Assembly (NCBI RefSeq): GCF_003075095.1
Contig: NZ_QCZF01000001.1
Coordinates: 744,001 to 808,000 of the forward strand
Direction of reading: 5' to 3'
Length of the DNA stretch: 64,000 nucleotides
DNA from: Blastococcus litoris
GTDB taxonomy: Bacteria > Actinomycetota > Actinomycetes > Mycobacteriales > Geodermatophilaceae
A program made the translations under genes and the position numbers. Below, piece by piece: positions 1 to 64,000 of the stretch; positions within the stretch are counted from its first letter, which is position 1; the number at the start of each line of letters is the position of its first letter. The notes under the pieces are model-generated. The model searched no databases and was not told where the DNA came from. It saw only the letters and a list, made by a program, of their open reading frames with translations.

Positions 1-62
1 GCGCCGTGTGCGCGCCCGGTCAGCGGGCTGCCCCATCGTCGGCGGCGACGAAAGGGGAGAAC

Positions 63-1019
63 ATGACCTACGCGATCGAGGCCGAGGGCCTCACCAAGCG
101 CTTCGGCACCACCCAGGCGCTCGCCGGGGTGGACCTGGCCGCCCGCCAGGGCACCGTGCTGGGCGTCCTCGGCCCCAACGGCGCCGGGAAGACGACGGCG
201 GTCCGGGTGCTCGCCACGCTGCTCCGGCCCGACTCGGGGACCGCCCGCGTCGCCGGCTCCGACGTCCTGGCCGACCCGGCCCGGGTGCGCGCGCGGATCG
301 GGCTGACCGGTCAGTACGCGTCCGTCGACGAGGACCTGACCGGCACCCAGAACCTGCTGCTCATCGGCCAGCTGCTCGGGCTGCGGACCCGCGAGGCACG
401 GGCCCGCGCCGACCAGCTGCTGGAGTGGTTCGACCTCGGCGAGGCCGCCGGCCGGACGGCGAAGACCTACAGCGGCGGCATGCGCCGGCGGCTGGACCTC
501 GCCGCCAGCCTGGTCGGCCGGCCATCGGTGATCTTCCTCGACGAGCCGACCACCGGGCTGGACCCGGCCAAGCGGGAGGAGATGTGGGAGGTCGTGCGGC
601 GGGTCGTGGCCGACGGCGCCACGGTGCTGCTGACGACGCAGTACCTGGAGGAGGCCGACGCGCTGGCGGACGAGATCAGCGTGATCGACCGCGGCCGGGT
701 CATCGCCCACGACACCCCGGACGGCCTCAAGCACCACATCGGCGGCCAGCGGCTGCGCGTGCGGCCGGTGGACCCGTCTCGGACCGGTGAGGTCGCCGCG
801 CTGCTCGGTGACTTCACCCGGTCGGCCCCGCTGTCGAACGACCGCGGTGAGCTCAGCTGCCGCGTCGACGACGACTCGCTGCTGCCCGGGCTCACCGAGC
901 GGCTCCGCAGCGCCGGCATCTCGGTGAGCGAGCTGTCCCTGCACCTGCCGAGCCTCGACGAGGTCTTCATGACCCTGACGGGCCGGCCCACCGACGAGAC
1001 CACCGAGGAGGCGGCATGA
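63..1019 (+). CDS. DrrA-type ABC exporter ATP-binding protein
   Basis: Cytoplasmic ATPase of a two-gene ABC exporter of the daunorubicin-resistance (DrrA/NodI) family; the substrate is unknown. The 318-residue protein shows Walker A GPNGAGKTT at about residues 37-45, signature YSGGMRRRLDLA, Walker B VIFLDEPTTG and the TTQYLEEAD stretch that takes the H-loop position in DrrA proteins. ATG at 63 is chosen because GGGGAGAAC lies just upstream and the protein then opens with the usual MTYAIEAEGLTKRFG; the frame stays open to base 6 without similarity. It overlaps the permease gene by 4 bp (ATGA), so the two are translationally coupled. Confidence 0.93.
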   Translation: MTYAIEAEGLTKRFGTTQALAGVDLAARQGTVLGVLGPNGAGKTTAVRVLATLLRPDSGTARVAGSDVLADPARVRARIGLTGQYASVDEDLTGTQNLLLIGQLLGLRTREARARADQLLEWFDLGEAAGRTAKTYSGGMRRRLDLAASLVGRPSVIFLDEPTTGLDPAKREEMWEVVRRVVADGATVLLTTQYLEEADALADEISVIDRGRVIAHDTPDGLKHHIGGQRLRVRPVDPSRTGEVAALLGDFTRSAPLSNDRGELSCRVDDDSLLPGLTERLRSAGISVSELSLHLPSLDEVFMTLTGRPTDETTEEAA

Positions 1020-1834
1020 CCACCACGCTCACCGCACGCGACCTGCCCGTCGACGTCGACCTGCCCGAGGGGTCGGGCAGCTCGCCCTGGCGCCAGGCGC
1101 AGGTCCTGGCCCGGCGCAGCCTGATCAAGACCTGGCGCACGCCCGAGGCGCTGATCGACGTCACCCTGCAGCCGATCATCTTCCTGGCCCTGTTCACCTA
1201 CGTGTTAGGCGGCGCGATCGCGGGCGGCTCGCAGCAGCAGTACCTGCAGTTCCTGCTGCCGGGGCTGCTCGGCCAGACGATCGCCATGGCGAGCGTCTCG
1301 CTCGGGCAGAACCTCAACGCCGACATCGAGAAGGGTGTCTTCGACAGGTTCCGTTCCCTGCCGATCTCGCGCTCCGCACCTCTGGTCGGGGCCGTGCTGG
1401 CCGACCTGGTCCGCTACGTGATCCTGTTCGCGGTCATGATCAGCGTCGGCACCCTCATGGGCTTCGACCCGGTGAGCGCGGGTGGCGTTCTCGCCGCGCT
1501 GGCGCTGTCGATGGCCTTCGCGCTCTGCTTCGGCTGGATCTCGGTGTACGTCGGCATGCTCGTCCGGACCCCGGGAGCGGTGCAGGGGATCATGTTCCTG
1601 CTGATCTTCCCGCTGGCCTTCGGCAGCAACGTGTTCGTGTCGACCGAGACCATGCCCGGCTGGCTGCAGGCGTTCGTGGACGTCAACCCGATCAGCCACC
1701 TGGTGAGCGCCGTCCGCGGGCTGATGACCGGGGGACCGGTGGCCGGCCACGTCGGCTGGACCCTGGTCTGGATGGCGGTGCTGCTGGTGGTCTTCGCACC
1801 GCTGGCGGTGCGGGCCTACCGCAGGCGGGCCTAG
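1016..1834 (+). CDS. DrrB-type ABC exporter permease
   Basis: Integral membrane partner of the preceding ATPase, in the ABC-2 family. The 272 residues comprise a cytosolic N-terminal segment of about 35 residues and roughly six hydrophobic helices, with the ABC-2 motif around FRSLPISRSAPLVGAV and a late MPGWLQAFVDVNPISHLV segment typical of DrrB. The start overlaps the ATPase stop (ATGA). Its stop codon shares CTAG (1831-1834) with the convergent regulator gene. Substrate unknown; drug or lipid export is the family norm. Confidence 0.92.
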   Translation: MTTTLTARDLPVDVDLPEGSGSSPWRQAQVLARRSLIKTWRTPEALIDVTLQPIIFLALFTYVLGGAIAGGSQQQYLQFLLPGLLGQTIAMASVSLGQNLNADIEKGVFDRFRSLPISRSAPLVGAVLADLVRYVILFAVMISVGTLMGFDPVSAGGVLAALALSMAFALCFGWISVYVGMLVRTPGAVQGIMFLLIFPLAFGSNVFVSTETMPGWLQAFVDVNPISHLVSAVRGLMTGGPVAGHVGWTLVWMAVLLVVFAPLAVRAYRRRA

Positions 1835-4800
1835 CCGGCCCCGTCGGTCGTCGCCCGCTCGGCCCCCGGGTCGATGCGGGCGACCGCCTCGTCCGGGTCG
1901 AGCGCGCGGCCCTCCGCGAAGGCGGCGTCGTACCCGTCGTCCAGCGTTGCGCGGAGGGCGGCGACGAGCTCGGCCGTCGAGGGGTCGGTCGGGTCCTCGG
2001 CCCCCCGGAGCCGGACCGCGGCACCGTGCACGACGGCGGCCTCGCGGTCGAGCCCGAGGGCGTGCAGCCACAGCGCCTCCGCCGTCGCGACGGCGGCCAG
2101 GATCGGCCGGTCCCTCGTGAGGAGCGCCTGCGCGTACCCCTCGCGCAGGTGCTCACCCGCCCGGTCGATCCGCCCGAGGCGCACGGCGAGACCGGCGGCC
2201 GCGGCGTGGCCGACCGCCCCGCCGTGCGCGTCGCGCACCCCGGGGTCGGCGAGCCCCGCCAGCAGGGCGTCCAGGGACGAGTAGGCCGCGGCCATCCCCT
2301 CGTCGTCCCGCGCCGCGACGGCGATCGCCCCCTCCGTCGCCTCCACGAGGACGGCGTGCAGCAGCCGGCCCCGGCCGGCCGAAGGCTGCGCCCGCATCAC
2401 CTCGGCGTGGCGGCGGGCGCCCTCGACGTCCCCGGCCCGCAGCCGCAGGTCGGCCAGGCGCATCGTCACCAGGACGTCGTCGGACGTGTCGCTGCCCAAG
2501 GCCCGGATGCACTCCCGGGCCCGCTCGTAGTCCTCGACGGCGCCCAGCAGGTCGCCGTCCACCGTTCGCACCAGCCCGCGGGAGGACAGCGCGGCGGCCA
2601 GCCCCCAGCGGTCGTCGATCGCCTCCCACTCGGCCACGGCGGCGTCCGCTTCCCGCCGGACCGTGTCGACGTCGCCGTCGTTCTCGGCGTAGAGCACCCG
2701 GGCCAGCCGGCCCGCCGCGCGCACCCAGGGGTCGGGATCGGCGAGCGCGTCGGCGAGGGCGGCCTCTCCCCGCGTCCGCTCCTCGCCCATGAAGAGCAGC
2801 AGCGGCCGGAGGACCGTCGCGGCGGGGTGCGACGAGCCGACGGCGGCCAGCCGGTCGGCGAGGGCGACCAGCCGGGCCTGTTCACCGGGGAGGTCCGCCG
2901 CGTCGGCGCCGCCCGAGAACCCCAGCAGCTGCTGGAGCGCCTCGGCCAGCACGTGGTGCGGCGCCTCCTGCGCCCCGGGCACGGCCAGGGCGAACGCGGT
3001 CCAGAGCGTCGCCTCCTGACCGCTCTCGCGCAGCAGCCAGTACCAGCCGAGGTGGACCACGAGGTCGATCGCGTCGGCGGCGTGCCCGGCGTCGCCGAGG
3101 AAGCGCAGCGCCGCGAGCACGTCGTCCCGGTCGGTGTCGACGGCCCGCAGCGCTGCCAGCTGCCCGGGTCCCCGCAGCCGCTCGTCCTGGCGGCGCACCA
3201 GCTCGAGGAACCAGCGGGCGTGCGCCGTCCGCGCCGCGGTGACCAGGCCCTGCTGCGCCAGCCGCTCCCCGCCGTACTCGCGCAGCGTCTCGAGCATCCG
3301 GAACCGGGTGCCGTCCCCGGTCCGCGTGGCGATCAGCAGCGACTTGTCGACCAGCGCGTGGAGGACGTCGGCCAGCGGCGTGCCCGGCGGGTCCCCGTCG
3401 CGCCAGCTCGGCGCCACGGCGGCGACCGCGGCCTCGGTGGCGCCCGACGCGAACACCGAGACGTGCTCGGCCACCTCGCGTTCCAGCGGCGTGAGCAGCT
3501 CCCAGCTCCACTCGACGACGGCGCGCAGCGTGCGGTGCCGCGGCGTGGCCGTGCGCCGTCCACCGGTGAGCAGCTGGAAGCGGTCGCCCAGCCGGTCGGC
3601 CACCTCGGCGGGGGAGAGGACCCGCAGCCGCGCGGCGGCCAGCTCGATCGCGAGCGGCAGGCCGTCGAGCCGGCGGACGATCTCCACGACGGCGTCGTCG
3701 AGGGCCACCTGGGGGTCGACGGCCCGCGCCCGGTCCAGGAGCAGCCGCACGGCCGGGCTGTCCGCGGTCTCCGCCCAGGGGACGTCCTCGGGAGGCGTCG
3801 GCAGCGGGCCGAGCGGGTGGAGGAGCTCGCCCTCGATCGCCAACGGCTCGCGGCTCGTGGCCAGCACCCGCACCCCGGGGCAGCGGGCGAGCACCTCGGC
3901 GACCACCTCCGCCGCGGCGTCGACCAGGTGCTCGCAGTTGTCGACCACCAGCAGGCAGCGCGCCGGCCGCAACCGCTCGAGCAGCCGGTCACGGGCGGCG
4001 CGGCGCTGGTAGTCGGCGACCGGGTCGGGCAGGGCGACGTCCCGGCTGCCGAGGCTGTCCAGCACCGCCTGCCACACCGCCGTCGGCTCGGTGACCGAGG
4101 CCAGCTCGACCAGCCAGACGCCGTCGGCGGCGTCGAGTGCGCGGCCCTCGACCACGCGGTCGGCCACCTCGCCGACCAGGCGGGTCTTGCCGGCTCCGCC
4201 GGTTCCCACCACGGTCACCAGGCGGGCGGTGGCCAGCCGGTCGAGCACGGCGCGGACGTCGTCGTCCCGGCCGACGAAGCTGGTGACCGCGGCCCGCAGG
4301 TTGCTCGGCACCCGGAGCGGGCGCTCGGCCTGCTGCAGCAGCTGGAGGTGCCGGCTGCGCAGGGCGGGGGAGGGGTCGGCGCCCAGCGTCTCGGCCAGCG
4401 TGGCGCGGACCCGCTCGTAGACCGCCAGCGCCTCGGCGGGCCGCCCGGCCGCCACCAGGGCGTCGAGGAGGGTGAGTGCCAGGTCCTCGCGCAGCGGGTG
4501 GGCCACGACGAGCTCCTCGAGCTCCGGCACCACCTCGGCCGCCCGGCCGGCCCGGACGGCCAGCGACGAGCGGTCGCGCGTCGCGTCCAGCCGCAGGTCG
4601 TCGAGGACCGACCGCCGCCCGGCGGCCTCCGGGGTGTCGTCCTCGGCCAGCGCCCGGCCCCGCCACAGGGACAGCGCCTCGCGGAGGGTCTCCTCGGCAC
4701 CGGCCGGGTCGGAGGACGTGCGGGCGCGGGCGTCGGCGACGAGCCGGGGGAAGCGCACGGCGTCCACGTCGCCGGGCTCGACGGCCAGCCGGTACCCGGC

Positions 4801-5052
4801 CGCCGACTGCTCGACCAGCTGCGGGCGGCCGAGGACGCGGCGCAGCCGGGAGACGAGGGACTGCAGGCTGTTGGCCGGGTCGGCGGGGGTCTCGTCCGCC
4901 CACACGGCGTCGGTGAGGGTGCCGGCCGGGACCCAGCGACCGGGGTCGGCCGCGAGCTGGAGGAGCAGGTGCTGCAGCCGGCGTCCGGGGACGGGGATCT
5001 CGCGGTCGGCGTCGTCCCGGACCTCCAGAGGGCCGAGGTTGGCGATCCGCAC
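1831..5052 (-). CDS. AfsR/SARP-like regulator (HTH-BTAD-NB-ARC ATPase)
   Basis: Large transcriptional regulator of 1,073 residues. In order: an OmpR-type winged helix (about 1-92), a BTAD helical domain (about 97-242), a STAND/NB-ARC ATPase with Walker A VGTGGAGKTRL near residue 280 and Walker B LLVVDNCEHL, and a helical TPR-like C-terminal half. AfsR-class proteins integrate a signal through the ATPase and activate adjacent or secondary-metabolism promoters. The start is GTG at 5052; a weak GAGACT hexamer lies 6 nt upstream, so the mRNA may be leaderless. It converges on the DrrAB pair, whose control is a plausible but untested role. Its C-terminal motif RALDPDEA recurs in the regulator at 45509-47854. 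Confidence 0.9.
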   Translation of the reverse strand: MRIANLGPLEVRDDADREIPVPGRRLQHLLLQLAADPGRWVPAGTLTDAVWADETPADPANSLQSLVSRLRRVLGRPQLVEQSAAGYRLAVEPGDVDAVRFPRLVADARARTSSDPAGAEETLREALSLWRGRALAEDDTPEAAGRRSVLDDLRLDATRDRSSLAVRAGRAAEVVPELEELVVAHPLREDLALTLLDALVAAGRPAEALAVYERVRATLAETLGADPSPALRSRHLQLLQQAERPLRVPSNLRAAVTSFVGRDDDVRAVLDRLATARLVTVVGTGGAGKTRLVGEVADRVVEGRALDAADGVWLVELASVTEPTAVWQAVLDSLGSRDVALPDPVADYQRRAARDRLLERLRPARCLLVVDNCEHLVDAAAEVVAEVLARCPGVRVLATSREPLAIEGELLHPLGPLPTPPEDVPWAETADSPAVRLLLDRARAVDPQVALDDAVVEIVRRLDGLPLAIELAAARLRVLSPAEVADRLGDRFQLLTGGRRTATPRHRTLRAVVEWSWELLTPLEREVAEHVSVFASGATEAAVAAVAPSWRDGDPPGTPLADVLHALVDKSLLIATRTGDGTRFRMLETLREYGGERLAQQGLVTAARTAHARWFLELVRRQDERLRGPGQLAALRAVDTDRDDVLAALRFLGDAGHAADAIDLVVHLGWYWLLRESGQEATLWTAFALAVPGAQEAPHHVLAEALQQLLGFSGGADAADLPGEQARLVALADRLAAVGSSHPAATVLRPLLLFMGEERTRGEAALADALADPDPWVRAAGRLARVLYAENDGDVDTVRREADAAVAEWEAIDDRWGLAAALSSRGLVRTVDGDLLGAVEDYERARECIRALGSDTSDDVLVTMRLADLRLRAGDVEGARRHAEVMRAQPSAGRGRLLHAVLVEATEGAIAVAARDDEGMAAAYSSLDALLAGLADPGVRDAHGGAVGHAAAAGLAVRLGRIDRAGEHLREGYAQALLTRDRPILAAVATAEALWLHALGLDREAAVVHGAAVRLRGAEDPTDPSTAELVAALRATLDDGYDAAFAEGRALDPDEAVARIDPGAERATTDGAG

Positions 5053-5091
5053 GGCGCGAGTCTCGCACCTGCGCTCGACGCCGCGGCGGGC

Positions 5092-6594
5092 TCAGGCCGG
5101 TCCGACCAGGCCGGCGACGATCTCCGCGGACAGGGTGACCAGCGGCAGACCGCCGCCGGGGTGGGCGGATCCGCCGACCAGGAACAGGCCGGGCACCGGC
5201 GAGGCGTTCGCGGGGCGCAGGAAGGCGGCGCGGGTGCCGTTGCTCGACGACCCGTAGATCGAGCCGCCGGGGCTGCCGGTGCCGCGGGCCAGGTCGGCCG
5301 GCGTCCGCACCTCGCACCAGCGCACCCGGTCCCGCACGTCCAGCCCCCGCCGGGCGAGCACCTCCAGCACGTCGGCCGCGTACCGCCCGGCGAGGCCGGG
5401 CTCGTCCCAGTCCACGCCTCGCCCGGGGTCGTGCCGCGGGGCGTTGACCAGCACGAACCAGGACTCGCTGTCCTCGTCCGGGCGCAGCGCGGGGTCGTCG
5501 GGCGCGCTGACGTAGACGGTGGGGTCGGCGACCGGGCGGGGCGCTCCGCGGAAGCGGCCGGATCCGAAGACGGCGTCGAACTCCGCGTCGTAGTCCTCGG
5601 GGAACAGTACGGTGTGGTGGGCCAGACCCGGTGTGCGGCCGCGCAGGGCGAGCAGCAGGACCACCCCCGACAGGGACGGCGTCGCCCGTGCCAGGTCGCG
5701 CCGGGGCCCGCGGGCACGTCCGTCCCCGGGGACGAGGTCGGCGTACAGCGCCGTGGCGTCGATCCCCGAGACGACGACGTCGGCCGGCACCCGCGAGCCG
5801 TCGGCGAGCTCCACCCCCGCCGCGCGCCCACCCTCCACCAGCACCCGGCGCACCGGGGTGCGGGTACGGATCGTCGCGCCGCGGCTCTCGGCCCGGTCGG
5901 CCACGGCCAGCGCCAGCCGGTGCAGCCCGCCGCGGACGTACCAGGAACCGAAGGCCTGCTCGGCGTAGGGCACCGTCGCCAGCACCGCGGGCGCCCGGCG
6001 GGGGTCGGACCCCGAGTAGGTGGCGTACCTGTCGAGCAGCACCCGCAGGCGGGGATCGGACAGCTGCCGCGTGCCCAGCCCGCGCAGGCTCTGCCACGGC
6101 GCGATGGTGGCGACGTCGGCCGGGTTGCGCGCCAGCCGGGCGAGGGTCGCCGCGCCCTCGAGCGGCCGGCGCAGGAACGGCTCCTCGCTGATCCGCCACA
6201 TGGCCGCGGCCCGCTGCATCAGGCCGGTCCACTCCCGTCCCGACCGGGGCCCCAGGGCGTCGGTGAGCGCCTCGGGGATGGCGGCCGCGTGCCCGGGCAG
6301 GTCGATGCGCGTCCCGTCGGCGAACCGGTAGGCCACCGCGGGGTCGAGGCGGACGAGCTCGACGGCCTCCTCGAGCGGTCCCCCGGTGGCCGCGAACAGG
6401 TCGCGGTAGACCTGCGGCATGGTCACCAGCGACGGCCCGGTGTCGAAGACGTGCCCGTCGCGTGCGTAGGTCCCGAGCTTCCCGCCGATGGCGGTGGCCT
6501 GCTCCAGCACGGTGACCGCGTGGCCGGCGGCGGCCAGCCGCGCGGCGGCGGCGAGACCGCCCAGGCCCGCGCCGACGACCGCCACCCGAGCCAC
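5092..6594 (-). CDS. crtI: CrtI-family phytoene desaturase-like FAD oxidoreductase
   Basis: FAD-dependent carotenoid desaturase/isomerase family, 500 residues. The N-terminus has a Rossmann dinucleotide fold (VVGAGLGGLAAAARL, glycines near 8-13), then GGKLGTY and DTGPSLVTMP as in CrtI. The C-terminal flavin motif HPGGGLPLVTLSAE is the family hallmark. Related enzymes (CrtD, CrtN, CrtO) share these motifs, so the exact substrate is unsettled. No other carotenoid gene is adjacent. GTG at 6594 is preferred because a TACCGT hexamer sits exactly 6 nt upstream; the open frame continues to 7050 without similarity. Confidence 0.85.
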   Translation of the reverse strand: MARVAVVGAGLGGLAAAARLAAAGHAVTVLEQATAIGGKLGTYARDGHVFDTGPSLVTMPQVYRDLFAATGGPLEEAVELVRLDPAVAYRFADGTRIDLPGHAAAIPEALTDALGPRSGREWTGLMQRAAAMWRISEEPFLRRPLEGAATLARLARNPADVATIAPWQSLRGLGTRQLSDPRLRVLLDRYATYSGSDPRRAPAVLATVPYAEQAFGSWYVRGGLHRLALAVADRAESRGATIRTRTPVRRVLVEGGRAAGVELADGSRVPADVVVSGIDATALYADLVPGDGRARGPRRDLARATPSLSGVVLLLALRGRTPGLAHHTVLFPEDYDAEFDAVFGSGRFRGAPRPVADPTVYVSAPDDPALRPDEDSESWFVLVNAPRHDPGRGVDWDEPGLAGRYAADVLEVLARRGLDVRDRVRWCEVRTPADLARGTGSPGGSIYGSSSNGTRAAFLRPANASPVPGLFLVGGSAHPGGGLPLVTLSAEIVAGLVGPA

Positions 6595-6600
6595 GCGACC

Positions 6601-6606
6601 ACGGTA
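6601..6606 (-). promoter_or_regulatory. -10 element TACCGT of the crtI-like gene
   Basis: Reading leftwards, TACCGT is followed by six bases and the GTG start at 6594, the spacing expected of a leaderless actinobacterial transcript. No Shine-Dalgarno sequence is present. Confidence 0.55.
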
Positions 6607-6715
6607 GCCGCCGGAGGTCCGCCGTCCGGGTGACGATCGTTTGTCGCCGGAGGCACCAGGGGTAGCGCCACCGCCAGGTGGAACAGCCTGCCGCGACCGG
6701 ATGGGAGGTGTCGTG

Positions 6716-7111
6716 GTGCACGTGCCACGCAGCATCGGGCCGCTCGTCCTCGTCCCGGGGGCCGTCGTGCTGGCCGGGTGCGCGAGCACGGAGGCGGCCG
6801 AGGTGGAGCGGGTCGCCACGTCGTTCGAGGACACCGGTGGCAGGGCCGCCGAGCGGTGCGACCTGCTGGCCCCGGCGACGCGCGCCGCCCTGGAGGACAG
6901 CGGGTCCGCAGCGTGCGCGGACGTCGTCGCGGACCTCCCCCTGGGTGGCGGGACGGTGGAGTCCGTCGAGGTCTGGGGCGGGCAGGCGCAGGTGCGGCTG
7001 AGCGGCGACACGCTGTTCCTGACCCAGACGGGTTCCGGTTGGCGCATCACGGCAGCGGTCTGCCGCCCGCGTGCCGAGGCGCCCTACGACTGCGAGGTGG
7101 ACGGGCCGTGA
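6716..7111 (+). CDS. Small predicted lipoprotein, unknown function
   Basis: A 131-residue exported protein with a basic N-terminus, a hydrophobic stretch and lipobox LAGC with Cys22, so it should be lipid-anchored on the outer face of the membrane. The mature part has further cysteines (RCDLL, SAACADVV, AVCRP, YDCEVD) that could form disulfides and reads like a small beta-rich domain. GTG at 6716 is 7 nt after GGGAGG (6703-6708); GTG at 6713 is the alternative. It is the first gene of an operon with the 30-residue peptide and the DUF6766-like protein, joined by GTGA and ATGA overlaps. Family not recognised. Confidence 0.75.
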   Translation: MHVPRSIGPLVLVPGAVVLAGCASTEAAEVERVATSFEDTGGRAAERCDLLAPATRAALEDSGSAACADVVADLPLGGGTVESVEVWGGQAQVRLSGDTLFLTQTGSGWRITAAVCRPRAEAPYDCEVDGP

Positions 7112-7200
7112 GAGGGGTCCGGGCCGTGTTCGCCGCCTACCTCGTCGTGGTCGTCCTGGGCATCGTCTACGTCACGGCGCTGGGACTGGTGGGCCGATGA
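7108..7200 (+). CDS. 30-residue single-pass membrane peptide
   Basis: GTG at 7108 overlaps the lipoprotein stop (GTGA), and the stop at 7198-7200 overlaps the next ATG (ATGA), so both junctions are translationally coupled. The peptide has a basic N-terminus (MRGVRAV), about 20 hydrophobic residues (FAAYLVVVVLGIVYVTALGL) and a basic end (GR). It is too short for routine gene calling. The tight double overlap is the main evidence that it is translated; a role as a small membrane subunit is inference. Confidence 0.65.
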   Translation: MRGVRAVFAAYLVVVVLGIVYVTALGLVGR

Positions 7201-7889
7201 CCGTCCGGGAGAAGCGGTACGGCTTCCTGCGGGCCAACGCCCTGAGCCTGGCGTTCGGCGCGGTCTTCCTCGTCACGCTGGTGGGGCAGGCGCTGTCGGG
7301 CATGGCCGACCAGAACGCCCAGCAGGCCACCGAGGGCCTGGAGCCGGTGTCCCTCCTGGACTACGTGACCTCGTCGTCGTTCGGCGTCGACGTCATGGAG
7401 AACTGGCAGTCGGAGTACCTGCAGTTCTTCCTCTACGTCTTCGCCACCGTGTGGCTGGTGCAGCGCGGTTCGGCGGAGTCGAAGAAGCCCGGCGAGGAGG
7501 GCACCGAGTCCGACCGGGAGCAGCGCATCGGCCGGCACTCCGACGACGACTCGCCCGCCTGGGCGCGGACCGGCGGCCTGCGCACGGCGGTGTTCTCGCG
7601 CTCGCTCGGGCTGCTGATGGGCGCGCTCTTCCTGCTCACCTGGACGGCGTCCTCGATCGCCGGTTGGGCGGCGTTCAACAGCGAGCAGCTCGGGCAGCGG
7701 CAGGACCCGGTCGGGTACCTGGGCTACCTGGGCGAGGCCGACTTCTGGAACCGGTCCTTCCAGAACTGGCAGTCGGAGATGCTGGCTGTCGGGTCGATGG
7801 CGGTCTTCTCCGTGTACCTGCGCCAGCGCGGGTCGCCGGAGTCCAAGCCGGTCGGTGTCGCGCACGCCGAGACGGGCCAGACCGGCTAG
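7197..7889 (+). CDS. DUF6766-like membrane protein with internal duplication
   Basis: A 230-residue membrane protein that resembles the DUF6766 family by memory of its sequence pattern; no function is known to me. It has hydrophobic segments near residues 15-35, 75-95, 135-155 and 195-212. Two stretches, starting at Asn69 and Asn190, share the pattern NWQSE-x2-L, a hydrophobic helix, and QRGSxESK, showing an internal duplication. ATG at 7197 overlaps the peptide gene stop. Its stop codon shares CTAG (7886-7889) with the convergent gene. Confidence 0.8.
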   Translation: MTVREKRYGFLRANALSLAFGAVFLVTLVGQALSGMADQNAQQATEGLEPVSLLDYVTSSSFGVDVMENWQSEYLQFFLYVFATVWLVQRGSAESKKPGEEGTESDREQRIGRHSDDDSPAWARTGGLRTAVFSRSLGLLMGALFLLTWTASSIAGWAAFNSEQLGQRQDPVGYLGYLGEADFWNRSFQNWQSEMLAVGSMAVFSVYLRQRGSPESKPVGVAHAETGQTG

Positions 7890-9007
7890 AACGCGTAGCG
7901 GACGCGCAGCCAGGGGGCGTGCGCGGCGACGAGCTCCTGCAGGCGGTCCACGCCGGCGCGCTTGACGTCGTTGCGGTAGCGGACGTTCCACTGCCCGTTC
8001 TGGCTGCGCTTGGGCTGCTGGACCTCGGGGCGCCACAGCACGTCTTCGGCCCGCGGGTGCCAGCCCAGGTTGACCTCGTGCAGGTCGCGGTTGTGCGTCA
8101 TGAAGATGACCTCCGCGGCCGCCTGCGCCTTGGTGTCGGGTGCCAGGGCGTCGTCCAGGTGCGCCAGCAGCGCCGCCCAGTCGGCCTCCCAGCCCTCGCG
8201 CAGCACCACGGGGGAGAGGTTGAGGTGCACCTCGTACCCGGCCTCGACGAAGTCGTCGACGGCGGCGATCCGCTCGGCGATCCGGCTGGTGCGGACGTCG
8301 AGGAGCCGCGCGTCGGCGTCGGGCATGAGCGAGAAGCGCACGCGGGTGCGGCCCCGGGGGTCGAGGTCGAGCAGCCGCCGGTTGACGTACTTGGTGGCGA
8401 ACGACGCCTTGGCCGTGGGCAGCTCGCGGAAGGTGCCGATCAGGTCGGCCACGTTGTCGCTGACCACGGCGTCGACGGAGCAGTCGCTGTTCTCGCCGAT
8501 GTCGTAGACCCAGCTGACCGGGTCGCACTGGTCGGGCTCGGTCTTGGGCCCCTGGCGCGCCACGTGCCGGCGCAGGTAGCCGGTGATCTGCTCGATGTTC
8601 GTGAACACCGTGATCGGGTTGGCGTAGCCCTTCCGCCTCGGCACGTAGCAGTAGGCGCAGGCCATGGCGCACCCGTTGGCGGTGGAGGGCGCGATCCAGT
8701 TCGACGAGCGCTCGTTCGGCCGGGCCGACAGCGACTTCTTGACGCCGAGGACGAGGGTCTCGGTCTTGACCCGCACCCACCTGTCGACGTTGCCGGCGTT
8801 GCCGTGCAGGTCCGGGATCTGCCAGTGCGAGGGCACCTCGACCAGCTCGGCGTCGGGGAAGCGGCCGAGCACCTGGCGGCCACGGGGGGAGGCGGCGGCA
8901 GCGGGTTCGGCGTAGATGCGGCGGACCCGCAGCAGCCGGTCGTCCACCGGGACCTCGCGTGCCGGGGCGGGGGAGTCGAAGAGGGTGAGCTCGTCGCCGG
9001 CCGTCAC
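7886..9007 (-). CDS. Spore photoproduct lyase-family radical SAM protein
   Basis: A radical S-adenosylmethionine protein of 373 residues. The cluster motif is C113-x3-C117-x2-C120 (CAMACAYCYVP), followed by KGYANPITVF and a TIM-barrel-like remainder typical of the spore photoproduct lyase (SplB) family, which reverses thymine photodimers in endospore formers. GTG at 9007 starts VTAGDELTLFDSP; upstream in-frame codons run into the neighbouring promoter region without similarity. This kind of actinobacterium is not expected to make endospores, so the substrate may differ. Confidence 0.85.
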   Translation of the reverse strand: MTAGDELTLFDSPAPAREVPVDDRLLRVRRIYAEPAAAASPRGRQVLGRFPDAELVEVPSHWQIPDLHGNAGNVDRWVRVKTETLVLGVKKSLSARPNERSSNWIAPSTANGCAMACAYCYVPRRKGYANPITVFTNIEQITGYLRRHVARQGPKTEPDQCDPVSWVYDIGENSDCSVDAVVSDNVADLIGTFRELPTAKASFATKYVNRRLLDLDPRGRTRVRFSLMPDADARLLDVRTSRIAERIAAVDDFVEAGYEVHLNLSPVVLREGWEADWAALLAHLDDALAPDTKAQAAAEVIFMTHNRDLHEVNLGWHPRAEDVLWRPEVQQPKRSQNGQWNVRYRNDVKRAGVDRLQELVAAHAPWLRVRYAF

Positions 9008-9128
9008 GCCCGGTGCAGCGCCGGGCCGTGGGCCGGCATTCCGGACCGGCGCGTGTCGGACCTGCGCATACCGGGCACCTCGGCCTCGAGCGCCGTCCCG
9101 CCGGGACGCGCACGACGACGGGAGCCCC

Positions 9129-10316
9129 ATGAAGGCAGTGACCTGGCACGGACAGCGCGACGTACGCGTCGAGGACGTGCCCGACCCGTTCGTGCAGGAG
9201 CCCACCGACGCGGTCATCCGCGTGACGACGACGAACATCTGCGGGTCCGACCTGCACCTCTACGAGCCCCTGGCGCCCTTCATGGGGAAGGGCGACGTCC
9301 TCGGCCACGAGAGCATGGGCCAGGTGGTCGAGGTGGGGTCGGCCGTCACCGAGCTGGCGGTGGGGGACCGGGTGGCGATCCCCTTCCAGATCTCCTGCGG
9401 GCACTGCTGGATGTGCCGGCAGCAGCTCTACACCCAGTGCGAGACGACGCAGGTGCGCGACCAGGGGATGGGTGCGGCGCTCTTCGGCTTCTCCAAGCTC
9501 TACGGCGAGGTGCCGGGCGGGCAGGCGGAGTACCTCCGGGTGCCCCAGGCCCAGTTCACCCACATCAAGCTGCCGGACGGGCCGCCCGACGACAGGTTCG
9601 CCTACCTGTCGGACATCCTGCCGACGGCCTGGCAGGGCGTGGAGTACGCGAACGTGCCCGACGGCGGCATCCTCGTCGTCCTGGGCCTCGGCCCGATCGG
9701 TGACTTCGCCTGCCGGATCGCCCAGCACAAGGGGTTCCGCGTCATCGGCGTGGACCTGGTGCCGGAGCGGCTCGAGCGGGTGCGCGCCCGGGGCGTCGAG
9801 GTCGTGGACCTGCGCGAGCACGAGGACGACCTCGGCGACGCCATCCGCGCCATGACCGACGGCCGCGGCCCCGACTCGGTGCTCGACGCCGTGGGCCTCG
9901 AGGCGCACGGCTCGCCGGCGACGACGTTCGTGCAGAAGGCCGCCGGGCTGCTGCCCACGGCGATCTCCGCGCCGCTCATGCAGACCGCCGGCGTCGACCG
10001 GCTCAACGCGCTGTACTCGGCGATCGACATCGTCCGCCGCGGCGGCACGATCTCCCTGTCGGGCGTGTACGGCGGGATGGCCGACCCGCTCCCCATGCTC
10101 ACGCTGTTCGACAAGCAGATCGCGCTGCACATGGGCCAGTGCAACATCAAGCGCTGGATCCCCGACATCATGCCGCTGCTCACCGACGACGACCCGCTGG
10201 GCTGCGACACGTTCGCCACCCACCGGGTGCCGCTGTCGGAGGCACCGGAGATGTACCGGAAGTTCCAGGAGAAGGCCGACGGCGTGGTGAAGGTGCAGCT
10301 CAAGCCCGAGCTCTGA
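9129..10316 (+). CDS. Zinc-dependent alcohol dehydrogenase (MDR family)
   Basis: NAD(P)-dependent medium-chain dehydrogenase of 395 residues. Catalytic zinc ligands are visible in NICGSD (Cys38) and GHE (His60, Glu61). The structural zinc lobe has Cys90, Cys93, Cys96 and Cys104. The nucleotide-binding loop is GLGPIG. The length and the long substrate region resemble glutathione-independent formaldehyde dehydrogenases and their relatives; the substrate cannot be fixed from sequence. ATG 9129 follows GGAG (9121-9124). A strong hairpin lies just after its stop. Confidence 0.9.
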   Translation: MKAVTWHGQRDVRVEDVPDPFVQEPTDAVIRVTTTNICGSDLHLYEPLAPFMGKGDVLGHESMGQVVEVGSAVTELAVGDRVAIPFQISCGHCWMCRQQLYTQCETTQVRDQGMGAALFGFSKLYGEVPGGQAEYLRVPQAQFTHIKLPDGPPDDRFAYLSDILPTAWQGVEYANVPDGGILVVLGLGPIGDFACRIAQHKGFRVIGVDLVPERLERVRARGVEVVDLREHEDDLGDAIRAMTDGRGPDSVLDAVGLEAHGSPATTFVQKAAGLLPTAISAPLMQTAGVDRLNALYSAIDIVRRGGTISLSGVYGGMADPLPMLTLFDKQIALHMGQCNIKRWIPDIMPLLTDDDPLGCDTFATHRVPLSEAPEMYRKFQEKADGVVKVQLKPEL

Positions 10317-10323
10317 GCCCGCT

Positions 10324-10358
10324 GCCCACCGGCGCGGTGCGACACTGCGCCGGTGGGC
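10324..10358 (+). terminator. 12-bp perfect hairpin ending on the pxpA start
   Basis: GCCCACCGGCGC (10324-10335) is the exact reverse complement of 10347-10358, with an 11-base loop. It lies 7 bases after the alcohol dehydrogenase stop and its right arm contains the pxpA GTG (10353-10355). It can act as an intrinsic-type terminator without a U-tract, or mask the pxpA start on read-through mRNA. Confidence 0.55.
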
Positions 10359-11120
10359 ATCGATCTGAACGCCGACCTCGGCGAGGGCTTCGGCGTGTGG
10401 CGGCTCGGTGACGACGAGGCCCTGCTGGGCGTCGTGTCGAGCGCGAACGTGGCGTGCGGTTTCCACGCCGGGGACCCGCTGACCATGCGGCGGGTGTGCG
10501 CCGGGGCCGCGGCCGCCGGGGTGGCCGTGGGCGCCCAGGTCTCCTACCGCGACCTGGCCGGGTTCGGCCGGCGGTTCATCGACGTCGAGCCCACCGAGCT
10601 GACCGCCGACGTGCTGTACCAGCTGGCCGCGCTCGACGGCATCGCGCGGGCCGCGGGCACCGGCGTCTCCTACGTCAAGCCGCACGGGGCGCTCTACAAC
10701 GCCGCGGTCACCCACGAGGCGCAGGCGCAGGCGGTGGTCGACGCCGTCCTCGCCTTCGACCGGCGGCTGCCGATCCTGGGCCTGCCCGGTTCGGCGCTGC
10801 TCCGGGCGGCGGAGGCCGCGGGCGTGCGGCCGGTCCCCGAGGGCTTCGCCGATCGCGGCTACACCCCCGACGGCCGCCTCGTGCCGCGGCGGGAGCCGGG
10901 AGCGCTGGTCGAGGACCCGGCGGCGGTCGCCGGGCGGGCGGTCCGCATGGCCACCGAGGGGGTGGTCACCGCGGTCGACGGGAGCACGGTGCCGGTGCCG
11001 GCCGAGTCGATCTGCGTGCACGGGGACACCCCCGGGGCGGCCCGGCTGGCCAGGGCGGTCCGGACGGCGCTCACCGACGCCGGCGTCACCGTGCGCTCGT
11101 TCGGGGGTCTTCCTGCCTAG
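10353..11120 (+). CDS. pxpA: 5-oxoprolinase subunit PxpA (LamB/YcsF family)
   Basis: Subunit A of the ATP-dependent 5-oxoprolinase PxpABC, which opens 5-oxo-L-proline to L-glutamate. The 255 residues show the family signatures [11 protein letters not shown] at the N-terminus, [14 protein letters not shown], and KPHGALYN, followed by [20 protein letters not shown] 10353 starts directly at the conserved [18 protein letters not shown] 6 nt upstream is a possible leaderless -10. The partner genes pxpB and pxpC are 0.8 kb downstream, separated by an inverted GAF-ANTAR gene. The stop shares CTAG (11117-11120) with that gene. Confidence 0.92.
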
Positions 11121-11848
11121 GCCTCGCCCGCGAGCAGGTCGGCCGCGCGGAGGGAGCCGGACAGCAGCTCCGCGGCCACGTCCTCGATCGTCCGGCCCGC
11201 CCCGTACGCGCGTGCCCGCATGAGGTCCAGCGCGGCGGGAGCGTCCACCTCCAGCTCGACGCCGACCTTGCCCATGGCCTCCCACACCGCCGCCCGCTGC
11301 CGGGGCGCGGGCCCCTGCAGCCATTCCGGGCCCTGCCCGGGGGCCCAGGTCGACCAGACGGAGGCCTCGCTCAGCGCCGAGCTGACCAGCTCACCCACCG
11401 CGAGCGCCTCGAACACGTCCAGGCCCGGGACGTCGTCCTGGTGGCGGAAGTAGAGGTCGATCGCACCGGCGCCGGCCAGCGCCGGCTGCAGCGGCAGGGC
11501 GACCACCGCGCGGTAGGACGTGGAACCCAGCAGCAGGTCGGCGAAGGCGGGCCACCGGCGGCGCAGGTCCTCCTCGACGGCGAACACCGGCTGGCGGGTC
11601 TCCTGCGCCGTCATGCACGGTCCCGCCCCCACCGTGAACTGCAGCCGCTCGGCGGTCGCCGCCTCCGGGGAGCTCGCGCCGAGCGGCACCCGCTGGTGCT
11701 CGGCGTCGAGGAGGGAGAGCCCCGCGTCGTCGACCGCGAGCGTCCGGGCGCAGGCCCGCGCGAGTCGGACGGGCAGCAGTTCGGGCCCGCTGAGCCCAGG
11801 TGCGTCCGCGTCGTCGAGCGCCGCCGCGAACCGGCCGGCGATGGTCAC
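11117..11848 (-). CDS. GAF-ANTAR domain protein
   Basis: A 243-residue cytoplasmic protein. Residues about 25-160 read as a GAF sensor domain ([27 protein letters not shown]). The last 60 residues fit an ANTAR RNA-binding domain ([38 protein letters not shown]). ANTAR proteins bind paired hexanucleotide stem-loops in mRNA and antiterminate transcription. It is inserted in reverse orientation between pxpA and pxpBC; a regulatory link to them is only suggested by position. Confidence 0.85.
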
Positions 11849-11942
11849 ACCCCATGATCTGCCCGGCGCGCGCCGCTCGCCTGGCGTGCGATCCGGTCGT
11901 GCGCCGCGCGGTCGACCGCCGGGGATGCCCGATCATGGACCC

Positions 11943-12557
11943 GTGGAGCTGACCGTGCTGCCCTGCGGGGACCGTGCGCTCCTCGTCGAGGTCGCCGACG
12001 GAGCCGCCGTGGAGGCACTCCGGTCCGCGCTCGAGCGGTCGCCGCTCCCGGGCCAGCGCGAGCTCGTGCCCGCGGCCCGGACCGTGCTCGTCCTCCTCGA
12101 CCGGCAGCCCACCGATCTCGACGTCGGCGTCCTGCGCCGCCTCCCGGCCGGACCGGCGGGGGACGTCCCGGAGGGCGCGCTGGTCGAGCTGCCGGTCCTC
12201 TTCGACGGGCCCGACCTCGCCGACGTCGCCGCGCTGACCGGCCGGGACGTCACGGCCCTGGTGCGGGACCTGTCGGCCGTCGAGCTCACCGTGGCCTTCG
12301 GCGGCTTCGCACCCGGGTTCGCGTACCTGACCGGGCTGCCCGCCGACCTGCACGTCCCCCGCAGGGACACCCCGCGCACCCGGGTGCCCGCCGGGTCGGT
12401 GGGGCTGGCCGGCCCCTACGCCGGCGCCTACCCGCGCGCGTCGCCCGGAGGATGGCAGCTGGTCGGCCGCACGGACGCCGTCCTGTTCGACGTCGACCGC
12501 GACCCGCCGGCCCTGCTGGTCCCGGGCACGCGGGTCCGCCTGCGCGAGGTGGGCTGA
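11943..12557 (+). CDS. pxpB: 5-oxoprolinase subunit PxpB (KipI-like)
   Basis: Subunit B of PxpABC, the family that includes KipI/allophanate hydrolase subunit 1. The 204 residues start with the typical VELTVLPCGDRALLVEV and contain the family core AFGGFAPGFAYLTGLP and RVPAGSVGLAGPYAGAYP. GTG 11943 starts at the conserved beginning and has GATCAT 6 nt upstream; ATG 11925 in the same frame is the alternative. The gene abuts pxpC with no gap (TGA then GTG). Confidence 0.92.
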   Translation: MELTVLPCGDRALLVEVADGAAVEALRSALERSPLPGQRELVPAARTVLVLLDRQPTDLDVGVLRRLPAGPAGDVPEGALVELPVLFDGPDLADVAALTGRDVTALVRDLSAVELTVAFGGFAPGFAYLTGLPADLHVPRRDTPRTRVPAGSVGLAGPYAGAYPRASPGGWQLVGRTDAVLFDVDRDPPALLVPGTRVRLREVG

Positions 12558-13403
12558 GTGCTCACCGTCCTGGCGCCGGGCCCGTTCACGACGGTCCAGG
12601 ACGAGGGCCGGCCGGGGTGGGCCTCCATCGGCGTGACCCGGTCCGGTGCCGCTGACCGGACGGCGGCCGCGCTGGCGAACCGCCTCGTGGGCAACGACGC
12701 GGCCGCGGCCGTCCTCGAGGCCACGGCCGGGGGGTTGCGGGTGCGCGCCGGGCGCACGCTCCTCGTCGCGCTGACCGGCGCCCCGGCGCCGGTGCTGGTC
12801 GACGAGCGCCCGGCACCGTTCGCCGCACCGCTGACCCTGCGGCCGGGGCAGGTGCTCCAGCTCGGCGTCCCGCCCGTGGGCCTGCGCAGCTACCTGGCGG
12901 TGCGGGGCGGGATCGACGTCCCACCGGTGCTCGGGTCGCGCAGCACCGACACGCTGTCGGGGCTCGGCCCGGCACCGCTGCGGGCCGGCGACGAGCTGCC
13001 GGTCGGCACCCTCGCCGGCGCGGAGCCGTTCGTCGACGTGGCACCGGTCCGCGCGCCGTCGTCGTCCCCGGTGCTGCACGTGCTGCCGGGGCCGCGACGG
13101 GACCGGCTCGTGCCGGCCGCCTGGGTGGCGCTGACGGGATCGACCTGGACCGTCACGGCCGACAGCGACCGCGTGGGGCTGCGGCTGGCCGGCCCGCGGC
13201 TGGAACGGGCGGGAACCGGCGAACTGCCGAGCGAGGGGCTGGTCCCGGGCGCGATCCAGGTGCCGCCGGACGGGGCGCCGGTGCTGTTCCTGGCCGACCA
13301 CCCGGTGACCGGCGGCTACCCCGTGCTGGCGGTGGTGACGACGGCGGACCTGCCGGCGGCGGCCCAGCTGCGCCCGGGGGACCGGCTGCGCGTGCGGGCC
13401 TAG
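12558..13403 (+). CDS. pxpC: 5-oxoprolinase subunit PxpC (KipA-like)
   Basis: Subunit C of PxpABC, biotin-dependent carboxyltransferase-like/KipA family, 281 residues. Recognisable segments are VLAPGPFTTVQDEGRPG, GVTRSGAADRTAAALANRLVGN, AVRGGIDVPPVLGSRSTD and DHPVTGGYPVLAVV. The GTG start directly follows the pxpB stop, so the two are co-translated. The stop shares CTAG (13400-13403) with the convergent cobalamin ATPase gene. Confidence 0.92.
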   Translation: MLTVLAPGPFTTVQDEGRPGWASIGVTRSGAADRTAAALANRLVGNDAAAAVLEATAGGLRVRAGRTLLVALTGAPAPVLVDERPAPFAAPLTLRPGQVLQLGVPPVGLRSYLAVRGGIDVPPVLGSRSTDTLSGLGPAPLRAGDELPVGTLAGAEPFVDVAPVRAPSSSPVLHVLPGPRRDRLVPAAWVALTGSTWTVTADSDRVGLRLAGPRLERAGTGELPSEGLVPGAIQVPPDGAPVLFLADHPVTGGYPVLAVVTTADLPAAAQLRPGDRLRVRA

Positions 13404-14206
13404 GCGCCGCGGACGGGGAGCACCGCCGGGCCGGAGGGGCCGTGCACCACCTCGGCCCGCGCGCCGTAGTGCGTGCTCAGGGCCTGCGCGGTGAGCACCT
13501 CCGCCGGGGAGCCCTCCGCGACGACGCGGCCGTCGGCGAGCAGGGCCAGCCGGTCGGCGTACTGCCCGGCGAGGGTGAGGTCGTGCAGCGTGCTGACGAC
13601 GGTCAGGCCGTCCTGCCGGCGCAGCCTGTCCACGAGGTCGAGCACCTGCTGGGCGTGCCCGAGGTCGAGGGCGGCGGTGGGCTCGTCGAGGAACAGCACC
13701 CGGGGCTGCTGGGCCAGCGCCCGGGCGAGGACGGCGCGCTGCTGCTCGCCGCCGGACAGGGTGGTCAGCTGCCGCTCGGCCATCGGTGCCAGGCCGAGGC
13801 GCTCCATGACGTCGGCGACGATCTGCCGGTCCACGCCCCGGGGGGCGGCCAGCAGCGGGCGGTGCGGGGTCCGGCCGAGGGTGACGTAGTCGCGCGTCGT
13901 CACGCCCTCGGGGAGGACCGGGGTCTGGGGGGCGTAGGCCATCGACAGGGCGCGCTCCCGGCGCGGCATGCCGGTCGTGGGGACGCCGTCGACGCGGACC
14001 TGCCCCTCGTGCGGGTGGAAGCCGAGGACCGACCGCAGCAGCGTCGACTTGCCCGAGCCGTTCGGCCCGATGACGGCGAGCCAGCCGCCGGGCTCGACGG
14101 TGAGCCGGACGCCCTCGAGCACCCGGGTGCGGCCGTAGCCGGCGCTGAGGCCGACGACCTCGACCCGGGCCCCGCCGGGGACGTGCACCTCGCCGCGCCG
14201 GCTCAT
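13400..14206 (-). CDS. btuD: Cobalamin ABC importer ATP-binding protein (BtuD-like)
   Basis: ATPase of a FecCD/BtuCD-type importer, 268 residues, with Walker A GPNGSGKST, signature LSGGEQQRAVLARAL, Walker B LFLDEPTAALD and H-loop STLHD. Sequence alone cannot separate cobalamin from iron-chelate importers of this class; the cobalamin riboswitch at the head of the operon supports cobalamin or a cobamide precursor. ATG 14206 overlaps the permease stop by 4 bp. It is the last gene of a three-gene minus-strand operon. Confidence 0.88.
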   Translation of the reverse strand: MSRRGEVHVPGGARVEVVGLSAGYGRTRVLEGVRLTVEPGGWLAVIGPNGSGKSTLLRSVLGFHPHEGQVRVDGVPTTGMPRRERALSMAYAPQTPVLPEGVTTRDYVTLGRTPHRPLLAAPRGVDRQIVADVMERLGLAPMAERQLTTLSGGEQQRAVLARALAQQPRVLFLDEPTAALDLGHAQQVLDLVDRLRRQDGLTVVSTLHDLTLAGQYADRLALLADGRVVAEGSPAEVLTAQALSTHYGARAEVVHGPSGPAVLPVRGA

Positions 14207-15288
14207 CGCCGCCGCGCCCCGACCCAGAGCAGCCCGGCGAAGAAGGGCGCCCCGATGAAGGCGGTGACCACGCCGATCGGCAGCTCCGCCGGGGCGAGCA
14301 GCACCCGCGCGACGAGGTCGCACAGCACCAGGAACGCGCCCCCGACCAGCAGCGACATGGGCAGCACGCGGGTGTTCGCGCCACCCACCAGCCGCCGCAC
14401 GATGTGCGGCACGACCAGCCCCACGAACCCGATCAGCCCGCTGACGGCCACGGCGGTGGCGGTCGCCAGCGACGCGGCGAGGATGACCAGCAGGCGCAGC
14501 CGCGCCGGGTGGACGCCCAGCGAGCTGGCCTCGTCGTCGCCGACGGCGAGGACGTCGAGCGCCCGTCCGCAGACCAGCAGCACCAGGCAGGCCACGCCGA
14601 GGTAGGGCAGCACGAGCAGCACGTCCGACCACTGCGAGTTGCCGAGCTGCCCGAGCAGCCAGCCGTAGATCTCGCGGAGGTCCTCGGTGTTGCCCTGCTG
14701 CACCAGGGTCTGCGCCGCGGCCAGGAAGGCGGCGACCGCGACCCCGGCCAGCAGCAGGGTGGGGCTGTGCGAGCCGCCGGCGACGGAGCCCAGCGCGATC
14801 GCGCAGCCCACGCCGAGCAGGGCTCCCAGGAAGGCGGCCAGGGGCACGATGCCGACCGGACCGACCGACTGCACCGGCGACCAGGCGATGACGACGGTGG
14901 CGCCCAGGCCGGCGCCGGCGGCCGCACCGAGCAGGTAGGGGTCGGCCAGCGGGTTGCGGAAGACGCCCTGGTAGGCCGCGCCCGAGACGGCCAGCCCCGC
15001 ACCGACCAGCGCGGCGAGCAGCACGCGGGGGAGGCGCAGCTCCATCAGCACCGCCGCCTGGGTGCCCTCCAGGGCGCCCGGCACGGACACCCCCAGCGGG
15101 GCCAGCAGGCGGTCGAGCAGGGTGACGACGACGGCGCCCGGCGGGAGCGGCAGCGCGCCCACCCAGACCCCGGCCAGCAGCGCGAGGACGAGCGCGAGGG
15201 CCGCTCCGGTCACCGCCGGCCACGCCCGCCGCCGGCGCGGCGGTCCGGGGACCGTCGTGCCGGTGGTGCCGGGCGCCGTCGTCGTCAT
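14203..15288 (-). CDS. btuC: Cobalamin ABC importer permease (BtuC/FecCD family)
   Basis: Polytopic permease of 361 residues with about ten hydrophobic helices. Family motifs include GAGLAVSGAAYQGVFRNPLA, DPYLLGAAAGAGLGA, SGLIGFVGLVVPHIVRRLVG and ELPIGVVTAFIGAPFFAGLL. It sits 13 bases after the binding-protein gene and overlaps the ATPase gene by ATGA, so all three should be one transcript under the upstream riboswitch. Confidence 0.9.
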   Translation of the reverse strand: MTTTAPGTTGTTVPGPPRRRRAWPAVTGAALALVLALLAGVWVGALPLPPGAVVVTLLDRLLAPLGVSVPGALEGTQAAVLMELRLPRVLLAALVGAGLAVSGAAYQGVFRNPLADPYLLGAAAGAGLGATVVIAWSPVQSVGPVGIVPLAAFLGALLGVGCAIALGSVAGGSHSPTLLLAGVAVAAFLAAAQTLVQQGNTEDLREIYGWLLGQLGNSQWSDVLLVLPYLGVACLVLLVCGRALDVLAVGDDEASSLGVHPARLRLLVILAASLATATAVAVSGLIGFVGLVVPHIVRRLVGGANTRVLPMSLLVGGAFLVLCDLVARVLLAPAELPIGVVTAFIGAPFFAGLLWVGARRR

Positions 15289-15301
15289 CGGTCTGCCGTC
15301 C

Positions 15302-16237
15302 TCAGCTCTGCAGGGCCTGCGCGACGGACTCGGCGAAGTCGGCCACCCGGGGGCCCCAGCGCGAGGCGACGTCGTCGTCGGCCTCGAGGATGCGCCCGTC
15401 CACGACCGCCGGCAGCGTGCCGAACGCCGGCCGCTGGGCGACCGTCTCCGCCGTCTCGCCGCAGCACTTGGTGTCGGCCAGCACGATGAGGCCCGGGGCC
15501 TGGCCGGCGATGTACTCCGCGGACAGCTGCGGGTAGCCGCCGGTGGCGTCCGGGGCGCCGTCGGCGATGTTCTCCAGGCCGAACTGCGTGTAGACGCTGC
15601 CGATGAACGTGCTGCTCGCCGCGGAGTAGAAGCTCGGGTCGAGCTCGTGGTAGACGCGCATGCCCTGCGCCTCGGCCGGCACCGAGTCCACGGCGGCCGC
15701 GATGCGGTCCTGCATGTCGGCGACGACCTCGTCGGCCTCGCCGGCGTGACCGGTCGCGTCGCCGAGGGTCTCGATCTGCTCGTAGCTGTCGTCGAGGGTC
15801 TCCGCGGCGGGGAGCAGGAGGGTGGGCACCGACAGCGCGTCGAGGGCGTCGACGATCCCGTTCAGGTCGTCGCTCAGGACGACCAGGTCGGGGGCGTACT
15901 CGGCGATCGCCTCGGCGTTCGGGGTGAAGGCCGAGAGGTCGGTGGTCGGCGCGTCCTCGGGGTAGTTCGAGTTGTCGTCGACGGCCTCGACCTGGTCGCC
16001 GGCGCCGATCGCGAACAGCATCTCGGTGGCGCTGGCCGACATCGAGACGATCGTCTCCGGCTGCTCGTCGAGGGTCAGCTCGCCGTCGGCACCGGTGACG
16101 GTGACCGGGAAGGCATCGGAGCCGGAGCTGTCCGGCGTGGCGGTGCCGGAGTCGGCGGAGTCGTCGCCGCAGGCGGTGAGCGCCAGCAGCAGCGCGACCG
16201 GGAGCGCGACCAGCGGGCGGGGGAGCGAACGGGGCAC
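15302..16237 (-). CDS. btuF: Cobalamin-binding lipoprotein of the ABC importer (BtuF-like)
   Basis: Periplasmic-binding-type lipoprotein of 311 residues with signal peptide and lipobox LTAC (Cys23), then a Ser/Asp/Gly linker and a class III binding fold (ETIVSMSASATEMLFAIGAG, PNAEAIAEYAPDLVVLSDD). GTG 16237 is chosen because AGGAGG (16245-16250 on the minus strand) lies 7 bases upstream and the signal peptide then begins at once. It heads the operon and lies below the cobalamin riboswitch. Specificity is inferred from that element. Confidence 0.88.
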   Translation of the reverse strand: MPRSLPRPLVALPVALLLALTACGDDSADSGTATPDSSGSDAFPVTVTGADGELTLDEQPETIVSMSASATEMLFAIGAGDQVEAVDDNSNYPEDAPTTDLSAFTPNAEAIAEYAPDLVVLSDDLNGIVDALDALSVPTLLLPAAETLDDSYEQIETLGDATGHAGEADEVVADMQDRIAAAVDSVPAEAQGMRVYHELDPSFYSAASSTFIGSVYTQFGLENIADGAPDATGGYPQLSAEYIAGQAPGLIVLADTKCCGETAETVAQRPAFGTLPAVVDGRILEADDDVASRWGPRVADFAESVAQALQS

Positions 16238-16297
16238 GGAGGGGCCTCCTGGGGAGGCGGCGAGCGTCGCCCACGAGGCTGCCCGACGCCCGATGCG

Positions 16298-16417
16298 CGA
16301 CCCTTGCCGCGAGGGTCGGTGACATGACGCAGGGCAGGCGATCTGGCTCGGTCCGCGGAGGACCATCACAGTTGCGGGACAGCGCCGGGTTCCCACCGGC
16401 TTCGCTGACCGTGCGTC
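16298..16417 (-). promoter_or_regulatory. Cobalamin riboswitch controlling btuFCD
   Basis: On the minus strand the core GAAGCCGGTGGGAACCCGGC runs into GCTGTCCCGCAACTGTGA and then GAGCCAGATCGCCTGCC, a near-consensus cobalamin aptamer. GACGCA (16417-16412) can close helix P1 with TGCGTC (16331-16326). Hairpin 16364-16350 exposes a CCGC loop and downstream hairpin 16318-16298 (7-bp stem) exposes GCGG, which fits the L5-L13 kissing contact of this class. The downstream hairpin would be the expression platform. The aptamer begins about 25 bases after the glgA stop. Confidence 0.9.
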
Positions 16418-16441
16418 GCCGAACGAGTCGGCAGGGGCAAT

Positions 16442-17608
16442 CTACCCCGCGAGGACCGCCGAGTAGACCTCGACGGTCTGCTGCGCGATCGCCGGCCAGC
16501 CGAACTCGGCGAGCACGCGCTCCCGGCCGGCGGCGCCCATCGCGGCCGCGCGGTCGGGATCGGCGAGCAGTTCGGCGATGCGGGCAGCCAGGCCCTGCTC
16601 GAACGCGACGACGTCGTCCGGGTCGTAGGGGACCAGCAGGCCGGTGCGGCCGTCGTCGACCACCTCCGGGATGCCGCCGACGGCGCTGGCCACGACGGCG
16701 GTGCCGCAGGCGGCCGCCTCGAGGTTCACGATGCCCAGCGGCTCGTAGACCGACGGGACGACGAAGACGGTGGCGCCGGTGATCAGCGGGACCAGCTGCT
16801 CGCGGGGGAGCATCGCCTCGATCCAGACGACGCCGCTGCGCCGGGACTGGAGCTCGGCGACCGCGTCGGCCACCTGCTGGCGCTCGGCCGGGGTGTCGGG
16901 GGCGCCGGCGCAGAGGACGAGGCCCGCCTCCGGCGGCAGCTGCTCGGCGGCCGCGAGCAGGTGCATGACGCCCTTCTGCCGCGTGATTCGCCCGACGAAG
17001 AGCGCGTAGGGGCGGTCGGGGTCCACGCCGAGCCCGCGGACGACGTCCGGGTCGTGCACGGGGCGGTAGGCGTCGGCGTCCACGCCGTTGCCGACGACGT
17101 GCACCCGCGCGGGGTCGAGGTCGGGGTAGGCGTCGAGGACGTCGAGCCGCATGCCGTTGCTGACGGCGATGACCGCGTCGGCGGCGAGGTAGGCGGTGCG
17201 TTCGACCCAGGACGACAGCCGGTAGCCGCCACCGAGCTGGTCGGCCTTCCACGGGCGCCGCGGCTCGAGCGAGTGGGCGGTGACCACGTGCGGGATGCCG
17301 TGCACCAGCGCGGCCAGCATCCCGGCGCCGTTGGCGTACCAGGTGTGGCTGTGCACCAGGTCGGCGCCGCCGAGCGCCGCAGCGATCTCCACGTCGACGC
17401 CGACCGCCTGCAGGGCGCCGTTGGCCTCGCGCAGGCCGGCCGGGACGGCGTGCGCGGTCGCGTCCGCACGCGGCTCCCCGAAGCAGTGGACGTCGATCTC
17501 GGGGCCTGCGGGCAGCGTCCGCATCGCCGCCACGAGGTGCTCGATGTGGACCCCTGCGCCGCCGTAGACGTCCGGCGGCCACTCACGGGTCACGATGCCG
17601 ATGCGCAC
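16442..17608 (-). CDS. glgA: Glycogen synthase/maltose-1-phosphate synthase (GlgA/GlgM, GT4)
   Basis: GT-B glycosyltransferase of 388 residues, matching the short actinobacterial GlgA form, which in Mycobacterium (GlgM) makes alpha-maltose-1-phosphate from ADP-glucose for the GlgE route. Visible are the N-terminal REWPPDVYGGAGVHIEHL, acceptor-side HSHTWYANGAG, FVGRITRQKGV and the donor-site E-x7-E in YEPLGIVNLEAAACG. GTG 17608 is preceded by TAGGGT six bases upstream, so the mRNA is probably leaderless. It is divergent from glgC, which supplies its ADP-glucose. Confidence 0.93.
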   Translation of the reverse strand: MRIGIVTREWPPDVYGGAGVHIEHLVAAMRTLPAGPEIDVHCFGEPRADATAHAVPAGLREANGALQAVGVDVEIAAALGGADLVHSHTWYANGAGMLAALVHGIPHVVTAHSLEPRRPWKADQLGGGYRLSSWVERTAYLAADAVIAVSNGMRLDVLDAYPDLDPARVHVVGNGVDADAYRPVHDPDVVRGLGVDPDRPYALFVGRITRQKGVMHLLAAAEQLPPEAGLVLCAGAPDTPAERQQVADAVAELQSRRSGVVWIEAMLPREQLVPLITGATVFVVPSVYEPLGIVNLEAAACGTAVVASAVGGIPEVVDDGRTGLLVPYDPDDVVAFEQGLAARIAELLADPDRAAAMGAAGRERVLAEFGWPAIAQQTVEVYSAVLAG

Positions 17609-17614
17609 CCGCTC

Positions 17615-17620
17615 ACCCTA
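17615..17620 (-). promoter_or_regulatory. -10 element TAGGGT of glgA
   Basis: TAGGGT on the minus strand is followed by six bases and the glgA GTG, fitting a leaderless transcript. The glgC -10 lies 48 bp away on the other strand. Confidence 0.6.
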
Positions 17621-17668
17621 GGGGGCGGTTTGAACGCAGCGCAGGGCGCGCAGGCGCAGCTCAGCGGC

Positions 17669-17674
17669 TACGTT
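17669..17674 (+). promoter_or_regulatory. -10 element TACGTT of glgC
   Basis: TACGTT is followed by seven bases and the glgC ATG at 17682, again a leaderless layout with no convincing Shine-Dalgarno sequence. Confidence 0.6.
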
Positions 17675-17681
17675 TCGAGGC

Positions 17682-18902
17682 ATGCGCGGCGGTCCACGGG
17701 TTCTCGGCATCGTCCTCGCCGGCGGTGAGGGCAAGCGGCTCTCGCCCCTGACGGCGGACCGTGCGAAGCCCGCGGTGCCCTTCGGCGGCCAGTACCGGCT
17801 CATCGACTTCGTGCTGTCGAACCTGGTGAACGCCGAGATCCGGCAGATCGCCGTCCTGACCCAGTACAAGAGCCACAGCCTCGACCGGCACATCACCACG
17901 ACCTGGCGCATGTCGCAGCTGCTGGGCAACTACATCACCCCGGTCCCGGCCCAGCAGCGGCTCGGCCCGCGCTGGTACACCGGCAGCGCCGACGCGATCT
18001 TCCAGAGCCTGAACCTGATCTACGACGAGCGGCCGGAGATCGTCGTCGTCTTCGGCGCCGACCACGTGTACCGGATGGACCCCGGTCAGATGGTCGACCA
18101 GCACCTGCAGACCGGGGCCGGCGTCACGATCGCGGGCCTGCGGGTGCCGCGGAAGGACGCCACCGAGTTCGGCGTCATCGACTCCGACGCCGACGGCAAG
18201 GTGCGCGGCTTCCTGGAGAAGCCGGCGGACCCGCCCGGTCTGCCGGACTCGCCCGAGGAGAGCTTCGCCTCCATGGGCAACTACGTCTTCACGACCGACG
18301 CGCTGCTCGAGGCCCTGCGCACGGACGCCGAGGACGAGAGCTCCGTCCACGACATGGGCGGCTCGATCATGCCGATGCTGGCGGCGGCCGGTGAGGCGTG
18401 GGTGTACGACTTCTCGACCAACATCGTCCCGGGGGCGACCGAGCGCGACCACGGCTACTGGCGCGACGTCGGGACCATCGACGCGTACTACGACGCGCAC
18501 ATGGACCTGGTGTCGGTGACGCCGGTGTTCAACCTCTACAACGACCGCTGGCCGATCTACACGCTGCCGCCCCAGCTGCCGCCGGCGAAGTTCGTCCTCG
18601 GCGGTCGCGCCGAGGAGTCGATGGTCAGCGCCGGCGCGATCATCGGCGGCGGCTCGGTGCACAACTCCGTCGTCTCCCCGGGTGTCCGGGTGGAGCGGGG
18701 TGCGCGGGTCGAGGACAGCGTCCTGATGGACGGCGTCCACATCGGCGAGGGCGCCTACGTGCGCCGGGCGATCCTGGACAAGAACGTCGTCGTCCCGCCG
18801 TGGGCGCGGATCGGCGTCGACACCGCTGCCGACAAGCAGCACTACCACGTGAGCGAGGGCGGCGTGGTCGTCCTGGGCAAGGGTGCCCGCGCCATCCCCT
18901 GA
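17682..18902 (+). CDS. glgC: Glucose-1-phosphate adenylyltransferase
   Basis: Makes ADP-glucose and pyrophosphate from glucose-1-phosphate and ATP, the committed step of glycogen synthesis. The 406-residue length is normal for the family. The N-terminal nucleotidyltransferase motif [21 protein letters not shown], the GADHVYRMD metal site and the C-terminal left-handed beta-helix ([20 protein letters not shown]) are all present. It is divergent from glgA with a 73-bp gap carrying both promoters. The next gene overlaps its 3' end by 20 bp. Confidence 0.96.
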
Positions 18903-19395
18903 GCCGCTGGTCGTCACTCTCCTGCTGGACGACGGCGCGCAGGAGCGGTTCGACCGGCAGCGGGCCGAGCACTTCCCGCCGGAGCGCAACCACCTGCAAG
19001 CCCACGTGACGCTGTTCCACGCGCTGCCGGGGGAGCACGTCGACGCCGTCCTGGCCGACCTGCGGGCCGCCGCGGACCGCGAGCCGTTCGACGTCACGGT
19101 CACGGGGGTGCGGTTCCTGGGCCGCGGGGTCGCCTACTCGCTGGCGTCACCGGAGCTGGCCGCGGTGCGTGCCGGGCTGGTGTCGGCGTGGGAGCCGTGG
19201 CTGACGCCGCAGGACCGGCAGAAGCACGCGCCGCACGTGACGGTGCAGAACAAGGTCGACCCCGCCGTCGCGCGGGCGCTGCACGAGCGGCTGGCCGCGG
19301 AGTTCGTGCCCTACGAGGTGTGTGCCCGCGGGCTCGGGCTGTGGCGCTACCTCGGCGGCCCCTGGGCGCCCCTCGCGGACGTGCCGTTCCGCTAG
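18883..19395 (+). CDS. 2'-5' RNA ligase-family (2H phosphoesterase) protein
   Basis: A 170-residue protein with two HxT motifs, HVTLF near residue 41 and HVTVQ near residue 118, the catalytic signature of LigT/2H phosphoesterases that act on cyclic phosphodiesters or RNA ends. GTG at 18883 lies inside the end of glgC, giving a 20-bp overlap; GTG 18910 (VVTLLLDD) is a shorter alternative. Its stop shares CTAG (19392-19395) with the convergent methyltransferase gene. Biological substrate unknown. Confidence 0.82.
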
Positions 19396-20048
19396 GCGCG
19401 CTTGGTCGCGACGAGCAGGCCGGCGCCGATGGGGAGGACGGCGGGGAGCAGCGTCTCGTCCTCGCGGAGGGCGCGGGAGATCTCCCGCCAGGCAACCGTC
19501 TGCGGGTCGCGGGCCGCGCGGTCGGCGACCCGTCCGCCGGCGAGGAGCCCGTGGCAGGCGAGGGTGCCGCCGACCCGCACCAACCCCAGCAGGCCCGGCA
19601 GCTGGTCCGCGTACTCCCGCGGCGGGCCGTCGCACACGACCATGTCGTAGGCGCCCGGCGAGAGGCGGGGGAGCACCTCGCCCGCGGTGCCGAAGATCAG
19701 CCGGGCCCGGCTCGGCGCGACGCCCGCGTCGGCGAACGCCGCCCGCGCGGCGCGCAGCTGCTCGGGGTCGGAGTCCAGCGCGGTGAGGACGCCGTCCTTG
19801 CGCATGCCCTGCAGCAGCCACAGCCCGGCCAGCCCGCCGCCGCTGCCGATGGAGACGACCGACCGCGCCTCCAGGCCGGCGGCCAGGACGGCGAGGGTGG
19901 CGCCCACGGCGGGCTCGACAGGAGGGGCGCCCGGCATGCGCGCGGCCCTGGCCCGGGCCGCGACCATCTCCGGGGTCTCGACGGCGAACCTGTCCGCGTA
20001 GGCGGCGCCCTCGGAGCCGCCTCCCGGCGGCGGTTGCTGGGCGCTCAT
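19392..20048 (-). CDS. O-methyltransferase-family protein (Rv1220c-like)
   Basis: Class I SAM-dependent methyltransferase of 218 residues with motif [17 protein letters not shown], acidic residue in [11 protein letters not shown] and MVVCDGPP. It matches the cation-dependent O-methyltransferase family and occupies the same place, divergent from sigE, as Rv1220c in Mycobacterium tuberculosis. ATG 20048 starts [11 protein letters not shown]. Its substrate is not known. Confidence 0.85.
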
Positions 20049-20119
20049 CACCGGGCGAGGGTAGTGGCCGCGACCCGGCGCCGGGCATTCCTGTGGGTTT
20101 CCTGCGAGCCGCTGTGCTC

Positions 20120-20147
20120 GGGAACACGGGGGCCTCCGCCGTCCGTT
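20120..20147 (+). promoter_or_regulatory. Candidate SigE-type autoregulatory promoter
   Basis: GGGAAC (20120-20125) and CGTT (20144-20147) are separated by 18 bases, in the range of the mycobacterial SigE/SigH promoter pattern. The predicted transcript would begin near 20155, at or just before the in-frame GTG 20157. Autoregulation is known for sigE in mycobacteria; here it is inferred from the motif. Confidence 0.5.
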
Positions 20148-20237
20148 GACCGTTTCGTGCGCCTGAAGCGAGCCGCGACCACCGAGCCCACCCCTGCCGG
20201 GGAGGTGTCGGGGCCGCCGGTCTGCGATCCTGAGGAC

Positions 20238-20822
20238 GTGTCCGAGCCCGCCGTCACCCCCGAGGGCCCCGCGCCCGAGGCGGCGTGGGTGGCCCCGACG
20301 TGGGACCAGGTCGTCCGCGACCACTCCGCCCGCGTGTACCGGCTGGCCTACCGGCTCTCGGGCAACGCGCAGGACGCCGAGGACCTCACCCAGGAGACGT
20401 TCGTCCGGGTCTTCCGCTCGCTGGCCGACTTCTCGCCGGGCACCTTCGAGGGCTGGCTGCACCGCATCACCACGAACCTGTTCCTCGACATGGTGCGGCG
20501 CCGCCAGCGCATCCGCTTCGACGCCCTCCCCGAGGACACCGAGCGCCTGCCCGGCACCGCCCCGAGCCCCGAGCAGGTCTACGCCGACACCCACCTCGAC
20601 CCGCAGGTCCAGGCCGCGCTCGACGCCTTGTCGCCGGAGTTCCGCGTCGCCGTCGTCCTCTGCGACATCGAGGGCCTCACCTACGAGGAGATCGCGGCGA
20701 CCCTCGGCATCAAGCTCGGCACCGTCCGCAGCCGGATCCACCGCGGCCGCGTGCAGCTGCGCCAGGCCCTGGCGCACCTCGCGCCGCGCCGTCCCGTCGA
20801 GGCCGGAGGCGCCCCGGCATGA
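20238..20822 (+). CDS. sigE: ECF RNA polymerase sigma factor SigE
   Basis: Extracytoplasmic-function sigma factor of 194 residues from GTG 20238. Region 2 ([29 protein letters not shown], split here by GNAQD) and region 4 ([19 protein letters not shown], then [18 protein letters not shown]) are intact. Start choice is uncertain: in-frame GTG 20157 adds 27 residues and lies at the expected start of a transcript from the SigE-type promoter. Order methyltransferase-sigE-rseA-htrA-tatB equals the Mycobacterium locus that answers envelope stress. The stop overlaps the anti-sigma gene start (ATGA). Confidence 0.93.
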
Positions 20823-21388
20823 GCATCCCGGAGAGCCACCTGGCGCAGGAGGCGATCGCCGCCCTGGTCGACGGGGAGCTGCCCGCCGGCCCGGCCGGCC
20901 GCGCCGCCCGCCACCTCTCCGGGTGCATGCAGTGCCGGCTCGCCGTCCAGGCCCAGCGCGAGGCCAAGGAGGCGCTGCACGACTCGCGCGACGTCGCCGT
21001 CCCCGGTGACCTGATGTCGCGCCTGTGCGCCATCCCGTTCACCACCGACGTGCCCGGCCCGATCGGCGGCCTCGGGAACGTGGCCGCGGGCCCGACCGGG
21101 CTGACCGTCAGCGACAGCACCGGCGCGTGGTCGGTCGACCTGCAGCCGCAGCACCGGCCGCACCGTCCCGGTCACGCCCGCTGGCTCCGCCGCGGGGTCA
21201 CCGGCACCATGATCGGCCTCGGGGTGGGGGTCACCGTCCTCGCCCTGAACCTGCCGGCGAGTGCCCCCGCGACCGAGCGCGGCACCTCCGTCGCCGACCG
21301 GCCCGGCGCCGGGCAGCACACCGAGGTCGTGCCGCCGGTCGTGCGCACCGTGACCGTCGGGAACAGCGCCACGGGCGGGACCCCCTGA
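20819..21388 (+). CDS. rseA: RseA-like zinc-binding anti-sigma factor
   Basis: Anti-sigma factor of 189 residues with the ZAS zinc motif H32-x3-C36-x2-C39 (RHLSGCMQC) that holds the sigma factor. Unlike soluble mycobacterial RseA it has a clear hydrophobic segment ([18 protein letters not shown]) near residues 128-145, so it may be membrane-anchored. Start is coupled to sigE by ATGA. The stop is nested in CTGA, which raises the question of a CTG start for the next gene. Confidence 0.88.
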
Positions 21389-21423
21389 GCACCTCCGACG
21401 AGCGCCCGTCCGGCGAGGAGGCC

Positions 21424-22929
21424 GTGTTCGCCCGCCCACCGGGCGAGACCGGGGCCTTCGCCGGCGCACCCGACCGGCTGGCGCCCCGCCCCGTCACCGC
21501 CCCGCAGCCGACGGCCGGGCAGGCCGCCGCGTTCGGTCGTCCCGACGACACCGCCGGCAGCTTCGCCGACGGCCGGCCCACGCCCCCGCCCCGCCCGGTG
21601 CCGCCGCCCCCCGCGGAGGCACTGCTGCGGGCGTTCGGCCCCAAGGGCACCGCGCAGCGCGGGTTGCAGGAGCCCCCGGGTGGCCGCCCGGGACGCCGCC
21701 GCACCGCGGCCGGACCGTGGTGGAAGCCCGACGCCCGCACCGATCCCTGGCGCGACCCCTACGCCCCCGCCGCCCTCAGCGCGCCGGCCGTCTACGACGA
21801 GGAGACCCAGCCGGGTCCGGTCGTCGTCGACCCGCAGGGCCGCAAGAAGCTGCGGGTGCGCGACCTGTCGGTCCGGTTGTCCGTCCTGGCCCTGCTCGCC
21901 GTCCTCTTCGTCGGGGCCGTCGGCGGCGGGGTCGGCTGGTTCCTCGCCAAGTCCGAGGACGAGACCCCGCTGCTCGCCCCCGGCACGCAGCTCTCCGAGG
22001 TGGACCCCGGCATCACCCGCGAGCCGGGGTCTGTCTCCACGATCGCCGAGAAGGTCCTGCCGTCCGTCGTCTCGATCGAGGTCCGGGTCGGGCAGGCCGG
22101 CGCCACCGGGTCCGGTGTCGTGGTGGACGCGGAGAACGGCTACATCGTCACCAACAACCACGTGGTCTCCGGCGCCGAGGGCGTCGAGGGCGCCGAGATC
22201 CGGGCGGTCTTCTCCGACGGCAGCGGCTCGGCGGCGCGCATCGTCGGGCGTGACCCCGCCAGCGACATCGCCGTCCTCAAGGTGGAGAAGCCGGGGCTGG
22301 TCGAGGCCGACCTGGGCAGCTCGGACGACGTCGTCGTCGGCGACCCGGTGGTCGCGATCGGCTCGCCCCTCGGACTGGCCGGCACGGTCACCAGCGGCAT
22401 CGTCAGTGCGCTGGAGCGCCCCGTCCGGCTGGCCGGCGAGGGCAGCGACACCAACGCGGTCATCAGCGCGGTCCAGACCGACGCACCCATCAACCCGGGC
22501 AACTCCGGCGGCGCGCTGGTCGACGCCAGCGGGACGCTCGTCGGCATCAACACCGCCATCGCCTCGACGGGCGCCGGGGGCTCGATCGGTCTCGGGTTCG
22601 CCATCCCGGTCGACACCGTCCGCGACATCGCCGAGCAGCTGATCTCGACCGGGTCGGCGGTGCACTCCTCCCTCGGCGTGAACACGCGCTCGGTCACCGA
22701 CGGCACCCGCGACGGCGCACTCGTGCTCAACGTGGAGCCCGACAGCGCGGCGGCGAAGGCGGGCATCCGCGAGGAGGACGTCGTCATCGCCGTCGAGGGC
22801 GAGCAGGTCGGCAGCTCGGAGGAGCTGGTCGTGGCCGTCGACGCCTTCGCCCCCGGCGAGACGATCACCGTCGAGGTCGTCCGCGGCGGCGGCTTCACGA
22901 CGGTCGAGGCCACGCTCGACGAGGCCTGA
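21424..22929 (+). CDS. htrA: HtrA-family membrane serine protease with PDZ domain
   Basis: Trypsin-like envelope protease of the DegP/HtrA family. From GTG 21424 it is 501 residues: a cytosolic Pro-rich N-terminal region of about 150 residues, one membrane helix (LSVLALLAVLFVGAVGGGVG), a protease domain with His in VTNNHVV, Asp in SDIAVL and Ser in NPGNSGGAL, and one PDZ domain (NVEPDSAAAKAGIREEDVV). GAGGAGG is only 2 bases before GTG 21424, which is short. The frame is open upstream, and CTG 21385 overlaps the rseA stop as CTGA, so it could be the true coupled start. Confidence 0.9.
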   Translation: MFARPPGETGAFAGAPDRLAPRPVTAPQPTAGQAAAFGRPDDTAGSFADGRPTPPPRPVPPPPAEALLRAFGPKGTAQRGLQEPPGGRPGRRRTAAGPWWKPDARTDPWRDPYAPAALSAPAVYDEETQPGPVVVDPQGRKKLRVRDLSVRLSVLALLAVLFVGAVGGGVGWFLAKSEDETPLLAPGTQLSEVDPGITREPGSVSTIAEKVLPSVVSIEVRVGQAGATGSGVVVDAENGYIVTNNHVVSGAEGVEGAEIRAVFSDGSGSAARIVGRDPASDIAVLKVEKPGLVEADLGSSDDVVVGDPVVAIGSPLGLAGTVTSGIVSALERPVRLAGEGSDTNAVISAVQTDAPINPGNSGGALVDASGTLVGINTAIASTGAGGSIGLGFAIPVDTVRDIAEQLISTGSAVHSSLGVNTRSVTDGTRDGALVLNVEPDSAAAKAGIREEDVVIAVEGEQVGSSEELVVAVDAFAPGETITVEVVRGGGFTTVEATLDEA

Positions 22930-22982
22930 GGCCGCCTACGCTGGGAGGGCCGCGGCGTGCGGCCCGGGAGACAGGAGCGGCG

Positions 22983-23348
22983 GTGTTCGACTCGATCGGC
23001 TGGGGCGAGATCATCGTCCTCGCGCTGGCCGCGCTGTTCATCTTCGGACCCGAGCGGCTGCCGCACCTGGCCAAGGACGCCGCCTCGGGTCTCAAGCGGG
23101 TGCGCGAGGCGGTGACGGGCATCCGCCAGCAGGTGAACGAGTCGCTCGGCGACGACCTGCCCGAGCTGCGCGACCTCGACCTGCGCAAGTACCACCCGAA
23201 GACGTTCCTGCGCGACCAGCTGCTCGGCGACGACGACCGGCCGACGGTGCACCGGGGGAGCGCCACCGCGGCCGGGGCGACCGCCGCCACCGTCGCCCGG
23301 CCCCGCGACCACGCCACCCCGCCGCCCTTCGACCCAGACGCGACCTAG
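22983..23348 (+). CDS. tatB: Sec-independent translocase protein TatB
   Basis: Twin-arginine translocase subunit of 121 residues: an N-terminal membrane helix (GWGEIIVLALAALFIFGPE), the G-P hinge FGPERLPHLAK, an amphipathic helix (SGLKRVREAVTGIRQQV) and a disordered Ala/Pro-rich tail. GTG 22983 follows ACAGGAGCGGCG. A hairpin GGGCCGC/GCGGCCC (22947-22965) and a TACGCT hexamer (22937-22942) lie between htrA and tatB, so it may have its own promoter. The stop shares CTAG (23345-23348) with the convergent gene. Confidence 0.94.
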   Translation: MFDSIGWGEIIVLALAALFIFGPERLPHLAKDAASGLKRVREAVTGIRQQVNESLGDDLPELRDLDLRKYHPKTFLRDQLLGDDDRPTVHRGSATAAGATAATVARPRDHATPPPFDPDAT

Positions 23349-23809
23349 CGCTCGGCGGCGTCCCGCTCCGCGGCCTTCTTCAGGCGCTCCAGGGTGCCGG
23401 TGATGCCCTCGAGGTTGCGCTCGGGGAACTTGGCCGCGCGCACGACCGCCGTCGTCAGCCCGTCCGCGCGCGACATGTCGAACGTCTCGGTCACCCGCGT
23501 GCCGCCGTCGGCGGTGGGGGCGAGCTCGTAGCGCCAGCGGTTGGCGGTGAAGTGCCGCCACGCGATCCGCCGGTCGGCCTCGAACTCGACGACCCGGTTG
23601 CGGATCAGGTACGGGACGCCGAACAGCTTCATCCGCACCGTGAAGGTCTGCCCCTTCGCGGTGATCCGGTCGGGCGCCTTGAGGACGTTGCCGACCGACC
23701 CCGAGCCGTCGATCCGCGAGTGCTGGCGCGGATCGGCCAGGATCGCGAACACCATGGCCGGCGGCGCGTCGACGTCGATGGTGCCGCTGACCTGCTCGGA
23801 TCCGCTCAT
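23345..23809 (-). CDS. SRPBCC-family (polyketide cyclase-like) protein
   Basis: A 154-residue START/Bet v1-like ligand-binding fold: VSGTIDVDAPPAMVFAILAD opening, PDRITAKGQTFTVRMKLFG, RRIAWRHF and a C-terminal amphipathic helix FPERNLEGITGTLERLK. The family binds hydrophobic ligands; no ligand can be assigned. ATG 23809 lies 6 bases after a TACGGT hexamer. Confidence 0.85.
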   Translation of the reverse strand: MSGSEQVSGTIDVDAPPAMVFAILADPRQHSRIDGSGSVGNVLKAPDRITAKGQTFTVRMKLFGVPYLIRNRVVEFEADRRIAWRHFTANRWRYELAPTADGGTRVTETFDMSRADGLTTAVVRAAKFPERNLEGITGTLERLKKAAERDAAER

Positions 23810-23815
23810 GAGCCG

Positions 23816-23821
23816 ACCGTA
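23816..23821 (-). promoter_or_regulatory. -10 element TACGGT of the SRPBCC gene
   Basis: TACGGT on the minus strand is followed by six bases and the ATG at 23809, a leaderless layout. Confidence 0.55.
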
Positions 23822-23837
23822 GGGGACCGGCGGCCGC

Positions 23838-24989
23838 TCAGCGGCGGACGGGCGTCAGGCCCAGCGACATGCCCGAGAGCCCGCGCTGGCGGACGGCGAG
23901 ACCGTCGGCGATCTTCTCCAGCGCCTGCGCCGCGGCCGACTCGGGCTCGGCGAGCACGATCGGCGCACCGGCGTCGCCGGCCTCCCGCAGGCGGGTGTCC
24001 AGCGGTATCTGGCCCAGCAGCGGGACGCGGGCACCCAGCGTGCGGGTCAGCGCGTCGGACACCGCCTCGCCGCCACCGGCGCCGAAGACCTCCATGCGGG
24101 AGCCGTCGGGCAGCTCCAGCCACGACATGTTCTCCACGACGCCGACCACCTGCTGGTGGGTCTGCGTGGCGATCGCGCCGGCGCGCTCGGCCACCTCGGC
24201 GGCGGCCAGCTGCGGCGTGGTCACCACGAGGATCTCGGCGTTGGGCACCAGCTGGGCCACCGAGATCGCGACGTCACCGGTGCCCGGGGGGAGGTCCATG
24301 AGCAGGACGTCGAGGTCGCCCCACCAGACGTCGGCGAGGAACTGCTGCAGCGCGCGGTGCAGCATCGGCCCGCGCCACACGACCGGGGTGTTGCCCGGGG
24401 TGAACATGCCGATCGAGATGACCTTCACGCCGTAGGCCTGCGGCGGCATGATCATGTTGTCGACCTGCGTCGGCTTGTCCTCGACGCCGAGCATGCGCGG
24501 CACCGAGTGGCCGTAGATGTCGGCGTCGACGACGCCCACCGACAGGCCGCGCTTGGCCAGTGCGGCGGCGAGGTTCACCGTGACGCTGGACTTGCCGACG
24601 CCGCCCTTGCCGGACGCCACCGCGTAGACGCGGGTGAGCGAGCCGGGCTGGGCGAACGGGATGACCGGCTCGGCGGCGTCGGAGCCGCGGACGGTCTTGC
24701 GCAGCTCGGCGCGCTGCTCGTCGCTCATCACGTCGAGGACCACCGACACCGACGTCACGCCGGGGACGGCGCCGACGGCCTGGGTGACCCGGTTGGTGAT
24801 GGTCTCGCGCATGGGACAGCCGGCGACGGTCAGGTAGACCTCGACGCGGACGGAGCCGTCGGCGCCGATCTGCACGTCCTTGACCATGCCCAGCTCGGTG
24901 AGCGGGCGGTTGATCTCCGGGTCCTGGACGGTGGCCAGAGCGGCGGTGACGGCGTCGAGCGCCGGCGAGCCGGTCAGCGTGTCGGACAT
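23838..24989 (-). CDS. mrp: Mrp/NBP35-family iron-sulfur carrier ATPase
   Basis: P-loop ATPase of 383 residues. Residues about 8-95 form the MIP18/DUF59-like domain (VQDPEINRPLTELGM). The ATPase has the deviant Walker A GKGGVGKSS and LMDLPPGTGDVA. The usual CxxC after VVENMS is absent: the stretch reads WLELPDGSRMEVFGAGGG without cysteine. ATG 24989 has AAGGAGA about 10 bases upstream and a TACAGT hexamer (25076-25071) further up. The position matches mrp in the mycobacterial sigE region. Confidence 0.92.
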   Translation of the reverse strand: MSDTLTGSPALDAVTAALATVQDPEINRPLTELGMVKDVQIGADGSVRVEVYLTVAGCPMRETITNRVTQAVGAVPGVTSVSVVLDVMSDEQRAELRKTVRGSDAAEPVIPFAQPGSLTRVYAVASGKGGVGKSSVTVNLAAALAKRGLSVGVVDADIYGHSVPRMLGVEDKPTQVDNMIMPPQAYGVKVISIGMFTPGNTPVVWRGPMLHRALQQFLADVWWGDLDVLLMDLPPGTGDVAISVAQLVPNAEILVVTTPQLAAAEVAERAGAIATQTHQQVVGVVENMSWLELPDGSRMEVFGAGGGEAVSDALTRTLGARVPLLGQIPLDTRLREAGDAGAPIVLAEPESAAAQALEKIADGLAVRQRGLSGMSLGLTPVRR

Positions 24990-25131
24990 CGTTGCGTGTG
25001 TCTCCTTCGACGGGGGCCCCGGACGGCGGTCGGCGAGAGCGCGGCGACCTGCGCGATCGGGTCGTCTGCAACTGTACGGCGGACGTCCCCGCCCGCCGCC
25101 GCGGGCGGAGTGATCTGCTGCGCACCCGGCG

Positions 25132-25149
25132 GTCTGAGGTGCCTCAGAC
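25132..25149. promoter_or_regulatory. 18-bp operator-like palindrome in mrp upstream region
   Basis: GTCTGAGG and CCTCAGAC are exact inverted copies separated by TG. The site lies in the 251-bp region between divergent mrp and the small gene at 25241. A two-base spacer suits a dimeric DNA-binding protein better than an RNA hairpin. No regulator is identified. Confidence 0.4.
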
Positions 25150-25240
25150 GCGGGGTGGCCCCGCCTAGGGCCTCCAGGGCGCCCAGCACTGCCCGGTCGC
25201 CCGATGCCGGGGAGTCCCCCTCAGGACGACGGTCGTCCCC

Positions 25241-25552
25241 ATGACGACGACAGCCCTCCCCACCACCCTTCGCACCGACGACCTCCGCGCCCGCATCGAC
25301 GACGCACTCGCCGTCGCGGCCCAGGACGACGCCACCGACCGCTGGTCCAGCGACACGACCGCGGGCCGCACCCTCCTGTCCCTGGCCGCGAGCGCTCGCA
25401 GCGCCGCCTCCGACCTCGGCGTCGACGGCGGGGCGCCGCTGACCGCCGGCCCCGGGGTCGTGGTCCTGCGCGAGCTGGCCGCGGCGGCGCACCTGCTGGA
25501 CCAGGCCGCCGCCGAGGCCGCGCCGGCCCGGCAGCTGCTCGAGGTGGCGTGA
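25241..25552 (+). CDS. Hypothetical 103-residue alanine-rich protein
   Basis: A small acidic, alanine-rich, probably helical cytoplasmic protein without signal peptide or membrane segment (LRARIDDALAVAAQDDATD, LLSLAASARSAASDLG). Family not recognised. ATG 25241 is the first good start; only a weak AGGA is seen upstream. It lies between divergent mrp and the azlCD operon, which has its own promoter. Confidence 0.6.
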   Translation: MTTTALPTTLRTDDLRARIDDALAVAAQDDATDRWSSDTTAGRTLLSLAASARSAASDLGVDGGAPLTAGPGVVVLRELAAAAHLLDQAAAEAAPARQLLEVA

Positions 25553-25574
25553 CACGAGCGCGCCGGCGGCTCGT

Positions 25575-25580
25575 TAGGGT
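25575..25580 (+). promoter_or_regulatory. -10 element TAGGGT of azlC
   Basis: TAGGGT is followed by eight bases and the azlC ATG at 25589, with no Shine-Dalgarno sequence, so transcription and translation starts nearly coincide. Confidence 0.6.
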
Positions 25581-25588
25581 CGCTGGAC

Positions 25589-26284
25589 ATGTCCGCCCCC
25601 ACCCGATCCGCGGTGCTGCGCGACGCGGTCGGGCTGGGGCTGGCGGTCGGCCTCTACGGCGCCGCGTTCGGCGCCGCCGCGGATGCCGCCGGCCTCGACC
25701 TCTGGCAGGCGATGACCCTGTCGGCGCTGATGTTCACCGGCGCCTCGCAGTTCGCCCTGGTCGGGGTCCTCGGGGCGGGCGGTAGCGCACTGGCCGCCGT
25801 CGGCAGCGCGCTGCTGCTGGGCACCCGCAACACCGTCTACGGGGTCCGGCTCCTGCCGCTGCTGCGGCCGCGGGGGGCGCTCCGCCGGCTGGGTACCGCG
25901 CACTGGGTCATCGACGAGACGACCGCCCTGTCGATCGCGGCGCCCGACCGCCGGCTCGCACGGCTGGCGTTCGTGGCCGGTGGCGCCTCGATCTTCGTGA
26001 TGTGGAACGTCACCACGGTCATCGGCGCGCTGGGCGCGGCGGCGTTGACCGGACCGGCGCTGGCGGCCCTCGACGCGGTGGTCCCCGCCGCGTTCCTCGC
26101 GCTGCTGTGGCCGCGGCTCCGGAAAGGGTTCCCGGAGCACCGCGTCCAGCAGCGGGTGGCGATCGGGGGAGCCGTGGTGGCACTCGCGCTCACGCCCTTC
26201 GTCCCGGCCGGCGTCCAGGTCATCGCGGCGGTCGTGGCGGTCGCCCTCGCCGGTGCGCCCCGGACGAAGGAGGCGGCGGCGTGA
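25589..26284 (+). CDS. azlC: AzlC-family branched-chain amino acid exporter, large subunit
   Basis: Polytopic membrane protein of 231 residues with family segments YGAAFGAAADAAGLDLWQA, SALMFTGASQFALVGVLGAGG, NTVYGVRLLPLL and HWVIDETTAL. AzlCD-type pairs export branched-chain amino acids or analogues. It overlaps azlD by GTGA. Confidence 0.92.
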   Translation: MSAPTRSAVLRDAVGLGLAVGLYGAAFGAAADAAGLDLWQAMTLSALMFTGASQFALVGVLGAGGSALAAVGSALLLGTRNTVYGVRLLPLLRPRGALRRLGTAHWVIDETTALSIAAPDRRLARLAFVAGGASIFVMWNVTTVIGALGAAALTGPALAALDAVVPAAFLALLWPRLRKGFPEHRVQQRVAIGGAVVALALTPFVPAGVQVIAAVVAVALAGAPRTKEAAA

Positions 26285-26598
26285 GCGGCACGGCGTTGTG
26301 GGCGGCGGTGATCGGCGGGTCGCTCGGCTGCTACCTGCTCAAGCTGGCCGGCCTGTCGGTGCCCGCCGCCTGGGTCGAGCAGCCGTGGGTCGCGCGCGTC
26401 GTCGACTTCGTGCCCGCCGCCCTGCTCGCCGCGCTGGTGGCGGTGCAGGCGTTCACCGACGGCCAGGAGCTCGTGGTGGACGGGCGCCTCGCCGGCCTCG
26501 CGGTGGCCGCCCTCGCGCTGGCGTTCCGCGCGCCGTTCATCGTCGTGCTCGTGCTCGCCGGGGCCGCCGGCGCGCTCGTGCACGTCCTCGCCGGCTGA
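26281..26598 (+). CDS. azlD: AzlD-family small subunit
   Basis: A 105-residue protein with four hydrophobic segments, the normal size of AzlD, the partner of AzlC. GTG 26281 overlaps the azlC stop. Family residues include the YLLKLAGL and VDFVPAALLAALVAVQAF stretches. The Trp-codon leader follows 26 bases downstream. Confidence 0.9.
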   Translation: MSGTALWAAVIGGSLGCYLLKLAGLSVPAAWVEQPWVARVVDFVPAALLAALVAVQAFTDGQELVVDGRLAGLAVAALALAFRAPFIVVLVLAGAAGALVHVLAG

Positions 26599-26611
26599 AC
26601 CGCCCCGGCGC

Positions 26612-26617
26612 TAGGGT
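26612..26617 (+). promoter_or_regulatory. -10 element TAGGGT of the Trp-leader transcript
   Basis: TAGGGT is followed by seven bases and GTG 26625, the same layout as azlC and glgA. It places a transcription start at the leader peptide start codon, well before the chorismate mutase-GNAT gene. Confidence 0.55.
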
Positions 26618-26624
26618 GCCGGGC

Positions 26625-26660
26625 GTGACGACGTCCCGCACCTGGTGGTCCCGCCCGTAG
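26625..26660 (+). CDS. Candidate Trp-codon leader peptide
   Basis: An 11-codon frame, GTG to TAG, reads MTTSRTWWSRP with two adjacent tryptophan codons, as in leader peptides of ribosome-mediated trp attenuators. It sits at the predicted 5' end of the mRNA and 93 bases before a gene with a chorismate mutase domain, in the pathway leading from chorismate. GACGACG (26627-26633) inside it can pair with CGTCGTC (26666-26672), which would let ribosome stalling change downstream folding. Confidence 0.6.
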   Translation: MTTSRTWWSRP

Positions 26661-26678
26661 CGGACCGTCGTCGACGAC

Positions 26679-26708
26679 CCTGACCGCTGCTCCGCCGAGC
26701 CGGTCAGG
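26679..26708 (+). terminator. Candidate attenuator hairpin
   Basis: CCTGACCG (26679-26686) and CGGTCAGG (26701-26708) form a perfect 8-bp stem. The hairpin lies after the Trp leader and its putative antiterminator pairing segment. There is no U-tract, as is common in GC-rich actinobacteria, so termination strength is uncertain. Confidence 0.5.
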
Positions 26709-26752
26709 ACGTCCCGTCCTCCGCGGCCGGAGCCGACCCGAGGACACGATCC

Positions 26753-27505
26753 ATGACCGAGGAATCCCTCGCCGCCGTCCGCGCGGCCATCGACAGCATC
26801 GACGGTGAGATCGTCGAGCGGCTCGCGCGACGCGAGCGGCTGGTCCTCCGGGCCGGTGCGTCGAAGAGCGACGCGGCCGCCGTCCGGGCACCCGGCCGCG
26901 TGGCAGCCGTCCTGTCGCGTGTCCGCGAGCTGGCGCGCGCGGCCGGGGCGGACCCGGAGCTCGTGGCCCGCGTGTACCGGACCATGATCGCCGCCTTCGT
27001 CGAGCGGGAGCTGGCCGCGGCCGGCTTCCCCGACCGTCCGCTGATCGGGCCGGCCGCGCGGGACGACGTGGGGGAGATCCTGACCCTCCAGCGCGCCGCC
27101 TACGTCACCGAGGCCCGGCTGTACGCCGACGCCGAGCTCCCCGCGCTGGTGCAGACCGAGGGAGAGCTGGCCGCCGAGCTGGCCGGGGGGATCGCCCTCA
27201 CGGCCACGCGGGACCGCCGCATCGTCGGGGCGGTGCGCGGGCGGGTGGTGGACGGGACCCTGCACGTGGGCCGCCTCGTCGTGGCCCCGGACCAGCAGGG
27301 CAGGGGGACCGGCGCCGCCCTGGTGACGGCGATCGAAGCGGCGGCCGGGCCGGACGCGCGGCGGGCGACGCTGTTCACCGGGCAGCTGAGCACCGCCAAC
27401 CTGCGGCTCTACGAGCGCCTCGGGTACCGCGAGGAGCGTCGCGAGCGGCTCTCGCCGCGGGTGGAGCTGGTGCACCTCGGCAAAGCGCTCCCGACGGTGG
27501 TTTAG
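26753..27505 (+). CDS. Chorismate mutase-like domain fused to GNAT acetyltransferase
   Basis: A 250-residue fusion. Residues about 5-90 form an all-helical AroQ chorismate mutase-like domain (LAAVRAAIDSIDGEIVERLA, RELARAAGADPELVARVY). The Lys of the usual lysine loop (ASKSD) and the Arg of APGR are kept, but the Glu that normally follows this Arg is Val. Residues about 97-245 form a GNAT domain with the acetyl-CoA motif VVAPDQQGRGTGAALV and ANLRLYERLGY. The ATG 26753 start is 93 bases after the Trp leader. Acceptor unknown; the mutase part may be catalytic or a ligand sensor. The stop is shared with ogt in TTAG. Confidence 0.85.
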   Translation: MTEESLAAVRAAIDSIDGEIVERLARRERLVLRAGASKSDAAAVRAPGRVAAVLSRVRELARAAGADPELVARVYRTMIAAFVERELAAAGFPDRPLIGPAARDDVGEILTLQRAAYVTEARLYADAELPALVQTEGELAAELAGGIALTATRDRRIVGAVRGRVVDGTLHVGRLVVAPDQQGRGTGAALVTAIEAAAGPDARRATLFTGQLSTANLRLYERLGYREERRERLSPRVELVHLGKALPTVV

Positions 27506-28002
27506 AACAACCGCTCCTCCCGCTGCTCGAGGTCGAGGAGGAAGCGCTTGCGCTCCAGGCCGCCGCCGAAGCCGACCAGCGCGCCGTCGGACCCGACCAC
27601 GCGGTGGCACGGCACGACCAGTGGCAACGGGTTGCGACCGCACGCGGTGCCGACCGCCTGGGCGAGGGTGCGGTCACCCAGCCCGCGAGCGATGTCGCCG
27701 TAGGAGCGGGTCTCGCCGTAGGGGATCTCCGCCAGCAGCTGCCACACGGCGAGCTGGAACGCGTTCCCGGACGCGCGCAGCGGCAGGTCGAAGGACGTCC
27801 GGGTCCCGGCGAAGTACTCGTCCAGCTGCTGGGCGAGCGCCGCGAACCGGGCGTCGTCCCGTCCCCCCAGGTCGGCCGACGACCCGGGGGGACGGAGGAA
27901 CAACGTGACCAGCCGGCCGTCCTCCTCGACGGTCGTCAACGGACCGATCGGCGATCCGAGGACGCCGTGCACCCGCTCACCGCCCATGACCGCATCGTGC
28001 AC
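27502..28002 (-). CDS. ogt: Methylated-DNA-protein-cysteine methyltransferase
   Basis: Suicide repair protein that takes methyl groups from O6-methylguanine onto its own cysteine. The active site PCHRV, the helix-turn-helix region FQLAVWQLLAEIPYGETRSY and the GFGGGLERKRFLL end are present in 166 residues. GTG 28002 gives the longest form; ATG 27987 (MGGERVHG) is about equally plausible, since neither has a clear ribosome-binding site. Confidence 0.93.
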   Translation of the reverse strand: MHDAVMGGERVHGVLGSPIGPLTTVEEDGRLVTLFLRPPGSSADLGGRDDARFAALAQQLDEYFAGTRTSFDLPLRASGNAFQLAVWQLLAEIPYGETRSYGDIARGLGDRTLAQAVGTACGRNPLPLVVPCHRVVGSDGALVGFGGGLERKRFLLDLEQREERLF

Positions 28003-28070
28003 CCGGGCACCGACAGGTCGCGGCGCGTCAGAGCGTCCAGCCGGCCGCGGGCGGGGGACGATCCCGGCCG

Positions 28071-28712
28071 ATGACCGCCACCCTCACGTCCTCGCGGGAC
28101 CTCCGGACGCCGGCCCTCCTCGCCCTGCTCGGGGCGCTCGCCGGTGCCGCCGCGAAGGCGGCCGACGAGTCCGGCTGGCGGTGGGCCGCGGACCTCGGCA
28201 CCTTCCCCGCGGCCTGGGTGCTGGCGGTCGCGCTGATCGGCCGGCTGGCCCCCTCGCCGCCGGCCGCCGCGGTGCGCGCCGCCGTCTTCTTCGCCGCGAT
28301 GACCGTCGCCTACTACGCCTGGGCGGCCTGGGTCCTGGGCTTCGGCTGGAACCGGCTGCTGCCGGTGTGGCTCGTGCTCTCGGCGACGGCCGTGGCGGTC
28401 ACGGCGGCCGTCGCCTGGTGGGCGACCCGCCGTCCCGGCCCGCTGCCCGGGGCGGCGGTCGCGCTCGGCGCCGGCATCGTGCTGGCCGGCGGCCAGTTCC
28501 TGCCGCTGTGGCGACGGCTCACCGGCACCGCCGCCGAGGGAGAGCTGCTCTTCCACCCGGGGCAGGGCTGGGTCGACGCCGCCGTGGCGCTCGTGCTCGT
28601 GGCCGTCCTCCCGCGGCACGTGCCGACCCGCCTGTGGGGGCTGCTCCTGGTCGCCCCCATGACGGCGGTCGCCCTCCGGCTGTTCGACGCCTTCGGGGGG
28701 CTGATCACCTGA
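28071..28712 (+). CDS. Membrane protein, possibly DUF6518 family
   Basis: A 213-residue protein with about six hydrophobic helices and few charged loops (ALLALLGALAGAAAKAADES, FPAAWVLAVALIGRL, YYAWAAWVLGFGWNRLL). It resembles actinobacterial DUF6518 proteins by size and pattern only; function unknown. ATG 28071 follows a GACGAT hexamer by 8 bases. Its end overlaps the convergent gene by 8 bp. Confidence 0.7.
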   Translation: MTATLTSSRDLRTPALLALLGALAGAAAKAADESGWRWAADLGTFPAAWVLAVALIGRLAPSPPAAAVRAAVFFAAMTVAYYAWAAWVLGFGWNRLLPVWLVLSATAVAVTAAVAWWATRRPGPLPGAAVALGAGIVLAGGQFLPLWRRLTGTAAEGELLFHPGQGWVDAAVALVLVAVLPRHVPTRLWGLLLVAPMTAVALRLFDAFGGLIT

Positions 28713-29487
28713 CGGCGCGGCTCCGGCCCGGGGACCAGCGCGCCAGGTGCCACCCGGCCGCGTAGACGGTCACCGCCACGGCCACGGCCGTCCCCGCGTG
28801 CACGACGAAGATCCGGGACGCGTGCTGGACGACGGTCGCAGCGCTCCAGAGTGCCTGCTCGCGGAGCGAGTCCTGGACCTCCGGCAGCCGGGCGGCCGTG
28901 CTGACCGCACCCGAGAGCACCCCCGCCGCGAGCACGACCGACCGCACGGCGAACCGCGCCGGGGGCGGGAGGAGGGCACCGGGCGGCACGGGGCGGACGG
29001 CGGCGCGACGCCACCACCGCACCAGCCAGCCGAGCAGCACCGCGCCGCCGACCAGGCTGCCGGCGAGGTCCAGCCGCGACGACCACGACGAGCCGAACAC
29101 CTCGCCCAGGCCGTCCCAGGCCAGGTGCGTCGCGGCGCCGACCACGGCGGACAGCACGATCCGGGCGAGGAGGCCGGCCCCGCGCCAGGTGAACGCCTCC
29201 ACCGCCGGCCACACCCTGGCTGCGGCGGCCGGCGTCAGCAGGGCCGCGAGCGGCCGCTTCACCAGCAGGTGGAACGCCGCGAGCAGCACGAGCGCGATCA
29301 GCGGGTCGAGCCAGAGCAGCGAGGTGGCCGCATGGGTCAGCGTCAGGTTGTAGTCGCCGCCCAGCCACTGCAGGGAGACGTAGTACGGCACGTCCGGCGC
29401 CACGGAGCCGCACACCAGGGCGGACGGCACGAGCGGGCTCCGGGCCAGCGGCAGCACCGCCGCCGGGTGGGCGAGGGTGAACGGCAC
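28705..29487 (-). CDS. DUF4184-family membrane protein
   Basis: A 260-residue protein starting MPFTLAHPAAVLPLARSPLV followed by SALVCGSVAPDVPYY, the hallmark of DUF4184. Conserved His/Asp residues (THAATS, THLAWDGL) resemble membrane-bound metal-dependent hydrolases such as YdjM, but no activity is established. GTG 29487 overlaps the preceding DUF1003 stop by one base (TAGTG), so it is downstream in the MgtE-N/DUF1003/DUF4184 operon. Confidence 0.83.
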   Translation of the reverse strand: MPFTLAHPAAVLPLARSPLVPSALVCGSVAPDVPYYVSLQWLGGDYNLTLTHAATSLLWLDPLIALVLLAAFHLLVKRPLAALLTPAAAARVWPAVEAFTWRGAGLLARIVLSAVVGAATHLAWDGLGEVFGSSWSSRLDLAGSLVGGAVLLGWLVRWWRRAAVRPVPPGALLPPPARFAVRSVVLAAGVLSGAVSTAARLPEVQDSLREQALWSAATVVQHASRIFVVHAGTAVAVAVTVYAAGWHLARWSPGRSRAVR

Positions 29488-30026
29488 TAGGACGCCGCGC
29501 CGCCGCGGGCCTCGGCCTCCTCGCGCTCGCGCTTCTTGCGCTTCTTCTCGCGCTTCTCGGCGTCGTCGTCGTCCCCGGCGAGCCGGCTCAGCTCGCTGCG
29601 GATGAAGTCGCGGGTGGCGAGCTCGCCGACGGCGACGCGCAGCGAGGCCAGCTCGCGGGCCAGGTACTCGGTGTCCGCGCGCACCGAGGCGGCGCGGGCG
29701 CGGTCCTCCTCGGCCTGCACCCGGTCGCGGTCGGCCTGCCGGTTCTGCGCCAGCAGGATCAGCGGCGCGGCGTAGGCGGCCTGGGTGGAGAACGCCAGGT
29801 TCAGCAGGATGAACGGGTAGGGGTCCCAGCGCAGCGAGACGGCGAAGACGTTGAGCGCGATCCAGACGATCACGATGATCGTCTGGACGGCGAGGAACCG
29901 GCCGGTGCCGAGGAAGCGGGCGATGCTCTCGGCGAAGCGCCCGACGGCGTCCGGGTTGAGCCGCAGGAAGCTGCCGAGCCCGCGCGTCCGGCCTCGCGGG
30001 ACGTCGAGCCGCGGGGTGTCAGCCAC
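29487..30026 (-). CDS. DUF1003-family membrane protein
   Basis: A 179-residue protein with two membrane helices (FLAVQTIIVIVWIALNVFAV and FILLNLAFSTQAAYAAPLIL) separated by the family motif WDPYPFILLN, then a long charged helix (DRDRVQAEEDRARAASVRAD) likely to form a coiled coil and a Lys/Arg/Glu-rich end. DUF1003 proteins have no firm function. The start overlaps the MgtE-N gene by 8 bp. Confidence 0.88.
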   Translation of the reverse strand: MADTPRLDVPRGRTRGLGSFLRLNPDAVGRFAESIARFLGTGRFLAVQTIIVIVWIALNVFAVSLRWDPYPFILLNLAFSTQAAYAAPLILLAQNRQADRDRVQAEEDRARAASVRADTEYLARELASLRVAVGELATRDFIRSELSRLAGDDDDAEKREKKRKKREREEAEARGGAAS

Positions 30027-31257
30027 GACGGGCCCGCTCGCGCCAGTCGTCGGGCAGCAGGTGGTCCAGGACGTCGTCGACGCTGACCGCGCCGACCAGG
30101 TGGCCCTGGGCGTCGACCACCGGCGCGGCGACCAGGTTGTAGGTGGCGAAGTAGCGGGTGACCTCGGCCAGCGGCGCCTCGGGACGCAGCGGTTCCAGGT
30201 CGTCGAGCACCCCGCTCACCAGCGACGACGGGGGTTCGCGCAGCAGCCGCTGGATGTGCGCCAGGCCCAGGTAGCGGCCGGTCGGCGTCGCCGAGGGCGG
30301 GCGGCAGACGTACACCTGGCTGGCCAGCGACGGGGTGAGCTCCGGCTCCCGCACGCGGGCCAGGGCCTCGGCGATCGTCGCGTCCGGCGCCAGGATCACC
30401 GGCTCGCTGGTCATCATGCCGCCGGCGGTGTCCTCGGAGTACTTGAGCAGCTGGCGCACCGGCTCGGCCTCGTCGGGCTCCATGAGCTCGAGCAGCCGGT
30501 TGCGGTCGACGTTGGACAGCTCGGCGAGCAGGTCGGCGGCATCGTCGGGGTCCATGGCCTCGAGGACGTCGGCGGCGCGCTCCTGGTCGAGCGTGCCGAG
30601 GATCGTGACCTGGTCGGCCTCCGGCAGCTCGCCGAGGACGTCGGCCAGCCGGTCGTCGTCCAGCGCCTCGGCCACCTCCTGCCGCCGCTTCACCGGCAGG
30701 TCCTGCAGGGCGTGCGCGACGTCCGCGGCGTTGAGGTCGCGGTAGGTCGCGATCAGCGTCTCGGCGCCCTGACCGGCCTGGGGCAGGGCGAGCCCCTCCA
30801 CCTCGTCCCAGGCCAGCTGGTGCAGCTGACCCCGGCGGCCGAGCCGCCCGGGCTCCTGGACGGCGAGGCGGGAGAGCACCCAGTCGCCGGTGCGGGTCTG
30901 CTCGATGCCGGCGTCGACGACGTGCGCGGGCCGGTCGGACTCGGCGATCCGCACCGACCGGTCGAGCAGCTCGCCGAGCACCAGCGTCTCGCCCGCGCGC
31001 TGCTCGAAGCGCTTGAGGTTGAGGGTTCCGCTGGCCAGCATCACCGCGCCCGGGTCGATCGCGGTCACCCGGCCCATCGGCACGAAGATCCGGCGGCGGG
31101 CCACCACCTCGACGACGACCCCGAGCACCCGCGGCGTGGCCGTGCCGACGCGCAGGGCGACGACGACGTCGCGCACCTTGCCGACGCGGTCGCCGTTGGG
31201 GTCGAAGACCGTCAGCCCGGCGAGCCGGGAGACGTACGCCCTGCTCGCGGAGGTCAC
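30019..31257 (-). CDS. PRC-barrel/MgtE-N/CBS protein without membrane domain
   Basis: A 412-residue soluble protein. The first 140 residues contain PRC-barrel-like repeats (LAGLTVFDPNGDRVGKVRDV, RVLGVVVEV). Then follow an MgtE N-terminal superhelix (HALQDLPVKRRQEVAEALDD, LLELMEPDEAEPVRQLLKY) and a CBS pair (TAGGMMTSEPVILAPDATI, APVVDAQGHLVGAVSVDDVL). The Mg2+-sensing half of MgtE is thus present without the channel helices, so it is probably a regulator or partner rather than a transporter. GTG 31257 lies 8 bases after a TAACCT hexamer. Confidence 0.88.
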   Translation of the reverse strand: MTSASRAYVSRLAGLTVFDPNGDRVGKVRDVVVALRVGTATPRVLGVVVEVVARRRIFVPMGRVTAIDPGAVMLASGTLNLKRFEQRAGETLVLGELLDRSVRIAESDRPAHVVDAGIEQTRTGDWVLSRLAVQEPGRLGRRGQLHQLAWDEVEGLALPQAGQGAETLIATYRDLNAADVAHALQDLPVKRRQEVAEALDDDRLADVLGELPEADQVTILGTLDQERAADVLEAMDPDDAADLLAELSNVDRNRLLELMEPDEAEPVRQLLKYSEDTAGGMMTSEPVILAPDATIAEALARVREPELTPSLASQVYVCRPPSATPTGRYLGLAHIQRLLREPPSSLVSGVLDDLEPLRPEAPLAEVTRYFATYNLVAAPVVDAQGHLVGAVSVDDVLDHLLPDDWRERARRG

Positions 31258-31265
31258 GGGAGTGG

Positions 31266-31275
31266 AGGTTACCGT
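31266..31275. promoter_or_regulatory. Overlapping divergent -10 elements
   Basis: In AGGTTACCGT the plus strand reads TACCGT (31270-31275), 7 bases before GTG 31283, and the minus strand reads TAACCT (31271-31266), 8 bases before GTG 31257. The two hexamers share two base pairs, so both divergent leaderless genes start from one 10-bp core. The start codons are only 25 bp apart. Confidence 0.6.
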
Positions 31276-31282
31276 CGGGGCC

Positions 31283-32152
31283 GTGCCGCCCCGGGATGCG
31301 CTGGACTACGAGATCGTCGACGTGTTCGCACCGGGAGCGTTCGCCGGCAATCCGCTGGCCGTGGTGTTCGACGCCGACGGGCTCAGCACCGAGCAGTGCC
31401 AGGCGCTGGCCTTCGAGTTCCACCTCTCGGAGACCTCGTTCCTCTGCGCGCCCACCGAACCCGGGGCCGACTACCGGGTCCGCATCTTCACGCCGTTCGC
31501 CGAGCTGCCCTTCGCCGGTCACCCGAGCGTCGGCGCCGCGCACACGCTGGTCCGCACCGGTCGGCTGGGCGCGGGCACCCTCCGCCAGGAGTGCGGTGCC
31601 GGTGTCCTGGACGTCGAGGTCGACGGCGACGGCGCCCGGCTCTCCGGTGGGCGGCCGACCCTGGAGGACGGTCCCGCGGCCGCCGAGCTCGCCGCGGCCG
31701 TCGGCCTGAGCGCGGCCGACGCCATGGGCGGGCCCGCCGACGTCGCCGGCTGCGGCCTGCCCTTCGCCTACCTCTCGGTCGCCCCCGGGGCCGTCGACCG
31801 CGCCGTCCCCGACCAGGCCGCGCTCGACGCGCTCGGCGTGGGCGAGGGCGTCTCGGTGCTCTCCTGGGACGCCGCCACCTCCACCGCCTACGCCCGCGTC
31901 TTCGCCGGCGACCTCCGCTGGGGGGAGGACCCCGCGACCGGGTCGGCCGCGCTGGGCACCGGTGTGTGGCTGGTCGAGGCCGGGCTGCTGGCGGGGGAGG
32001 GCACGTCGTCCTACGTCGTCCGGCAGGGCGAGAAGCTCGGCCGGCCGTCGGTGCTCGAGTGCACCGTCACCGCCTCGGACGGCAAGGCCGTCGCCGCGAC
32101 CGTCCGCGGCGCCGTCGTCCCGATCGCCTCCGGCCGGATCCGCGTGCCGTGA
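31283..32152 (+). CDS. PhzF-family epimerase/isomerase
   Basis: A 289-residue protein with the PhzF diaminopimelate-epimerase-like double fold. Family landmarks are VDVFAPGAFAGNPLAVVFDA with the conserved N/P site, the acidic residue in HLSETSFL, FAELPFAGHPSVGAAH and DPATGSAALGTG. The family includes the phenazine isomerase, but most members are of unknown substrate and no other phenazine gene is nearby. It is coupled to the EamA transporter by GTGA. Confidence 0.9.
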   Translation: MPPRDALDYEIVDVFAPGAFAGNPLAVVFDADGLSTEQCQALAFEFHLSETSFLCAPTEPGADYRVRIFTPFAELPFAGHPSVGAAHTLVRTGRLGAGTLRQECGAGVLDVEVDGDGARLSGGRPTLEDGPAAAELAAAVGLSAADAMGGPADVAGCGLPFAYLSVAPGAVDRAVPDQAALDALGVGEGVSVLSWDAATSTAYARVFAGDLRWGEDPATGSAALGTGVWLVEAGLLAGEGTSSYVVRQGEKLGRPSVLECTVTASDGKAVAATVRGAVVPIASGRIRVP

Positions 32153-33075
32153 CCAGCACCGCCTCCGCCGAGGCGTGGGCGCTGCACCGGCCCGGTCCCC
32201 GGGACGTCGGGCTGCTGTCCCTCGCCGTCGTGGGCGTCTCGCTCTCGGCGCCGCTCACCGCCATGGTGGCCGCGCCGATGCTCGCGCTCGCGTTCTGGCG
32301 CAACGCGGCGGGCGCCGCCGCGCTCGTGCCGGTGCTGCTCACCCGGGAGCGCGCCACGCTGACCGGGCTGCGGCCGCGCGACCTGGCCAGCTCCGTCGTC
32401 GCGGGGCTGTTCCTCGCGGCGCACTTCGCGTCGTGGCTGCCCAGCCTGTCCATGACGACGGTCGCGGCGTCGGTCGCGCTGGTCACCACCACCCCCATCT
32501 GGACGGCGCTGGTCGCCCGCATCTCCGGCGTCCGGCTGCCGGCCGCCGTCTGGTGGGGGCTGCTGCTGGCCTTCGGCGGCGTCGTCCTGATCGTCGGCGT
32601 GGACGTGACGGTCAGCCTGGAGGCGCTGGCCGGGGACGGGCTCGCCCTGCTGGGCGCGATCTGCGCCGGCGGGTACGTGCTGGCCGGTGCCCGGGCCCGG
32701 CAGCGGCTGGCGACCTCGGCCTACGCGGTCGTCTGCTACTCGGTCTGCGCGGTGGTCATCGCCGTCTCGGCGCTGCTGGTCGGCACCCCGCTCGCCGGCT
32801 TCGAGGCACGGGACTGGTGGCTCATCGCGGGCATCACGGTCTCGGCCCAGCTGTTCGGCCACACGCTGCTGAACCTGGTGCTCTCCTCGGTCGGGCCGAC
32901 GGTGGTCAGCCTCGCCGTCCTGCTGGAGGTGCCGGGGGCGCTGGTCTTCGCGCTCGTCCTGCTCGGGCAGGTGCCCCCGTTGCTGGCGCTGCCGGGCGTC
33001 GCGCTCGTCGTCGCGGGGGTCGCGCTCGTCGTGCGGGCCAGCCGACCGCAGACCCTGGTGGAGCCGGGCACCTGA
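32149..33075 (+). CDS. EamA/DMT-family transporter
   Basis: A 308-residue membrane protein with about ten helices in two EamA repeats (first ending near LIVGVDVTVSL, second ending at VVAGVALVVRAS). The motif PSLSMTTVAASVALVTTTPIW is typical of the first repeat. GTG 32149 overlaps the phzF-like stop, suggesting that the enzyme product or a related metabolite is moved; that link is inference. Confidence 0.88.
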   Translation: MTSTASAEAWALHRPGPRDVGLLSLAVVGVSLSAPLTAMVAAPMLALAFWRNAAGAAALVPVLLTRERATLTGLRPRDLASSVVAGLFLAAHFASWLPSLSMTTVAASVALVTTTPIWTALVARISGVRLPAAVWWGLLLAFGGVVLIVGVDVTVSLEALAGDGLALLGAICAGGYVLAGARARQRLATSAYAVVCYSVCAVVIAVSALLVGTPLAGFEARDWWLIAGITVSAQLFGHTLLNLVLSSVGPTVVSLAVLLEVPGALVFALVLLGQVPPLLALPGVALVVAGVALVVRASRPQTLVEPGT

Positions 33076-33116
33076 GGGCTTGATCACTCGGCGGGGCGGT
33101 TCCCGGGCGCCGTCGC

Positions 33117-33131
33117 TACTCTCCGGTAGCT
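33117..33131 (+). promoter_or_regulatory. Motif TACTCTCCGGTAGCT upstream of the malyl-CoA lyase-like gene
   Basis: This 15-mer matches 13 of 15 positions of the motif at 34665-34679 and has nearly the same distance to its start codon (29 versus 28 bases). It includes a TACTCT -10-like hexamer and a CCGG core, so it may combine promoter and operator. Confidence 0.5.
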
Positions 33132-33160
33132 GACAGCATCCCCACCGAAGCGGAGGCACC

Positions 33161-34114
33161 GTGGCCGAGCTCCGATCCCGTCGTTCCAACCTCGCCGTCC
33201 CCGGGAGCAACCCGCGCTTCCTGGAGAAGGCGAAGGGTCTCCCGGCCGACCAGGTCTTCCTCGACCTCGAGGACGCGTGCGCGCCGCTGGCCAAGCCCGG
33301 CGCCCGCAAGAACATCGTCGCGGCGCTGAACGAGGGCGGCTGGGGCGACAAGATCCGCACGGTCCGGGTGAACGACTGGACGACGGAGTGGACGTTCCAG
33401 GACGTGCTCGAGGTCGTCGGCGGCGCGGGCGCCGAGCTCGACTGCATCATGCTGCCGAAGGTCCAGGACGCCGCCCAGGTCAAGGCGCTGGACATGCTGC
33501 TGTCCCAGATCGAGAAGGCCAACGGCCTGGAGGTCGGCCGGATCGGCATCGAGGCGCAGATCGAGACGGCGCAGGGCCTGATCAACGTCAACGACATCGC
33601 CTTCGCGAGCGACCGCATCGAGACGATCATCTTCGGCCCCGCCGACTTCATGGCCAGCATCAACATGAAGTCGCTGGTGGTCGGCGCCCTGCACCCGGAC
33701 TACCCGGGCGACCCGTTCCACTACATCCTCATGCAGATCCTCATGGCCGCCCGCGCCCGCGGCGTGCAGGCCATCGACGGGCCCTTCCTGCAGGTGCGCG
33801 ACGTGCCGGCCTTCGAGGAGGTCGCCAAGCGCTCGGCGATGCTCGGCTTCGACGGCAAGTGGGTGCTGCACCCGGGCCAGATCGACGCCGCCAACGAGAT
33901 CTACGCGCCGTCGCAGGAGGACTACGACCACGCCGAGCTGATCCTCGACGCCTACGACTGGGCGACGTCGGAGGCCGGTGGCAAGAAGGGCTCGGCGATG
34001 CTCGGCGACGAGATGATCGACGAGGCCAGCCGCAAGATGGCGCTGGTCATCGCCGGCAAGGGACGCGCCGCGGGCATGTCGCGGACGTCGTCCTTCACGC
34101 CGCCCGAGGACTGA
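33161..34114 (+). CDS. mcl: Malyl-CoA/beta-methylmalyl-CoA lyase-like protein (HpcH/HpaI)
   Basis: A CoA-ester lyase of 317 residues, the size of L-malyl-CoA/beta-methylmalyl-CoA lyase (Mcl1). Conserved parts are LAVPGSNPRFLEKAKG, VFLDLEDACAP with the metal-binding acidic residue, the arginine in RTVRVND, IEAQIETAQGL, FGPADFMASI and GKWVLHPGQIDAAN. Mcl acts in the ethylmalonyl-CoA and 3-hydroxypropionate routes; a citrate-lyase-beta-like role is the alternative. GTG 33161 follows GCGGAGGCACC. It shares an upstream motif with the acyl-CoA dehydrogenase gene. Confidence 0.85.
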   Translation: MAELRSRRSNLAVPGSNPRFLEKAKGLPADQVFLDLEDACAPLAKPGARKNIVAALNEGGWGDKIRTVRVNDWTTEWTFQDVLEVVGGAGAELDCIMLPKVQDAAQVKALDMLLSQIEKANGLEVGRIGIEAQIETAQGLINVNDIAFASDRIETIIFGPADFMASINMKSLVVGALHPDYPGDPFHYILMQILMAARARGVQAIDGPFLQVRDVPAFEEVAKRSAMLGFDGKWVLHPGQIDAANEIYAPSQEDYDHAELILDAYDWATSEAGGKKGSAMLGDEMIDEASRKMALVIAGKGRAAGMSRTSSFTPPED

Positions 34115-34123
34115 CCGCGACGA

Positions 34124-34151
34124 CGGCCGCCCGGTGGATGCCGGGCGGCCG
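34124..34151. terminator. Bidirectional terminator hairpin
   Basis: CGGCCGCCCGG (34124-34134) and CCGGGCGGCCG (34141-34151) form a perfect 11-bp stem with a 6-base loop between two convergent genes. No U-tract is present on either side. Confidence 0.6.
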
Positions 34152-34159
34152 GTCGCCGA

Positions 34160-34567
34160 TCAGGAGAAGCCGGTGCTGGTCAGCGTGGCGAACGCGACGA
34201 TCCAGAGCACGATGAAGAACACGATGATCGCCGTCACGATGCCGCCGACGATGATCCCGGCGAGCGCCAGGCCGTCGCCGTCCTCACCGGTCTGACGGAT
34301 CTGCTTGCGCGCGACGATGCCCAGGATCAGCCCGGCCGGGGCGAACACGAACGCCATCACCAGGGCGAGGATCGCCATGGTGTTGGTCGGCCGGCCGTAG
34401 ACCGGGGGATAGCCGTACCCCTGCGGCGGGTAGCCGGGCGGCGGGTAGCCCGGCTGGCCGTACGGCTGCCCGTAGCCCGGTGGCGGCTGGCCGTAGCCCG
34501 GCGGCGGGCCGGCCGGAGGGGGCGGCGGCGGATCACCTCGGTAGAGGTTCTCGTCGTCGGTGCTCAT
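34160..34567 (-). CDS. DUF4190-type membrane protein with Pro/Gly/Tyr-rich N-terminus
   Basis: A 135-residue protein: a disordered N-terminal 60 residues with repeated PPPGYGQ/PPGYPP units, then two membrane helices (TMAILALVMAFVFAPAGLIL and IIVGGIVTAIIVFFIVLWIV) as in DUF4190. Such proteins are common in actinobacteria and lack a defined role. ATG 34567 is preceded on the minus strand by GGAGGACGC. It is divergent from the acyl-CoA dehydrogenase gene. Confidence 0.85.
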   Translation of the reverse strand: MSTDDENLYRGDPPPPPPAGPPPGYGQPPPGYGQPYGQPGYPPPGYPPQGYGYPPVYGRPTNTMAILALVMAFVFAPAGLILGIVARKQIRQTGEDGDGLALAGIIVGGIVTAIIVFFIVLWIVAFATLTSTGFS

Positions 34568-34664
34568 GCGTCCTCCTGGCGGGCGAAGCCGGTCGGGGTA
34601 CTCCACCACGCGGACGGGCGATGCGTGATCAGGCACACGGCGGGAGGCGGCCGCACGTGGCTCA

Positions 34665-34679
34665 TACTCACCGGTAACT
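34665..34679 (+). promoter_or_regulatory. Motif TACTCACCGGTAACT upstream of the acyl-CoA dehydrogenase gene
   Basis: Second copy of the motif seen at 33117-33131. ACTCACC/GGTAACT is an imperfect palindrome around CCGG, as bound by many TetR-type regulators of fatty-acid genes. It ends 28 bases before GTG 34708. No regulator is identified in the window. Confidence 0.5.
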
Positions 34680-34707
34680 CGGACACCGCAGTCCCGAAGG
34701 AGCGCAC

Positions 34708-35904
34708 GTGACCCGCTTGGCGCAGACCGCCGATCTGACCGACATCCAGCGCGAGATCCTGTCGACGGTCAGGAGCTTCGTCGACAAGGAGATCATCCCC
34801 CACGCGCAGGAGCTCGAGCACGGCGACGTCTACCCGCAGGAGATCGTCGACGGGCTCAAGGAGCTGGGGATCTTCGGGCTGATGATCCCCGAGGAGTACG
34901 GCGGCCTCGGTGAGTCGCTGCTGACCTACGCGCTGGTCGTGGAGGAGATCGCCCGCGGCTGGATGAGCGTCTCCGGCGTCATCAACACCCACTTCATCGT
35001 GGCCTACATGATCAAGCAGCACGGCACGCAGGAGCAGAAGGAGCACTACCTCCCGCGCATGGCCACCGGCGAGGTGCGCGGCGCCTTCTCGATGTCCGAG
35101 CCGGGGCTGGGCTCCGACGTCGCCGGCATCCGCACGAAGGCCACGAAGCAGGCCGACGGCGGCTACGTCATCGACGGCCAGAAGATGTGGCTGACCAACG
35201 GTGGCAGCTCCACCCTGGTCGCCGCGCTCGTGCGCACCGAGCTGGGTGCCGAGAAGGCCCACCAGAACCTGACGACGTTCCTCGTCGAGAAGCCGGCCGG
35301 CTTCGGCGAGGTGAAGCCCGGGCTCACCATCCCCGGGAAGATCGACAAGATGGGCTACAAGGGCGTCGACACCACCGAGCTGGTGTTCGACGGCTACCGG
35401 GCCGAGGCCGGCGACATCCTCGGCGGCGAGCCCGGTAAGGGCTTCTCGCAGATGATGGACGGCGTCGAGGTGGGCCGGGTCAACGTGGCCGCCCGCGCCT
35501 GCGGCATCTCGATCCGGGCGTTCGAGCTGGCCGTGGCCTACGCCCAGCAGCGGGAGACCTTCGGCAAGCCGATCGCCCAGCACCAGGCGATCGCCTTCCA
35601 GCTGGCCGAGATGGCCACCAAGGTCGAGGCCGCGCACCTGATGATGGTCAACGCCGCGCGCCTCAAGGACCGCGGCGAGCGCAACGACGTCGAGGCCGGG
35701 ATGGCCAAGCTGATCGCCAGCGAGTACTGCGCCGAGGTGACCACGCAGTCCTTCCGCATCCACGGCGGCTACGGCTACTCGAAGGAGTACGAGATCGAGC
35801 GGCTCATGCGCGAGGCGCCGTTCCTGCTCATCGGCGAGGGCACCAGCGAGATCCAGAAGACGATCATCAGCCGCGGCCTGCTCAAGGAGTACAAGCTCCG
35901 CTGA
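34708..35904 (+). CDS. Acyl-CoA dehydrogenase
   Basis: FAD-dependent acyl-CoA dehydrogenase of 398 residues, normal family length. FAD-contact motif FSMSEPGLGSDVAGI, substrate loop WLTNGGSSTLV, ARACGISIRAFELAVAYAQQR and the C-terminal FRIHGGYGYSKEYEIERLMRE and GEGTSEIQ are present; the Glu of the GEGTSE segment occupies the usual catalytic-base position. GTG 34708 follows GAAGGAGCGCAC. Chain length is unknown. Its shared motif with the Mcl-like gene suggests one regulon for acyl-CoA turnover. Confidence 0.93.
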   Translation: MTRLAQTADLTDIQREILSTVRSFVDKEIIPHAQELEHGDVYPQEIVDGLKELGIFGLMIPEEYGGLGESLLTYALVVEEIARGWMSVSGVINTHFIVAYMIKQHGTQEQKEHYLPRMATGEVRGAFSMSEPGLGSDVAGIRTKATKQADGGYVIDGQKMWLTNGGSSTLVAALVRTELGAEKAHQNLTTFLVEKPAGFGEVKPGLTIPGKIDKMGYKGVDTTELVFDGYRAEAGDILGGEPGKGFSQMMDGVEVGRVNVAARACGISIRAFELAVAYAQQRETFGKPIAQHQAIAFQLAEMATKVEAAHLMMVNAARLKDRGERNDVEAGMAKLIASEYCAEVTTQSFRIHGGYGYSKEYEIERLMREAPFLLIGEGTSEIQKTIISRGLLKEYKLR

Positions 35905-35913
35905 GCCCCGGGA

Positions 35914-35971
35914 CGAGATCTGCACACTCGCCCCCATCAGGCCGCTGATGGGGGCGAGTGTGCAGATCTCG
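35914..35971. repeat. 27-bp perfect inverted repeat with 4-base loop
   Basis: Bases 35914-35940 are the exact reverse complement of 35945-35971, separated by GCCG. The arms contain AGATCTGCACACTCGCCCCC. The element lies 9 bases after the acyl-CoA dehydrogenase stop and 8 bases before the convergent permease stop. It can serve as a bidirectional terminator; the length and perfection also fit a dispersed repeat or a REP-like element. Confidence 0.8.
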
Positions 35972-35979
35972 GCAGGCGG

Positions 35980-36771
35980 TCAGCGGGCCGGGCGCCGCTC
36001 GTAGTTGCGGCGGGCCCACAGGTAGCCGACCAGCGCGATGCCGGCGCACCACGCCGTCGCCACCAGACCGCTGGAGCCGATCGCCGTCCCGGTGAGCAGC
36101 CCGCGCACCGTCTCGATCATCGGCGTGAACGGCTGGTTCTCCGCGAACCAGCGCAGCCCGGCCGGCATCGACTCCACCGGGACGAACCCGCTGCCGAAGA
36201 ACGGCAGGAGCATGAGTGGCATCGGCACGTTGCTGGCCGCCTCGACCGTCTTGGTCGACAGCCCCATCGCCACCGACAGCCACGACAGCGCGAAGCTGAT
36301 CATCACGAGCACGCCCACCGCGGCCAGCCACTCGACCGGTGTGGCGTCCGGCCGGAACCCGACGAGCAGGGCGACGGCGACCACCAGCGCCAGGCCGACC
36401 ATCGTCTGGATGACCGCCCCGACGACGTGCCCGGTGAGCACCGCCGCGCGGGCGATCGACATGGTGCGGAACCGCGCGATGATGCCCTCGGTCATGTCCA
36501 TGGCGATGCCGATCGCCGTGCCCTGCGCGCCACCGGTGATGGCGAGCACGAGGATGCCCGGGACGACGTACGCCACGTACTCCTCGCGGCCGCCGGACGG
36601 CAGGCCCAGCCCGGCGCCGAGGGTCCCGCCGAAGACGAACACGAACAGCAGCAGGAAGACGATCGGCATCGCGGCGACGATGACCGTGAGGCCGGGGTAG
36701 CGCAGGGCGCGCACCAGGTTGCGCCGCAGCATCGTCGCGGAGTCGTTGACGGTCAGGGCGAGAGCGGTCAC
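35980..36771 (-). CDS. DrrB-type ABC exporter permease
   Basis: ABC-2 permease of 263 residues with about six helices and the ABC-2 hallmark near MTEGIIARFRTMSIARAAVL and MPAGLRWFAENQPFTPMIE. It is coupled to the ATPase gene by a 4-bp overlap. It is distantly similar in layout to the pair at 63-1834. Substrate unknown. Confidence 0.92.
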   Translation of the reverse strand: MTALALTVNDSATMLRRNLVRALRYPGLTVIVAAMPIVFLLLFVFVFGGTLGAGLGLPSGGREEYVAYVVPGILVLAITGGAQGTAIGIAMDMTEGIIARFRTMSIARAAVLTGHVVGAVIQTMVGLALVVAVALLVGFRPDATPVEWLAAVGVLVMISFALSWLSVAMGLSTKTVEAASNVPMPLMLLPFFGSGFVPVESMPAGLRWFAENQPFTPMIETVRGLLTGTAIGSSGLVATAWCAGIALVGYLWARRNYERRPAR

Positions 36772-37709
36772 GAGAGCACCTCGTCAGCGGTGGGCCGGCC
36801 GGTGAGGGCCAGGAAGACGTCGTCCAGGTCGGGGGTGTGCACGGTCAGCCCGGCGACGTCGACACCGGCGTCGTCGAGCCGGGTGAGCAGCGACTTCAGG
36901 GCGGCGACGCTGCCGTCGCCGGGGACCTCGAGGGCGAGGACCCCCTCGTCGGCCGGCCGGACACCGAGCACGTGCGCGGCGCGTTCCAGGGGCTCGGGGC
37001 CGGCGAAGTCCAGCCGGACGTGACCGCCCGGGACCAGCCGCTTGAGCTCCTCGGCGGTGCCCTCGGCGACCAGTCGCCCGCCGTCCAGGACGCCGATCCG
37101 GTCGGCCAGCTGGTCGGCCTCCTCCAGGTACTGCGTCGTGAGGAGGATGGTGACGCCGTCGGCCACGAGCCCGCGGACGACGTCCCACATGGCGCGGCGG
37201 CTGCGCGGGTCCAGGCCCGTGGTCGGCTCGTCGAGGAACACCACCCGGGGATCGGCCATGAGGCCCATCGCCAGGTCGAGCCGCCGGCGCATGCCGCCGG
37301 AGTACGTGGCCGGCACGGTGCCGGCGGCGTCGACCAGGTCGAACCGCTCCAGCAGCTCGGCCGCGCGGCGGCGCCCCTCCTGCCGGCCGAGGTGGTTCAG
37401 GTCGGCCATGAGCCGCAGGTTCTCCGCCCCGGTGAGCAGGTTGTCGACGGCGGAGAACTGGCCGGTGAGCGCGATGGCGGCGCGCACGGCGGCCGGCTCC
37501 CGGTGCAGGTCGTGCCCCGCGACGCTCACCTCGCCGCCGTCGGCGGGGGTGAGCGTGGACAGGATGTCGACGGTGGTGGTCTTGCCGGCCCCGTTGGGGC
37601 CGAGCAGGGCGAAGATCGTCCCCTCGGGCACGGTCAGGTCGAGGCCGTCGAGGACGACCTTCGGCCCGAAGGACTTCCGCAGCCCGCGGACGGTGATGGC
37701 GCCGGTCAT
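36768..37709 (-). CDS. DrrA-type ABC exporter ATP-binding protein
   Basis: A 313-residue ATPase with Walker A GPNGAGKTT, TYSGGMRRRLDLAMGLM, Walker B VVFLDEPTTGLD, TTQYLEEADQLADRI and the C-terminal DrrA extension ending in LDDVFLALTGRPT. It lies 11 bases after the DUF4097 gene, in an operon of RHH regulator, DUF4097, ATPase and permease. Confidence 0.93.
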   Translation of the reverse strand: MTGAITVRGLRKSFGPKVVLDGLDLTVPEGTIFALLGPNGAGKTTTVDILSTLTPADGGEVSVAGHDLHREPAAVRAAIALTGQFSAVDNLLTGAENLRLMADLNHLGRQEGRRRAAELLERFDLVDAAGTVPATYSGGMRRRLDLAMGLMADPRVVFLDEPTTGLDPRSRRAMWDVVRGLVADGVTILLTTQYLEEADQLADRIGVLDGGRLVAEGTAEELKRLVPGGHVRLDFAGPEPLERAAHVLGVRPADEGVLALEVPGDGSVAALKSLLTRLDDAGVDVAGLTVHTPDLDDVFLALTGRPTADEVLS

Positions 37710-37720
37710 GTGGCTTCCTC

Positions 37721-38512
37721 TCAGGCTCGGCGGACGGTGATGTCGCCGTAGGACGTGCGGGCGTGGATCTCGACGGTCTCGACGGCGCCGTCGGGGCCCT
37801 GGGCCTCGGTCAGCAGGTTGCGAAGCCGGCCGCCGCCCGAGTTGATGTCGAGCCAGGCCGCCGTCCCCTCCCGGACGCCGGCCTCGATGTCGCCGTAGGC
37901 GGTCTCGAGGACGAGGGACCCGCGGACCGCCTCGCCGACGCGCACCTCGCCGTACTTGGTGCTGCCGTGCGCCGAGCCGAGGGCCCGGTCGACCCTGATG
38001 TCGCCGTAGCCGGTCTCCAGCCGGGCCGGACCGCCGGTCTCGCCCACGCGGACGTCGCCGTAGGCGGTGTGCACCTCGGCCTCGCCGTCGACGGCGGACG
38101 CGGTGATGTCGCCGCTGGAGGTGCGGGCCCGCAGGCTGCCCGCCTGGTCCAGCCGGAGGTCGCCGTACTTGCTCTCCAGGTGGACGGCGCCGAGGCGGCC
38201 GGCGCAGGTGATCTCGCCGGCGGTGACGCGGACGTCGAGCGCTGAGCCCGAGGGGAGCGCGACGTCGACCTCGACCTCCGGGCCGGAGCCGAAGAACAGC
38301 AGCCGCGGGCGGCCGCCGGCACGGACGACGAGCTCGCCGGCGGTGAAGGCCACCAGGGTCTGCTCGGCGGCGGTCACGTCGGCCGAGCTGCGCGGGTTGC
38401 GCGGGGAGACGGTGACCACGGTGTCGGTCCGGTCGGTGGCGCGGACGCGGACGGTTCCGGCGACCACCTCGATGCGGGCCGAGACGGGCCCGGGTGTGTC
38501 GAACGTGGGCAT
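37721..38512 (-). CDS. DUF4097 beta-repeat protein
   Basis: A 263-residue protein of repeated short beta units, each carrying YGDI/YGDV/YGEV patterns (AYGDVRVGETGG, GYGDIRVDRALG, KYGEVRVGEAVR, AYGDIEAGVREG, SYGDITVRRA) at about 20-25 residue spacing, typical of DUF4097/DUF2807 beta-helices. No signal peptide is visible, so it is probably cytoplasmic. Such genes often accompany ABC exporters and small DNA-binding proteins; function not established. Confidence 0.87.
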   Translation of the reverse strand: MPTFDTPGPVSARIEVVAGTVRVRATDRTDTVVTVSPRNPRSSADVTAAEQTLVAFTAGELVVRAGGRPRLLFFGSGPEVEVDVALPSGSALDVRVTAGEITCAGRLGAVHLESKYGDLRLDQAGSLRARTSSGDITASAVDGEAEVHTAYGDVRVGETGGPARLETGYGDIRVDRALGSAHGSTKYGEVRVGEAVRGSLVLETAYGDIEAGVREGTAAWLDINSGGGRLRNLLTEAQGPDGAVETVEIHARTSYGDITVRRA

Positions 38513-38602
38513 GGCTGCGCCCTCCTCAGGGCAGGGGTGGGTGGCCCCGGGCCGGTCGGCCGGGGTCGGGAGGTGCGGGGGGGTGCTGGGCCGGGCGCGG
38601 TG

Positions 38603-39112
38603 CTAGCGCGCCCAGCCGGTGTACTGGGAGCCGCCGGACCACCGGGTGCGGCGGGAGTCGGACGACGGACGCGGAGCGGGCTCGAGGGCGCCGGACACGG
38701 CGCGGACCAGCCAGGTGTTGACCGAGACGCCGCCGCGGGCGGCTGCCTCGTCGACCCGCGTCTTGAGCTGCTCGGGAAGCCGCAGCGTGATGCGGACGGT
38801 CTCGCCCTCGTCGACGTCCGGAGCCGGTTCGGCGGCGGCCGCCGCCGGTGGCTCGGGCGCCTCGGGGGCGGGGGGCGGGGTGACGGCGAAGCCGATGTCG
38901 CTGCCCCGGAGCCGGACGTCGACGGCGCCGGGAGCGAGCTGGCCGGTGAGCTCCTCGGCCGCCTGGGACAGCGCGCTCAGCAGCGCCAGGCGGACCGAGG
39001 ACTCCAGCGGGGCGGTGAGCCGCTCCGCCAGGGCGCGGGCCTCGTCGCCGCCGGCATCGGCCGCGGTGAGCAGGTCGCGGCGGAGCTGGTCAACGAAGGG
39101 GGTGAGGTCCAT
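38603..39112 (-). CDS. Ribbon-helix-helix regulator (HicB/Arc-like)
   Basis: A 169-residue protein. The first 90 residues are helical, an Ala/Pro linker follows, and residues about 112-150 form a ribbon-helix-helix fold (ETVRITLRLPEQLKTRVDEA, GGVSVNTWLVRAVSGAL). ATG 39112 begins MDLTPFVDQLRRDLL; the frame is open 30 bases further up. It heads the exporter operon and overlaps the double TGACGTCA region, which makes it the likely autoregulator. Confidence 0.82.
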   Translation of the reverse strand: MDLTPFVDQLRRDLLTAADAGGDEARALAERLTAPLESSVRLALLSALSQAAEELTGQLAPGAVDVRLRGSDIGFAVTPPPAPEAPEPPAAAAAEPAPDVDEGETVRITLRLPEQLKTRVDEAAARGGVSVNTWLVRAVSGALEPAPRPSSDSRRTRWSGGSQYTGWAR

Positions 39113-39164
39113 GACGTCACTGTGACACCATAATGACGTCACTGCAAGTGTCTTGATGGTGTCA
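39111..39164. promoter_or_regulatory. Compound operator with two TGACGTCA palindromes
   Basis: ATGACGTCACTG occurs at 39111-39122 and 39133-39144, exactly 22 bp apart, each holding the palindrome TGACGTCA. GTGACACCAT (39122-39131) is also the exact inverse of ATGGTGTCAC (39155-39164). The region lies between the divergent RHH regulator and oxidoreductase genes. Two sites on the same helix face suit cooperative binding by an RHH dimer pair. Confidence 0.65.
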
Positions 39165-39178
39165 CTACGCCGTTCGTG

Positions 39179-39184
39179 TACTCA
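39179..39184 (+). promoter_or_regulatory. -10 element TACTCA of the oxidoreductase gene
   Basis: TACTCA is followed by six bases and ATG 39191, a leaderless layout. The compound operator ends 14 bp upstream, so the RHH protein could also control this gene. Confidence 0.5.
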
Positions 39185-39190
39185 CGGGGC

Positions 39191-40126
39191 ATGCGTGCCG
39201 TGGGAGTGACCGAGTTCGGGGGCCCCGAGGCCCTGCGCATCGTGGACGTCGAACGCGAGCCCCTCGGACCGGGGCAGGTGCGGCTGCGCGTGCAGGCCGC
39301 CGCGGTGAGCCCGACCGACACCCACGCCCGCTCCGGGGCCTACGCCGATCGCGACCCGGTGAAGACGCCGCCGTGGGTCCCGGGGATGGACGTCGCGGGG
39401 GTGGTGACCGAGGTCGGCGAGGGCGTCGACCACCTCGCCGTCGGCGACCTCGCCATGGGGATCGTCGTGCCGTTCGGGCCGTACGGCGCCTACCGCGAGG
39501 ACAAGGTGCTCTCCGGCAACTCGGTGGTGCGCGCGCCGGCGGGCAGCTCCGCGGTGCAGGCCTCCACGCTGCCGATGAACGGCCTCACCGCCCGGATGGC
39601 GCTGGACCGGATGGCGCTCGCACCCGGCCAGGTGCTCGCCGTGACCGGCGCGGCGGGTGCCTTCGGGGGGTACGTCGTCCAGCTGGCCAAGGCCGACGGG
39701 CTGACCGTCGTCGCCGACGCGTCCGAGTCGGACGAGGAGCTGGTGCGCGGCCTCGGGGCCGACGTCGTCGTCCGCCGGGGGGACGACGTCGCCGCGCGGA
39801 TCCGGGAGCTCCACCCCGACGGCGTGGACGGGCTGGCCGACGGCGCGGTGCAGAGCGAGCTCGTGCTGCCCGCGGTCAAGGACGGCGGCGCCATGGCCAC
39901 CGTCCGCGGCTACCGCGGGAACGGGGAGCGCGGCCTGCGGGTCCTGCCCAACCAGGTCGCCCGCGCCGCCGAGGACCGCGACGGCCTGGACCGGCTGCGC
40001 GGGCAGGTGGAGGACGGCGTCCTGACCCTCCGGGTCGCGCGCACCTTCCCCGCCGAGGAGGCCGCCGACGCCCACCGGCTGCTGGAGCGCGGTGGGGTGC
40101 GCGGCCGCATCGTCCTCACGTTCTGA
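39191..40126 (+). CDS. NADP-dependent quinone-oxidoreductase-like MDR protein
   Basis: Zinc-free medium-chain reductase of 311 residues: MRAVGVTEFGGPEALRIVDV, AAAVSPTDTHARSG, PWVPGMDVAGVVTEVG, the nucleotide-binding loop TGAAGAFGGYVVQLAK and the end LLERGGVRGRIVLTF. The zinc-lobe cysteines are absent. Family members reduce quinones or enones. ATG 39191 is preferred to GTG 39176. Its end overlaps the convergent alkD-like gene by 11 bp. Confidence 0.88.
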   Translation: MRAVGVTEFGGPEALRIVDVEREPLGPGQVRLRVQAAAVSPTDTHARSGAYADRDPVKTPPWVPGMDVAGVVTEVGEGVDHLAVGDLAMGIVVPFGPYGAYREDKVLSGNSVVRAPAGSSAVQASTLPMNGLTARMALDRMALAPGQVLAVTGAAGAFGGYVVQLAKADGLTVVADASESDEELVRGLGADVVVRRGDDVAARIRELHPDGVDGLADGAVQSELVLPAVKDGGAMATVRGYRGNGERGLRVLPNQVARAAEDRDGLDRLRGQVEDGVLTLRVARTFPAEEAADAHRLLERGGVRGRIVLTF

Positions 40127-40802
40127 GGTGCTTGGTCGCCTCCCGGCGGGACAGCGGGCTGAGCGGGTGGTCGGCGACGAACGCGGCCACCCAGCCCGGC
40201 GCGACCTTCGCGTGCTCGCGCAGCGCCCAGCCGATGGCCTTGCGGAGGAAGAAGTCGGGGTCGTCGGCGTTGGCCAGCACCGCGTCGGTGAGCAGGTCGG
40301 TGTCCGTGCGCTCCTTGCGGCCGAGCTGCGCGATGACGGCGCTGCGCCGCAGCCAGCGGTCGGGGGAGCGCGCCCAGCCGCGGATCACCGGCCCCATCGC
40401 CACCGGGTCGGCGTCGAGGAGCTCGGCGACCCGTGCCTGCGTCCCGTCGACCAGGTCCCACCAGGCGCCGGTGGTGATCATCTCCTCGAGCAGCGGGAGC
40501 AGCCGGAGGTCCCCGCGCGCGATCCGCAGCCCCGACACGGCCTGGGCGGCGTAGCGCTCCTCCCGGTACGCCGCTTCTCGCCAGAGCCGGCCGGCCACCT
40601 CGACCACCTCCGCGACCGAGCCGGGCGGGTGGTCGCCAGCGGCGGCGCGGGTCACCCGGCGGACCTCCGGGAGGCGGACGCCGAGGCAGGGCTCCGTCGT
40701 CTTCAGGTAGGCCTGCATCCCCGCCGCCCGCGCGGGATCGGCGAGCTCGCGCAGCGCGGCGCGCACCTCGGTGACCAGCGCGGCGAGGTCGGAGTCGGGC
40801 AC
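40116..40802 (-). CDS. DNA alkylation repair protein (AlkD-like)
   Basis: HEAT-like-repeat DNA glycosylase family, 228 residues, normal for AlkD. Family segments are MQAYLKTTEPCLGVRLPEVR, REERYAAQAVSGLR, the catalytic-region TTGAWWDLVDGTQAR, DRWLRRSAVIAQLG and DFFLRKAIGWALREHAKVAP. AlkD enzymes excise bulky cationic lesions such as N7-alkylguanine. GTG 40802 lies 8 bases after a CAGACT hexamer. Confidence 0.9.
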   Translation of the reverse strand: MPDSDLAALVTEVRAALRELADPARAAGMQAYLKTTEPCLGVRLPEVRRVTRAAAGDHPPGSVAEVVEVAGRLWREAAYREERYAAQAVSGLRIARGDLRLLPLLEEMITTGAWWDLVDGTQARVAELLDADPVAMGPVIRGWARSPDRWLRRSAVIAQLGRKERTDTDLLTDAVLANADDPDFFLRKAIGWALREHAKVAPGWVAAFVADHPLSPLSRREATKHLRT

Positions 40803-40891
40803 GGCCGCGCAGTCTGCCGGATTCGACGCCGGTGCACGCTCCTGATTGGCTTGGCGCCCAGGCAGCGTCGCCCACCCCGGAGGCAGGACAC

Positions 40892-41212
40892 ATGGTGCAT
40901 CGGCTCGTCGTCAGCTACGGGCAGCCGGCGGACCCCGCCGCGTTCGACAGCTACTACCGGGAGACCCACACCCCGCTGGCGCTGCAGCAGCCGGGGCTGG
41001 TCCGGCTGACGTTCGGGCACGCCACCTCGCTCGACCCCTCCCAGCCGGCGCCCTACCTCGTGGCGGAGCTCGACTTCGACTCCGAGGAGGCGATGGGGGC
41101 GTCGCTCGCGTCGCCCGAGGGGCGGGCCGCGGGCAAGGACCTCGCCAACTTCGCGACCGGCGGGGTGACCTTCACGCACTTCGAGGTCCAGACGGCGAGC
41201 GCCGGCCGGTGA
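40892..41212 (+). CDS. EthD-family small protein
   Basis: A 106-residue ferredoxin-like alpha/beta-barrel protein: MVHRLVVSYGQPADPAAFDSYY, ETHTPLAL with the conserved His and LVAELDFDSEEAMGASLASPEGRAAGKDLANF, shown in two parts in the family as DFDSEEAM and SPEGRAAG. ATG 40892 follows GGAGG by 8 bases. EthD-like proteins accompany degradative enzymes and may bind or isomerise intermediates. It is coupled to the ThDP enzyme by GTGA, so the two probably serve one pathway. Confidence 0.82.
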   Translation: MVHRLVVSYGQPADPAAFDSYYRETHTPLALQQPGLVRLTFGHATSLDPSQPAPYLVAELDFDSEEAMGASLASPEGRAAGKDLANFATGGVTFTHFEVQTASAGR

Positions 41213-42750
41213 ACGGCGCCCAGGCACTCATCCGCACGCTCGTCGACGCGGGGGTCGACGTCTGCTTCGCCAACCCCGGCACCTCGGAGATGCACTTCGT
41301 CGCCGCGCTCGACGACGTCCCGGACATGCGGGCGGTGCTGACCCTGTTCGAAGGGGTCGCCACCGGCGCAGCCGACGGCTACGCGCGCATGGCCGGCCGT
41401 CCCGCCGCCACGCTCCTGCACCTCGGGCCGGGGATGGGCAACGGCCTGGCCAACCTGCACAACGCCCGGCGCGCCAGGACGCCGCTGGTCAACGTGGTCG
41501 GCGACCACGCGCGCTCGCACAAGCGGCTGGACGCGCCCCTGGAGTCCGACATCGACGCGGTGGCCGGCACGGTCTCCGGGTGGGTGCGGCGGTCGCTGGC
41601 CCCGGCCGACGTGGCCGCCGACGCCGCCGACGCGGTCGCCGCTGCCTCGGCGGGCACCACCGCCACGCTCGTCCTGCCGGCGGACGTCTCCTGGGAGGAC
41701 GGCGCCGAGGTGGCGGCACCGGTCGCCGTCCGGCCCGCACCGCAGGTGGCGCCGGCCGTCGTGGAGGAGATCGCGGCGGTGCTCGCCTCGGGTGAGGCGG
41801 CGGTGCTGTTCCTCGGCGGCGACGCGATGTCCGAGGAGGGCCAGCTCGCCGCCGCCCAGGTCACCGCGGGTACGGGCGCCCGGCTGATGTCGGAGACCTT
41901 CCCGCCGCGGGCCGCCCGGGGCGCGGGGCTGCCCGACCTCACCCGGCTGCCCTACCCGCCGGAGATGGCCATCGCCGCGCTGGCGGGGACCAAGCACCTG
42001 GTGCTGGCCGGTGCGGAGTCGCCCGTGCACTTCTTCGCCTACCCCGGCGTCCCCGGGACGCCGGTCCCCGACGACTGCACGGTGCACGTGCTGAGCGCAC
42101 CGGGGGAGGACGGCGTCGCGGCCCTGCGGGCCCTCGCCGATCGGGCCGCCCCGGACGCCGCGCCCGTGCTGCTCGAGGCCGAGCGACCCGAGCTGCCCAC
42201 CGGCCCGCTGGACCCGCGGACCATGGCCGCGGTCATCGGCGCGCTCCTGCCCGAGCGCGCGATCGTCGTCGACGAGGCGCTCACCTCCGGCGTGGGCCTC
42301 AACGAGCTGACCTCCGGCTGCCCGCGCCACGACTGGCTCAACCTGACCGGCGGCGCCATCGGCGACGGGCTGCCCATGGCGCTCGGCGCGGCCGTCGCCT
42401 GCCCCGACCGGCCGGTCATCGGGATCCAGGCCGACGGCAGCGCGATGTACACGATCTCGGCGCTGTGGAGCTACGCCCGCGAGCAGCTCGACGTCACGAC
42501 GATCGTCTGCGACAACGGCTCGTACGCGATCCTCGAGCACGAGCTGCAGAAGGTCGGGGCGCAGTCCGACGGGGAGCGGGCCCGCAAGCTGCTCGACCTC
42601 GGCGGACCGGCTCTGGACTTCGTCGCGCTGGCGACCGGCATGGGCGTGCCGGCGACCCGCGCCACCACGGCCGAGGAGCTGGCCGACCAGCTGCGGCGGG
42701 CCCTGGCGGAGCCGGGACCGCACCTGATCGACGCGGTGCTCCGCGGCTGA
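41209..42750 (+). CDS. ThDP-dependent acetolactate synthase-like enzyme
   Basis: Thiamine-diphosphate enzyme of 513 residues, shorter than IlvB and close to benzoylformate-decarboxylase-like members. The N-terminal catalytic Glu is in LFEGVATGAADGYARMAG. The ThDP site is ADGSAMYTISALW followed by DNGSYAILEHE, with GDGLPMALGAAVA before it. The usual FAD/quinone pocket cannot be judged by eye. It could act as a 2-oxoacid decarboxylase or carboligase. No small regulatory subunit gene is adjacent, which argues against branched-chain biosynthesis. Confidence 0.85.
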   Translation: MNGAQALIRTLVDAGVDVCFANPGTSEMHFVAALDDVPDMRAVLTLFEGVATGAADGYARMAGRPAATLLHLGPGMGNGLANLHNARRARTPLVNVVGDHARSHKRLDAPLESDIDAVAGTVSGWVRRSLAPADVAADAADAVAAASAGTTATLVLPADVSWEDGAEVAAPVAVRPAPQVAPAVVEEIAAVLASGEAAVLFLGGDAMSEEGQLAAAQVTAGTGARLMSETFPPRAARGAGLPDLTRLPYPPEMAIAALAGTKHLVLAGAESPVHFFAYPGVPGTPVPDDCTVHVLSAPGEDGVAALRALADRAAPDAAPVLLEAERPELPTGPLDPRTMAAVIGALLPERAIVVDEALTSGVGLNELTSGCPRHDWLNLTGGAIGDGLPMALGAAVACPDRPVIGIQADGSAMYTISALWSYAREQLDVTTIVCDNGSYAILEHELQKVGAQSDGERARKLLDLGGPALDFVALATGMGVPATRATTAEELADQLRRALAEPGPHLIDAVLRG

Positions 42751-42870
42751 ACGGTCACCGCGCGTGACGCCGCTGCGCAACGGCAGCACGCCGTGCACGG
42801 GCTCCTTGACCGGACGTGCCCGGGCTGCGGGGATGGCCGCATCGCGGGGGCCGAGCGAGGGGACGCGGCC

Positions 42871-44544
42871 ATGGACCTGCCGATCATCTACGTGCGCGGA
42901 TTCGCCGGTGGGACGTCGGGCATCGACAAGGCGGTGGACGACCCGTTCTACGGCTTCAACGAGGGGTCGGTGCACGTCCGGGTCGGCAAGGACAGCCAGC
43001 CGCACTTCTACCAGTTCGAGAGCCCGCTGCTGCGGCTGATCACCGAGCAGGGCTACGTCCTCCTGGTGCACGGCAACCAGGAGGTGTTCCTCCGCCAGCA
43101 GGAGGACGGGCAGGTGCCCACGAAGAGCATCTGGGTGCACAGGTTCTACGACGAGGCGGCCTCGACGTTCGCCCGCGACCCGCAGAAGTACGTCCTCGAG
43201 GAGGCCGCCAAGGATCTCTTCGACCTGGTCCGGTGCGTCCAGCGGAAGACCGGCGCGCCGCGGGTGCACCTGGTCGCGCACTCGATGGGCGGGCTGATCT
43301 GCCGCTCGATGGTGCAGCGGTTCATCCCCGAGGTGCTCCGGCACGAGGAGTGGGAGCGGGGCGGCCGGCAGGGGGCCGAACGTGACCTGCCCCTGGTGCG
43401 GGACGCGGCCGGGGACTACGTGCAGAGCCTGTTCACCTACGGCACGCCGCACGGCGGCATCGAGTTCTCGCTCGGTTTCGGCCTGTTCGAGAAGGTCCGC
43501 GACGCCCTCGACATCAACGGGGCGGAGATCTTCGGCCGCCGCCGGATGTGCGACTACCTCACGCCCCGGCAGGACCCCGACGTCGACGGCGACCCTCCGA
43601 CGTGGTGGGAGCCGACGGAGATGCCGGAGGGCGGCTTCCCCCTCGACCGGGTCTTCTGCCTCGTGGGGACCAACCCGGAGGACTACGCCGTCGCGATGGG
43701 GCTCTCGTCGAAGGCCGTCGGAGCGCGCAGCGACGGGCTGGTGCAGATCGACAACGCGTACGTGAAGGGCGCGCACCGTGCGTTCGTGCACCGCAGCCAC
43801 AGCGGGCGCTACGGGCTGGTCAACTCCGAGGAGGGGTTCCAGAACCTGCGCCGGTTCCTGTTCGGCGACCTGGAGATCACCGTGGAGCTGCACGGGATCC
43901 GGCTGCCCGGGACGCCGGACGACGGCACGGTCTGGCAGCTGGAGACGATGCTGTCGATCCGGGGGCTCCCGGTGCGGATGCACGAGCAGACCGCGGCCCA
44001 CTACTGCCCCGTGCAGATCGAGCGCCGCCCTCTCGAGGACACCCCGGACACCCCGATCCCGCTGCTGACGACGTTCCTGTCCACCGGGGAGCCGCGCCCG
44101 CTGGAGGACGGCAAGAAGTGCGCCACGCTGCGGCACGCGCTCACGCTGCGCCTGATCTCGCTGCGGGAGGACGAGGGGATCTTCGACTTCGGCAACCACC
44201 TGGAGCAGACGGCCGACTTCGAGGAGACGCTCGTCGTCGACATCCAGCCGCCGGCGGCCGACGCGACGACGGTCGAGCAGTCCTCGCCCCGCGCCTGGGC
44301 CGCGTGGAAGAGCCAGCTCGACCAGCCGCTCCGCGAGTGGCAGCCGACCGATGCCTACCGGCGGACCGACGAGCGGGAGGACGAGCCCGGGGTCTGGCAG
44401 GGGTCCATCCCGCTGCCGGAGTCGTGCAGGGCGACGTTCGGCAGGGACGCGCGGGTGGTCCTGACCGTCCGCGGCCGGGCGGGGTTCCAGCGCCAGCGCC
44501 CGCCGGCGCAGGGTGACGTGGAGCTGACCGGAGGACCCCGCTGA
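42871..44544 (+). CDS. Lipase-like alpha/beta-hydrolase with C-terminal extension
   Basis: A 557-residue protein. The first 330 residues resemble a triacylglycerol-lipase/PGAP1-like fold: oxyanion region IIYVRGFAGG, nucleophile elbow HLVAHSMGGL, YGTPHGG and a late His in AHRAFVHRSHSGRYGLVN. The last 220 residues form a beta-rich domain (FGDLEITVELHGIRLPGT) not recognised. No signal peptide is seen, so it is probably cytoplasmic. ATG 42871 has GAGGGGA 8 bases upstream; the frame is open to 42793. Confidence 0.8.
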   Translation: MDLPIIYVRGFAGGTSGIDKAVDDPFYGFNEGSVHVRVGKDSQPHFYQFESPLLRLITEQGYVLLVHGNQEVFLRQQEDGQVPTKSIWVHRFYDEAASTFARDPQKYVLEEAAKDLFDLVRCVQRKTGAPRVHLVAHSMGGLICRSMVQRFIPEVLRHEEWERGGRQGAERDLPLVRDAAGDYVQSLFTYGTPHGGIEFSLGFGLFEKVRDALDINGAEIFGRRRMCDYLTPRQDPDVDGDPPTWWEPTEMPEGGFPLDRVFCLVGTNPEDYAVAMGLSSKAVGARSDGLVQIDNAYVKGAHRAFVHRSHSGRYGLVNSEEGFQNLRRFLFGDLEITVELHGIRLPGTPDDGTVWQLETMLSIRGLPVRMHEQTAAHYCPVQIERRPLEDTPDTPIPLLTTFLSTGEPRPLEDGKKCATLRHALTLRLISLREDEGIFDFGNHLEQTADFEETLVVDIQPPAADATTVEQSSPRAWAAWKSQLDQPLREWQPTDAYRRTDEREDEPGVWQGSIPLPESCRATFGRDARVVLTVRGRAGFQRQRPPAQGDVELTGGPR

Positions 44545-44558
44545 CCCGGAGGGATGCC

Positions 44559-44969
44559 ATGGGGGACGACCTGGCGGCGCGTTCGACGCAGGCGGTCTAC
44601 GAGGACCACCTGCGGCTGGCCGACGAGGGCGACATCGAGGGCGACCTGGCCCGCAACGTGGCCGAGGACGTCGTCGTCCTCACCGGACGCGGGATCTTCC
44701 GCGGGCACGAGGGCGTGCGGGAACTCGCGCGGCAGCTCATGTCGGAGATCCCGAGCGGGCGGTGGACCTACGTCACCGAGCTGTTCGAGGGCCCGATGGC
44801 CTTCCTCGAGTGGACCGTCGACGAGGGGCCGTTCCGCATCCGGGACGGCGCGGACTCCTACCTGGTGGAGCGCGGCAAGATCCGCATGCAGACCATCCAC
44901 TACACCGTCGAGGACGACCGCGGCCGCGTGCTGATCCGGCCGGACGGGACGCGGACGACGCCTTCCTGA
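44559..44969 (+). CDS. NTF2/SnoaL-like protein
   Basis: A 136-residue cone-shaped alpha+beta fold protein: helix YEDHLRLADEGDIEGDLARN, FRGHEGVRELARQLM, a central ITRP-like stretch and FLEWTVDEG, ERGKIRMQTIHYTVED. The family includes small-molecule isomerases and binding proteins. ATG 44559 follows a CCGGAGGGATGCC stretch and lies 14 bases after the lipase-like gene, so they are probably co-transcribed. Confidence 0.8.
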   Translation: MGDDLAARSTQAVYEDHLRLADEGDIEGDLARNVAEDVVVLTGRGIFRGHEGVRELARQLMSEIPSGRWTYVTELFEGPMAFLEWTVDEGPFRIRDGADSYLVERGKIRMQTIHYTVEDDRGRVLIRPDGTRTTPS

Positions 44970-44990
44970 GTCGAGCGCCGTCCGCCCCGC

Positions 44991-45131
44991 TCAGTGCTTC
45001 TTGCCGTGGGTCAGGTTCTCCATCTGCGAACCGGAGTCGGCCTTGGCGGCCTTCTTGTCGTTCCGCTTCTCCTTGATGGACTTGCCGCTGGCCTTCTTCG
45101 TCATCGACTGTCGCGGGGACTTGTCACCCAT
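44991..45131 (-). CDS. 46-residue Lys-rich mini-protein A
   Basis: ATG 45131 to TGA 44991 encodes a strongly basic, hydrophilic protein: MGDKSPRQSMTKKASG, KSIKEKRNDKKAAKAD, SGSQMENLTHGKKH. GGGAGCACACC lies just upstream on the minus strand. It shares MGDKSP and K(S)IKEKR with the 48-residue protein 98 bases upstream, so the two are tandem paralogues. Composition suggests nucleic-acid binding or disorder; function unknown. Confidence 0.75.
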   Translation of the reverse strand: MGDKSPRQSMTKKASGKSIKEKRNDKKAAKADSGSQMENLTHGKKH

Positions 45132-45229
45132 GGTGTGCTCCCTCATCGGGAGCCTGGACGGCTCCGTGAGGCGACGCTACGCGTGGGCGGCCGTTTCCCG
45201 GCGTGTCCGGCGATCGAGGCGATCCGTGG

Positions 45230-45376
45230 TCAGCCCCGCTGCTTGCGCTCCGCGGTCAGCCGGGCCATCTGCGACTCGGTCATCTGCTCCTTCGCCTTGC
45301 GCTCCGCCCGCTTCTCCTTGATCGACTTCGCCGACTTCTGGGAGTGGTGCGAGTCGTGCGGTGACTTGTCGCCCAT
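45230..45376 (-). CDS. 48-residue Lys-rich mini-protein B
   Basis: ATG 45376 to TGA 45230 encodes MGDKSPHDSHHSQKSAKS then IKEKRAERKAKEQMTES and QMARLTAERKQRG. GGAGG precedes the ATG on the minus strand (CGACGGAGGTCGCC). It is a paralogue of the adjacent 46-residue protein. The middle is a likely charged helix. No family name is known to me. Confidence 0.75.
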   Translation of the reverse strand: MGDKSPHDSHHSQKSAKSIKEKRAERKAKEQMTESQMARLTAERKQRG

Positions 45377-45496
45377 GGCGACCTCCGTCGAGGAGAGGAC
45401 CGGCTCGATGGCAGCACCGTACGCCCGGCCGGGCGCCCGGCGAACCCGTTCGGGGGTGCACCCCGGACGGGGCTCGGGATCGGGGACGAAGGTCCC

Positions 45497-45502
45497 TACG
45501 AT
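45497..45502 (+). promoter_or_regulatory. -10 element TACGAT of the NB-ARC regulator gene
   Basis: TACGAT is followed by six bases and GTG 45509, a leaderless layout. Confidence 0.55.
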
Positions 45503-45508
45503 CCACGC

Positions 45509-47854
45509 GTGGTCGCCTCCCCGCCGACGTTCGCCGTGCTGCTGCGCTCGCTCCGCGAGCAGGCCGGGCTCACCCAGGAGGAGCTGGCCGAGCGCGCCGG
45601 GCTCACCCCGCACGCGATCAGCGCCCTCGAGCGCGGCGCGCGCACCCGCCCCTACCCGCACACGGTGCGCGCCCTGGCCGACGGGCTCGGCCTCGACGAC
45701 GCCGCGCGGGCCCGGCTGCGCGCCGCTGTGCCCAGCCGGCAGGCCCCCGCCACCGACGAGCCGCAGGCACCGGTGCAGGCGGGCCTCCGGCCGACCCCGC
45801 TGCCGGTGCCGCCGACGGCGCTGCTGGGACGGGACGCCGAGGCGGCCGCGCTGGCCGGGCAGCTCACCGGGGACGGCGTCCGGCTGGTGACGCTCACCGG
45901 CGTCGGAGGTGTCGGGAAATCGCGTCTGGCGATCGAGGTGGCCGGCCGTGCCGCACCCTCCTTCCCGGACGGCGTCGCCTGGGTGCCGCTCGCGGCCGTC
46001 GCCGACCCCGCTCTCGTGGTACCGGCGATCGGCCGCGCGGTCGGCCTGTCCGGTGTCGAGGGCCTCGACGCCGCCGTCGTCGTGGCCGGGGCGCTCCGGG
46101 ACGCGCGGATGCTGCTGGTGGTCGACAACCTCGAGCACGTGCTCGACGCGGTGGCCGGGCTCGGCGAGCTGCTCGAGCAGTGCCCCGGCCTGGTGCTGCT
46201 GGCCACGAGCCGGGCGGCGCTGCGCCTCCGGGCCGAGCACGAGCACCCGGTGCACCCGCTCGGGCTGCCGGAGCGCTCCGCGGGGGCCGAGGCGGTGGCG
46301 GCCTCGCCGGCCGGAGCCCTGTTCCTGGCACGGGCCCGGGCGGTGGCGCCAGGTTTCGAGGTGGACGACGGGAACGCCGGCGACGTCGCGAGGCTGTGCG
46401 CCCGGCTGGCCGGCATCCCGCTGGCGCTCGAGCTGGCGGCGGCGAAGGTGCGCGTGCTCACCCCCGAGCTCCTGATGACGCGGCTGGTCGCCGCGATGGC
46501 CAGCGGCGGCTCGCGGGACCTGCCCTCCCGGCAGCGCACGATCACCGCCACCCTCGACTGGAGCTACGACCTGCTGCCGCCCGGGGAGCAGGAGCTCTAC
46601 CGCCGCCTCGGGGTGTTCACCGGCGGCTTCTCGCTGGACGCCGCGGAGGCGGTGGCCTCCGGGGGTGACGTCCTCGCCGGCCTGGAGAACCTGGTCGCCC
46701 AGTCGCTGGTGCAGGTGCACGCCGACGGCCGGTACGGCCAGCTCGAGCCGGTGCTCCACCACGCCAGGACCAGGCTCGGCGAGGGGGAGGAGGCGCACGC
46801 GGCCCGGCTGGCCCACGCGCGGTACTTCCTCGAGCTCGCCGAGCGGAACGTCCCCGCCTACCGGCGGGCCGAGGCCGTCGACGCCCTGGCGCAGACCGCC
46901 CAGGAGGCCGGCAACTTCGAGGCGGCGCTCGAGTCGGCGCTCGCGCTCGGCGAGGGTGAGCTGACCGGGCGGCTGTGCTGGGCGCTGTGGCTGGACTGGT
47001 GGCTGCACGGGCACCTGCGCACCGGACGTCGCTTCGCCGAGGCGGCGCTGCGCACCGAGCTGAGCCCGCACACGCGGGTGCGCGCGTTGCTCACGTTCTC
47101 CGCGATGGCCTTCGCGCAGGGGGACCTCGCGGCCAGCGCACCCACCTGGACCGAGGCGCTGCGGCTGGCGGAGAGCATCGGGGACGTCAACGGGCAGGCG
47201 CACGCGGCGTCGGGGGAGGGCCTCAACGCCCTCGCCACCGGGGACCACGACGGGGCCGAGCGGGCGTTCCGCGCGGGCATCGAGCTGTCGGCCGGCGGCA
47301 TCGGCGACGACAGCTGGCTCTGGACGCTCTGCCACGTCTGGCTGGGCGCCGTGGCCGTGCTCCGCGGCTCGCCCGAGGAGGCGTTGTCGCTGGTCGGCAC
47401 CGGTCTGGCGGCGGCGCGCGAGCGGGGGGACCGGCTGGCGATCTACATCGCGCTCTTCACCGCGGCGCAGGCGGCGATCGCGATGGGCGACATCGACCGC
47501 GCGCGCAGCCAGCTCGAGGAGGGCGTCCGCCTGTCCCAGGAGACCGGCGACCTGGCCAACCTCGCGTACGTCCTCGACGCGCTGGCCGTCGTCGAGTCGG
47601 GTGCGGGCAACGCCCGGAGGGTGGCACTGCTGCTCGGTGCGGCGCAGGCGCTCCGCCACGCGGTCGGCTCCACGGTGTACGGCTACTACCAGCCCGACGA
47701 GTCGCTGCGCGACGCCGCCGCGGCGACCGCCCGGGCCGTGCTCGGGCAGAGCGGCTACGACGAGGCGCTGGAGGCGGGGCGCCGGCTCGACCCGGACGAG
47801 GCTGCGGAGCTGGCCCTGTCGCCCGACGGCCCCCGGCTGCGCCTGGCCACCTGA
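45509..47854 (+). CDS. XRE-HTH/NB-ARC/TPR transcriptional regulator
   Basis: A 781-residue STAND-type regulator. Residues about 8-70 form a Cro/C1-type helix-turn-helix (LREQAGLTQEELAERAGLTP, ISALERGARTRP). A linker leads to an ATPase with Walker A GVGGVGKSRL near residue 135 and Walker B MLLVVDNLEHVL, then WSYDLLPPGEQELYRRLGVF and a TPR-like half. The C-terminus LDPDEAAELAL mirrors the regulator at 1831-5052, but its DNA-binding domain differs. Targets unknown; the mini-protein genes are divergent to it. Confidence 0.88.
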   Translation: MVASPPTFAVLLRSLREQAGLTQEELAERAGLTPHAISALERGARTRPYPHTVRALADGLGLDDAARARLRAAVPSRQAPATDEPQAPVQAGLRPTPLPVPPTALLGRDAEAAALAGQLTGDGVRLVTLTGVGGVGKSRLAIEVAGRAAPSFPDGVAWVPLAAVADPALVVPAIGRAVGLSGVEGLDAAVVVAGALRDARMLLVVDNLEHVLDAVAGLGELLEQCPGLVLLATSRAALRLRAEHEHPVHPLGLPERSAGAEAVAASPAGALFLARARAVAPGFEVDDGNAGDVARLCARLAGIPLALELAAAKVRVLTPELLMTRLVAAMASGGSRDLPSRQRTITATLDWSYDLLPPGEQELYRRLGVFTGGFSLDAAEAVASGGDVLAGLENLVAQSLVQVHADGRYGQLEPVLHHARTRLGEGEEAHAARLAHARYFLELAERNVPAYRRAEAVDALAQTAQEAGNFEAALESALALGEGELTGRLCWALWLDWWLHGHLRTGRRFAEAALRTELSPHTRVRALLTFSAMAFAQGDLAASAPTWTEALRLAESIGDVNGQAHAASGEGLNALATGDHDGAERAFRAGIELSAGGIGDDSWLWTLCHVWLGAVAVLRGSPEEALSLVGTGLAAARERGDRLAIYIALFTAAQAAIAMGDIDRARSQLEEGVRLSQETGDLANLAYVLDALAVVESGAGNARRVALLLGAAQALRHAVGSTVYGYYQPDESLRDAAAATARAVLGQSGYDEALEAGRRLDPDEAAELALSPDGPRLRLAT

Positions 47855-47865
47855 CGACGACGCGA

Positions 47866-47900
47866 CGCGGCCCCCGGCACCTGTGGTGCCGGGGGCCGCG
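47866..47900. terminator. 16-bp perfect terminator hairpin
   Basis: CGCGGCCCCCGGCACC (47866-47881) pairs perfectly with 47885-47900 around a TGT loop, between two convergent genes. The extreme GC stem and position indicate a bidirectional terminator without a U-tract. Confidence 0.8.
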
Positions 47901-47912
47901 CCGCCGGTCCTG

Positions 47913-50900
47913 CTACCGGACGTCCACCACCGCGACCCCGCTCAGCGAGCGGCAACCGGACTGGCGGGCGTGGAGCAGCGTGTCCGCCGTCGCCTTGTAG
48001 GTGAACGTCGCCCGCCCGTCGGACCCGGCCTTCCCGGTGGCGACGACCTTCCACGGCCGGGCGTCGTCGGCCTTGCCGGTGAGCACCGCCCGCAGCCAGT
48101 CGACGACGCTGGGCGCGTTGAGCGCCCGCAGCTCCAGCGATGCGCCGGCCGGGGCCGTGACGGTCACCGTCACGGTGGTCCCCTTGGCGACCTGGCCGCC
48201 GGGGGAGACCGCGACCTTCACCGTGCCGCAGCTCGGCTCGCCGCCGGGACGGGTGGGAGCGGTCACGGTGCGGACCGCGTCGGCGCCCAGCGGGACCCCG
48301 CCGTGGTCGACCACGCCGCCCGGCACCGTGACCGTGAGCACCTGGCCGGAGCCGAAGGGTGCCGTCGGGACGAACCGGAAGGTGCGGGCCAGGGCGACGT
48401 CCGCCGGCGAGCGCTGCTCACCGACCGCGGTGACGGTGCCGGGCACCGGCTGGCTGCCGGCGCGCACGCCGAGGGCCGCGCGGACCGAGTCACTGCTCAT
48501 CCACTGGTCGAACACCACCTCCACCGCACCGTCCGCGGTCGCGGTGACCCCGGTGAGGGCGGGGGCCGCCAGGCGGTGCAGGTCGACGTCGACGCCGTAG
48601 TGCTCGGGCAGCACCTGCAGCGGCTGGCTCTCCGCCGTCCGGTAGCCCTCCTTCTCGTACCGCACCTTCCACCAGCCCTGCGGGACGTCCCAGCCGTAGG
48701 TCCCCTCGACCGAGGTGGACTGCGGGTTGGTCTGCCCGAACGCCTCGGCGTCCCAGACGGTCCACGGGCCGTCGGGCGACGGGCCGCTGAGCACGGTGGC
48801 CGTCACGCCCTCGAGCCGCTGCGTGCCCAGGGCCTCGTACACGTAGCCGCTCGGGTCGAAGATCCACGTCGGCGAGCCCATCGGACGGGCGTCCCAGTCG
48901 TGGTCGCGCGGGATGTACTTCACCCGGGGGTCGCAGCTCTTCAGCCCCTGAGCCTCGACCCGCTCCACGGCGCGCTCCACGAAGTCGTCGCCGAGGGCGT
49001 TCACCCCGGTGGCGATGATCTTCTTGACCGTCGAGTTGATGAAGGACGCGGTCCGCGGGTTGGTCTCACCCATCGCGGCCGCCCAGCTGCCGCCTGCCAC
49101 CGACATCCAGTCGAAGGCGTTGAGGGCGAGCTTGTGCATGACCAGCGTGCCCTTGGCGTCGTCGATGTAGGCGGTCAGCTCGTCGGCGATCTCCGGCTGG
49201 CAGGCGCGGATGTTGAGGTCCACGTGCTCCTGGAGGCCGTCGAGGATCTTGTTGTCGGCGCCGTTCTGTGCGATCTCGTACAGGTCGTAGAACGCCAGCC
49301 CGACCTTGACCGCCTTCTCCACCGGCTTCCACTTGGGCTCGTCCGCCGCGGCTGCGACACCCGCCGCGCCGCCGTCGAGCCAGCTGGCCGAGACGTCGGC
49401 GGAGATCACCAGCTCGGTGTCCTCGCCCTCGCCCCGCTTGGTCACCTCGACGTTGCGGACCGGCGCACCGACCCGCTCGGCGAACGCGAGCTCCGCGTCG
49501 GTCATCGGCGCCAGGTCGCGGGCCGCCCCGACCGTCGAGCGGGCCTGGAAGACCTGGCCCTGCACCGTCCAGCGGCCGGCGAACTCGTCGGGACCGCTGA
49601 CCTGGAAGTCCGCGTCCTCCGGCGCGTTGAAGGGGTGCGCGACCGTGGACACGAGCTCCTCGAGCGTCGGCACCGGCGCCGAGCCGTTGGCGGTCGGCAG
49701 CGCGTCGACCGTGTAGCCGACGGCGATGTCACCGACGTCGGTGGGCCCGGCCGGCGGGAACGTCGCCGTGCACTCGGTGGCCGTGCACGTGCCGTCCACC
49801 GCCAGCGAGCCGATGTACCCGGTGAAACCGCGCACCCGGGAGGCGTCCTCGAAGCGGGCCGTGAGCACGATCGGGGCGCGCAGCACGTAGACCAGGGTCG
49901 GGGAGGCGTTGCCGGTCCGCGGGTCCCAGGTCACCGCCCGCCCCCGGGCGTCGGCCAGCGAGTTGTCGATGGTCAGGGACACCGGCTCGACGCCGGAGGT
50001 GGTGAAGCGGACCGCGAGCGGCTCGGAGAGCAGCTCGACCGTCCCGTCCGGGGTCGGTGCCGTCGTGACGGCGACCAGGCGGTAGGTCGTGCCCTCCAGG
50101 GGGGAGGGCAGGTCCACGCGGGCCGACCAGCGGCCCCCGGCGCCGGCGGTCGCCTCGGCGAGCACCGTGCCCGCCTCGTCCCGCACCGCCACCGGCGTGC
50201 CGGCGGGGGCGCGTCCGCGGACGGTGAAGGGGCCGGCCGTCTCGGTCGGGCCCTCCAGGCTGACCCGGCGGACCTGGGCCGCGAGCGGCGGCAGGTCCAG
50301 CACCGCGCCGTCGGCCATGCGCAGGGTCACCGGCGCCGACAGCTGCCCGTCGAGCACGTCGGTCCCCACCGTCAGGGGCACGCGCACCGTCGTCGCGCCC
50401 CGGCCGGTCATCGGGACGACGACGGTGCCGTCTCCCACGGTCGACGCGGTCCGGGAGCCGTCGATGGTCGCGGTCCCGTTCTCCGCCGAGGCGCCGTCGG
50501 GCAGCCGCACCCGCAGCTGGGACCGGGCGGTGTCGGAGGCCGGCAGGGCCACCCGCACGACGAGCAGACCGCCGGGCATGACCGGGTCGGGCAGCGCCTG
50601 CACGCTCGCGTCGGCCGGAGCCGCCGCAGCGGCGGAGAGGACGACCGTCCCGAGGTCCGTCGTCCCGCCGGCGTCGACCACGACGTCGCTGGTCGCCCGT
50701 CGCCCGGTGCCGTCGCTCCAGGTGATGGTGTGCAGGCCCTCGGCGCCGAAGCCGAGCACCGGGGACGAGCCCTGTCCGGTCCGCGTGCCGACGAACTGGG
50801 CGCGGCCACCGGTGACCGAGCGGTAGATCGTCGCCGACCAGTTCCCGACCGGGTTGCCGCTCTCGTCGACGAGGTCGGCGGTGGCGGCCCCGGCCTGCTC

Positions 50901-53900
50901 GAGCACGACGGTCACGTCGACGTCGCGGTCGTCGCCGAGCACCACGTCGGCGCAGCCCCTCGGCAGGTGCGCCTCGCGGCCGTCGACGCAGAGCTCGACG
51001 CGGTGACCGGGGGCGCCGGCGTACGCGACGTCCTGCGACATCGTGAGGCCGGTCGTCGTGGAACCGGTCCCGGCCCGCAGCGAGGCGCCGAAGTGCACCG
51101 CGGTGCGCCAGTCCAGCGGCTGCTCGACCCGGTTGCCGTCCGTGCCCACGACGATCAGGTGCGGGCGGATCCGGTAGGTGGGCGTGCGCGGCAGGTCGAG
51201 CGTGAAGGCGCCGCGCCGGTCGGCGGTCAGCTCGACGGGCTTGGCGGCGGCGACGTGGAAGTCGGCGGTCGCCGACAGCGTCCCCGGGCCGGCGAGGGCG
51301 GTGAGGACGGCGGCGCCGTCCGGACCCGTCGTGGCCGTCGTGGTGAAGGTGCGCCCGTCGGCGACCTGCACCAGCTTCACCGCCGCCGAGCCGACCGGCC
51401 GGCCGGCGCCGGTCACGGCGACGTCGCTGGTCGCGGCCGCGAGCGGCTCCAGGGCGAGGGCGACCGCGGTGCGGCCGGCTCCGGTGGCGACCTCCGTGCG
51501 CGGCTGCACGACCCGCGCGGTCTGGTCGTCGAACCGGTAGTCCAGCGCGAGCCGGCTGTGGCCGGGCAGCTGCTGGATGTTCGCCGTCGGCGCCGCCGGG
51601 CCCATCCGGCGGGTCGCCAGCACCTCGCCCTGCGCGTTCCGCACGGTGAGCGTGCCCGGGAGCAGGGAGCTGCCCGTCGGGGCGGTCAGCGAGACGTCGA
51701 GCTGGGCCGCCCGGACGGGCGTCAGCTCGAGCGGCACCACCGTGGCGGCGGCGACGGACAGCAGGGACCGGCGGGCCACGATCTCGCCGTCGGCGGCGAC
51801 CAGCTGGACGCTCCAGGTGCCGGGCGTGAGCGGCACGGACACGGTGCCCGGGGCCGTCACCGCCTGCTCCTGGGTGCCGCGGGAACCGACCAGCCGGAGC
51901 GTGAGGGCACCGAGGTCGTCGGGGGACGCGGCGATCGCGAGGTCCAGGCGACCGCTGACCGGGGCGACCGTCACCGCGCGGGTGAGCCTGCGGGTGCCGT
52001 CGGTCAGGACCACCTCGGCGCGGCCGACGGCGGCCAGCGACCCGTCGAGGCGGTAGGGCTCGATCGCGTAGGTGCCGGCCGGCCCCTCGGTCATCGGGAC
52101 GACGACCTGCGGCTCACCGCTGGGGGAGGAGGAGGTCCAGAGCCGGAGCTCGGCGTCGAGGCCGGGCTCGCCGGTGGCCGTCGCGGTGAGGTCGCTGCCG
52201 AGGACGAGTGCGCCGCCGTCGGCGGTCCGCGGTGCTTGGACGTCGAGCATCGTGACGCCCTCGCTGGCCGTGGTGGTCGTCGGCTCCGTGGTCGCCGGTC
52301 GCTCGGCCCAGCCGTGGCGGAGGACCGCGACGGCGCGGACGGCGTACGTGGTGCGCGGAGCCAGCCCGGTGACGGTGGTCAGCCGCTCCTCCGACGGGTC
52401 GACGGTGTCGACCTGGGTCCAGCCCGCCTGCGGGACCGGCGAGGTCTGGCGGTACTCCACCCGGTAGTGGTCCAGGGGGGTCGACGCCGGCAGGGCCGGC
52501 CAGGCCACCCGCACGGACGTCGCGCGCACGTCGTCCACGGTCGGCGCGGACGGCGCGGGCAGGTCGGTGAGCCCGCTGGTGCGCGTGGCCCAGGGGCGGG
52601 TGGAGCCGTCGTCCAGCACCAGGTCGACTCGGTAGTCGAACCACGTCAGGGCGGGCAGGTCGTCGTCGAGCAGCTCGGTGGTCCCGGCCGGTACGTCGGC
52701 GAGGTGGACCCATCCGGAGGTGCTGCCGAGCGAGCCGCCGGCCTGCTGCCCGCCGGCCGCGCGCAGGACGCGGTACCCGGTGAGACCGGCGTCGGCGGAG
52801 GCCTCCCAGGTCACCTGCAGGGCGTCGTGCCGGGGGCGGACGACCTCGATCCCGGCGCTGTTGCGCGCCCGGGCGGTGAGCGCCGGTGTGGCGTTGCCGC
52901 TGGTGTCGACGGCGCGTACGCCGTACTCGACGACGTAGGCGGCGGTGTCGTCGGCGTGCAGCGCGACGTCGTGGGTGAGGCGGTCGGCGGGCACGGTGGT
53001 CAGGACGACGCCGTCGGCGCTGATCTCGTAGCCGCGGATCTGGCGGTCGTCGGTGGCCGCCGGCCAGCTGAGCCGGACGTGCGTGCGGTCGAGCGGCTCC
53101 GCGGTGAGCCGGGCGTCGGCCGGCCAGACCGGGGCGATGGTGTCGGGGGCGTCACCGGTGGCGACGGCGGCCACGATCTTCGTGTCGAGCCAGGTGGCCA
53201 CGACGGTCCCGTCGTGCGACGGGACCGGGTGGTAGGCCGTCTCGCCCAGCACGGAGGTCGGCTCCTCGCCGTCGTCGCCCTCGCTGCCGTCGCCTTCGCT
53301 GTCGTCGCCCTCGCCGTCGGAGGAGCCCTCCGACCGGCCCGCGACGAGGGCCGCGGTGCCGGTGGCGAGGTCGACCGACCACGCGGCGCTGGGCAGGGAG
53401 CCCTCGTCGTACATGCGCTCGTCGTAGACGACGGTGCTGCCGTCGCCGGACAGCCGCGGACGGTGCACCTCGCCCGAGCCGGCGGTCGGGACGGTCCGGC
53501 GGGGGGCGTCCTGGGCGGTCAGGTCGGCGACCAGCAGCGCACCCTCGGGTCCGACGTAGGCGACCTGCGAGCCCGAGGCGTCCAGCGACGGGGCGTCGGC
53601 CACGTGGTCGGCCAGCGAGGCGACGGGCTTCAGCGTCCCGGCGTCGGCGACGACCAGGACGCTGTCCCAGGTCGGGTTCTCCCACTCGTCGAGCGGGCCC
53701 TCGACGTCGTGCACCCATGCGACCGTCGACCCGTCGTCGCTGAGCTCGATCTCCTGGTGGGGAGCGGTGACCTCCCGGGCCGCGGTGACCGTGCCGGCGG
53801 ACAGGTCGACGATCTCGACGCGGCCGGGCTCGGAGGACCACGGGTCGCCGATGAGGACCGCTGCCCGTCGCCCGTCGGCCGAGACGTCGACCGCGGTCGC

Positions 53901-54407
53901 CTCGGCGATGCCGGCCTCGGCCGATCGCGGGACGCGCGTCGTCGTGCCGGTTGCCAGGTCGGTGCGGAACGCCTCGCCGCTGACGTCGCTCGGCTCGGCC
54001 AGCACGTCGTCCCGCGTCGTCCAGACCACCGTCGAGCCGTCCGCGGAGAGCGCGGCCGCGTCGACGCCCGACCACGCGCCCGGTGTGCCGGGCTGCCCGG
54101 GGGCGGAGTCGACCACCTGGTTGGCGCCGGTGCCCCGGTCGTGGACCAGCAGCACCGGCTGGAAGTAGCGCTCGGGGGTGTTGACGTAGGTCTTGTAGAG
54201 CACCAGCTGCCCGTCGGCGCTGAGGTCCAGGACCTTCCCCTCGACGTAGCCGTCCTCGCCCGGGAACGTCCCGCTCACGGGGGACAGTGCGAAGGCAGGG
54301 GGCGTGGCGGCCGGGGGCGGCGGCGCGGCGGTGGCCACCGGCGGCGCGGCGAGGCTGATCAGGGCGGCGGTCAGGCTGAGGGCCGAGAGGGGCACCAGGC
54401 GGTTCAC
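47913..54407 (-). CDS. Giant secreted multidomain protein
   Basis: A 2,164-residue exported protein. Residues 1-28 are a Sec signal peptide (VPLSALSLTAALISLAAP, ATAA). About 35-420 read as a TolB/WD40-like beta-propeller with repeated SADGSTVVW-type blades, interrupted by an acidic Gly/Ser/Asp/Glu stretch near 357-381. Three fibronectin type III domains follow (about 425-715), then many Ig-like or carboxypeptidase-regulatory-like modules, a helical region near 1650-1830, a FDPSGYVYEA module near 1845-1940 and an SbsA-like Ig domain. No cell-wall anchor or C-terminal helix is seen. GTG 54407 has GGAGA about 7 bases upstream. Surface adhesion or matrix roles are conjecture. Confidence 0.85.
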   Translation of the reverse strand: MNRLVPLSALSLTAALISLAAPPVATAAPPPPAATPPAFALSPVSGTFPGEDGYVEGKVLDLSADGQLVLYKTYVNTPERYFQPVLLVHDRGTGANQVVDSAPGQPGTPGAWSGVDAAALSADGSTVVWTTRDDVLAEPSDVSGEAFRTDLATGTTTRVPRSAEAGIAEATAVDVSADGRRAAVLIGDPWSSEPGRVEIVDLSAGTVTAAREVTAPHQEIELSDDGSTVAWVHDVEGPLDEWENPTWDSVLVVADAGTLKPVASLADHVADAPSLDASGSQVAYVGPEGALLVADLTAQDAPRRTVPTAGSGEVHRPRLSGDGSTVVYDERMYDEGSLPSAAWSVDLATGTAALVAGRSEGSSDGEGDDSEGDGSEGDDGEEPTSVLGETAYHPVPSHDGTVVATWLDTKIVAAVATGDAPDTIAPVWPADARLTAEPLDRTHVRLSWPAATDDRQIRGYEISADGVVLTTVPADRLTHDVALHADDTAAYVVEYGVRAVDTSGNATPALTARARNSAGIEVVRPRHDALQVTWEASADAGLTGYRVLRAAGGQQAGGSLGSTSGWVHLADVPAGTTELLDDDLPALTWFDYRVDLVLDDGSTRPWATRTSGLTDLPAPSAPTVDDVRATSVRVAWPALPASTPLDHYRVEYRQTSPVPQAGWTQVDTVDPSEERLTTVTGLAPRTTYAVRAVAVLRHGWAERPATTEPTTTTASEGVTMLDVQAPRTADGGALVLGSDLTATATGEPGLDAELRLWTSSSPSGEPQVVVPMTEGPAGTYAIEPYRLDGSLAAVGRAEVVLTDGTRRLTRAVTVAPVSGRLDLAIAASPDDLGALTLRLVGSRGTQEQAVTAPGTVSVPLTPGTWSVQLVAADGEIVARRSLLSVAAATVVPLELTPVRAAQLDVSLTAPTGSSLLPGTLTVRNAQGEVLATRRMGPAAPTANIQQLPGHSRLALDYRFDDQTARVVQPRTEVATGAGRTAVALALEPLAAATSDVAVTGAGRPVGSAAVKLVQVADGRTFTTTATTGPDGAAVLTALAGPGTLSATADFHVAAAKPVELTADRRGAFTLDLPRTPTYRIRPHLIVVGTDGNRVEQPLDWRTAVHFGASLRAGTGSTTTGLTMSQDVAYAGAPGHRVELCVDGREAHLPRGCADVVLGDDRDVDVTVVLEQAGAATADLVDESGNPVGNWSATIYRSVTGGRAQFVGTRTGQGSSPVLGFGAEGLHTITWSDGTGRRATSDVVVDAGGTTDLGTVVLSAAAAAPADASVQALPDPVMPGGLLVVRVALPASDTARSQLRVRLPDGASAENGTATIDGSRTASTVGDGTVVVPMTGRGATTVRVPLTVGTDVLDGQLSAPVTLRMADGAVLDLPPLAAQVRRVSLEGPTETAGPFTVRGRAPAGTPVAVRDEAGTVLAEATAGAGGRWSARVDLPSPLEGTTYRLVAVTTAPTPDGTVELLSEPLAVRFTTSGVEPVSLTIDNSLADARGRAVTWDPRTGNASPTLVYVLRAPIVLTARFEDASRVRGFTGYIGSLAVDGTCTATECTATFPPAGPTDVGDIAVGYTVDALPTANGSAPVPTLEELVSTVAHPFNAPEDADFQVSGPDEFAGRWTVQGQVFQARSTVGAARDLAPMTDAELAFAERVGAPVRNVEVTKRGEGEDTELVISADVSASWLDGGAAGVAAAADEPKWKPVEKAVKVGLAFYDLYEIAQNGADNKILDGLQEHVDLNIRACQPEIADELTAYIDDAKGTLVMHKLALNAFDWMSVAGGSWAAAMGETNPRTASFINSTVKKIIATGVNALGDDFVERAVERVEAQGLKSCDPRVKYIPRDHDWDARPMGSPTWIFDPSGYVYEALGTQRLEGVTATVLSGPSPDGPWTVWDAEAFGQTNPQSTSVEGTYGWDVPQGWWKVRYEKEGYRTAESQPLQVLPEHYGVDVDLHRLAAPALTGVTATADGAVEVVFDQWMSSDSVRAALGVRAGSQPVPGTVTAVGEQRSPADVALARTFRFVPTAPFGSGQVLTVTVPGGVVDHGGVPLGADAVRTVTAPTRPGGEPSCGTVKVAVSPGGQVAKGTTVTVTVTAPAGASLELRALNAPSVVDWLRAVLTGKADDARPWKVVATGKAGSDGRATFTYKATADTLLHARQSGCRSLSGVAVVDVR

Positions 54408-54660
54408 GCGGGTCTCCGGAGTCGGTCGGTGGGGACCGCGACTCCGTCGCGAGGCCCCGGCAGCGCACGGTCGTGCGGTGCCGCCGTCGAGGCTCGCGGG
54501 GGCGGTGCGCCCGGACCACGCGCACCGCCCGCACACTGCCCGCACAGTTGGCCGATCGTGCGGGTCGGGCGCCGGTGTCTCCAGCACGGGGCGCCGGTCC
54601 TCTGCCGGGTGACGACGGTCCGGCACCACGTCGGACCGCTCCCGTCTGGAGGGGGCTGTC

Positions 54661-54969
54661 ATGGCCGACGACCGCGCGACCACCTACCAGCAGCTGCTCG
54701 ACGAGGCGTGGGAGCTGGGCCGGCTCGACGGCCGGTTCGCCGCCGCCTTCGAGCGCGCCGGGGCGACGCCCTCCGGCCGCTGCCTCGGGCGGACACCGCA
54801 GGCGTTCGCCCGCCTCCTCTGGGAGGGGCGGCCCGGCAACCCGCCGAGCGGCCTCGAGGCGAACGCGCCGCTCTGGTACGCGACCGGCTTCCGCGAGGGC
54901 CTCGCCGCCGGCCCGGCGTCGACCCGGCGCGGCGTGCGCGGGCTGAGCCACCGCCGCGTGCTCGTCTAA
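54661..54969 (+). CDS. Hypothetical 102-residue protein
   Basis: A small soluble protein (MADDRATTYQQLLDEAWELG, FAAAFERAGATPSG, LWYATGFREGLAAGPAS). Trp/Tyr content and helical pattern suggest a folded domain; family not recognised. ATG 54661 follows GGAGGGGGCTGTC, a good ribosome-binding site. The 253-bp region to the divergent giant gene holds no other clear feature. Confidence 0.7.
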   Translation: MADDRATTYQQLLDEAWELGRLDGRFAAAFERAGATPSGRCLGRTPQAFARLLWEGRPGNPPSGLEANAPLWYATGFREGLAAGPASTRRGVRGLSHRRVLV

Positions 54970-54979
54970 CGCCCGGCGC

Positions 54980-55474
54980 TCACGGCTCGGCGAGCTGCCG
55001 GCGGTAGAGGAGGTGGTCGCCGTCCTCGCCGTCGGGGGTGAAGCCGGCCGACTCGTAGAGGTGACGTGCGGGGTTCTCCCGGTGCACACCCAGGGCCAGC
55101 TCGCGATGACCCGCTCGGCGGACGTCGTCGGTCAGCAGATCGAGCAGCGCGCGGCCCAGCCCGTGCCGCCGGTGCGTGGGTCGCACGTGGAGCGTGACCA
55201 CCGTGGCGGTGCCGTCGACCACCGCCCACATGGCGTAACCGGCCGCAGCCCCGTCCAGCTCGACGACGGTGGTCCGCGCGAGGTTGTCCGACCACAGCGC
55301 CCGGTTGCGGTCGACGGCCCGCAGCCAGGCCGCCTCCTGCTCCGGTTCGCGCTCCCGGATGTAGTCGAGCTCGGCGTCGTGGACGAGGGCGAGGTCGTCG
55401 CTGGTCGCCCCCCGGACACGCCGTCCGGGGCGGCTCAGCGGGCGACCGTCCCCGGCACGGGGCGGCGGTTCCAC
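54980..55474 (-). CDS. GNAT-family N-acetyltransferase
   Basis: Acetyltransferase with motif A VVTLHVRPTHRRHGLGRALL and the HRENPARHLYESAGF motif. The conserved domain begins at RGATSDDLALVHDAE, right at the end of the permease gene. GTG 55474 is the nearest canonical start (164 residues, 40-bp overlap with the permease gene). CTG 55438 overlaps the permease TGA as CTGA and would give 152 residues starting at the domain edge. Last gene of the cytosine operon; substrate unknown. Confidence 0.82.
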   Translation of the reverse strand: MEPPPRAGDGRPLSRPGRRVRGATSDDLALVHDAELDYIREREPEQEAAWLRAVDRNRALWSDNLARTTVVELDGAAAGYAMWAVVDGTATVVTLHVRPTHRRHGLGRALLDLLTDDVRRAGHRELALGVHRENPARHLYESAGFTPDGEDGDHLLYRRQLAEP

Positions 55475-56742
55475 TGCAGCCCCACGACCCCGACGACCGC
55501 GACGACGGCGCCCACGACCGGCGGGATGAACCACTCGGCCTCGTTGCTCCACCACGCGGCGACGGCCGCCACCGCGTAGGCGGCCAGGTTGCGCCACTCG
55601 ACGGCGGGCAGGGCGGAGGTGTCGGGCATGCCCCAGCGCCAGCGGGCCAGGAAGTCGCCGATGACGACGCCGCCCAGCGGCGGGATGAGGATGCCGAGCC
55701 AGACCAGGTACTCGATGAGGTTGTCGTAGATCCCGGTGATCGCCAGCAGGGTGCCGATGACGACCCCGCCGATGACGAAGGGCTTCTTCGACCGCGAATC
55801 GGCGATCTCGGCTCCGGCGACGCCGAAGTTGTAGGCGGTGTTGTCGTTGGTCGTCCACAGGTTGGCGACCAGGAAGACCAGGCCCCAGCCGACCAGCCCG
55901 AGCTGGTAGAGCACGAGCACGAAGTCGCCCTCGCCGAATGCCAGGGCACCGATGGCGCCGAAGCCGAGCATCAGCAGCTCGCCGACCATGAACGCCACGA
56001 TGCAGGCCCAGAAGCCGGTCGAGGGGGTGCGGGCGAAGCGGGTCCAGTTGGGGGCCTGCGTCCCGCCTGACGCGAACGTGCCGACGATGATCGTCACGGC
56101 CGCGGCGAGGGGCAGGGTCTCGCTCGGCTCGATGGCGGTGAGCCCGCTCCAGCCGCCGACCTCGTCGAGCGAGCGCCAGGTGACCCAGCCCGCCAGCACG
56201 AGCAGCAGGGGGACGGAGACCACCGACAGGGCGTACATGCCCTTGTAGCCGTAGTAGGCGGTGACGCCCATGACCGCGCCGCCGGCGATCATCAGGGCGA
56301 TCTCGGTGCCGCGGCCGGTCCAGTCCAGGGCGCTGGCGGTCAGCCCGGCGAGGGTGGCCACGGTGACGCCGTACCAGCCGACCTGCGTGCCCCCGAGCAG
56401 CAGCGAGGCGAACTTCGCGCCGACGCGGCCCAAGGTGTAGCGGCACATCATGACCGTGGTGAGGCGCGTGCGGGCGCCGATGCCCCCGATGACGCCCACG
56501 TAGACGCCGAGGACGGCGCTGCCGAGGAGCAGCACCCAGATCAGCGAGGTGACGTCGAAGGCGGCGCCGATCTGGGCACCGGCGAGCATCGTCGGCGTGA
56601 AGAAGGTGAACCCGAGCAGCACGATCGCCACCGAGAACAGCGACTTGCTGGCGTGCTGGGGGACCGGGTCGATGGGGTAGTCGGGGTCGACCTCGGCCGG
56701 TGCGACCGTCGCGTCGCCCCTGCTGCTCAGGCTGCTGCTCAT
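55435..56742 (-). CDS. codB: NCS1-family cytosine permease (CodB-like)
   Basis: A 435-residue transporter with about twelve helices, close in length to CodB. NCS1 features are PQHASKSLFSVAIVLLGFTF, GVYVGVIGGIGARTRLTTVM, GTQVGWYGV and NWTRFARTP. ATG 56742 overlaps the deaminase stop by 4 bp, so uptake and deamination of cytosine are coupled. Other nucleobases remain possible. Confidence 0.9.
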   Translation of the reverse strand: MSSSLSSRGDATVAPAEVDPDYPIDPVPQHASKSLFSVAIVLLGFTFFTPTMLAGAQIGAAFDVTSLIWVLLLGSAVLGVYVGVIGGIGARTRLTTVMMCRYTLGRVGAKFASLLLGGTQVGWYGVTVATLAGLTASALDWTGRGTEIALMIAGGAVMGVTAYYGYKGMYALSVVSVPLLLVLAGWVTWRSLDEVGGWSGLTAIEPSETLPLAAAVTIIVGTFASGGTQAPNWTRFARTPSTGFWACIVAFMVGELLMLGFGAIGALAFGEGDFVLVLYQLGLVGWGLVFLVANLWTTNDNTAYNFGVAGAEIADSRSKKPFVIGGVVIGTLLAITGIYDNLIEYLVWLGILIPPLGGVVIGDFLARWRWGMPDTSALPAVEWRNLAAYAVAAVAAWWSNEAEWFIPPVVGAVVAVVGVVGLQWNRRPVPGTVAR

Positions 56743-57236
56743 CGGGTGACCTCCGCGTGCGCCGGGTCGGCGTCGTCCTCGCCGATGTCCTCGTTCCACA
56801 GCTGCGGGTGCTCGCGGATGAACTGCTCCATCATCGCGACGCACCCGGGGTCGTCGAGCACGAGCACCTCGACGCCGTTCTCGGCCAGCCAGTGGTGACC
56901 GCCGGAGAACGTCTGCGCCTCGCCGACGACCAGCCGCGAGATGCCGAACTGGCGCACCAGCCCGCTGCAGTACCAGCAGGGGGAGAGGGTGGTCACCATC
57001 GTCGTCCCGCGGTACGTGCGCTGCCGGCCGGCGTTGCGGAAGGCGTCGGTCTCGCCGTGCACGGAGGGGTCGTCGTCCTGGACGCGGCGGTTGTGCCCGC
57101 GGCCCAGCACACGGCCGTCGGGCCCGATGAGCGCGCCGCCGATGGGGATGCCGCCCTCCGCGAGCCCGGCGCGGGCCTCCTCGATCGCGACCGCCAGCCA
57201 CGACCTCGCCGTCGCCTCGTCCAGTGGCACCGTCAT
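56739..57236 (-). CDS. Yeast-type cytosine deaminase (zinc CDA fold)
   Basis: A 165-residue member of the cytidine-deaminase fold, converting cytosine to uracil and ammonia by analogy with yeast Fcy1. Zinc/catalytic motifs are VHGETDA and LSPCWYCSGLV, and the C-terminal NEDIGED matches the lid region of the yeast enzyme. It is unrelated to the long amidohydrolase CodA of Escherichia coli. GGGAGG lies about 8 bases upstream of ATG 57236. Operon with a cytosine permease supports the substrate. Confidence 0.88.
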   Translation of the reverse strand: MTVPLDEATARSWLAVAIEEARAGLAEGGIPIGGALIGPDGRVLGRGHNRRVQDDDPSVHGETDAFRNAGRQRTYRGTTMVTTLSPCWYCSGLVRQFGISRLVVGEAQTFSGGHHWLAENGVEVLVLDDPGCVAMMEQFIREHPQLWNEDIGEDDADPAHAEVTR

Positions 57237-57246
57237 CCGCCATACC

Positions 57247-57274
57247 TCCCGTGGGAGCTCGCACCGGCCGGTGC
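57247..57274 (-). promoter_or_regulatory. Palindromic leader of the cytosine operon
   Basis: GCACCGGCCGGTGC (57261-57274) is a perfect 14-bp palindrome 25 bases upstream of the deaminase ATG. On the minus strand CTCCC-AC-GGGAG (57258-57247) overlaps the GGGAGG ribosome-binding site. The first may be an operator, the second may mask translation; no known riboswitch was recognised. Confidence 0.45.
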
Positions 57275-57310
57275 GCAGACCCTGGCAGACATCGTGGCGC
57301 GGCGTCGATG

Positions 57311-57330
57311 CCGGACGGGTCTCCGTCCGG
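57311..57330 (-). terminator. Terminator hairpin after the response regulator
   Basis: CCGGACGG and CCGTCCGG form a perfect 8-bp stem with a GTCT/AGAC loop, directly after the response regulator stop on the minus strand. It separates the two-component operon from the co-oriented cytosine operon. Confidence 0.6.
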
Positions 57331-57999
57331 TTACGAATGCCCGGAGGCGCGGGGTGACATCAGCCCGGCCCGCCAGGCCATCGCCACCAGCTGGGCGCGG
57401 TCGCGGGCACCCAGCTTGACCAGGATGCGGCCGACGTGGGTGCGCGCGGTCGCGGGGCTCATGTGCAGGTCCACCGCGACCTCGTCGTTGGACAGGCCGT
57501 CGCCGACGGCGGTGAGCACCTCCCGCTCCCGGTCGGTGAGCAGCCGCAGGAGTTCCGGGTCGGTCGGCTGCGGCGCCTCGAGGGCGGCGGCCAGCACGCT
57601 GCGGGTGACGGCCGGGTCGAGCACCGCCTCCCCGGCGGCCGCGGCCCGCACCGCGCGGCGCAGCGCATCCGGTTCGGCGTCCTTGAGCAGGAAGCCGCTG
57701 GCCCCCGCGCGCAGGGCGGCGAACACCAGCTCGTCGTCGTCAAAGGTGGTCAGCGCGAGCACCGCGACGGCCTCCAGGGCCGGGTCGGCCACGATGCGGC
57801 GGGTGGCCTCGATGCCGTCGAGCACGGGCATCCGCAGGTCCATGAGGACGACGTCGGCCGGTACCGACCGCAACCGCTCCACCGCGGCCCGCCCGTCGCC
57901 GACCTCCCCGGTGACGTCCAGCCCCTCCTCGCGCTCCAGCAGGGCGCGGATCCCGGCCCGGACCAGCGGCTGGTCGTCGACGACGAGGACACGGATCAC
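57331..57999 (-). CDS. NarL/FixJ-type response regulator
   Basis: A 222-residue regulator. The receiver domain has VLVVDDQPLVRAG, phosphoacceptor Asp in VVLMDLRMP, Thr in LALTTFDDD and Lys in FLLKDAEP. The LuxR-type helix-turn-helix is LTDREREVLTAVGDGLSNDE then VAVDLHMSPATARTHVGRIL. GTG 57999 overlaps the kinase stop by GTGA, so it is the cognate partner. Targets unknown; the divergent MMPL gene is a candidate. Confidence 0.94.
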   Translation of the reverse strand: MIRVLVVDDQPLVRAGIRALLEREEGLDVTGEVGDGRAAVERLRSVPADVVLMDLRMPVLDGIEATRRIVADPALEAVAVLALTTFDDDELVFAALRAGASGFLLKDAEPDALRRAVRAAAAGEAVLDPAVTRSVLAAALEAPQPTDPELLRLLTDREREVLTAVGDGLSNDEVAVDLHMSPATARTHVGRILVKLGARDRAQLVAMAWRAGLMSPRASGHS

Positions 58000-59165
58000 G
58001 CCGGCACCCGCACGCGGTCGGCGGCCACGGGCAGGACAGCGCACACGCCGAACCCGCCGCCGGGACGGTTGCCGGCGAGCAGCCGGCCACCGAGCAGCCC
58101 GACCCGTTCCCGCATGCCGGACAGGCCGTGCCCGGTCCCGTCGGGAGCCGTGCTGCCGCGGCCGTCGTCCACGACGCTGATCGTCAGGTGGTCGGTGCCG
58201 TGGTCGACGGTGACGGTCACCTGCGTCGCCGTCGCGTGCCGGAGCACGTTGGTCAGCGCCTCCTGCACGACCCGGTGCGCGGTGGCCTCCACCGCGGCCG
58301 GCCACGGTCGCGGTATGCCCTCGACGACCAGCCGGGCGTCCAGTCCGGCGGTCGTGGTGGCCTCGACCAGGTCGGGCAGCTCGGCCAGCCCGTGCCGGCG
58401 TCGCGGGAGGTCGCCCGCCGGTTCGCGGAGCAGGCCGACGGTGTCGCGCAGGTCGCCGAGCACGTCGCGGCTGACCGAGCGGATCGTCTCGAGCGCCCGG
58501 CGGGCGGCCGCCGGGTCGTCGTCGTCGAGCGCCTCGGCGCCGACGGCGGCGTGCAGGGTGACGACGGCGACGGCGTGACCGAGGGAGTCGTGGACGTCGC
58601 GGGCGATGCGCAGCCGCTCCTCCTCGACGCGGCGGTGGGCGTCGGCCTCCCGCTCCTCGTCGGCCAGGCGGAGGCGGTGCGCGAGCTCGGCCGACCAGCC
58701 GCGCCGGGCGTGCACCGCGTCACCGAGCGCGAGCACCGCGCAGAGCAGCGCGAACTGGGTGGCGCCGTCGTAGCCGATGACCGTGCCGATGGGCTCGGCC
58801 TCGGTCGCGCTGACCACCCGGAACACGATCGACAGCGCCAGGAAGCCGCCTCCTAGCACGCCGGCGAAGCGCAGGTGGCCGGCCCGCGCGGCCACGAAGA
58901 GCGCCGGCGCCAGCGGCAGGATGAGGCCGATCGCGGGGAGCCCCAACGCGTAGTAGGCGTAGACGAGGACGCAGTTGGCCAGCAGCGCCCCGACCGGGTG
59001 CCGCTGCGCGACCAGGACCGGCACGGCGACGGCGGCCGCGCCGACGAGGGACAGGGCGGTCGCGGCCTGCTGGTCCGGCTCGAGGTGCGCGACCAGCGCT
59101 CCCCACGCCGCGGCCACCGCGACGAGGAACAGGACGAGGTCGACGCGTCCGGGACGCCAGGTCAT
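57996..59165 (-). CDS. Membrane sensor histidine kinase (HisKA_3)
   Basis: A 389-residue kinase of the DesK/NarX-like group. The N-terminal 150 residues hold about five membrane helices with no extracytoplasmic domain, so it probably senses a membrane or intramembrane signal. The phosphoacceptor is in RLRIARDVHDSLGHAVAVV and the ATPase has NVLRHATAT, VVDDGRG and GHGLSGMRERVGLLGG. ATG 59165 lies 6 bases after TAGCCT. Confidence 0.93.
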   Translation of the reverse strand: MTWRPGRVDLVLFLVAVAAAWGALVAHLEPDQQAATALSLVGAAAVAVPVLVAQRHPVGALLANCVLVYAYYALGLPAIGLILPLAPALFVAARAGHLRFAGVLGGGFLALSIVFRVVSATEAEPIGTVIGYDGATQFALLCAVLALGDAVHARRGWSAELAHRLRLADEEREADAHRRVEEERLRIARDVHDSLGHAVAVVTLHAAVGAEALDDDDPAAARRALETIRSVSRDVLGDLRDTVGLLREPAGDLPRRRHGLAELPDLVEATTTAGLDARLVVEGIPRPWPAAVEATAHRVVQEALTNVLRHATATQVTVTVDHGTDHLTISVVDDGRGSTAPDGTGHGLSGMRERVGLLGGRLLAGNRPGGGFGVCAVLPVAADRVRVPA

Positions 59166-59171
59166 GCCGGG

Positions 59172-59177
59172 AGGCTA
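59172..59177 (-). promoter_or_regulatory. -10 element TAGCCT of the histidine kinase operon
   Basis: TAGCCT on the minus strand is followed by six bases and ATG 59165, a leaderless layout. GACGTACGTC (59229-59238) in the same divergent region is a 10-bp palindrome that might be a response-regulator site. Confidence 0.5.
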
Positions 59178-59339
59178 GGACCTGGGACGCGTGCCCGTCG
59201 TCCCCTTCCCGACGTAGTCCTCCGTGCGGACGTACGTCGAGGTGAGTACCGGGTTCGGTCCGCGCAGCGGACGCGCCCCGGGGCCGCGGCGTCCCAGGCT
59301 GTGCGGCGTCCGTCCCATCCCCCTTCCTGGGAGGAAGCC

Positions 59340-61514
59340 GTGCTCGCCTCGCTCGCCCGCTCCGCCGTCCGGGCCCGGTGGCTCGTCACCGGTGCCTGGG
59401 TCGCCGCCGTCGTCGTCCTCTCGGTGCTCTCCGGTGCCTTCGCCGGCCCGACCAGCGACGACTTCGCGCTGCCCGGGTCGGAGAGCCAGCGCGCCTCCGA
59501 CCTGCTCGCCGACGCCGGCTTCACCGCGAGCGCCGGGACGCAGGCGCAGGTGGTGCTGCACTCCGTCGACGGCGTGGACACCGCAGCGGTGCGCGCCGCG
59601 GTCGAGGACCTCTCGGCCCGCATCCAGGACGAGCTGCCCGGCGCCGAGGTCACCAGCCCCTTCGCCCCCGGCGGCGAGCGGCGGATCGCGCCCGGCGGGG
59701 AGATCGCCTACCTCCAGGTCGACCTACCCCAGCGGGACCCGACCGAGCTCGCCGAGGCCGCCGACCGGCTCGATGCCCTCCGGGGTGAGGTTGACGTGCC
59801 CGGCCTGCAGGTCGAGGTGGGCCTGCCGATGGACGAGGAGGCCGAGGGCGGGGTGCCGGCGGAGGTGATCGGCATCGCCGCCGCCGCGGTGATCCTGCTG
59901 ATCGCGTTCGGCTCGGTCGTCGCGATGCTGCTGCCCCTGGTGATCGGGGTGCTGGGCGCCCTCTGCGGCGTCGCGGCGATCGGGCTGGCCGCCCACGTCA
60001 TCGACGTCCCGAGCTTCGCGGGCGCGGCCGCGGGGATGATCGCCATCGGCGTCGGCATCGACTACGCGCTGCTGGTCGTGACCCGGTTCCGCGAGGCGCT
60101 GCGCAGCGGCCTCCCGGTGCCGGAGGCGGTCGCGCTGGCGCAGCACACCGCGGGCCGGTCGGTGCTGTTCGCGGGCACCACCGTGGTCATCGCCTCGCTG
60201 GGCCTGGTCTTCATGGGCATGGAGCTGATCACCGGTGTCGCGATCGGGATCGCCGCGTCGGTGCTGGTGACGATGCTCGCCGCGGTCACGCTCCTGCCGG
60301 CGCTCCTCGGCATCGTCGGCCCGCGCCTGCAGCGCGCCCAGGAGCGGCCCCGCCGTCGCCGTCGGGGGGACCGGACCGGGGTGGCCGCTGAGCGGTGGTC
60401 GCGCTCGGTGCAGCGCCGACCCGTCGTCTGGCTGACCGCCGCGCTCGGCGCGCTCCTCGTGTTGGCCGTCCCGGTGCTTGACCTGCGGCTGGGCTTCAGC
60501 GACGCCGGCACGCTGTCGGAGGACAGCAGTGCCCGCACGGCCTACGACCTGGTCGCCGAGGGGTTCGGTCCGGGCGTCAACGGGCCGTTCGTCGTCGCCG
60601 TCGACGGGCCCGCGGGCGACCTGCAGCCGGTGGCCGAGGAGCTCGCCGGCGCGTTCGCCGACGACTCCGGAGTCGCCGCCGTCAGCCCGCCGGTGCTCGC
60701 CGAGGACGGCGGGACGGCCCTGCTGCAGGTGACCCCGGCGTCGGCGCCGCGCGACGAGGCGACCGACGACCTCGTGCACCGGCTGCGCGACGACGTCGCC
60801 CCCGCGGTCGTCGACGGCACGGGCGTCGAGGTGGCGATCGGGGGAGCGCAGCCGGCCGCCGTCGACTTCGCCGACTACACCGCGCAGCGGCTGCCGCTGT
60901 TCCTGGCCGTCGTCCTGGGCCTGTCGTTCCTGCTGCTGACCGTCGTGTTCCGCGGTCTGCTGGTGGCGCTCAAGGCCGTCGTGGTCAACCTGCTGTCCAT
61001 CGGGGCGGCGTTCGGCGCGCTGGTCGCCGTCTTCCAGTGGGGCTGGCTGACCGGCCCCCTGGGCATCGAGGGCGTGGGACCGATCGAGGCGTGGGTGCCG
61101 ATGATGCTCATCGCCATCGTGTTCGGGCTGTCGATGGACTACGAGGTCTTCCTGCTCTCCCGCATCCGCGAGGAGTACGACCGGACCGGCGACAACGCCT
61201 CCGCGGTGGCGACCGGCCTCGCCCGCACCGCGTGGGTGATCACGGCCGCCGCGGCGATCATGGTGTGCGTCTTCGGCAGCTTCGTCCTGGGCTCGGCGCG
61301 CGAGCTGCAGCTGTTCGGCTTCGGGCTGGCCGTGGCCGTGCTCATCGACGCGACGCTGGTCCGGCTGGTGCTGGTGCCGGCCACGATGGAGCTGCTCGGC
61401 ACGGCGAACTGGTGGCTGCCGCGGTGGCTGGACCGGCGACTGCCGCACCTGACGGTCGAGGGCGCGGTGACGGTGCCCCGGGAGCCGGCGCCGGTGCCGG
61501 CCGCGGTCCGGTGA
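59340..61514 (+). CDS. MMPL-family RND transporter
   Basis: A 724-residue transporter with two MMPL halves, each one helix, a large extracytoplasmic domain and five more helices. The proton-relay-type motifs GIDYALLVVTRFREALRSG and GLSMDYEVFLLSRIREEYDR are present. MMPL proteins export lipids, siderophores or drugs. GTG 59340 follows GGGAGGA by 4-5 bases. It is divergent from the two-component system, a common arrangement in actinobacteria, and may be controlled by it. Confidence 0.93.
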   Translation: MLASLARSAVRARWLVTGAWVAAVVVLSVLSGAFAGPTSDDFALPGSESQRASDLLADAGFTASAGTQAQVVLHSVDGVDTAAVRAAVEDLSARIQDELPGAEVTSPFAPGGERRIAPGGEIAYLQVDLPQRDPTELAEAADRLDALRGEVDVPGLQVEVGLPMDEEAEGGVPAEVIGIAAAAVILLIAFGSVVAMLLPLVIGVLGALCGVAAIGLAAHVIDVPSFAGAAAGMIAIGVGIDYALLVVTRFREALRSGLPVPEAVALAQHTAGRSVLFAGTTVVIASLGLVFMGMELITGVAIGIAASVLVTMLAAVTLLPALLGIVGPRLQRAQERPRRRRRGDRTGVAAERWSRSVQRRPVVWLTAALGALLVLAVPVLDLRLGFSDAGTLSEDSSARTAYDLVAEGFGPGVNGPFVVAVDGPAGDLQPVAEELAGAFADDSGVAAVSPPVLAEDGGTALLQVTPASAPRDEATDDLVHRLRDDVAPAVVDGTGVEVAIGGAQPAAVDFADYTAQRLPLFLAVVLGLSFLLLTVVFRGLLVALKAVVVNLLSIGAAFGALVAVFQWGWLTGPLGIEGVGPIEAWVPMMLIAIVFGLSMDYEVFLLSRIREEYDRTGDNASAVATGLARTAWVITAAAAIMVCVFGSFVLGSARELQLFGFGLAVAVLIDATLVRLVLVPATMELLGTANWWLPRWLDRRLPHLTVEGAVTVPREPAPVPAAVR

Positions 61515-61538
61515 CGGGGGTGCGGTGACGGGTCAGGG

Positions 61539-61751
61539 TCACCCCGCGATGCGGGCGCACTCCCCGCAGCGGCCGGCGCCGGCCCCGGCGGTCCAGTCCT
61601 GCTCCGCCCGGACGCTGACCAGCAGCCCGCAGACCGACTGGTCGAGGCCGTCGACGACCGGTCGTGCGACGGCATGGGTGAGGTTCCCGGCACCCGGGAG
61701 GTGGGCCGCCGAGGCGGCGTAGGTGCTCGTCGCGTGCAGGGTGGCGGTCAT
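61539..61751 (-). CDS. Hypothetical 70-residue protein
   Basis: A small protein (MTATLHATSTYAASAAHLPG, VVDGLDQSVCGLLVSVRAEQ) ending in a C-x2-C pair (RCGECARIAG) that, with the earlier Cys, could bind a metal. Family not recognised. ATG 61751 lies 6 bases after CACGCT. Coding is supported by a plausible amino-acid composition rather than by homology. Confidence 0.55.
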   Translation of the reverse strand: MTATLHATSTYAASAAHLPGAGNLTHAVARPVVDGLDQSVCGLLVSVRAEQDWTAGAGAGRCGECARIAG

Positions 61752-61823
61752 GGGCAGAGCGTGGCGGAGCCGTATGACGATCCGACTACGGCGATGCGCC
61801 GATCCCGCGATGATCCGTCCCGC

Positions 61824-62309
61824 CTACGAGCCCGGGAGCGCTCCGGTCGCCCGGGCCAGCGCGGTCCCGCGCGCGAGCAGCCCGTCGACGTCGCCCAGGT
61901 GCAGGGCCTGGCGGCGCAGCACCCACACCGCGAAGACGCCGTCGCGCACCGCGTAGCGCATGGGATCGCTCGGCGAGGTGATCGGGATCCCTCCGGGCGG
62001 CGTCGGCGCAGCGTCCCCGGCGGGCAGCAGCAGCGCCGTCCGGCCGGTGATGCTGCGCGCCAGCGGGGCCTCGCTGTGCAGCGCGAGCCGGGCGGTCCCC
62101 GGCAGCCCCGGCAGCCCTCCGCGCAGCACCGCCCACGGCGTGCCCGGCACCGGGTTGGTGGGGAACGCCGCCGCGTAGGCCTGTGGGTCCTCCAGTACCA
62201 GCCCGTACGAGCGGGCCAGGCCGTGCACCGTCTCGAGGAGCGAGGACGGGGCCCGAGCACGTTCACCTGACCGGGTGGACCTGCGTGCCCGCGGCGTCGC
62301 TTTGTCCAC
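61824..62309 (-). CDS. Hypothetical 161-residue protein
   Basis: A soluble protein with a basic N-terminus ([20 protein letters not shown]) and a small domain (LARSYGLVLEDPQAYAAAF, TALLLPAGDAAPTPP, VWVLRRQALHLGDVDGLLAR). Family not recognised. GTG 62309 is the longest start; a start nearer SLLETVHGL is possible. It is divergent from the Tad pilus locus. Confidence 0.6.
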   Translation of the reverse strand: MDKATPRARRSTRSGERARAPSSLLETVHGLARSYGLVLEDPQAYAAAFPTNPVPGTPWAVLRGGLPGLPGTARLALHSEAPLARSITGRTALLLPAGDAAPTPPGGIPITSPSDPMRYAVRDGVFAVWVLRRQALHLGDVDGLLARGTALARATGALPGS

Positions 62310-62397
62310 AGAACGGCTGATCGGAGCCCCGCGGACTGGTCCGTTTCCTTACAGTCCGGCTGTTTCGTCATGATCGACAAGGCTCGACGGGGGTGCC

Positions 62398-63627
62398 GTG
62401 CCGACCGCTCTGGATGTCGTGGACGGCGAGGTCCGGGAGCTGATCCGGCGTCGCGGCCTCGACCCGTTCACCGACCCCGGTCCCGTGCGGGTGCTGGTGC
62501 GCGACGTCGTCGCCGACTACTCCGAGCGCTCGCTCACCTCGGCGCTGCCGCCGATCGTCGACGCCGAGTCGGTGGTGCGCGACGTCCTCGACCGGGTGGC
62601 CGGGTTCGGCCCGCTGCAGCGCTACCTCGACGACCCGGAGGTCGAGGAGATCTGGGTCAACGAGCCGGGCCGGGTGTTCGTGGCCCGCCACGGGCGCAGC
62701 GAGCTGACGACGACGATCCTGGCGCCCGGCGAGCTGGCCGACCTCGTCGAGCGGATGCTGCGCACCTCCGGCCGGCGCATCGACATGTCGACCCCGTTCG
62801 TCGACGCCACGATGCCCGACGGCTCGCGGCTGCACGTCGTCATCCCCGACATCACCCGCCGCCACATGGCGGTCAACATCCGGAAGTTCGTCCTGCAGGC
62901 GCACAGCCTCGACGAGCTGATCGCGCTCGGGACGATCACGCCGCAGGCCGCCCGGTTCCTCGAGGCCGCGGTCGCCTCCGGGCTCAACGTCCTCGTCTCC
63001 GGCGGCACCCAGGCGGGCAAGACGACGCTGCTCAACTGCCTCTGCGCGGCCATCCCGGCGCGCGAGCGGGTCATCACCTGCGAGGAGGTCTTCGAGCTGC
63101 GCGTGCCGCTGCCCGACGTGGTGTCCATGCAGACGCGGCAGGCGAACCTCGAGGGCGCCGGGGAGATCCCGCTGCGCCGGCTGGTCAAGGAGGCGCTGCG
63201 CATGCGGCCCTCGCGGATCGTGGTCGGCGAGGTGCGGCAGGAGGAGTGCCTCGATCTCCTCATCGCGCTGAACTCCGGCCTGCCGGGCATGTGCACGCTG
63301 CACGCGAACAGCGCCCGCGAGGCCGTGGTGAAGATGTGCACCCTGCCGCTGCTGGCCGGCGAGAACATCGGCACGGCGTTCGTCGTCCCGACCGTGGCGG
63401 CCAGCGTCGACCTCGTCGTGCACGTCGGCACGGACGCCTCCGGTCACCGCCGGGTGCGGGAGATCGTGGCGCTGCCCGGACGGGCGGAGAACGGCGTCAT
63501 CGAGACCGCCGACGTCTTCACCACCCGCGACGGTCGGCTGGTGCGGGCCGACGGCTACCCGCCGCACGCCGACCGGTTCGCCGCCGCCGGCTTCGACCTC
63601 CCCGCGCTGCTCGGGGACCGGGCATGA
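62398..63627 (+). CDS. cpaF: CpaF/TadA-family secretion ATPase
   Basis: Hexameric ATPase of a Tad (Flp) pilus or related type II/IV secretion machine, 409 residues. The N-terminal domain precedes VEEIWVNEPGRVFVARHG; then come Walker A GGTQAGKTT, the Asp/His boxes around RPSRIVVGEVRQEECLDLL and GMCTLHANSAREAV. GTG 62398 has only a weak upstream purine stretch; TACAGT near 62350 is a possible -10. It overlaps the tadB-like gene by ATGA. Confidence 0.93.
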   Translation: MPTALDVVDGEVRELIRRRGLDPFTDPGPVRVLVRDVVADYSERSLTSALPPIVDAESVVRDVLDRVAGFGPLQRYLDDPEVEEIWVNEPGRVFVARHGRSELTTTILAPGELADLVERMLRTSGRRIDMSTPFVDATMPDGSRLHVVIPDITRRHMAVNIRKFVLQAHSLDELIALGTITPQAARFLEAAVASGLNVLVSGGTQAGKTTLLNCLCAAIPARERVITCEEVFELRVPLPDVVSMQTRQANLEGAGEIPLRRLVKEALRMRPSRIVVGEVRQEECLDLLIALNSGLPGMCTLHANSAREAVVKMCTLPLLAGENIGTAFVVPTVAASVDLVVHVGTDASGHRRVREIVALPGRAENGVIETADVFTTRDGRLVRADGYPPHADRFAAAGFDLPALLGDRA

Positions 63628-64000
63628 CGGAGTCCGGCGCGCTGCTGGGGCTCCTGCTCGGCGTCGGGCTGCTGCTGATCTGGCGCAGCGGACCGCGTGC
63701 GCCCCAGCCGAGGACCGGGCCCCGGCGTCCCGGCCGGCGGCAGCTCCTCCTGGCCGAGGCCGGCCTGACCGGCATCAACGCCGCGCAGCTGCTGGCCCTG
63801 CAGGTGGGGCTGGGCCTGCTCGTCCTCGTCGTCGTCCTGCTGACCACGAGCACCGTCACGGTCAGCCTGGTGTTCGGGCTGTTCGGCTTCGCCCTGCCCT
63901 ACGCCCAGGTGCGCCGGCTGGCTGCCCGCCGCAAGTCCGATCTGCGCGAGGTGTGGCCCGAGGTCGTCGACAACCTGGCCTCCGCGGTGCGTGCGGGGAT
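63624..64000 (+). CDS. tadB: TadB-family inner membrane protein (truncated by window end)
   Basis: Only the first 125 residues are in the window. They hold an N-terminal helix (ALLGLLLGVGLLLIW), a basic loop, a second hydrophobic pair (LLALQVGLGLLVLVVVLL, VSLVFGLFGFALPYA) and the start of the type II secretion F domain (LREVWPEVVDNLASAVRAG). TadB is the membrane platform partner of CpaF. The ATG overlaps the cpaF stop by 4 bp. Confidence 0.88.
   Translation, partial: MTESGALLGLLLGVGLLLIWRSGPRAPQPRTGPRRPGRRQLLLAEAGLTGINAAQLLALQVGLGLLVLVVVLLTTSTVTVSLVFGLFGFALPYAQVRRLAARRKSDLREVWPEVVDNLASAVRAG

Follow-up and report, generated by a model that had tools for sequence, protein, structure and literature searches.

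Leaders that sense an amino acid usually precede genes making or using that amino acid, so that their placement hints at the purpose of the gene behind them. In tnaC of Escherichia coli, a Trp and the Pro-stop tail both matter, and the Trp stands 12 residues from the last residue. Mycobacteria reportedly carry polycysteine leaderless short open reading frames ahead of sulfur genes, said to have been described by Canestrari in 2020, a work cited in PMC13236596, and to act on translation initiation. Elsewhere among the Actinobacteria, the trp attenuators of Streptomyces and Corynebacterium combine double or triple Trp codons with GC-rich poly-U terminators and control trp operons and a trpS gene, as given in PMC1262725. 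A survey from 2015, cited in PMC4833913, deals with actinobacterial Trp attenuators and lies outside the present comparison; among the literature titles searched, none concerned a leader of the kind described here or a CM-GNAT fusion.

The leader compared with these systems lies on the forward strand of a 64-kb stretch of Blastococcus DNA, the whole of which is referred to as the window. A -10-like element, TAGGGT (26612..26617), stands 7 nt 5′ of the GTG (26625) that opens an 11-codon frame, V/MTTSRTWWSRP (26625..26660, with TAG at 26658-26660), which has counterparts in 14 relatives; from this leaderless spacing, the transcript would start at the leader start codon itself. Two adjacent Trp codons occupy 26643..26648. 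GACGACG (26627..26633) and CGTCGTC (26666..26672) form the two arms of a stem, P0, and CCTGACCG (segment B, 26679..26686) and CGGTCAGG (segment C, 26701..26708) those of a perfect 8-bp hairpin with additional inner GCTC/GAGC pairing, all four arms being evident in both the sequence and the predicted fold. The initial annotation had pointed out the TAGGGT, the tiny frame with its adjacent Trp codons, the GACGACG/CGTCGTC pairing and the hairpin at 26679-26708, and each was confirmed. Absent from that description was a third stem-loop, in which an anti-Shine-Dalgarno strand, GTCCTC (segment D, 26716..26721), pairs with GAGGAC of the Shine-Dalgarno region (segment E, 26740..26745); P0, B:C and D:E make up the three stem-loops of the predicted fold, the last of them covering the Shine-Dalgarno sequence. 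Alternative pairings are also available: GTAGCGG at the stop codon (segment A, 26657..26663) can pair with CCGCTGC (26684-26690) and may in this way take part in a switch, and CGTCCT at segment D (26715-26720) can pair with AGGACG (26706-26711).

For the window leader RNA, the predicted folding energy is -65.4 kcal/mol (z -3.87, matched by 0 of 200 shuffles; z -3.54 in a repeat run); as a reference, 60 equally long random windows have a mean z of -0.30 and a standard deviation of 1.17. By itself, the 8-bp hairpin is nothing unusual: perfect hairpins of this length are common in the window, with 84 in 64 kb, and occur in 7.6% of 130-nt windows. Leaderless-type short frames, defined as 6-20 codons with [T/C]ANNNT 5-8 nt before ATG or GTG, number six on both strands of the 64 kb, and one of the six contains adjacent Trp codons; the corresponding means from 100 dinucleotide shuffles are 11.8 frames and 0.03 frames with adjacent Trp. 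The window leader is real as a sequence feature.

In total, 15 leaders with the same layout were obtained, all from Geodermatophilaceae, and since six Geodermatophilus rows, of which five are nearly identical leaders, enter the counts, these are less independent than their number. Three precede the fusion gene discussed below (fusion-type leaders) and 12 precede GNAT genes (GNAT-type leaders), the latter occurring in Geodermatophilus, Blastococcus and Modestobacter. The fusion genes of genomes G004 and G003 are preceded by the leaders VTTRSAWWPRP and MTTTSRTWRVRR, respectively, each with a TAGGGT ahead of it; in all three fusion-type leaders, 6-7 nt separate this element from the start. The 12 GNAT-type leaders likewise have a -10-like element at 6-7 nt, but there it is CANNNT and deviates from the TANNNT consensus. 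All 15 peptides begin with [M/V]T[T/A], and all 15 leaders contain a Trp codon, the last of which, as in the window, is four codons ahead of the TAG in 14 leaders and five in the remaining one (L004). Adjacent Trp codons, the conservation of which the initial annotation had put forward as a check, are present in 5 of 15 leaders (L001, L005, L048, L072, and L150). By the refutation rule given in that annotation, namely relatives lacking the tandem, its strict tandem-Trp claim falls, but the general idea survives. The leaders usually have one Trp codon, and one codon makes a weak sensor.

A covariance model of nine GNAT-type leaders (R1), which is blind to reading frame, gave 45 matches, of which 12 were kept (E at most 1.6e-14) and 33 set aside (E 0.001 to 1), nine of the latter after inspection (L151-L159). 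It contributed three further leaders to the set (L143, L149, and L150), with start, Trp and TAG in frame in all three. The R1 search did not recover the window's leader, and a second model built from the three fusion-type leaders (R2) gave clear matches only to its own three training sequences, its best in-register matches among GNAT-type leaders being L147 (E 0.13) and L148 (E 0.34). Pairwise DNA similarity between fusion-type and GNAT-type leaders is weak and uneven; for this reason the shared layout is the main link between the two types, and a common descent is possible from the sequences compared.

The leader frame is probably translated, as suggested by gap sizes, the in-frame R1 finds and pattern matches, each of which depends on how the leader set was found. 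In a MAFFT alignment of 12 leaders (A4), gaps between GACGAC/GACGGC and the stop measure 3 or 6 nt, and gaps of 1, 2, and 4 nt are among those after the stop. A pattern consisting of a leaderless start, Trp, three codons and TAG, which was drawn up from the known leaders and is thus not independent of their discovery, matched 14 times across 108 genomes; 12 of these matches are known leaders (it misses 3 of the 15), and its reversed form matched once. These data bear on the reading that the Trp codon is kept for RNA structure only, the frame being incidental and the leader answering to another signal or merely setting a low level of expression. In several GNAT-type leaders the TGG does lie within GGTGGC or its like, which is paired in the untranslated fold; however, gaps of codon size confined to the frame, in-frame codons in leaders returned by a frame-blind model, and a Trp-stop distance common to two leader types with unlike stems all stand against a purely structural role, which we regard as improbable.

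Outside the family, no convincing leader was found in an order-level search of 298 genomes (some Geodermatophilaceae included) nor, apart from two Actinomadura loci, in a scan for Trp-bearing short frames upstream of 78 of 80 loci. Matches outside the family (L195-L197) were set aside as chance, including a look-alike in another family of the order (L195:1501-1616, minus strand), in which VTSQGWRHR and TAG are followed by no fitting gene that could be seen. In the two Actinomadura loci (L099 and L125), TAGGGT-started frames beginning MSEANRGVWG... and MSAANRGVWG..., each with one Trp, lie about 150 and 90 bases, respectively, before a GNAT match; their layout is different, and they were set aside because the Trp frame is missing in the other Actinomadura loci inspected. 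A match in L032 is the beginning of a longer frame and not a leader.

The reading that we favor, with a confidence somewhat better than even, is that of a ribosome-mediated attenuator which senses Trp, acts on translation and is carried by a leaderless transcript, translation being preferred as the output because the last stem covers the Shine-Dalgarno sequence and no terminator-like site was found at 26400-26900. Under this proposal, transcription would start at the leader's own start codon. With charged tRNA-Trp plentiful, the ribosome would reach the TAG and cover the stop-codon segment, upon which B:C and the Shine-Dalgarno hairpin D:E would form and the gene would be poorly translated; with charged tRNA-Trp short, the ribosome would wait at the Trp codon four codons upstream of the stop, and the free stop-codon segment would draw pairing off the anti-Shine-Dalgarno strand, so that the gene would be expressed. 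We infer where transcription starts, that the leader is translated, which way the response goes, which alternative pairs form and that Trp is the signal.

The initial annotation had read the layout as one of ribosome-mediated Trp attenuation, and this stands as far as a Trp-codon leader with stems recurs in relatives; an occluded Shine-Dalgarno sequence is, however, a likelier output than a transcriptional one. Transcriptional attenuation would have the polymerase stop in the C-rich spacer, via Rho or an unusual terminator, unless prevented by a ribosome stalled at Trp. The spacer between TAG and gene has a C/G ratio of 1.19-1.83 in 15 of 15 leaders, a figure that stands without comparison to other spacers of these genomes, and a strong hairpin sits mid-spacer. 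Both would suit such a stop, but neither a terminator-like site nor an intrinsic terminator with a U-tract was found at 26400-26900, the region scanned in the window only, and the predicted folds leave the Shine-Dalgarno bases largely paired, with a mean unpaired probability of 0.00-0.40 across the 15 leaders when no ribosome is present and an opening cost of 3.5-11.4 kcal/mol in the folding model. A transcriptional output is thus unlikely in our estimation.

Folding of the leaders at equilibrium with a mask for the ribosome revealed no clear switching of the Shine-Dalgarno sequence between closed and accessible states; a trend emerged only when the costs of opening it were compared, as described below. 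In stability, the last 45 nt do not exceed shuffles (z between -2.16 and +0.80), and L005, a leader of the fusion type, has no unusual fold at all (z -0.03). The geometry of the proposed translational attenuator was modeled with the last Trp codon in the A site and an assumed cover extending to 11 bases beyond the first base of that codon. A ribosome so placed ends just before the stop-codon segment in 14 of 15 leaders, and a ribosome at the TAG covers the segment, which in most GNAT-type leaders is TAGGTGG and can pair with both the 5′ arm of the hairpin and the anti-Shine-Dalgarno strand. When all bases up to the leading edge are masked, each of the 15 leaders has a Shine-Dalgarno sequence that is cheaper to open with the ribosome at Trp than at the stop; replacing the mask at the stop by a 30-nt footprint leaves the sign unchanged in 14 of them (the exception is L005). 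The mean gain is 2.23 kcal/mol, compared with 0.80 for permuted released segments, and because permuted segments also give a positive mean, the sign of the gain alone proves little. In six leaders (L048, L049, L050, L052, L053, and L143) the gain is clearly beyond the permuted controls (at most 7 of 150 as high), and none of these is of the window's type. Permuted segments match the gain in 9 and 12 of 150 cases for L051 and L149, respectively, and in 20 to 132 of 150 for the other seven leaders, among them the fusion-type L004 (64) and L005 (132). The gain of the window leader lies below the permuted mean (1.1 vs. 2.23), with 100 of 150 permutations as high. As modeled, then, the switch appears to be supported in part of the leader set and not for the window's leader.

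Covariation of the stems, another check put forward with the initial annotation, was borne out in part. For the three stems of the 12 GNAT-type leaders, the covariation score is 0.097; shuffles give 0.059, and none of 500 scores as high. Paired cells make up 89.7%, compared with 28-57% on sliding, in an alignment that was fitted to structure and so leans towards it. Pairs changed on both sides in these leaders number three, where 1.7 are expected and 104 of 500 shuffles are as high, and covariation in the three fusion-type leaders, among which there is too little variation, is not above shuffles. In a Modestobacter leader (L048:1361-1491), the best partner of GACGACG follows the hairpin rather than preceding it, representing a rearranged P0.

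The gene behind the window leader (26753..27505, + strand) encodes a 250-aa fusion of a CM_2-type domain (residues 9-86) and a GNAT acetyltransferase domain (residues about 145-236), which agrees with its earlier description as a fusion enzyme and not a known trp gene; its upstream neighbors are azlC and azlD (25589..26598, + strand). Among NCBIfam models, isochorismate lyase matches the CM_2 half best (59.2 bits, below the cut-off of 126), and the nearest solved relative of the region encoding it (26753-27031) is PchB (E 5e-8). The sole other solved entry matched is 1ecm (E 0.0078), which we take to be E. coli chorismate mutase. Because isochorismate lyase and PchB match better, "chorismate mutase" is used here as a family label rather than as a shown activity, and the CM_2 half may act on isochorismate. 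Stand-alone CM-type genes in other Geodermatophilaceae (L054, L055, and L056) lie directly behind an azlD-like end, which suggests that the fusion arose in an azlD neighborhood.

Control by Trp had initially been explained by pathway logic, chorismate feeding the synthesis of Trp, Phe and Tyr. The leader tracks GNAT more closely than chorismate chemistry, because 12 of the 15 leaders precede GNAT-only genes, full-length fusion matches in Geodermatophilaceae have a leader in three cases and none in seven, and the CM half is nearest to PchB. The fusion genes without a leader (in G011, G036, G083, G020, G030, G105, and G106) have no R1 or R2 match either; that of G011, which encodes the protein most like the window's (76%), begins 17 nt after azlD and leaves no room for one. 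No leader was found within 260 bases of four CM-only loci. Twenty-one further matches, extending to E 7.5e-33 and mainly to the GNAT part, are divided between nine with a leader and 12 without. In a tree of 59 GNAT domains, the 12 leader rows are scattered within Geodermatophilaceae, with seven changes compared with a shuffled mean of 11.1 (0 of 500 as low).

Nine of the 12 GNAT-type loci have a normally long GNAT frame of 152-161 codons behind the leader, and in three the frame is broken. The leader is kept in all three: in L143:1501-1703, GNAT is a 23-codon stub and the leader now stands ahead of a methyltransferase-like frame; in L149:1246-1628 (minus strand), the GNAT gene is without its middle part; and in L150:1501-1821, it stops after 64 codons. 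A class I methyltransferase gene adjoins the leader or the GNAT gene in L072, L149, and L150 (Pfam), similar frames are present in L143 and L063, and the leader may act on the methyltransferase as well. The leader could instead respond to a ribosome-targeting antibiotic or to its own nascent peptide, with an Arg-rich tail or a Pro before the stop, by stalling of the erm or tnaC type, the acetyltransferase and the methyltransferase then being resistance enzymes, a reading with which these neighbors and peptide tails ending in RRR, RRP, or RHP before the stop are consistent. Against it, Arg-X-Arg and Pro before the stop each occur in 6 of 15 leaders by eye, Trp alone is invariant among the tail residues, and PADLOC, which covers phage defence rather than drug resistance, had no match to the two proteins tested; drug or peptide sensing is therefore quite unlikely in our view.

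Retaining Trp as the signal, the leader could act as an alarm for tRNA-Trp charging outside Trp synthesis, inducing the acetyltransferase, and in some species the methyltransferase, against a Trp-like compound or an inhibitor of Trp-tRNA synthetase, with the same alarm placed in Blastococcus before the chorismate/isochorismate-domain fusion by azlCD; this is speculative, and we give it little credence. The one trp gene compared, trpE, offers no counterpart: in none of eight genomes (L169-L176) was a Trp leader found over the 400 bases preceding the trpE match, and trpE there sits close behind an upstream frame that is hisI-like by eye. A Trp-bearing short frame ahead of trpE in L171 lies, on a by-eye reading, inside the upstream gene. 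The conserved Trp codon precedes an acetyltransferase in a family in which eight genomes have trpE without an adjacent leader. If the switch is real, it would suggest that this GNAT family has a role connected with Trp, and it would be an example of a leaderless Trp switch that has no terminator.

Among described elements, Rfam gave two matches for the window at 26400-27000, both far below gathering scores, and none for nine loci. The leaders resemble the trp attenuators of Streptomyces and Corynebacterium, as described in PMC1262725, in being actinobacterial and in having a short Trp-codon frame followed by alternative stems, which here are predicted ones, but differ from them in often having one Trp codon, in having no terminator-like site in the window's leader and in preceding a GNAT or fusion gene. 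A short Trp-codon frame kept in relatives, as in a classical trp leader, was found in 15 of 15 leaders, though the gene has many relatives that lack one; tandem Trp codons throughout, a terminator and a trp target were also looked for and not found, and for this reason we do not class the element among the classical trp attenuators. As in tnaC of E. coli, Trp and a Pro-stop tail are both present in some leaders, but with the last Trp mostly four codons before the stop instead of 12 residues from the end, and with the Pro in a minority only; nor is the Arg/Lys-X-Arg/Lys stall motif of erm-type leaders a general feature of the set. With the polycysteine short frames of mycobacteria, the leaders share a leaderless short frame with regulatory codons and a control of translation initiation, reported for the mycobacterial system and proposed here, and they differ in using a Trp rather than Cys codons, in preceding GNAT rather than sulfur genes, and in belonging to another family. 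By this analogy, the leader appears to come nearest to the leaderless upstream-frame attenuators of the mycobacterial cysteine type.
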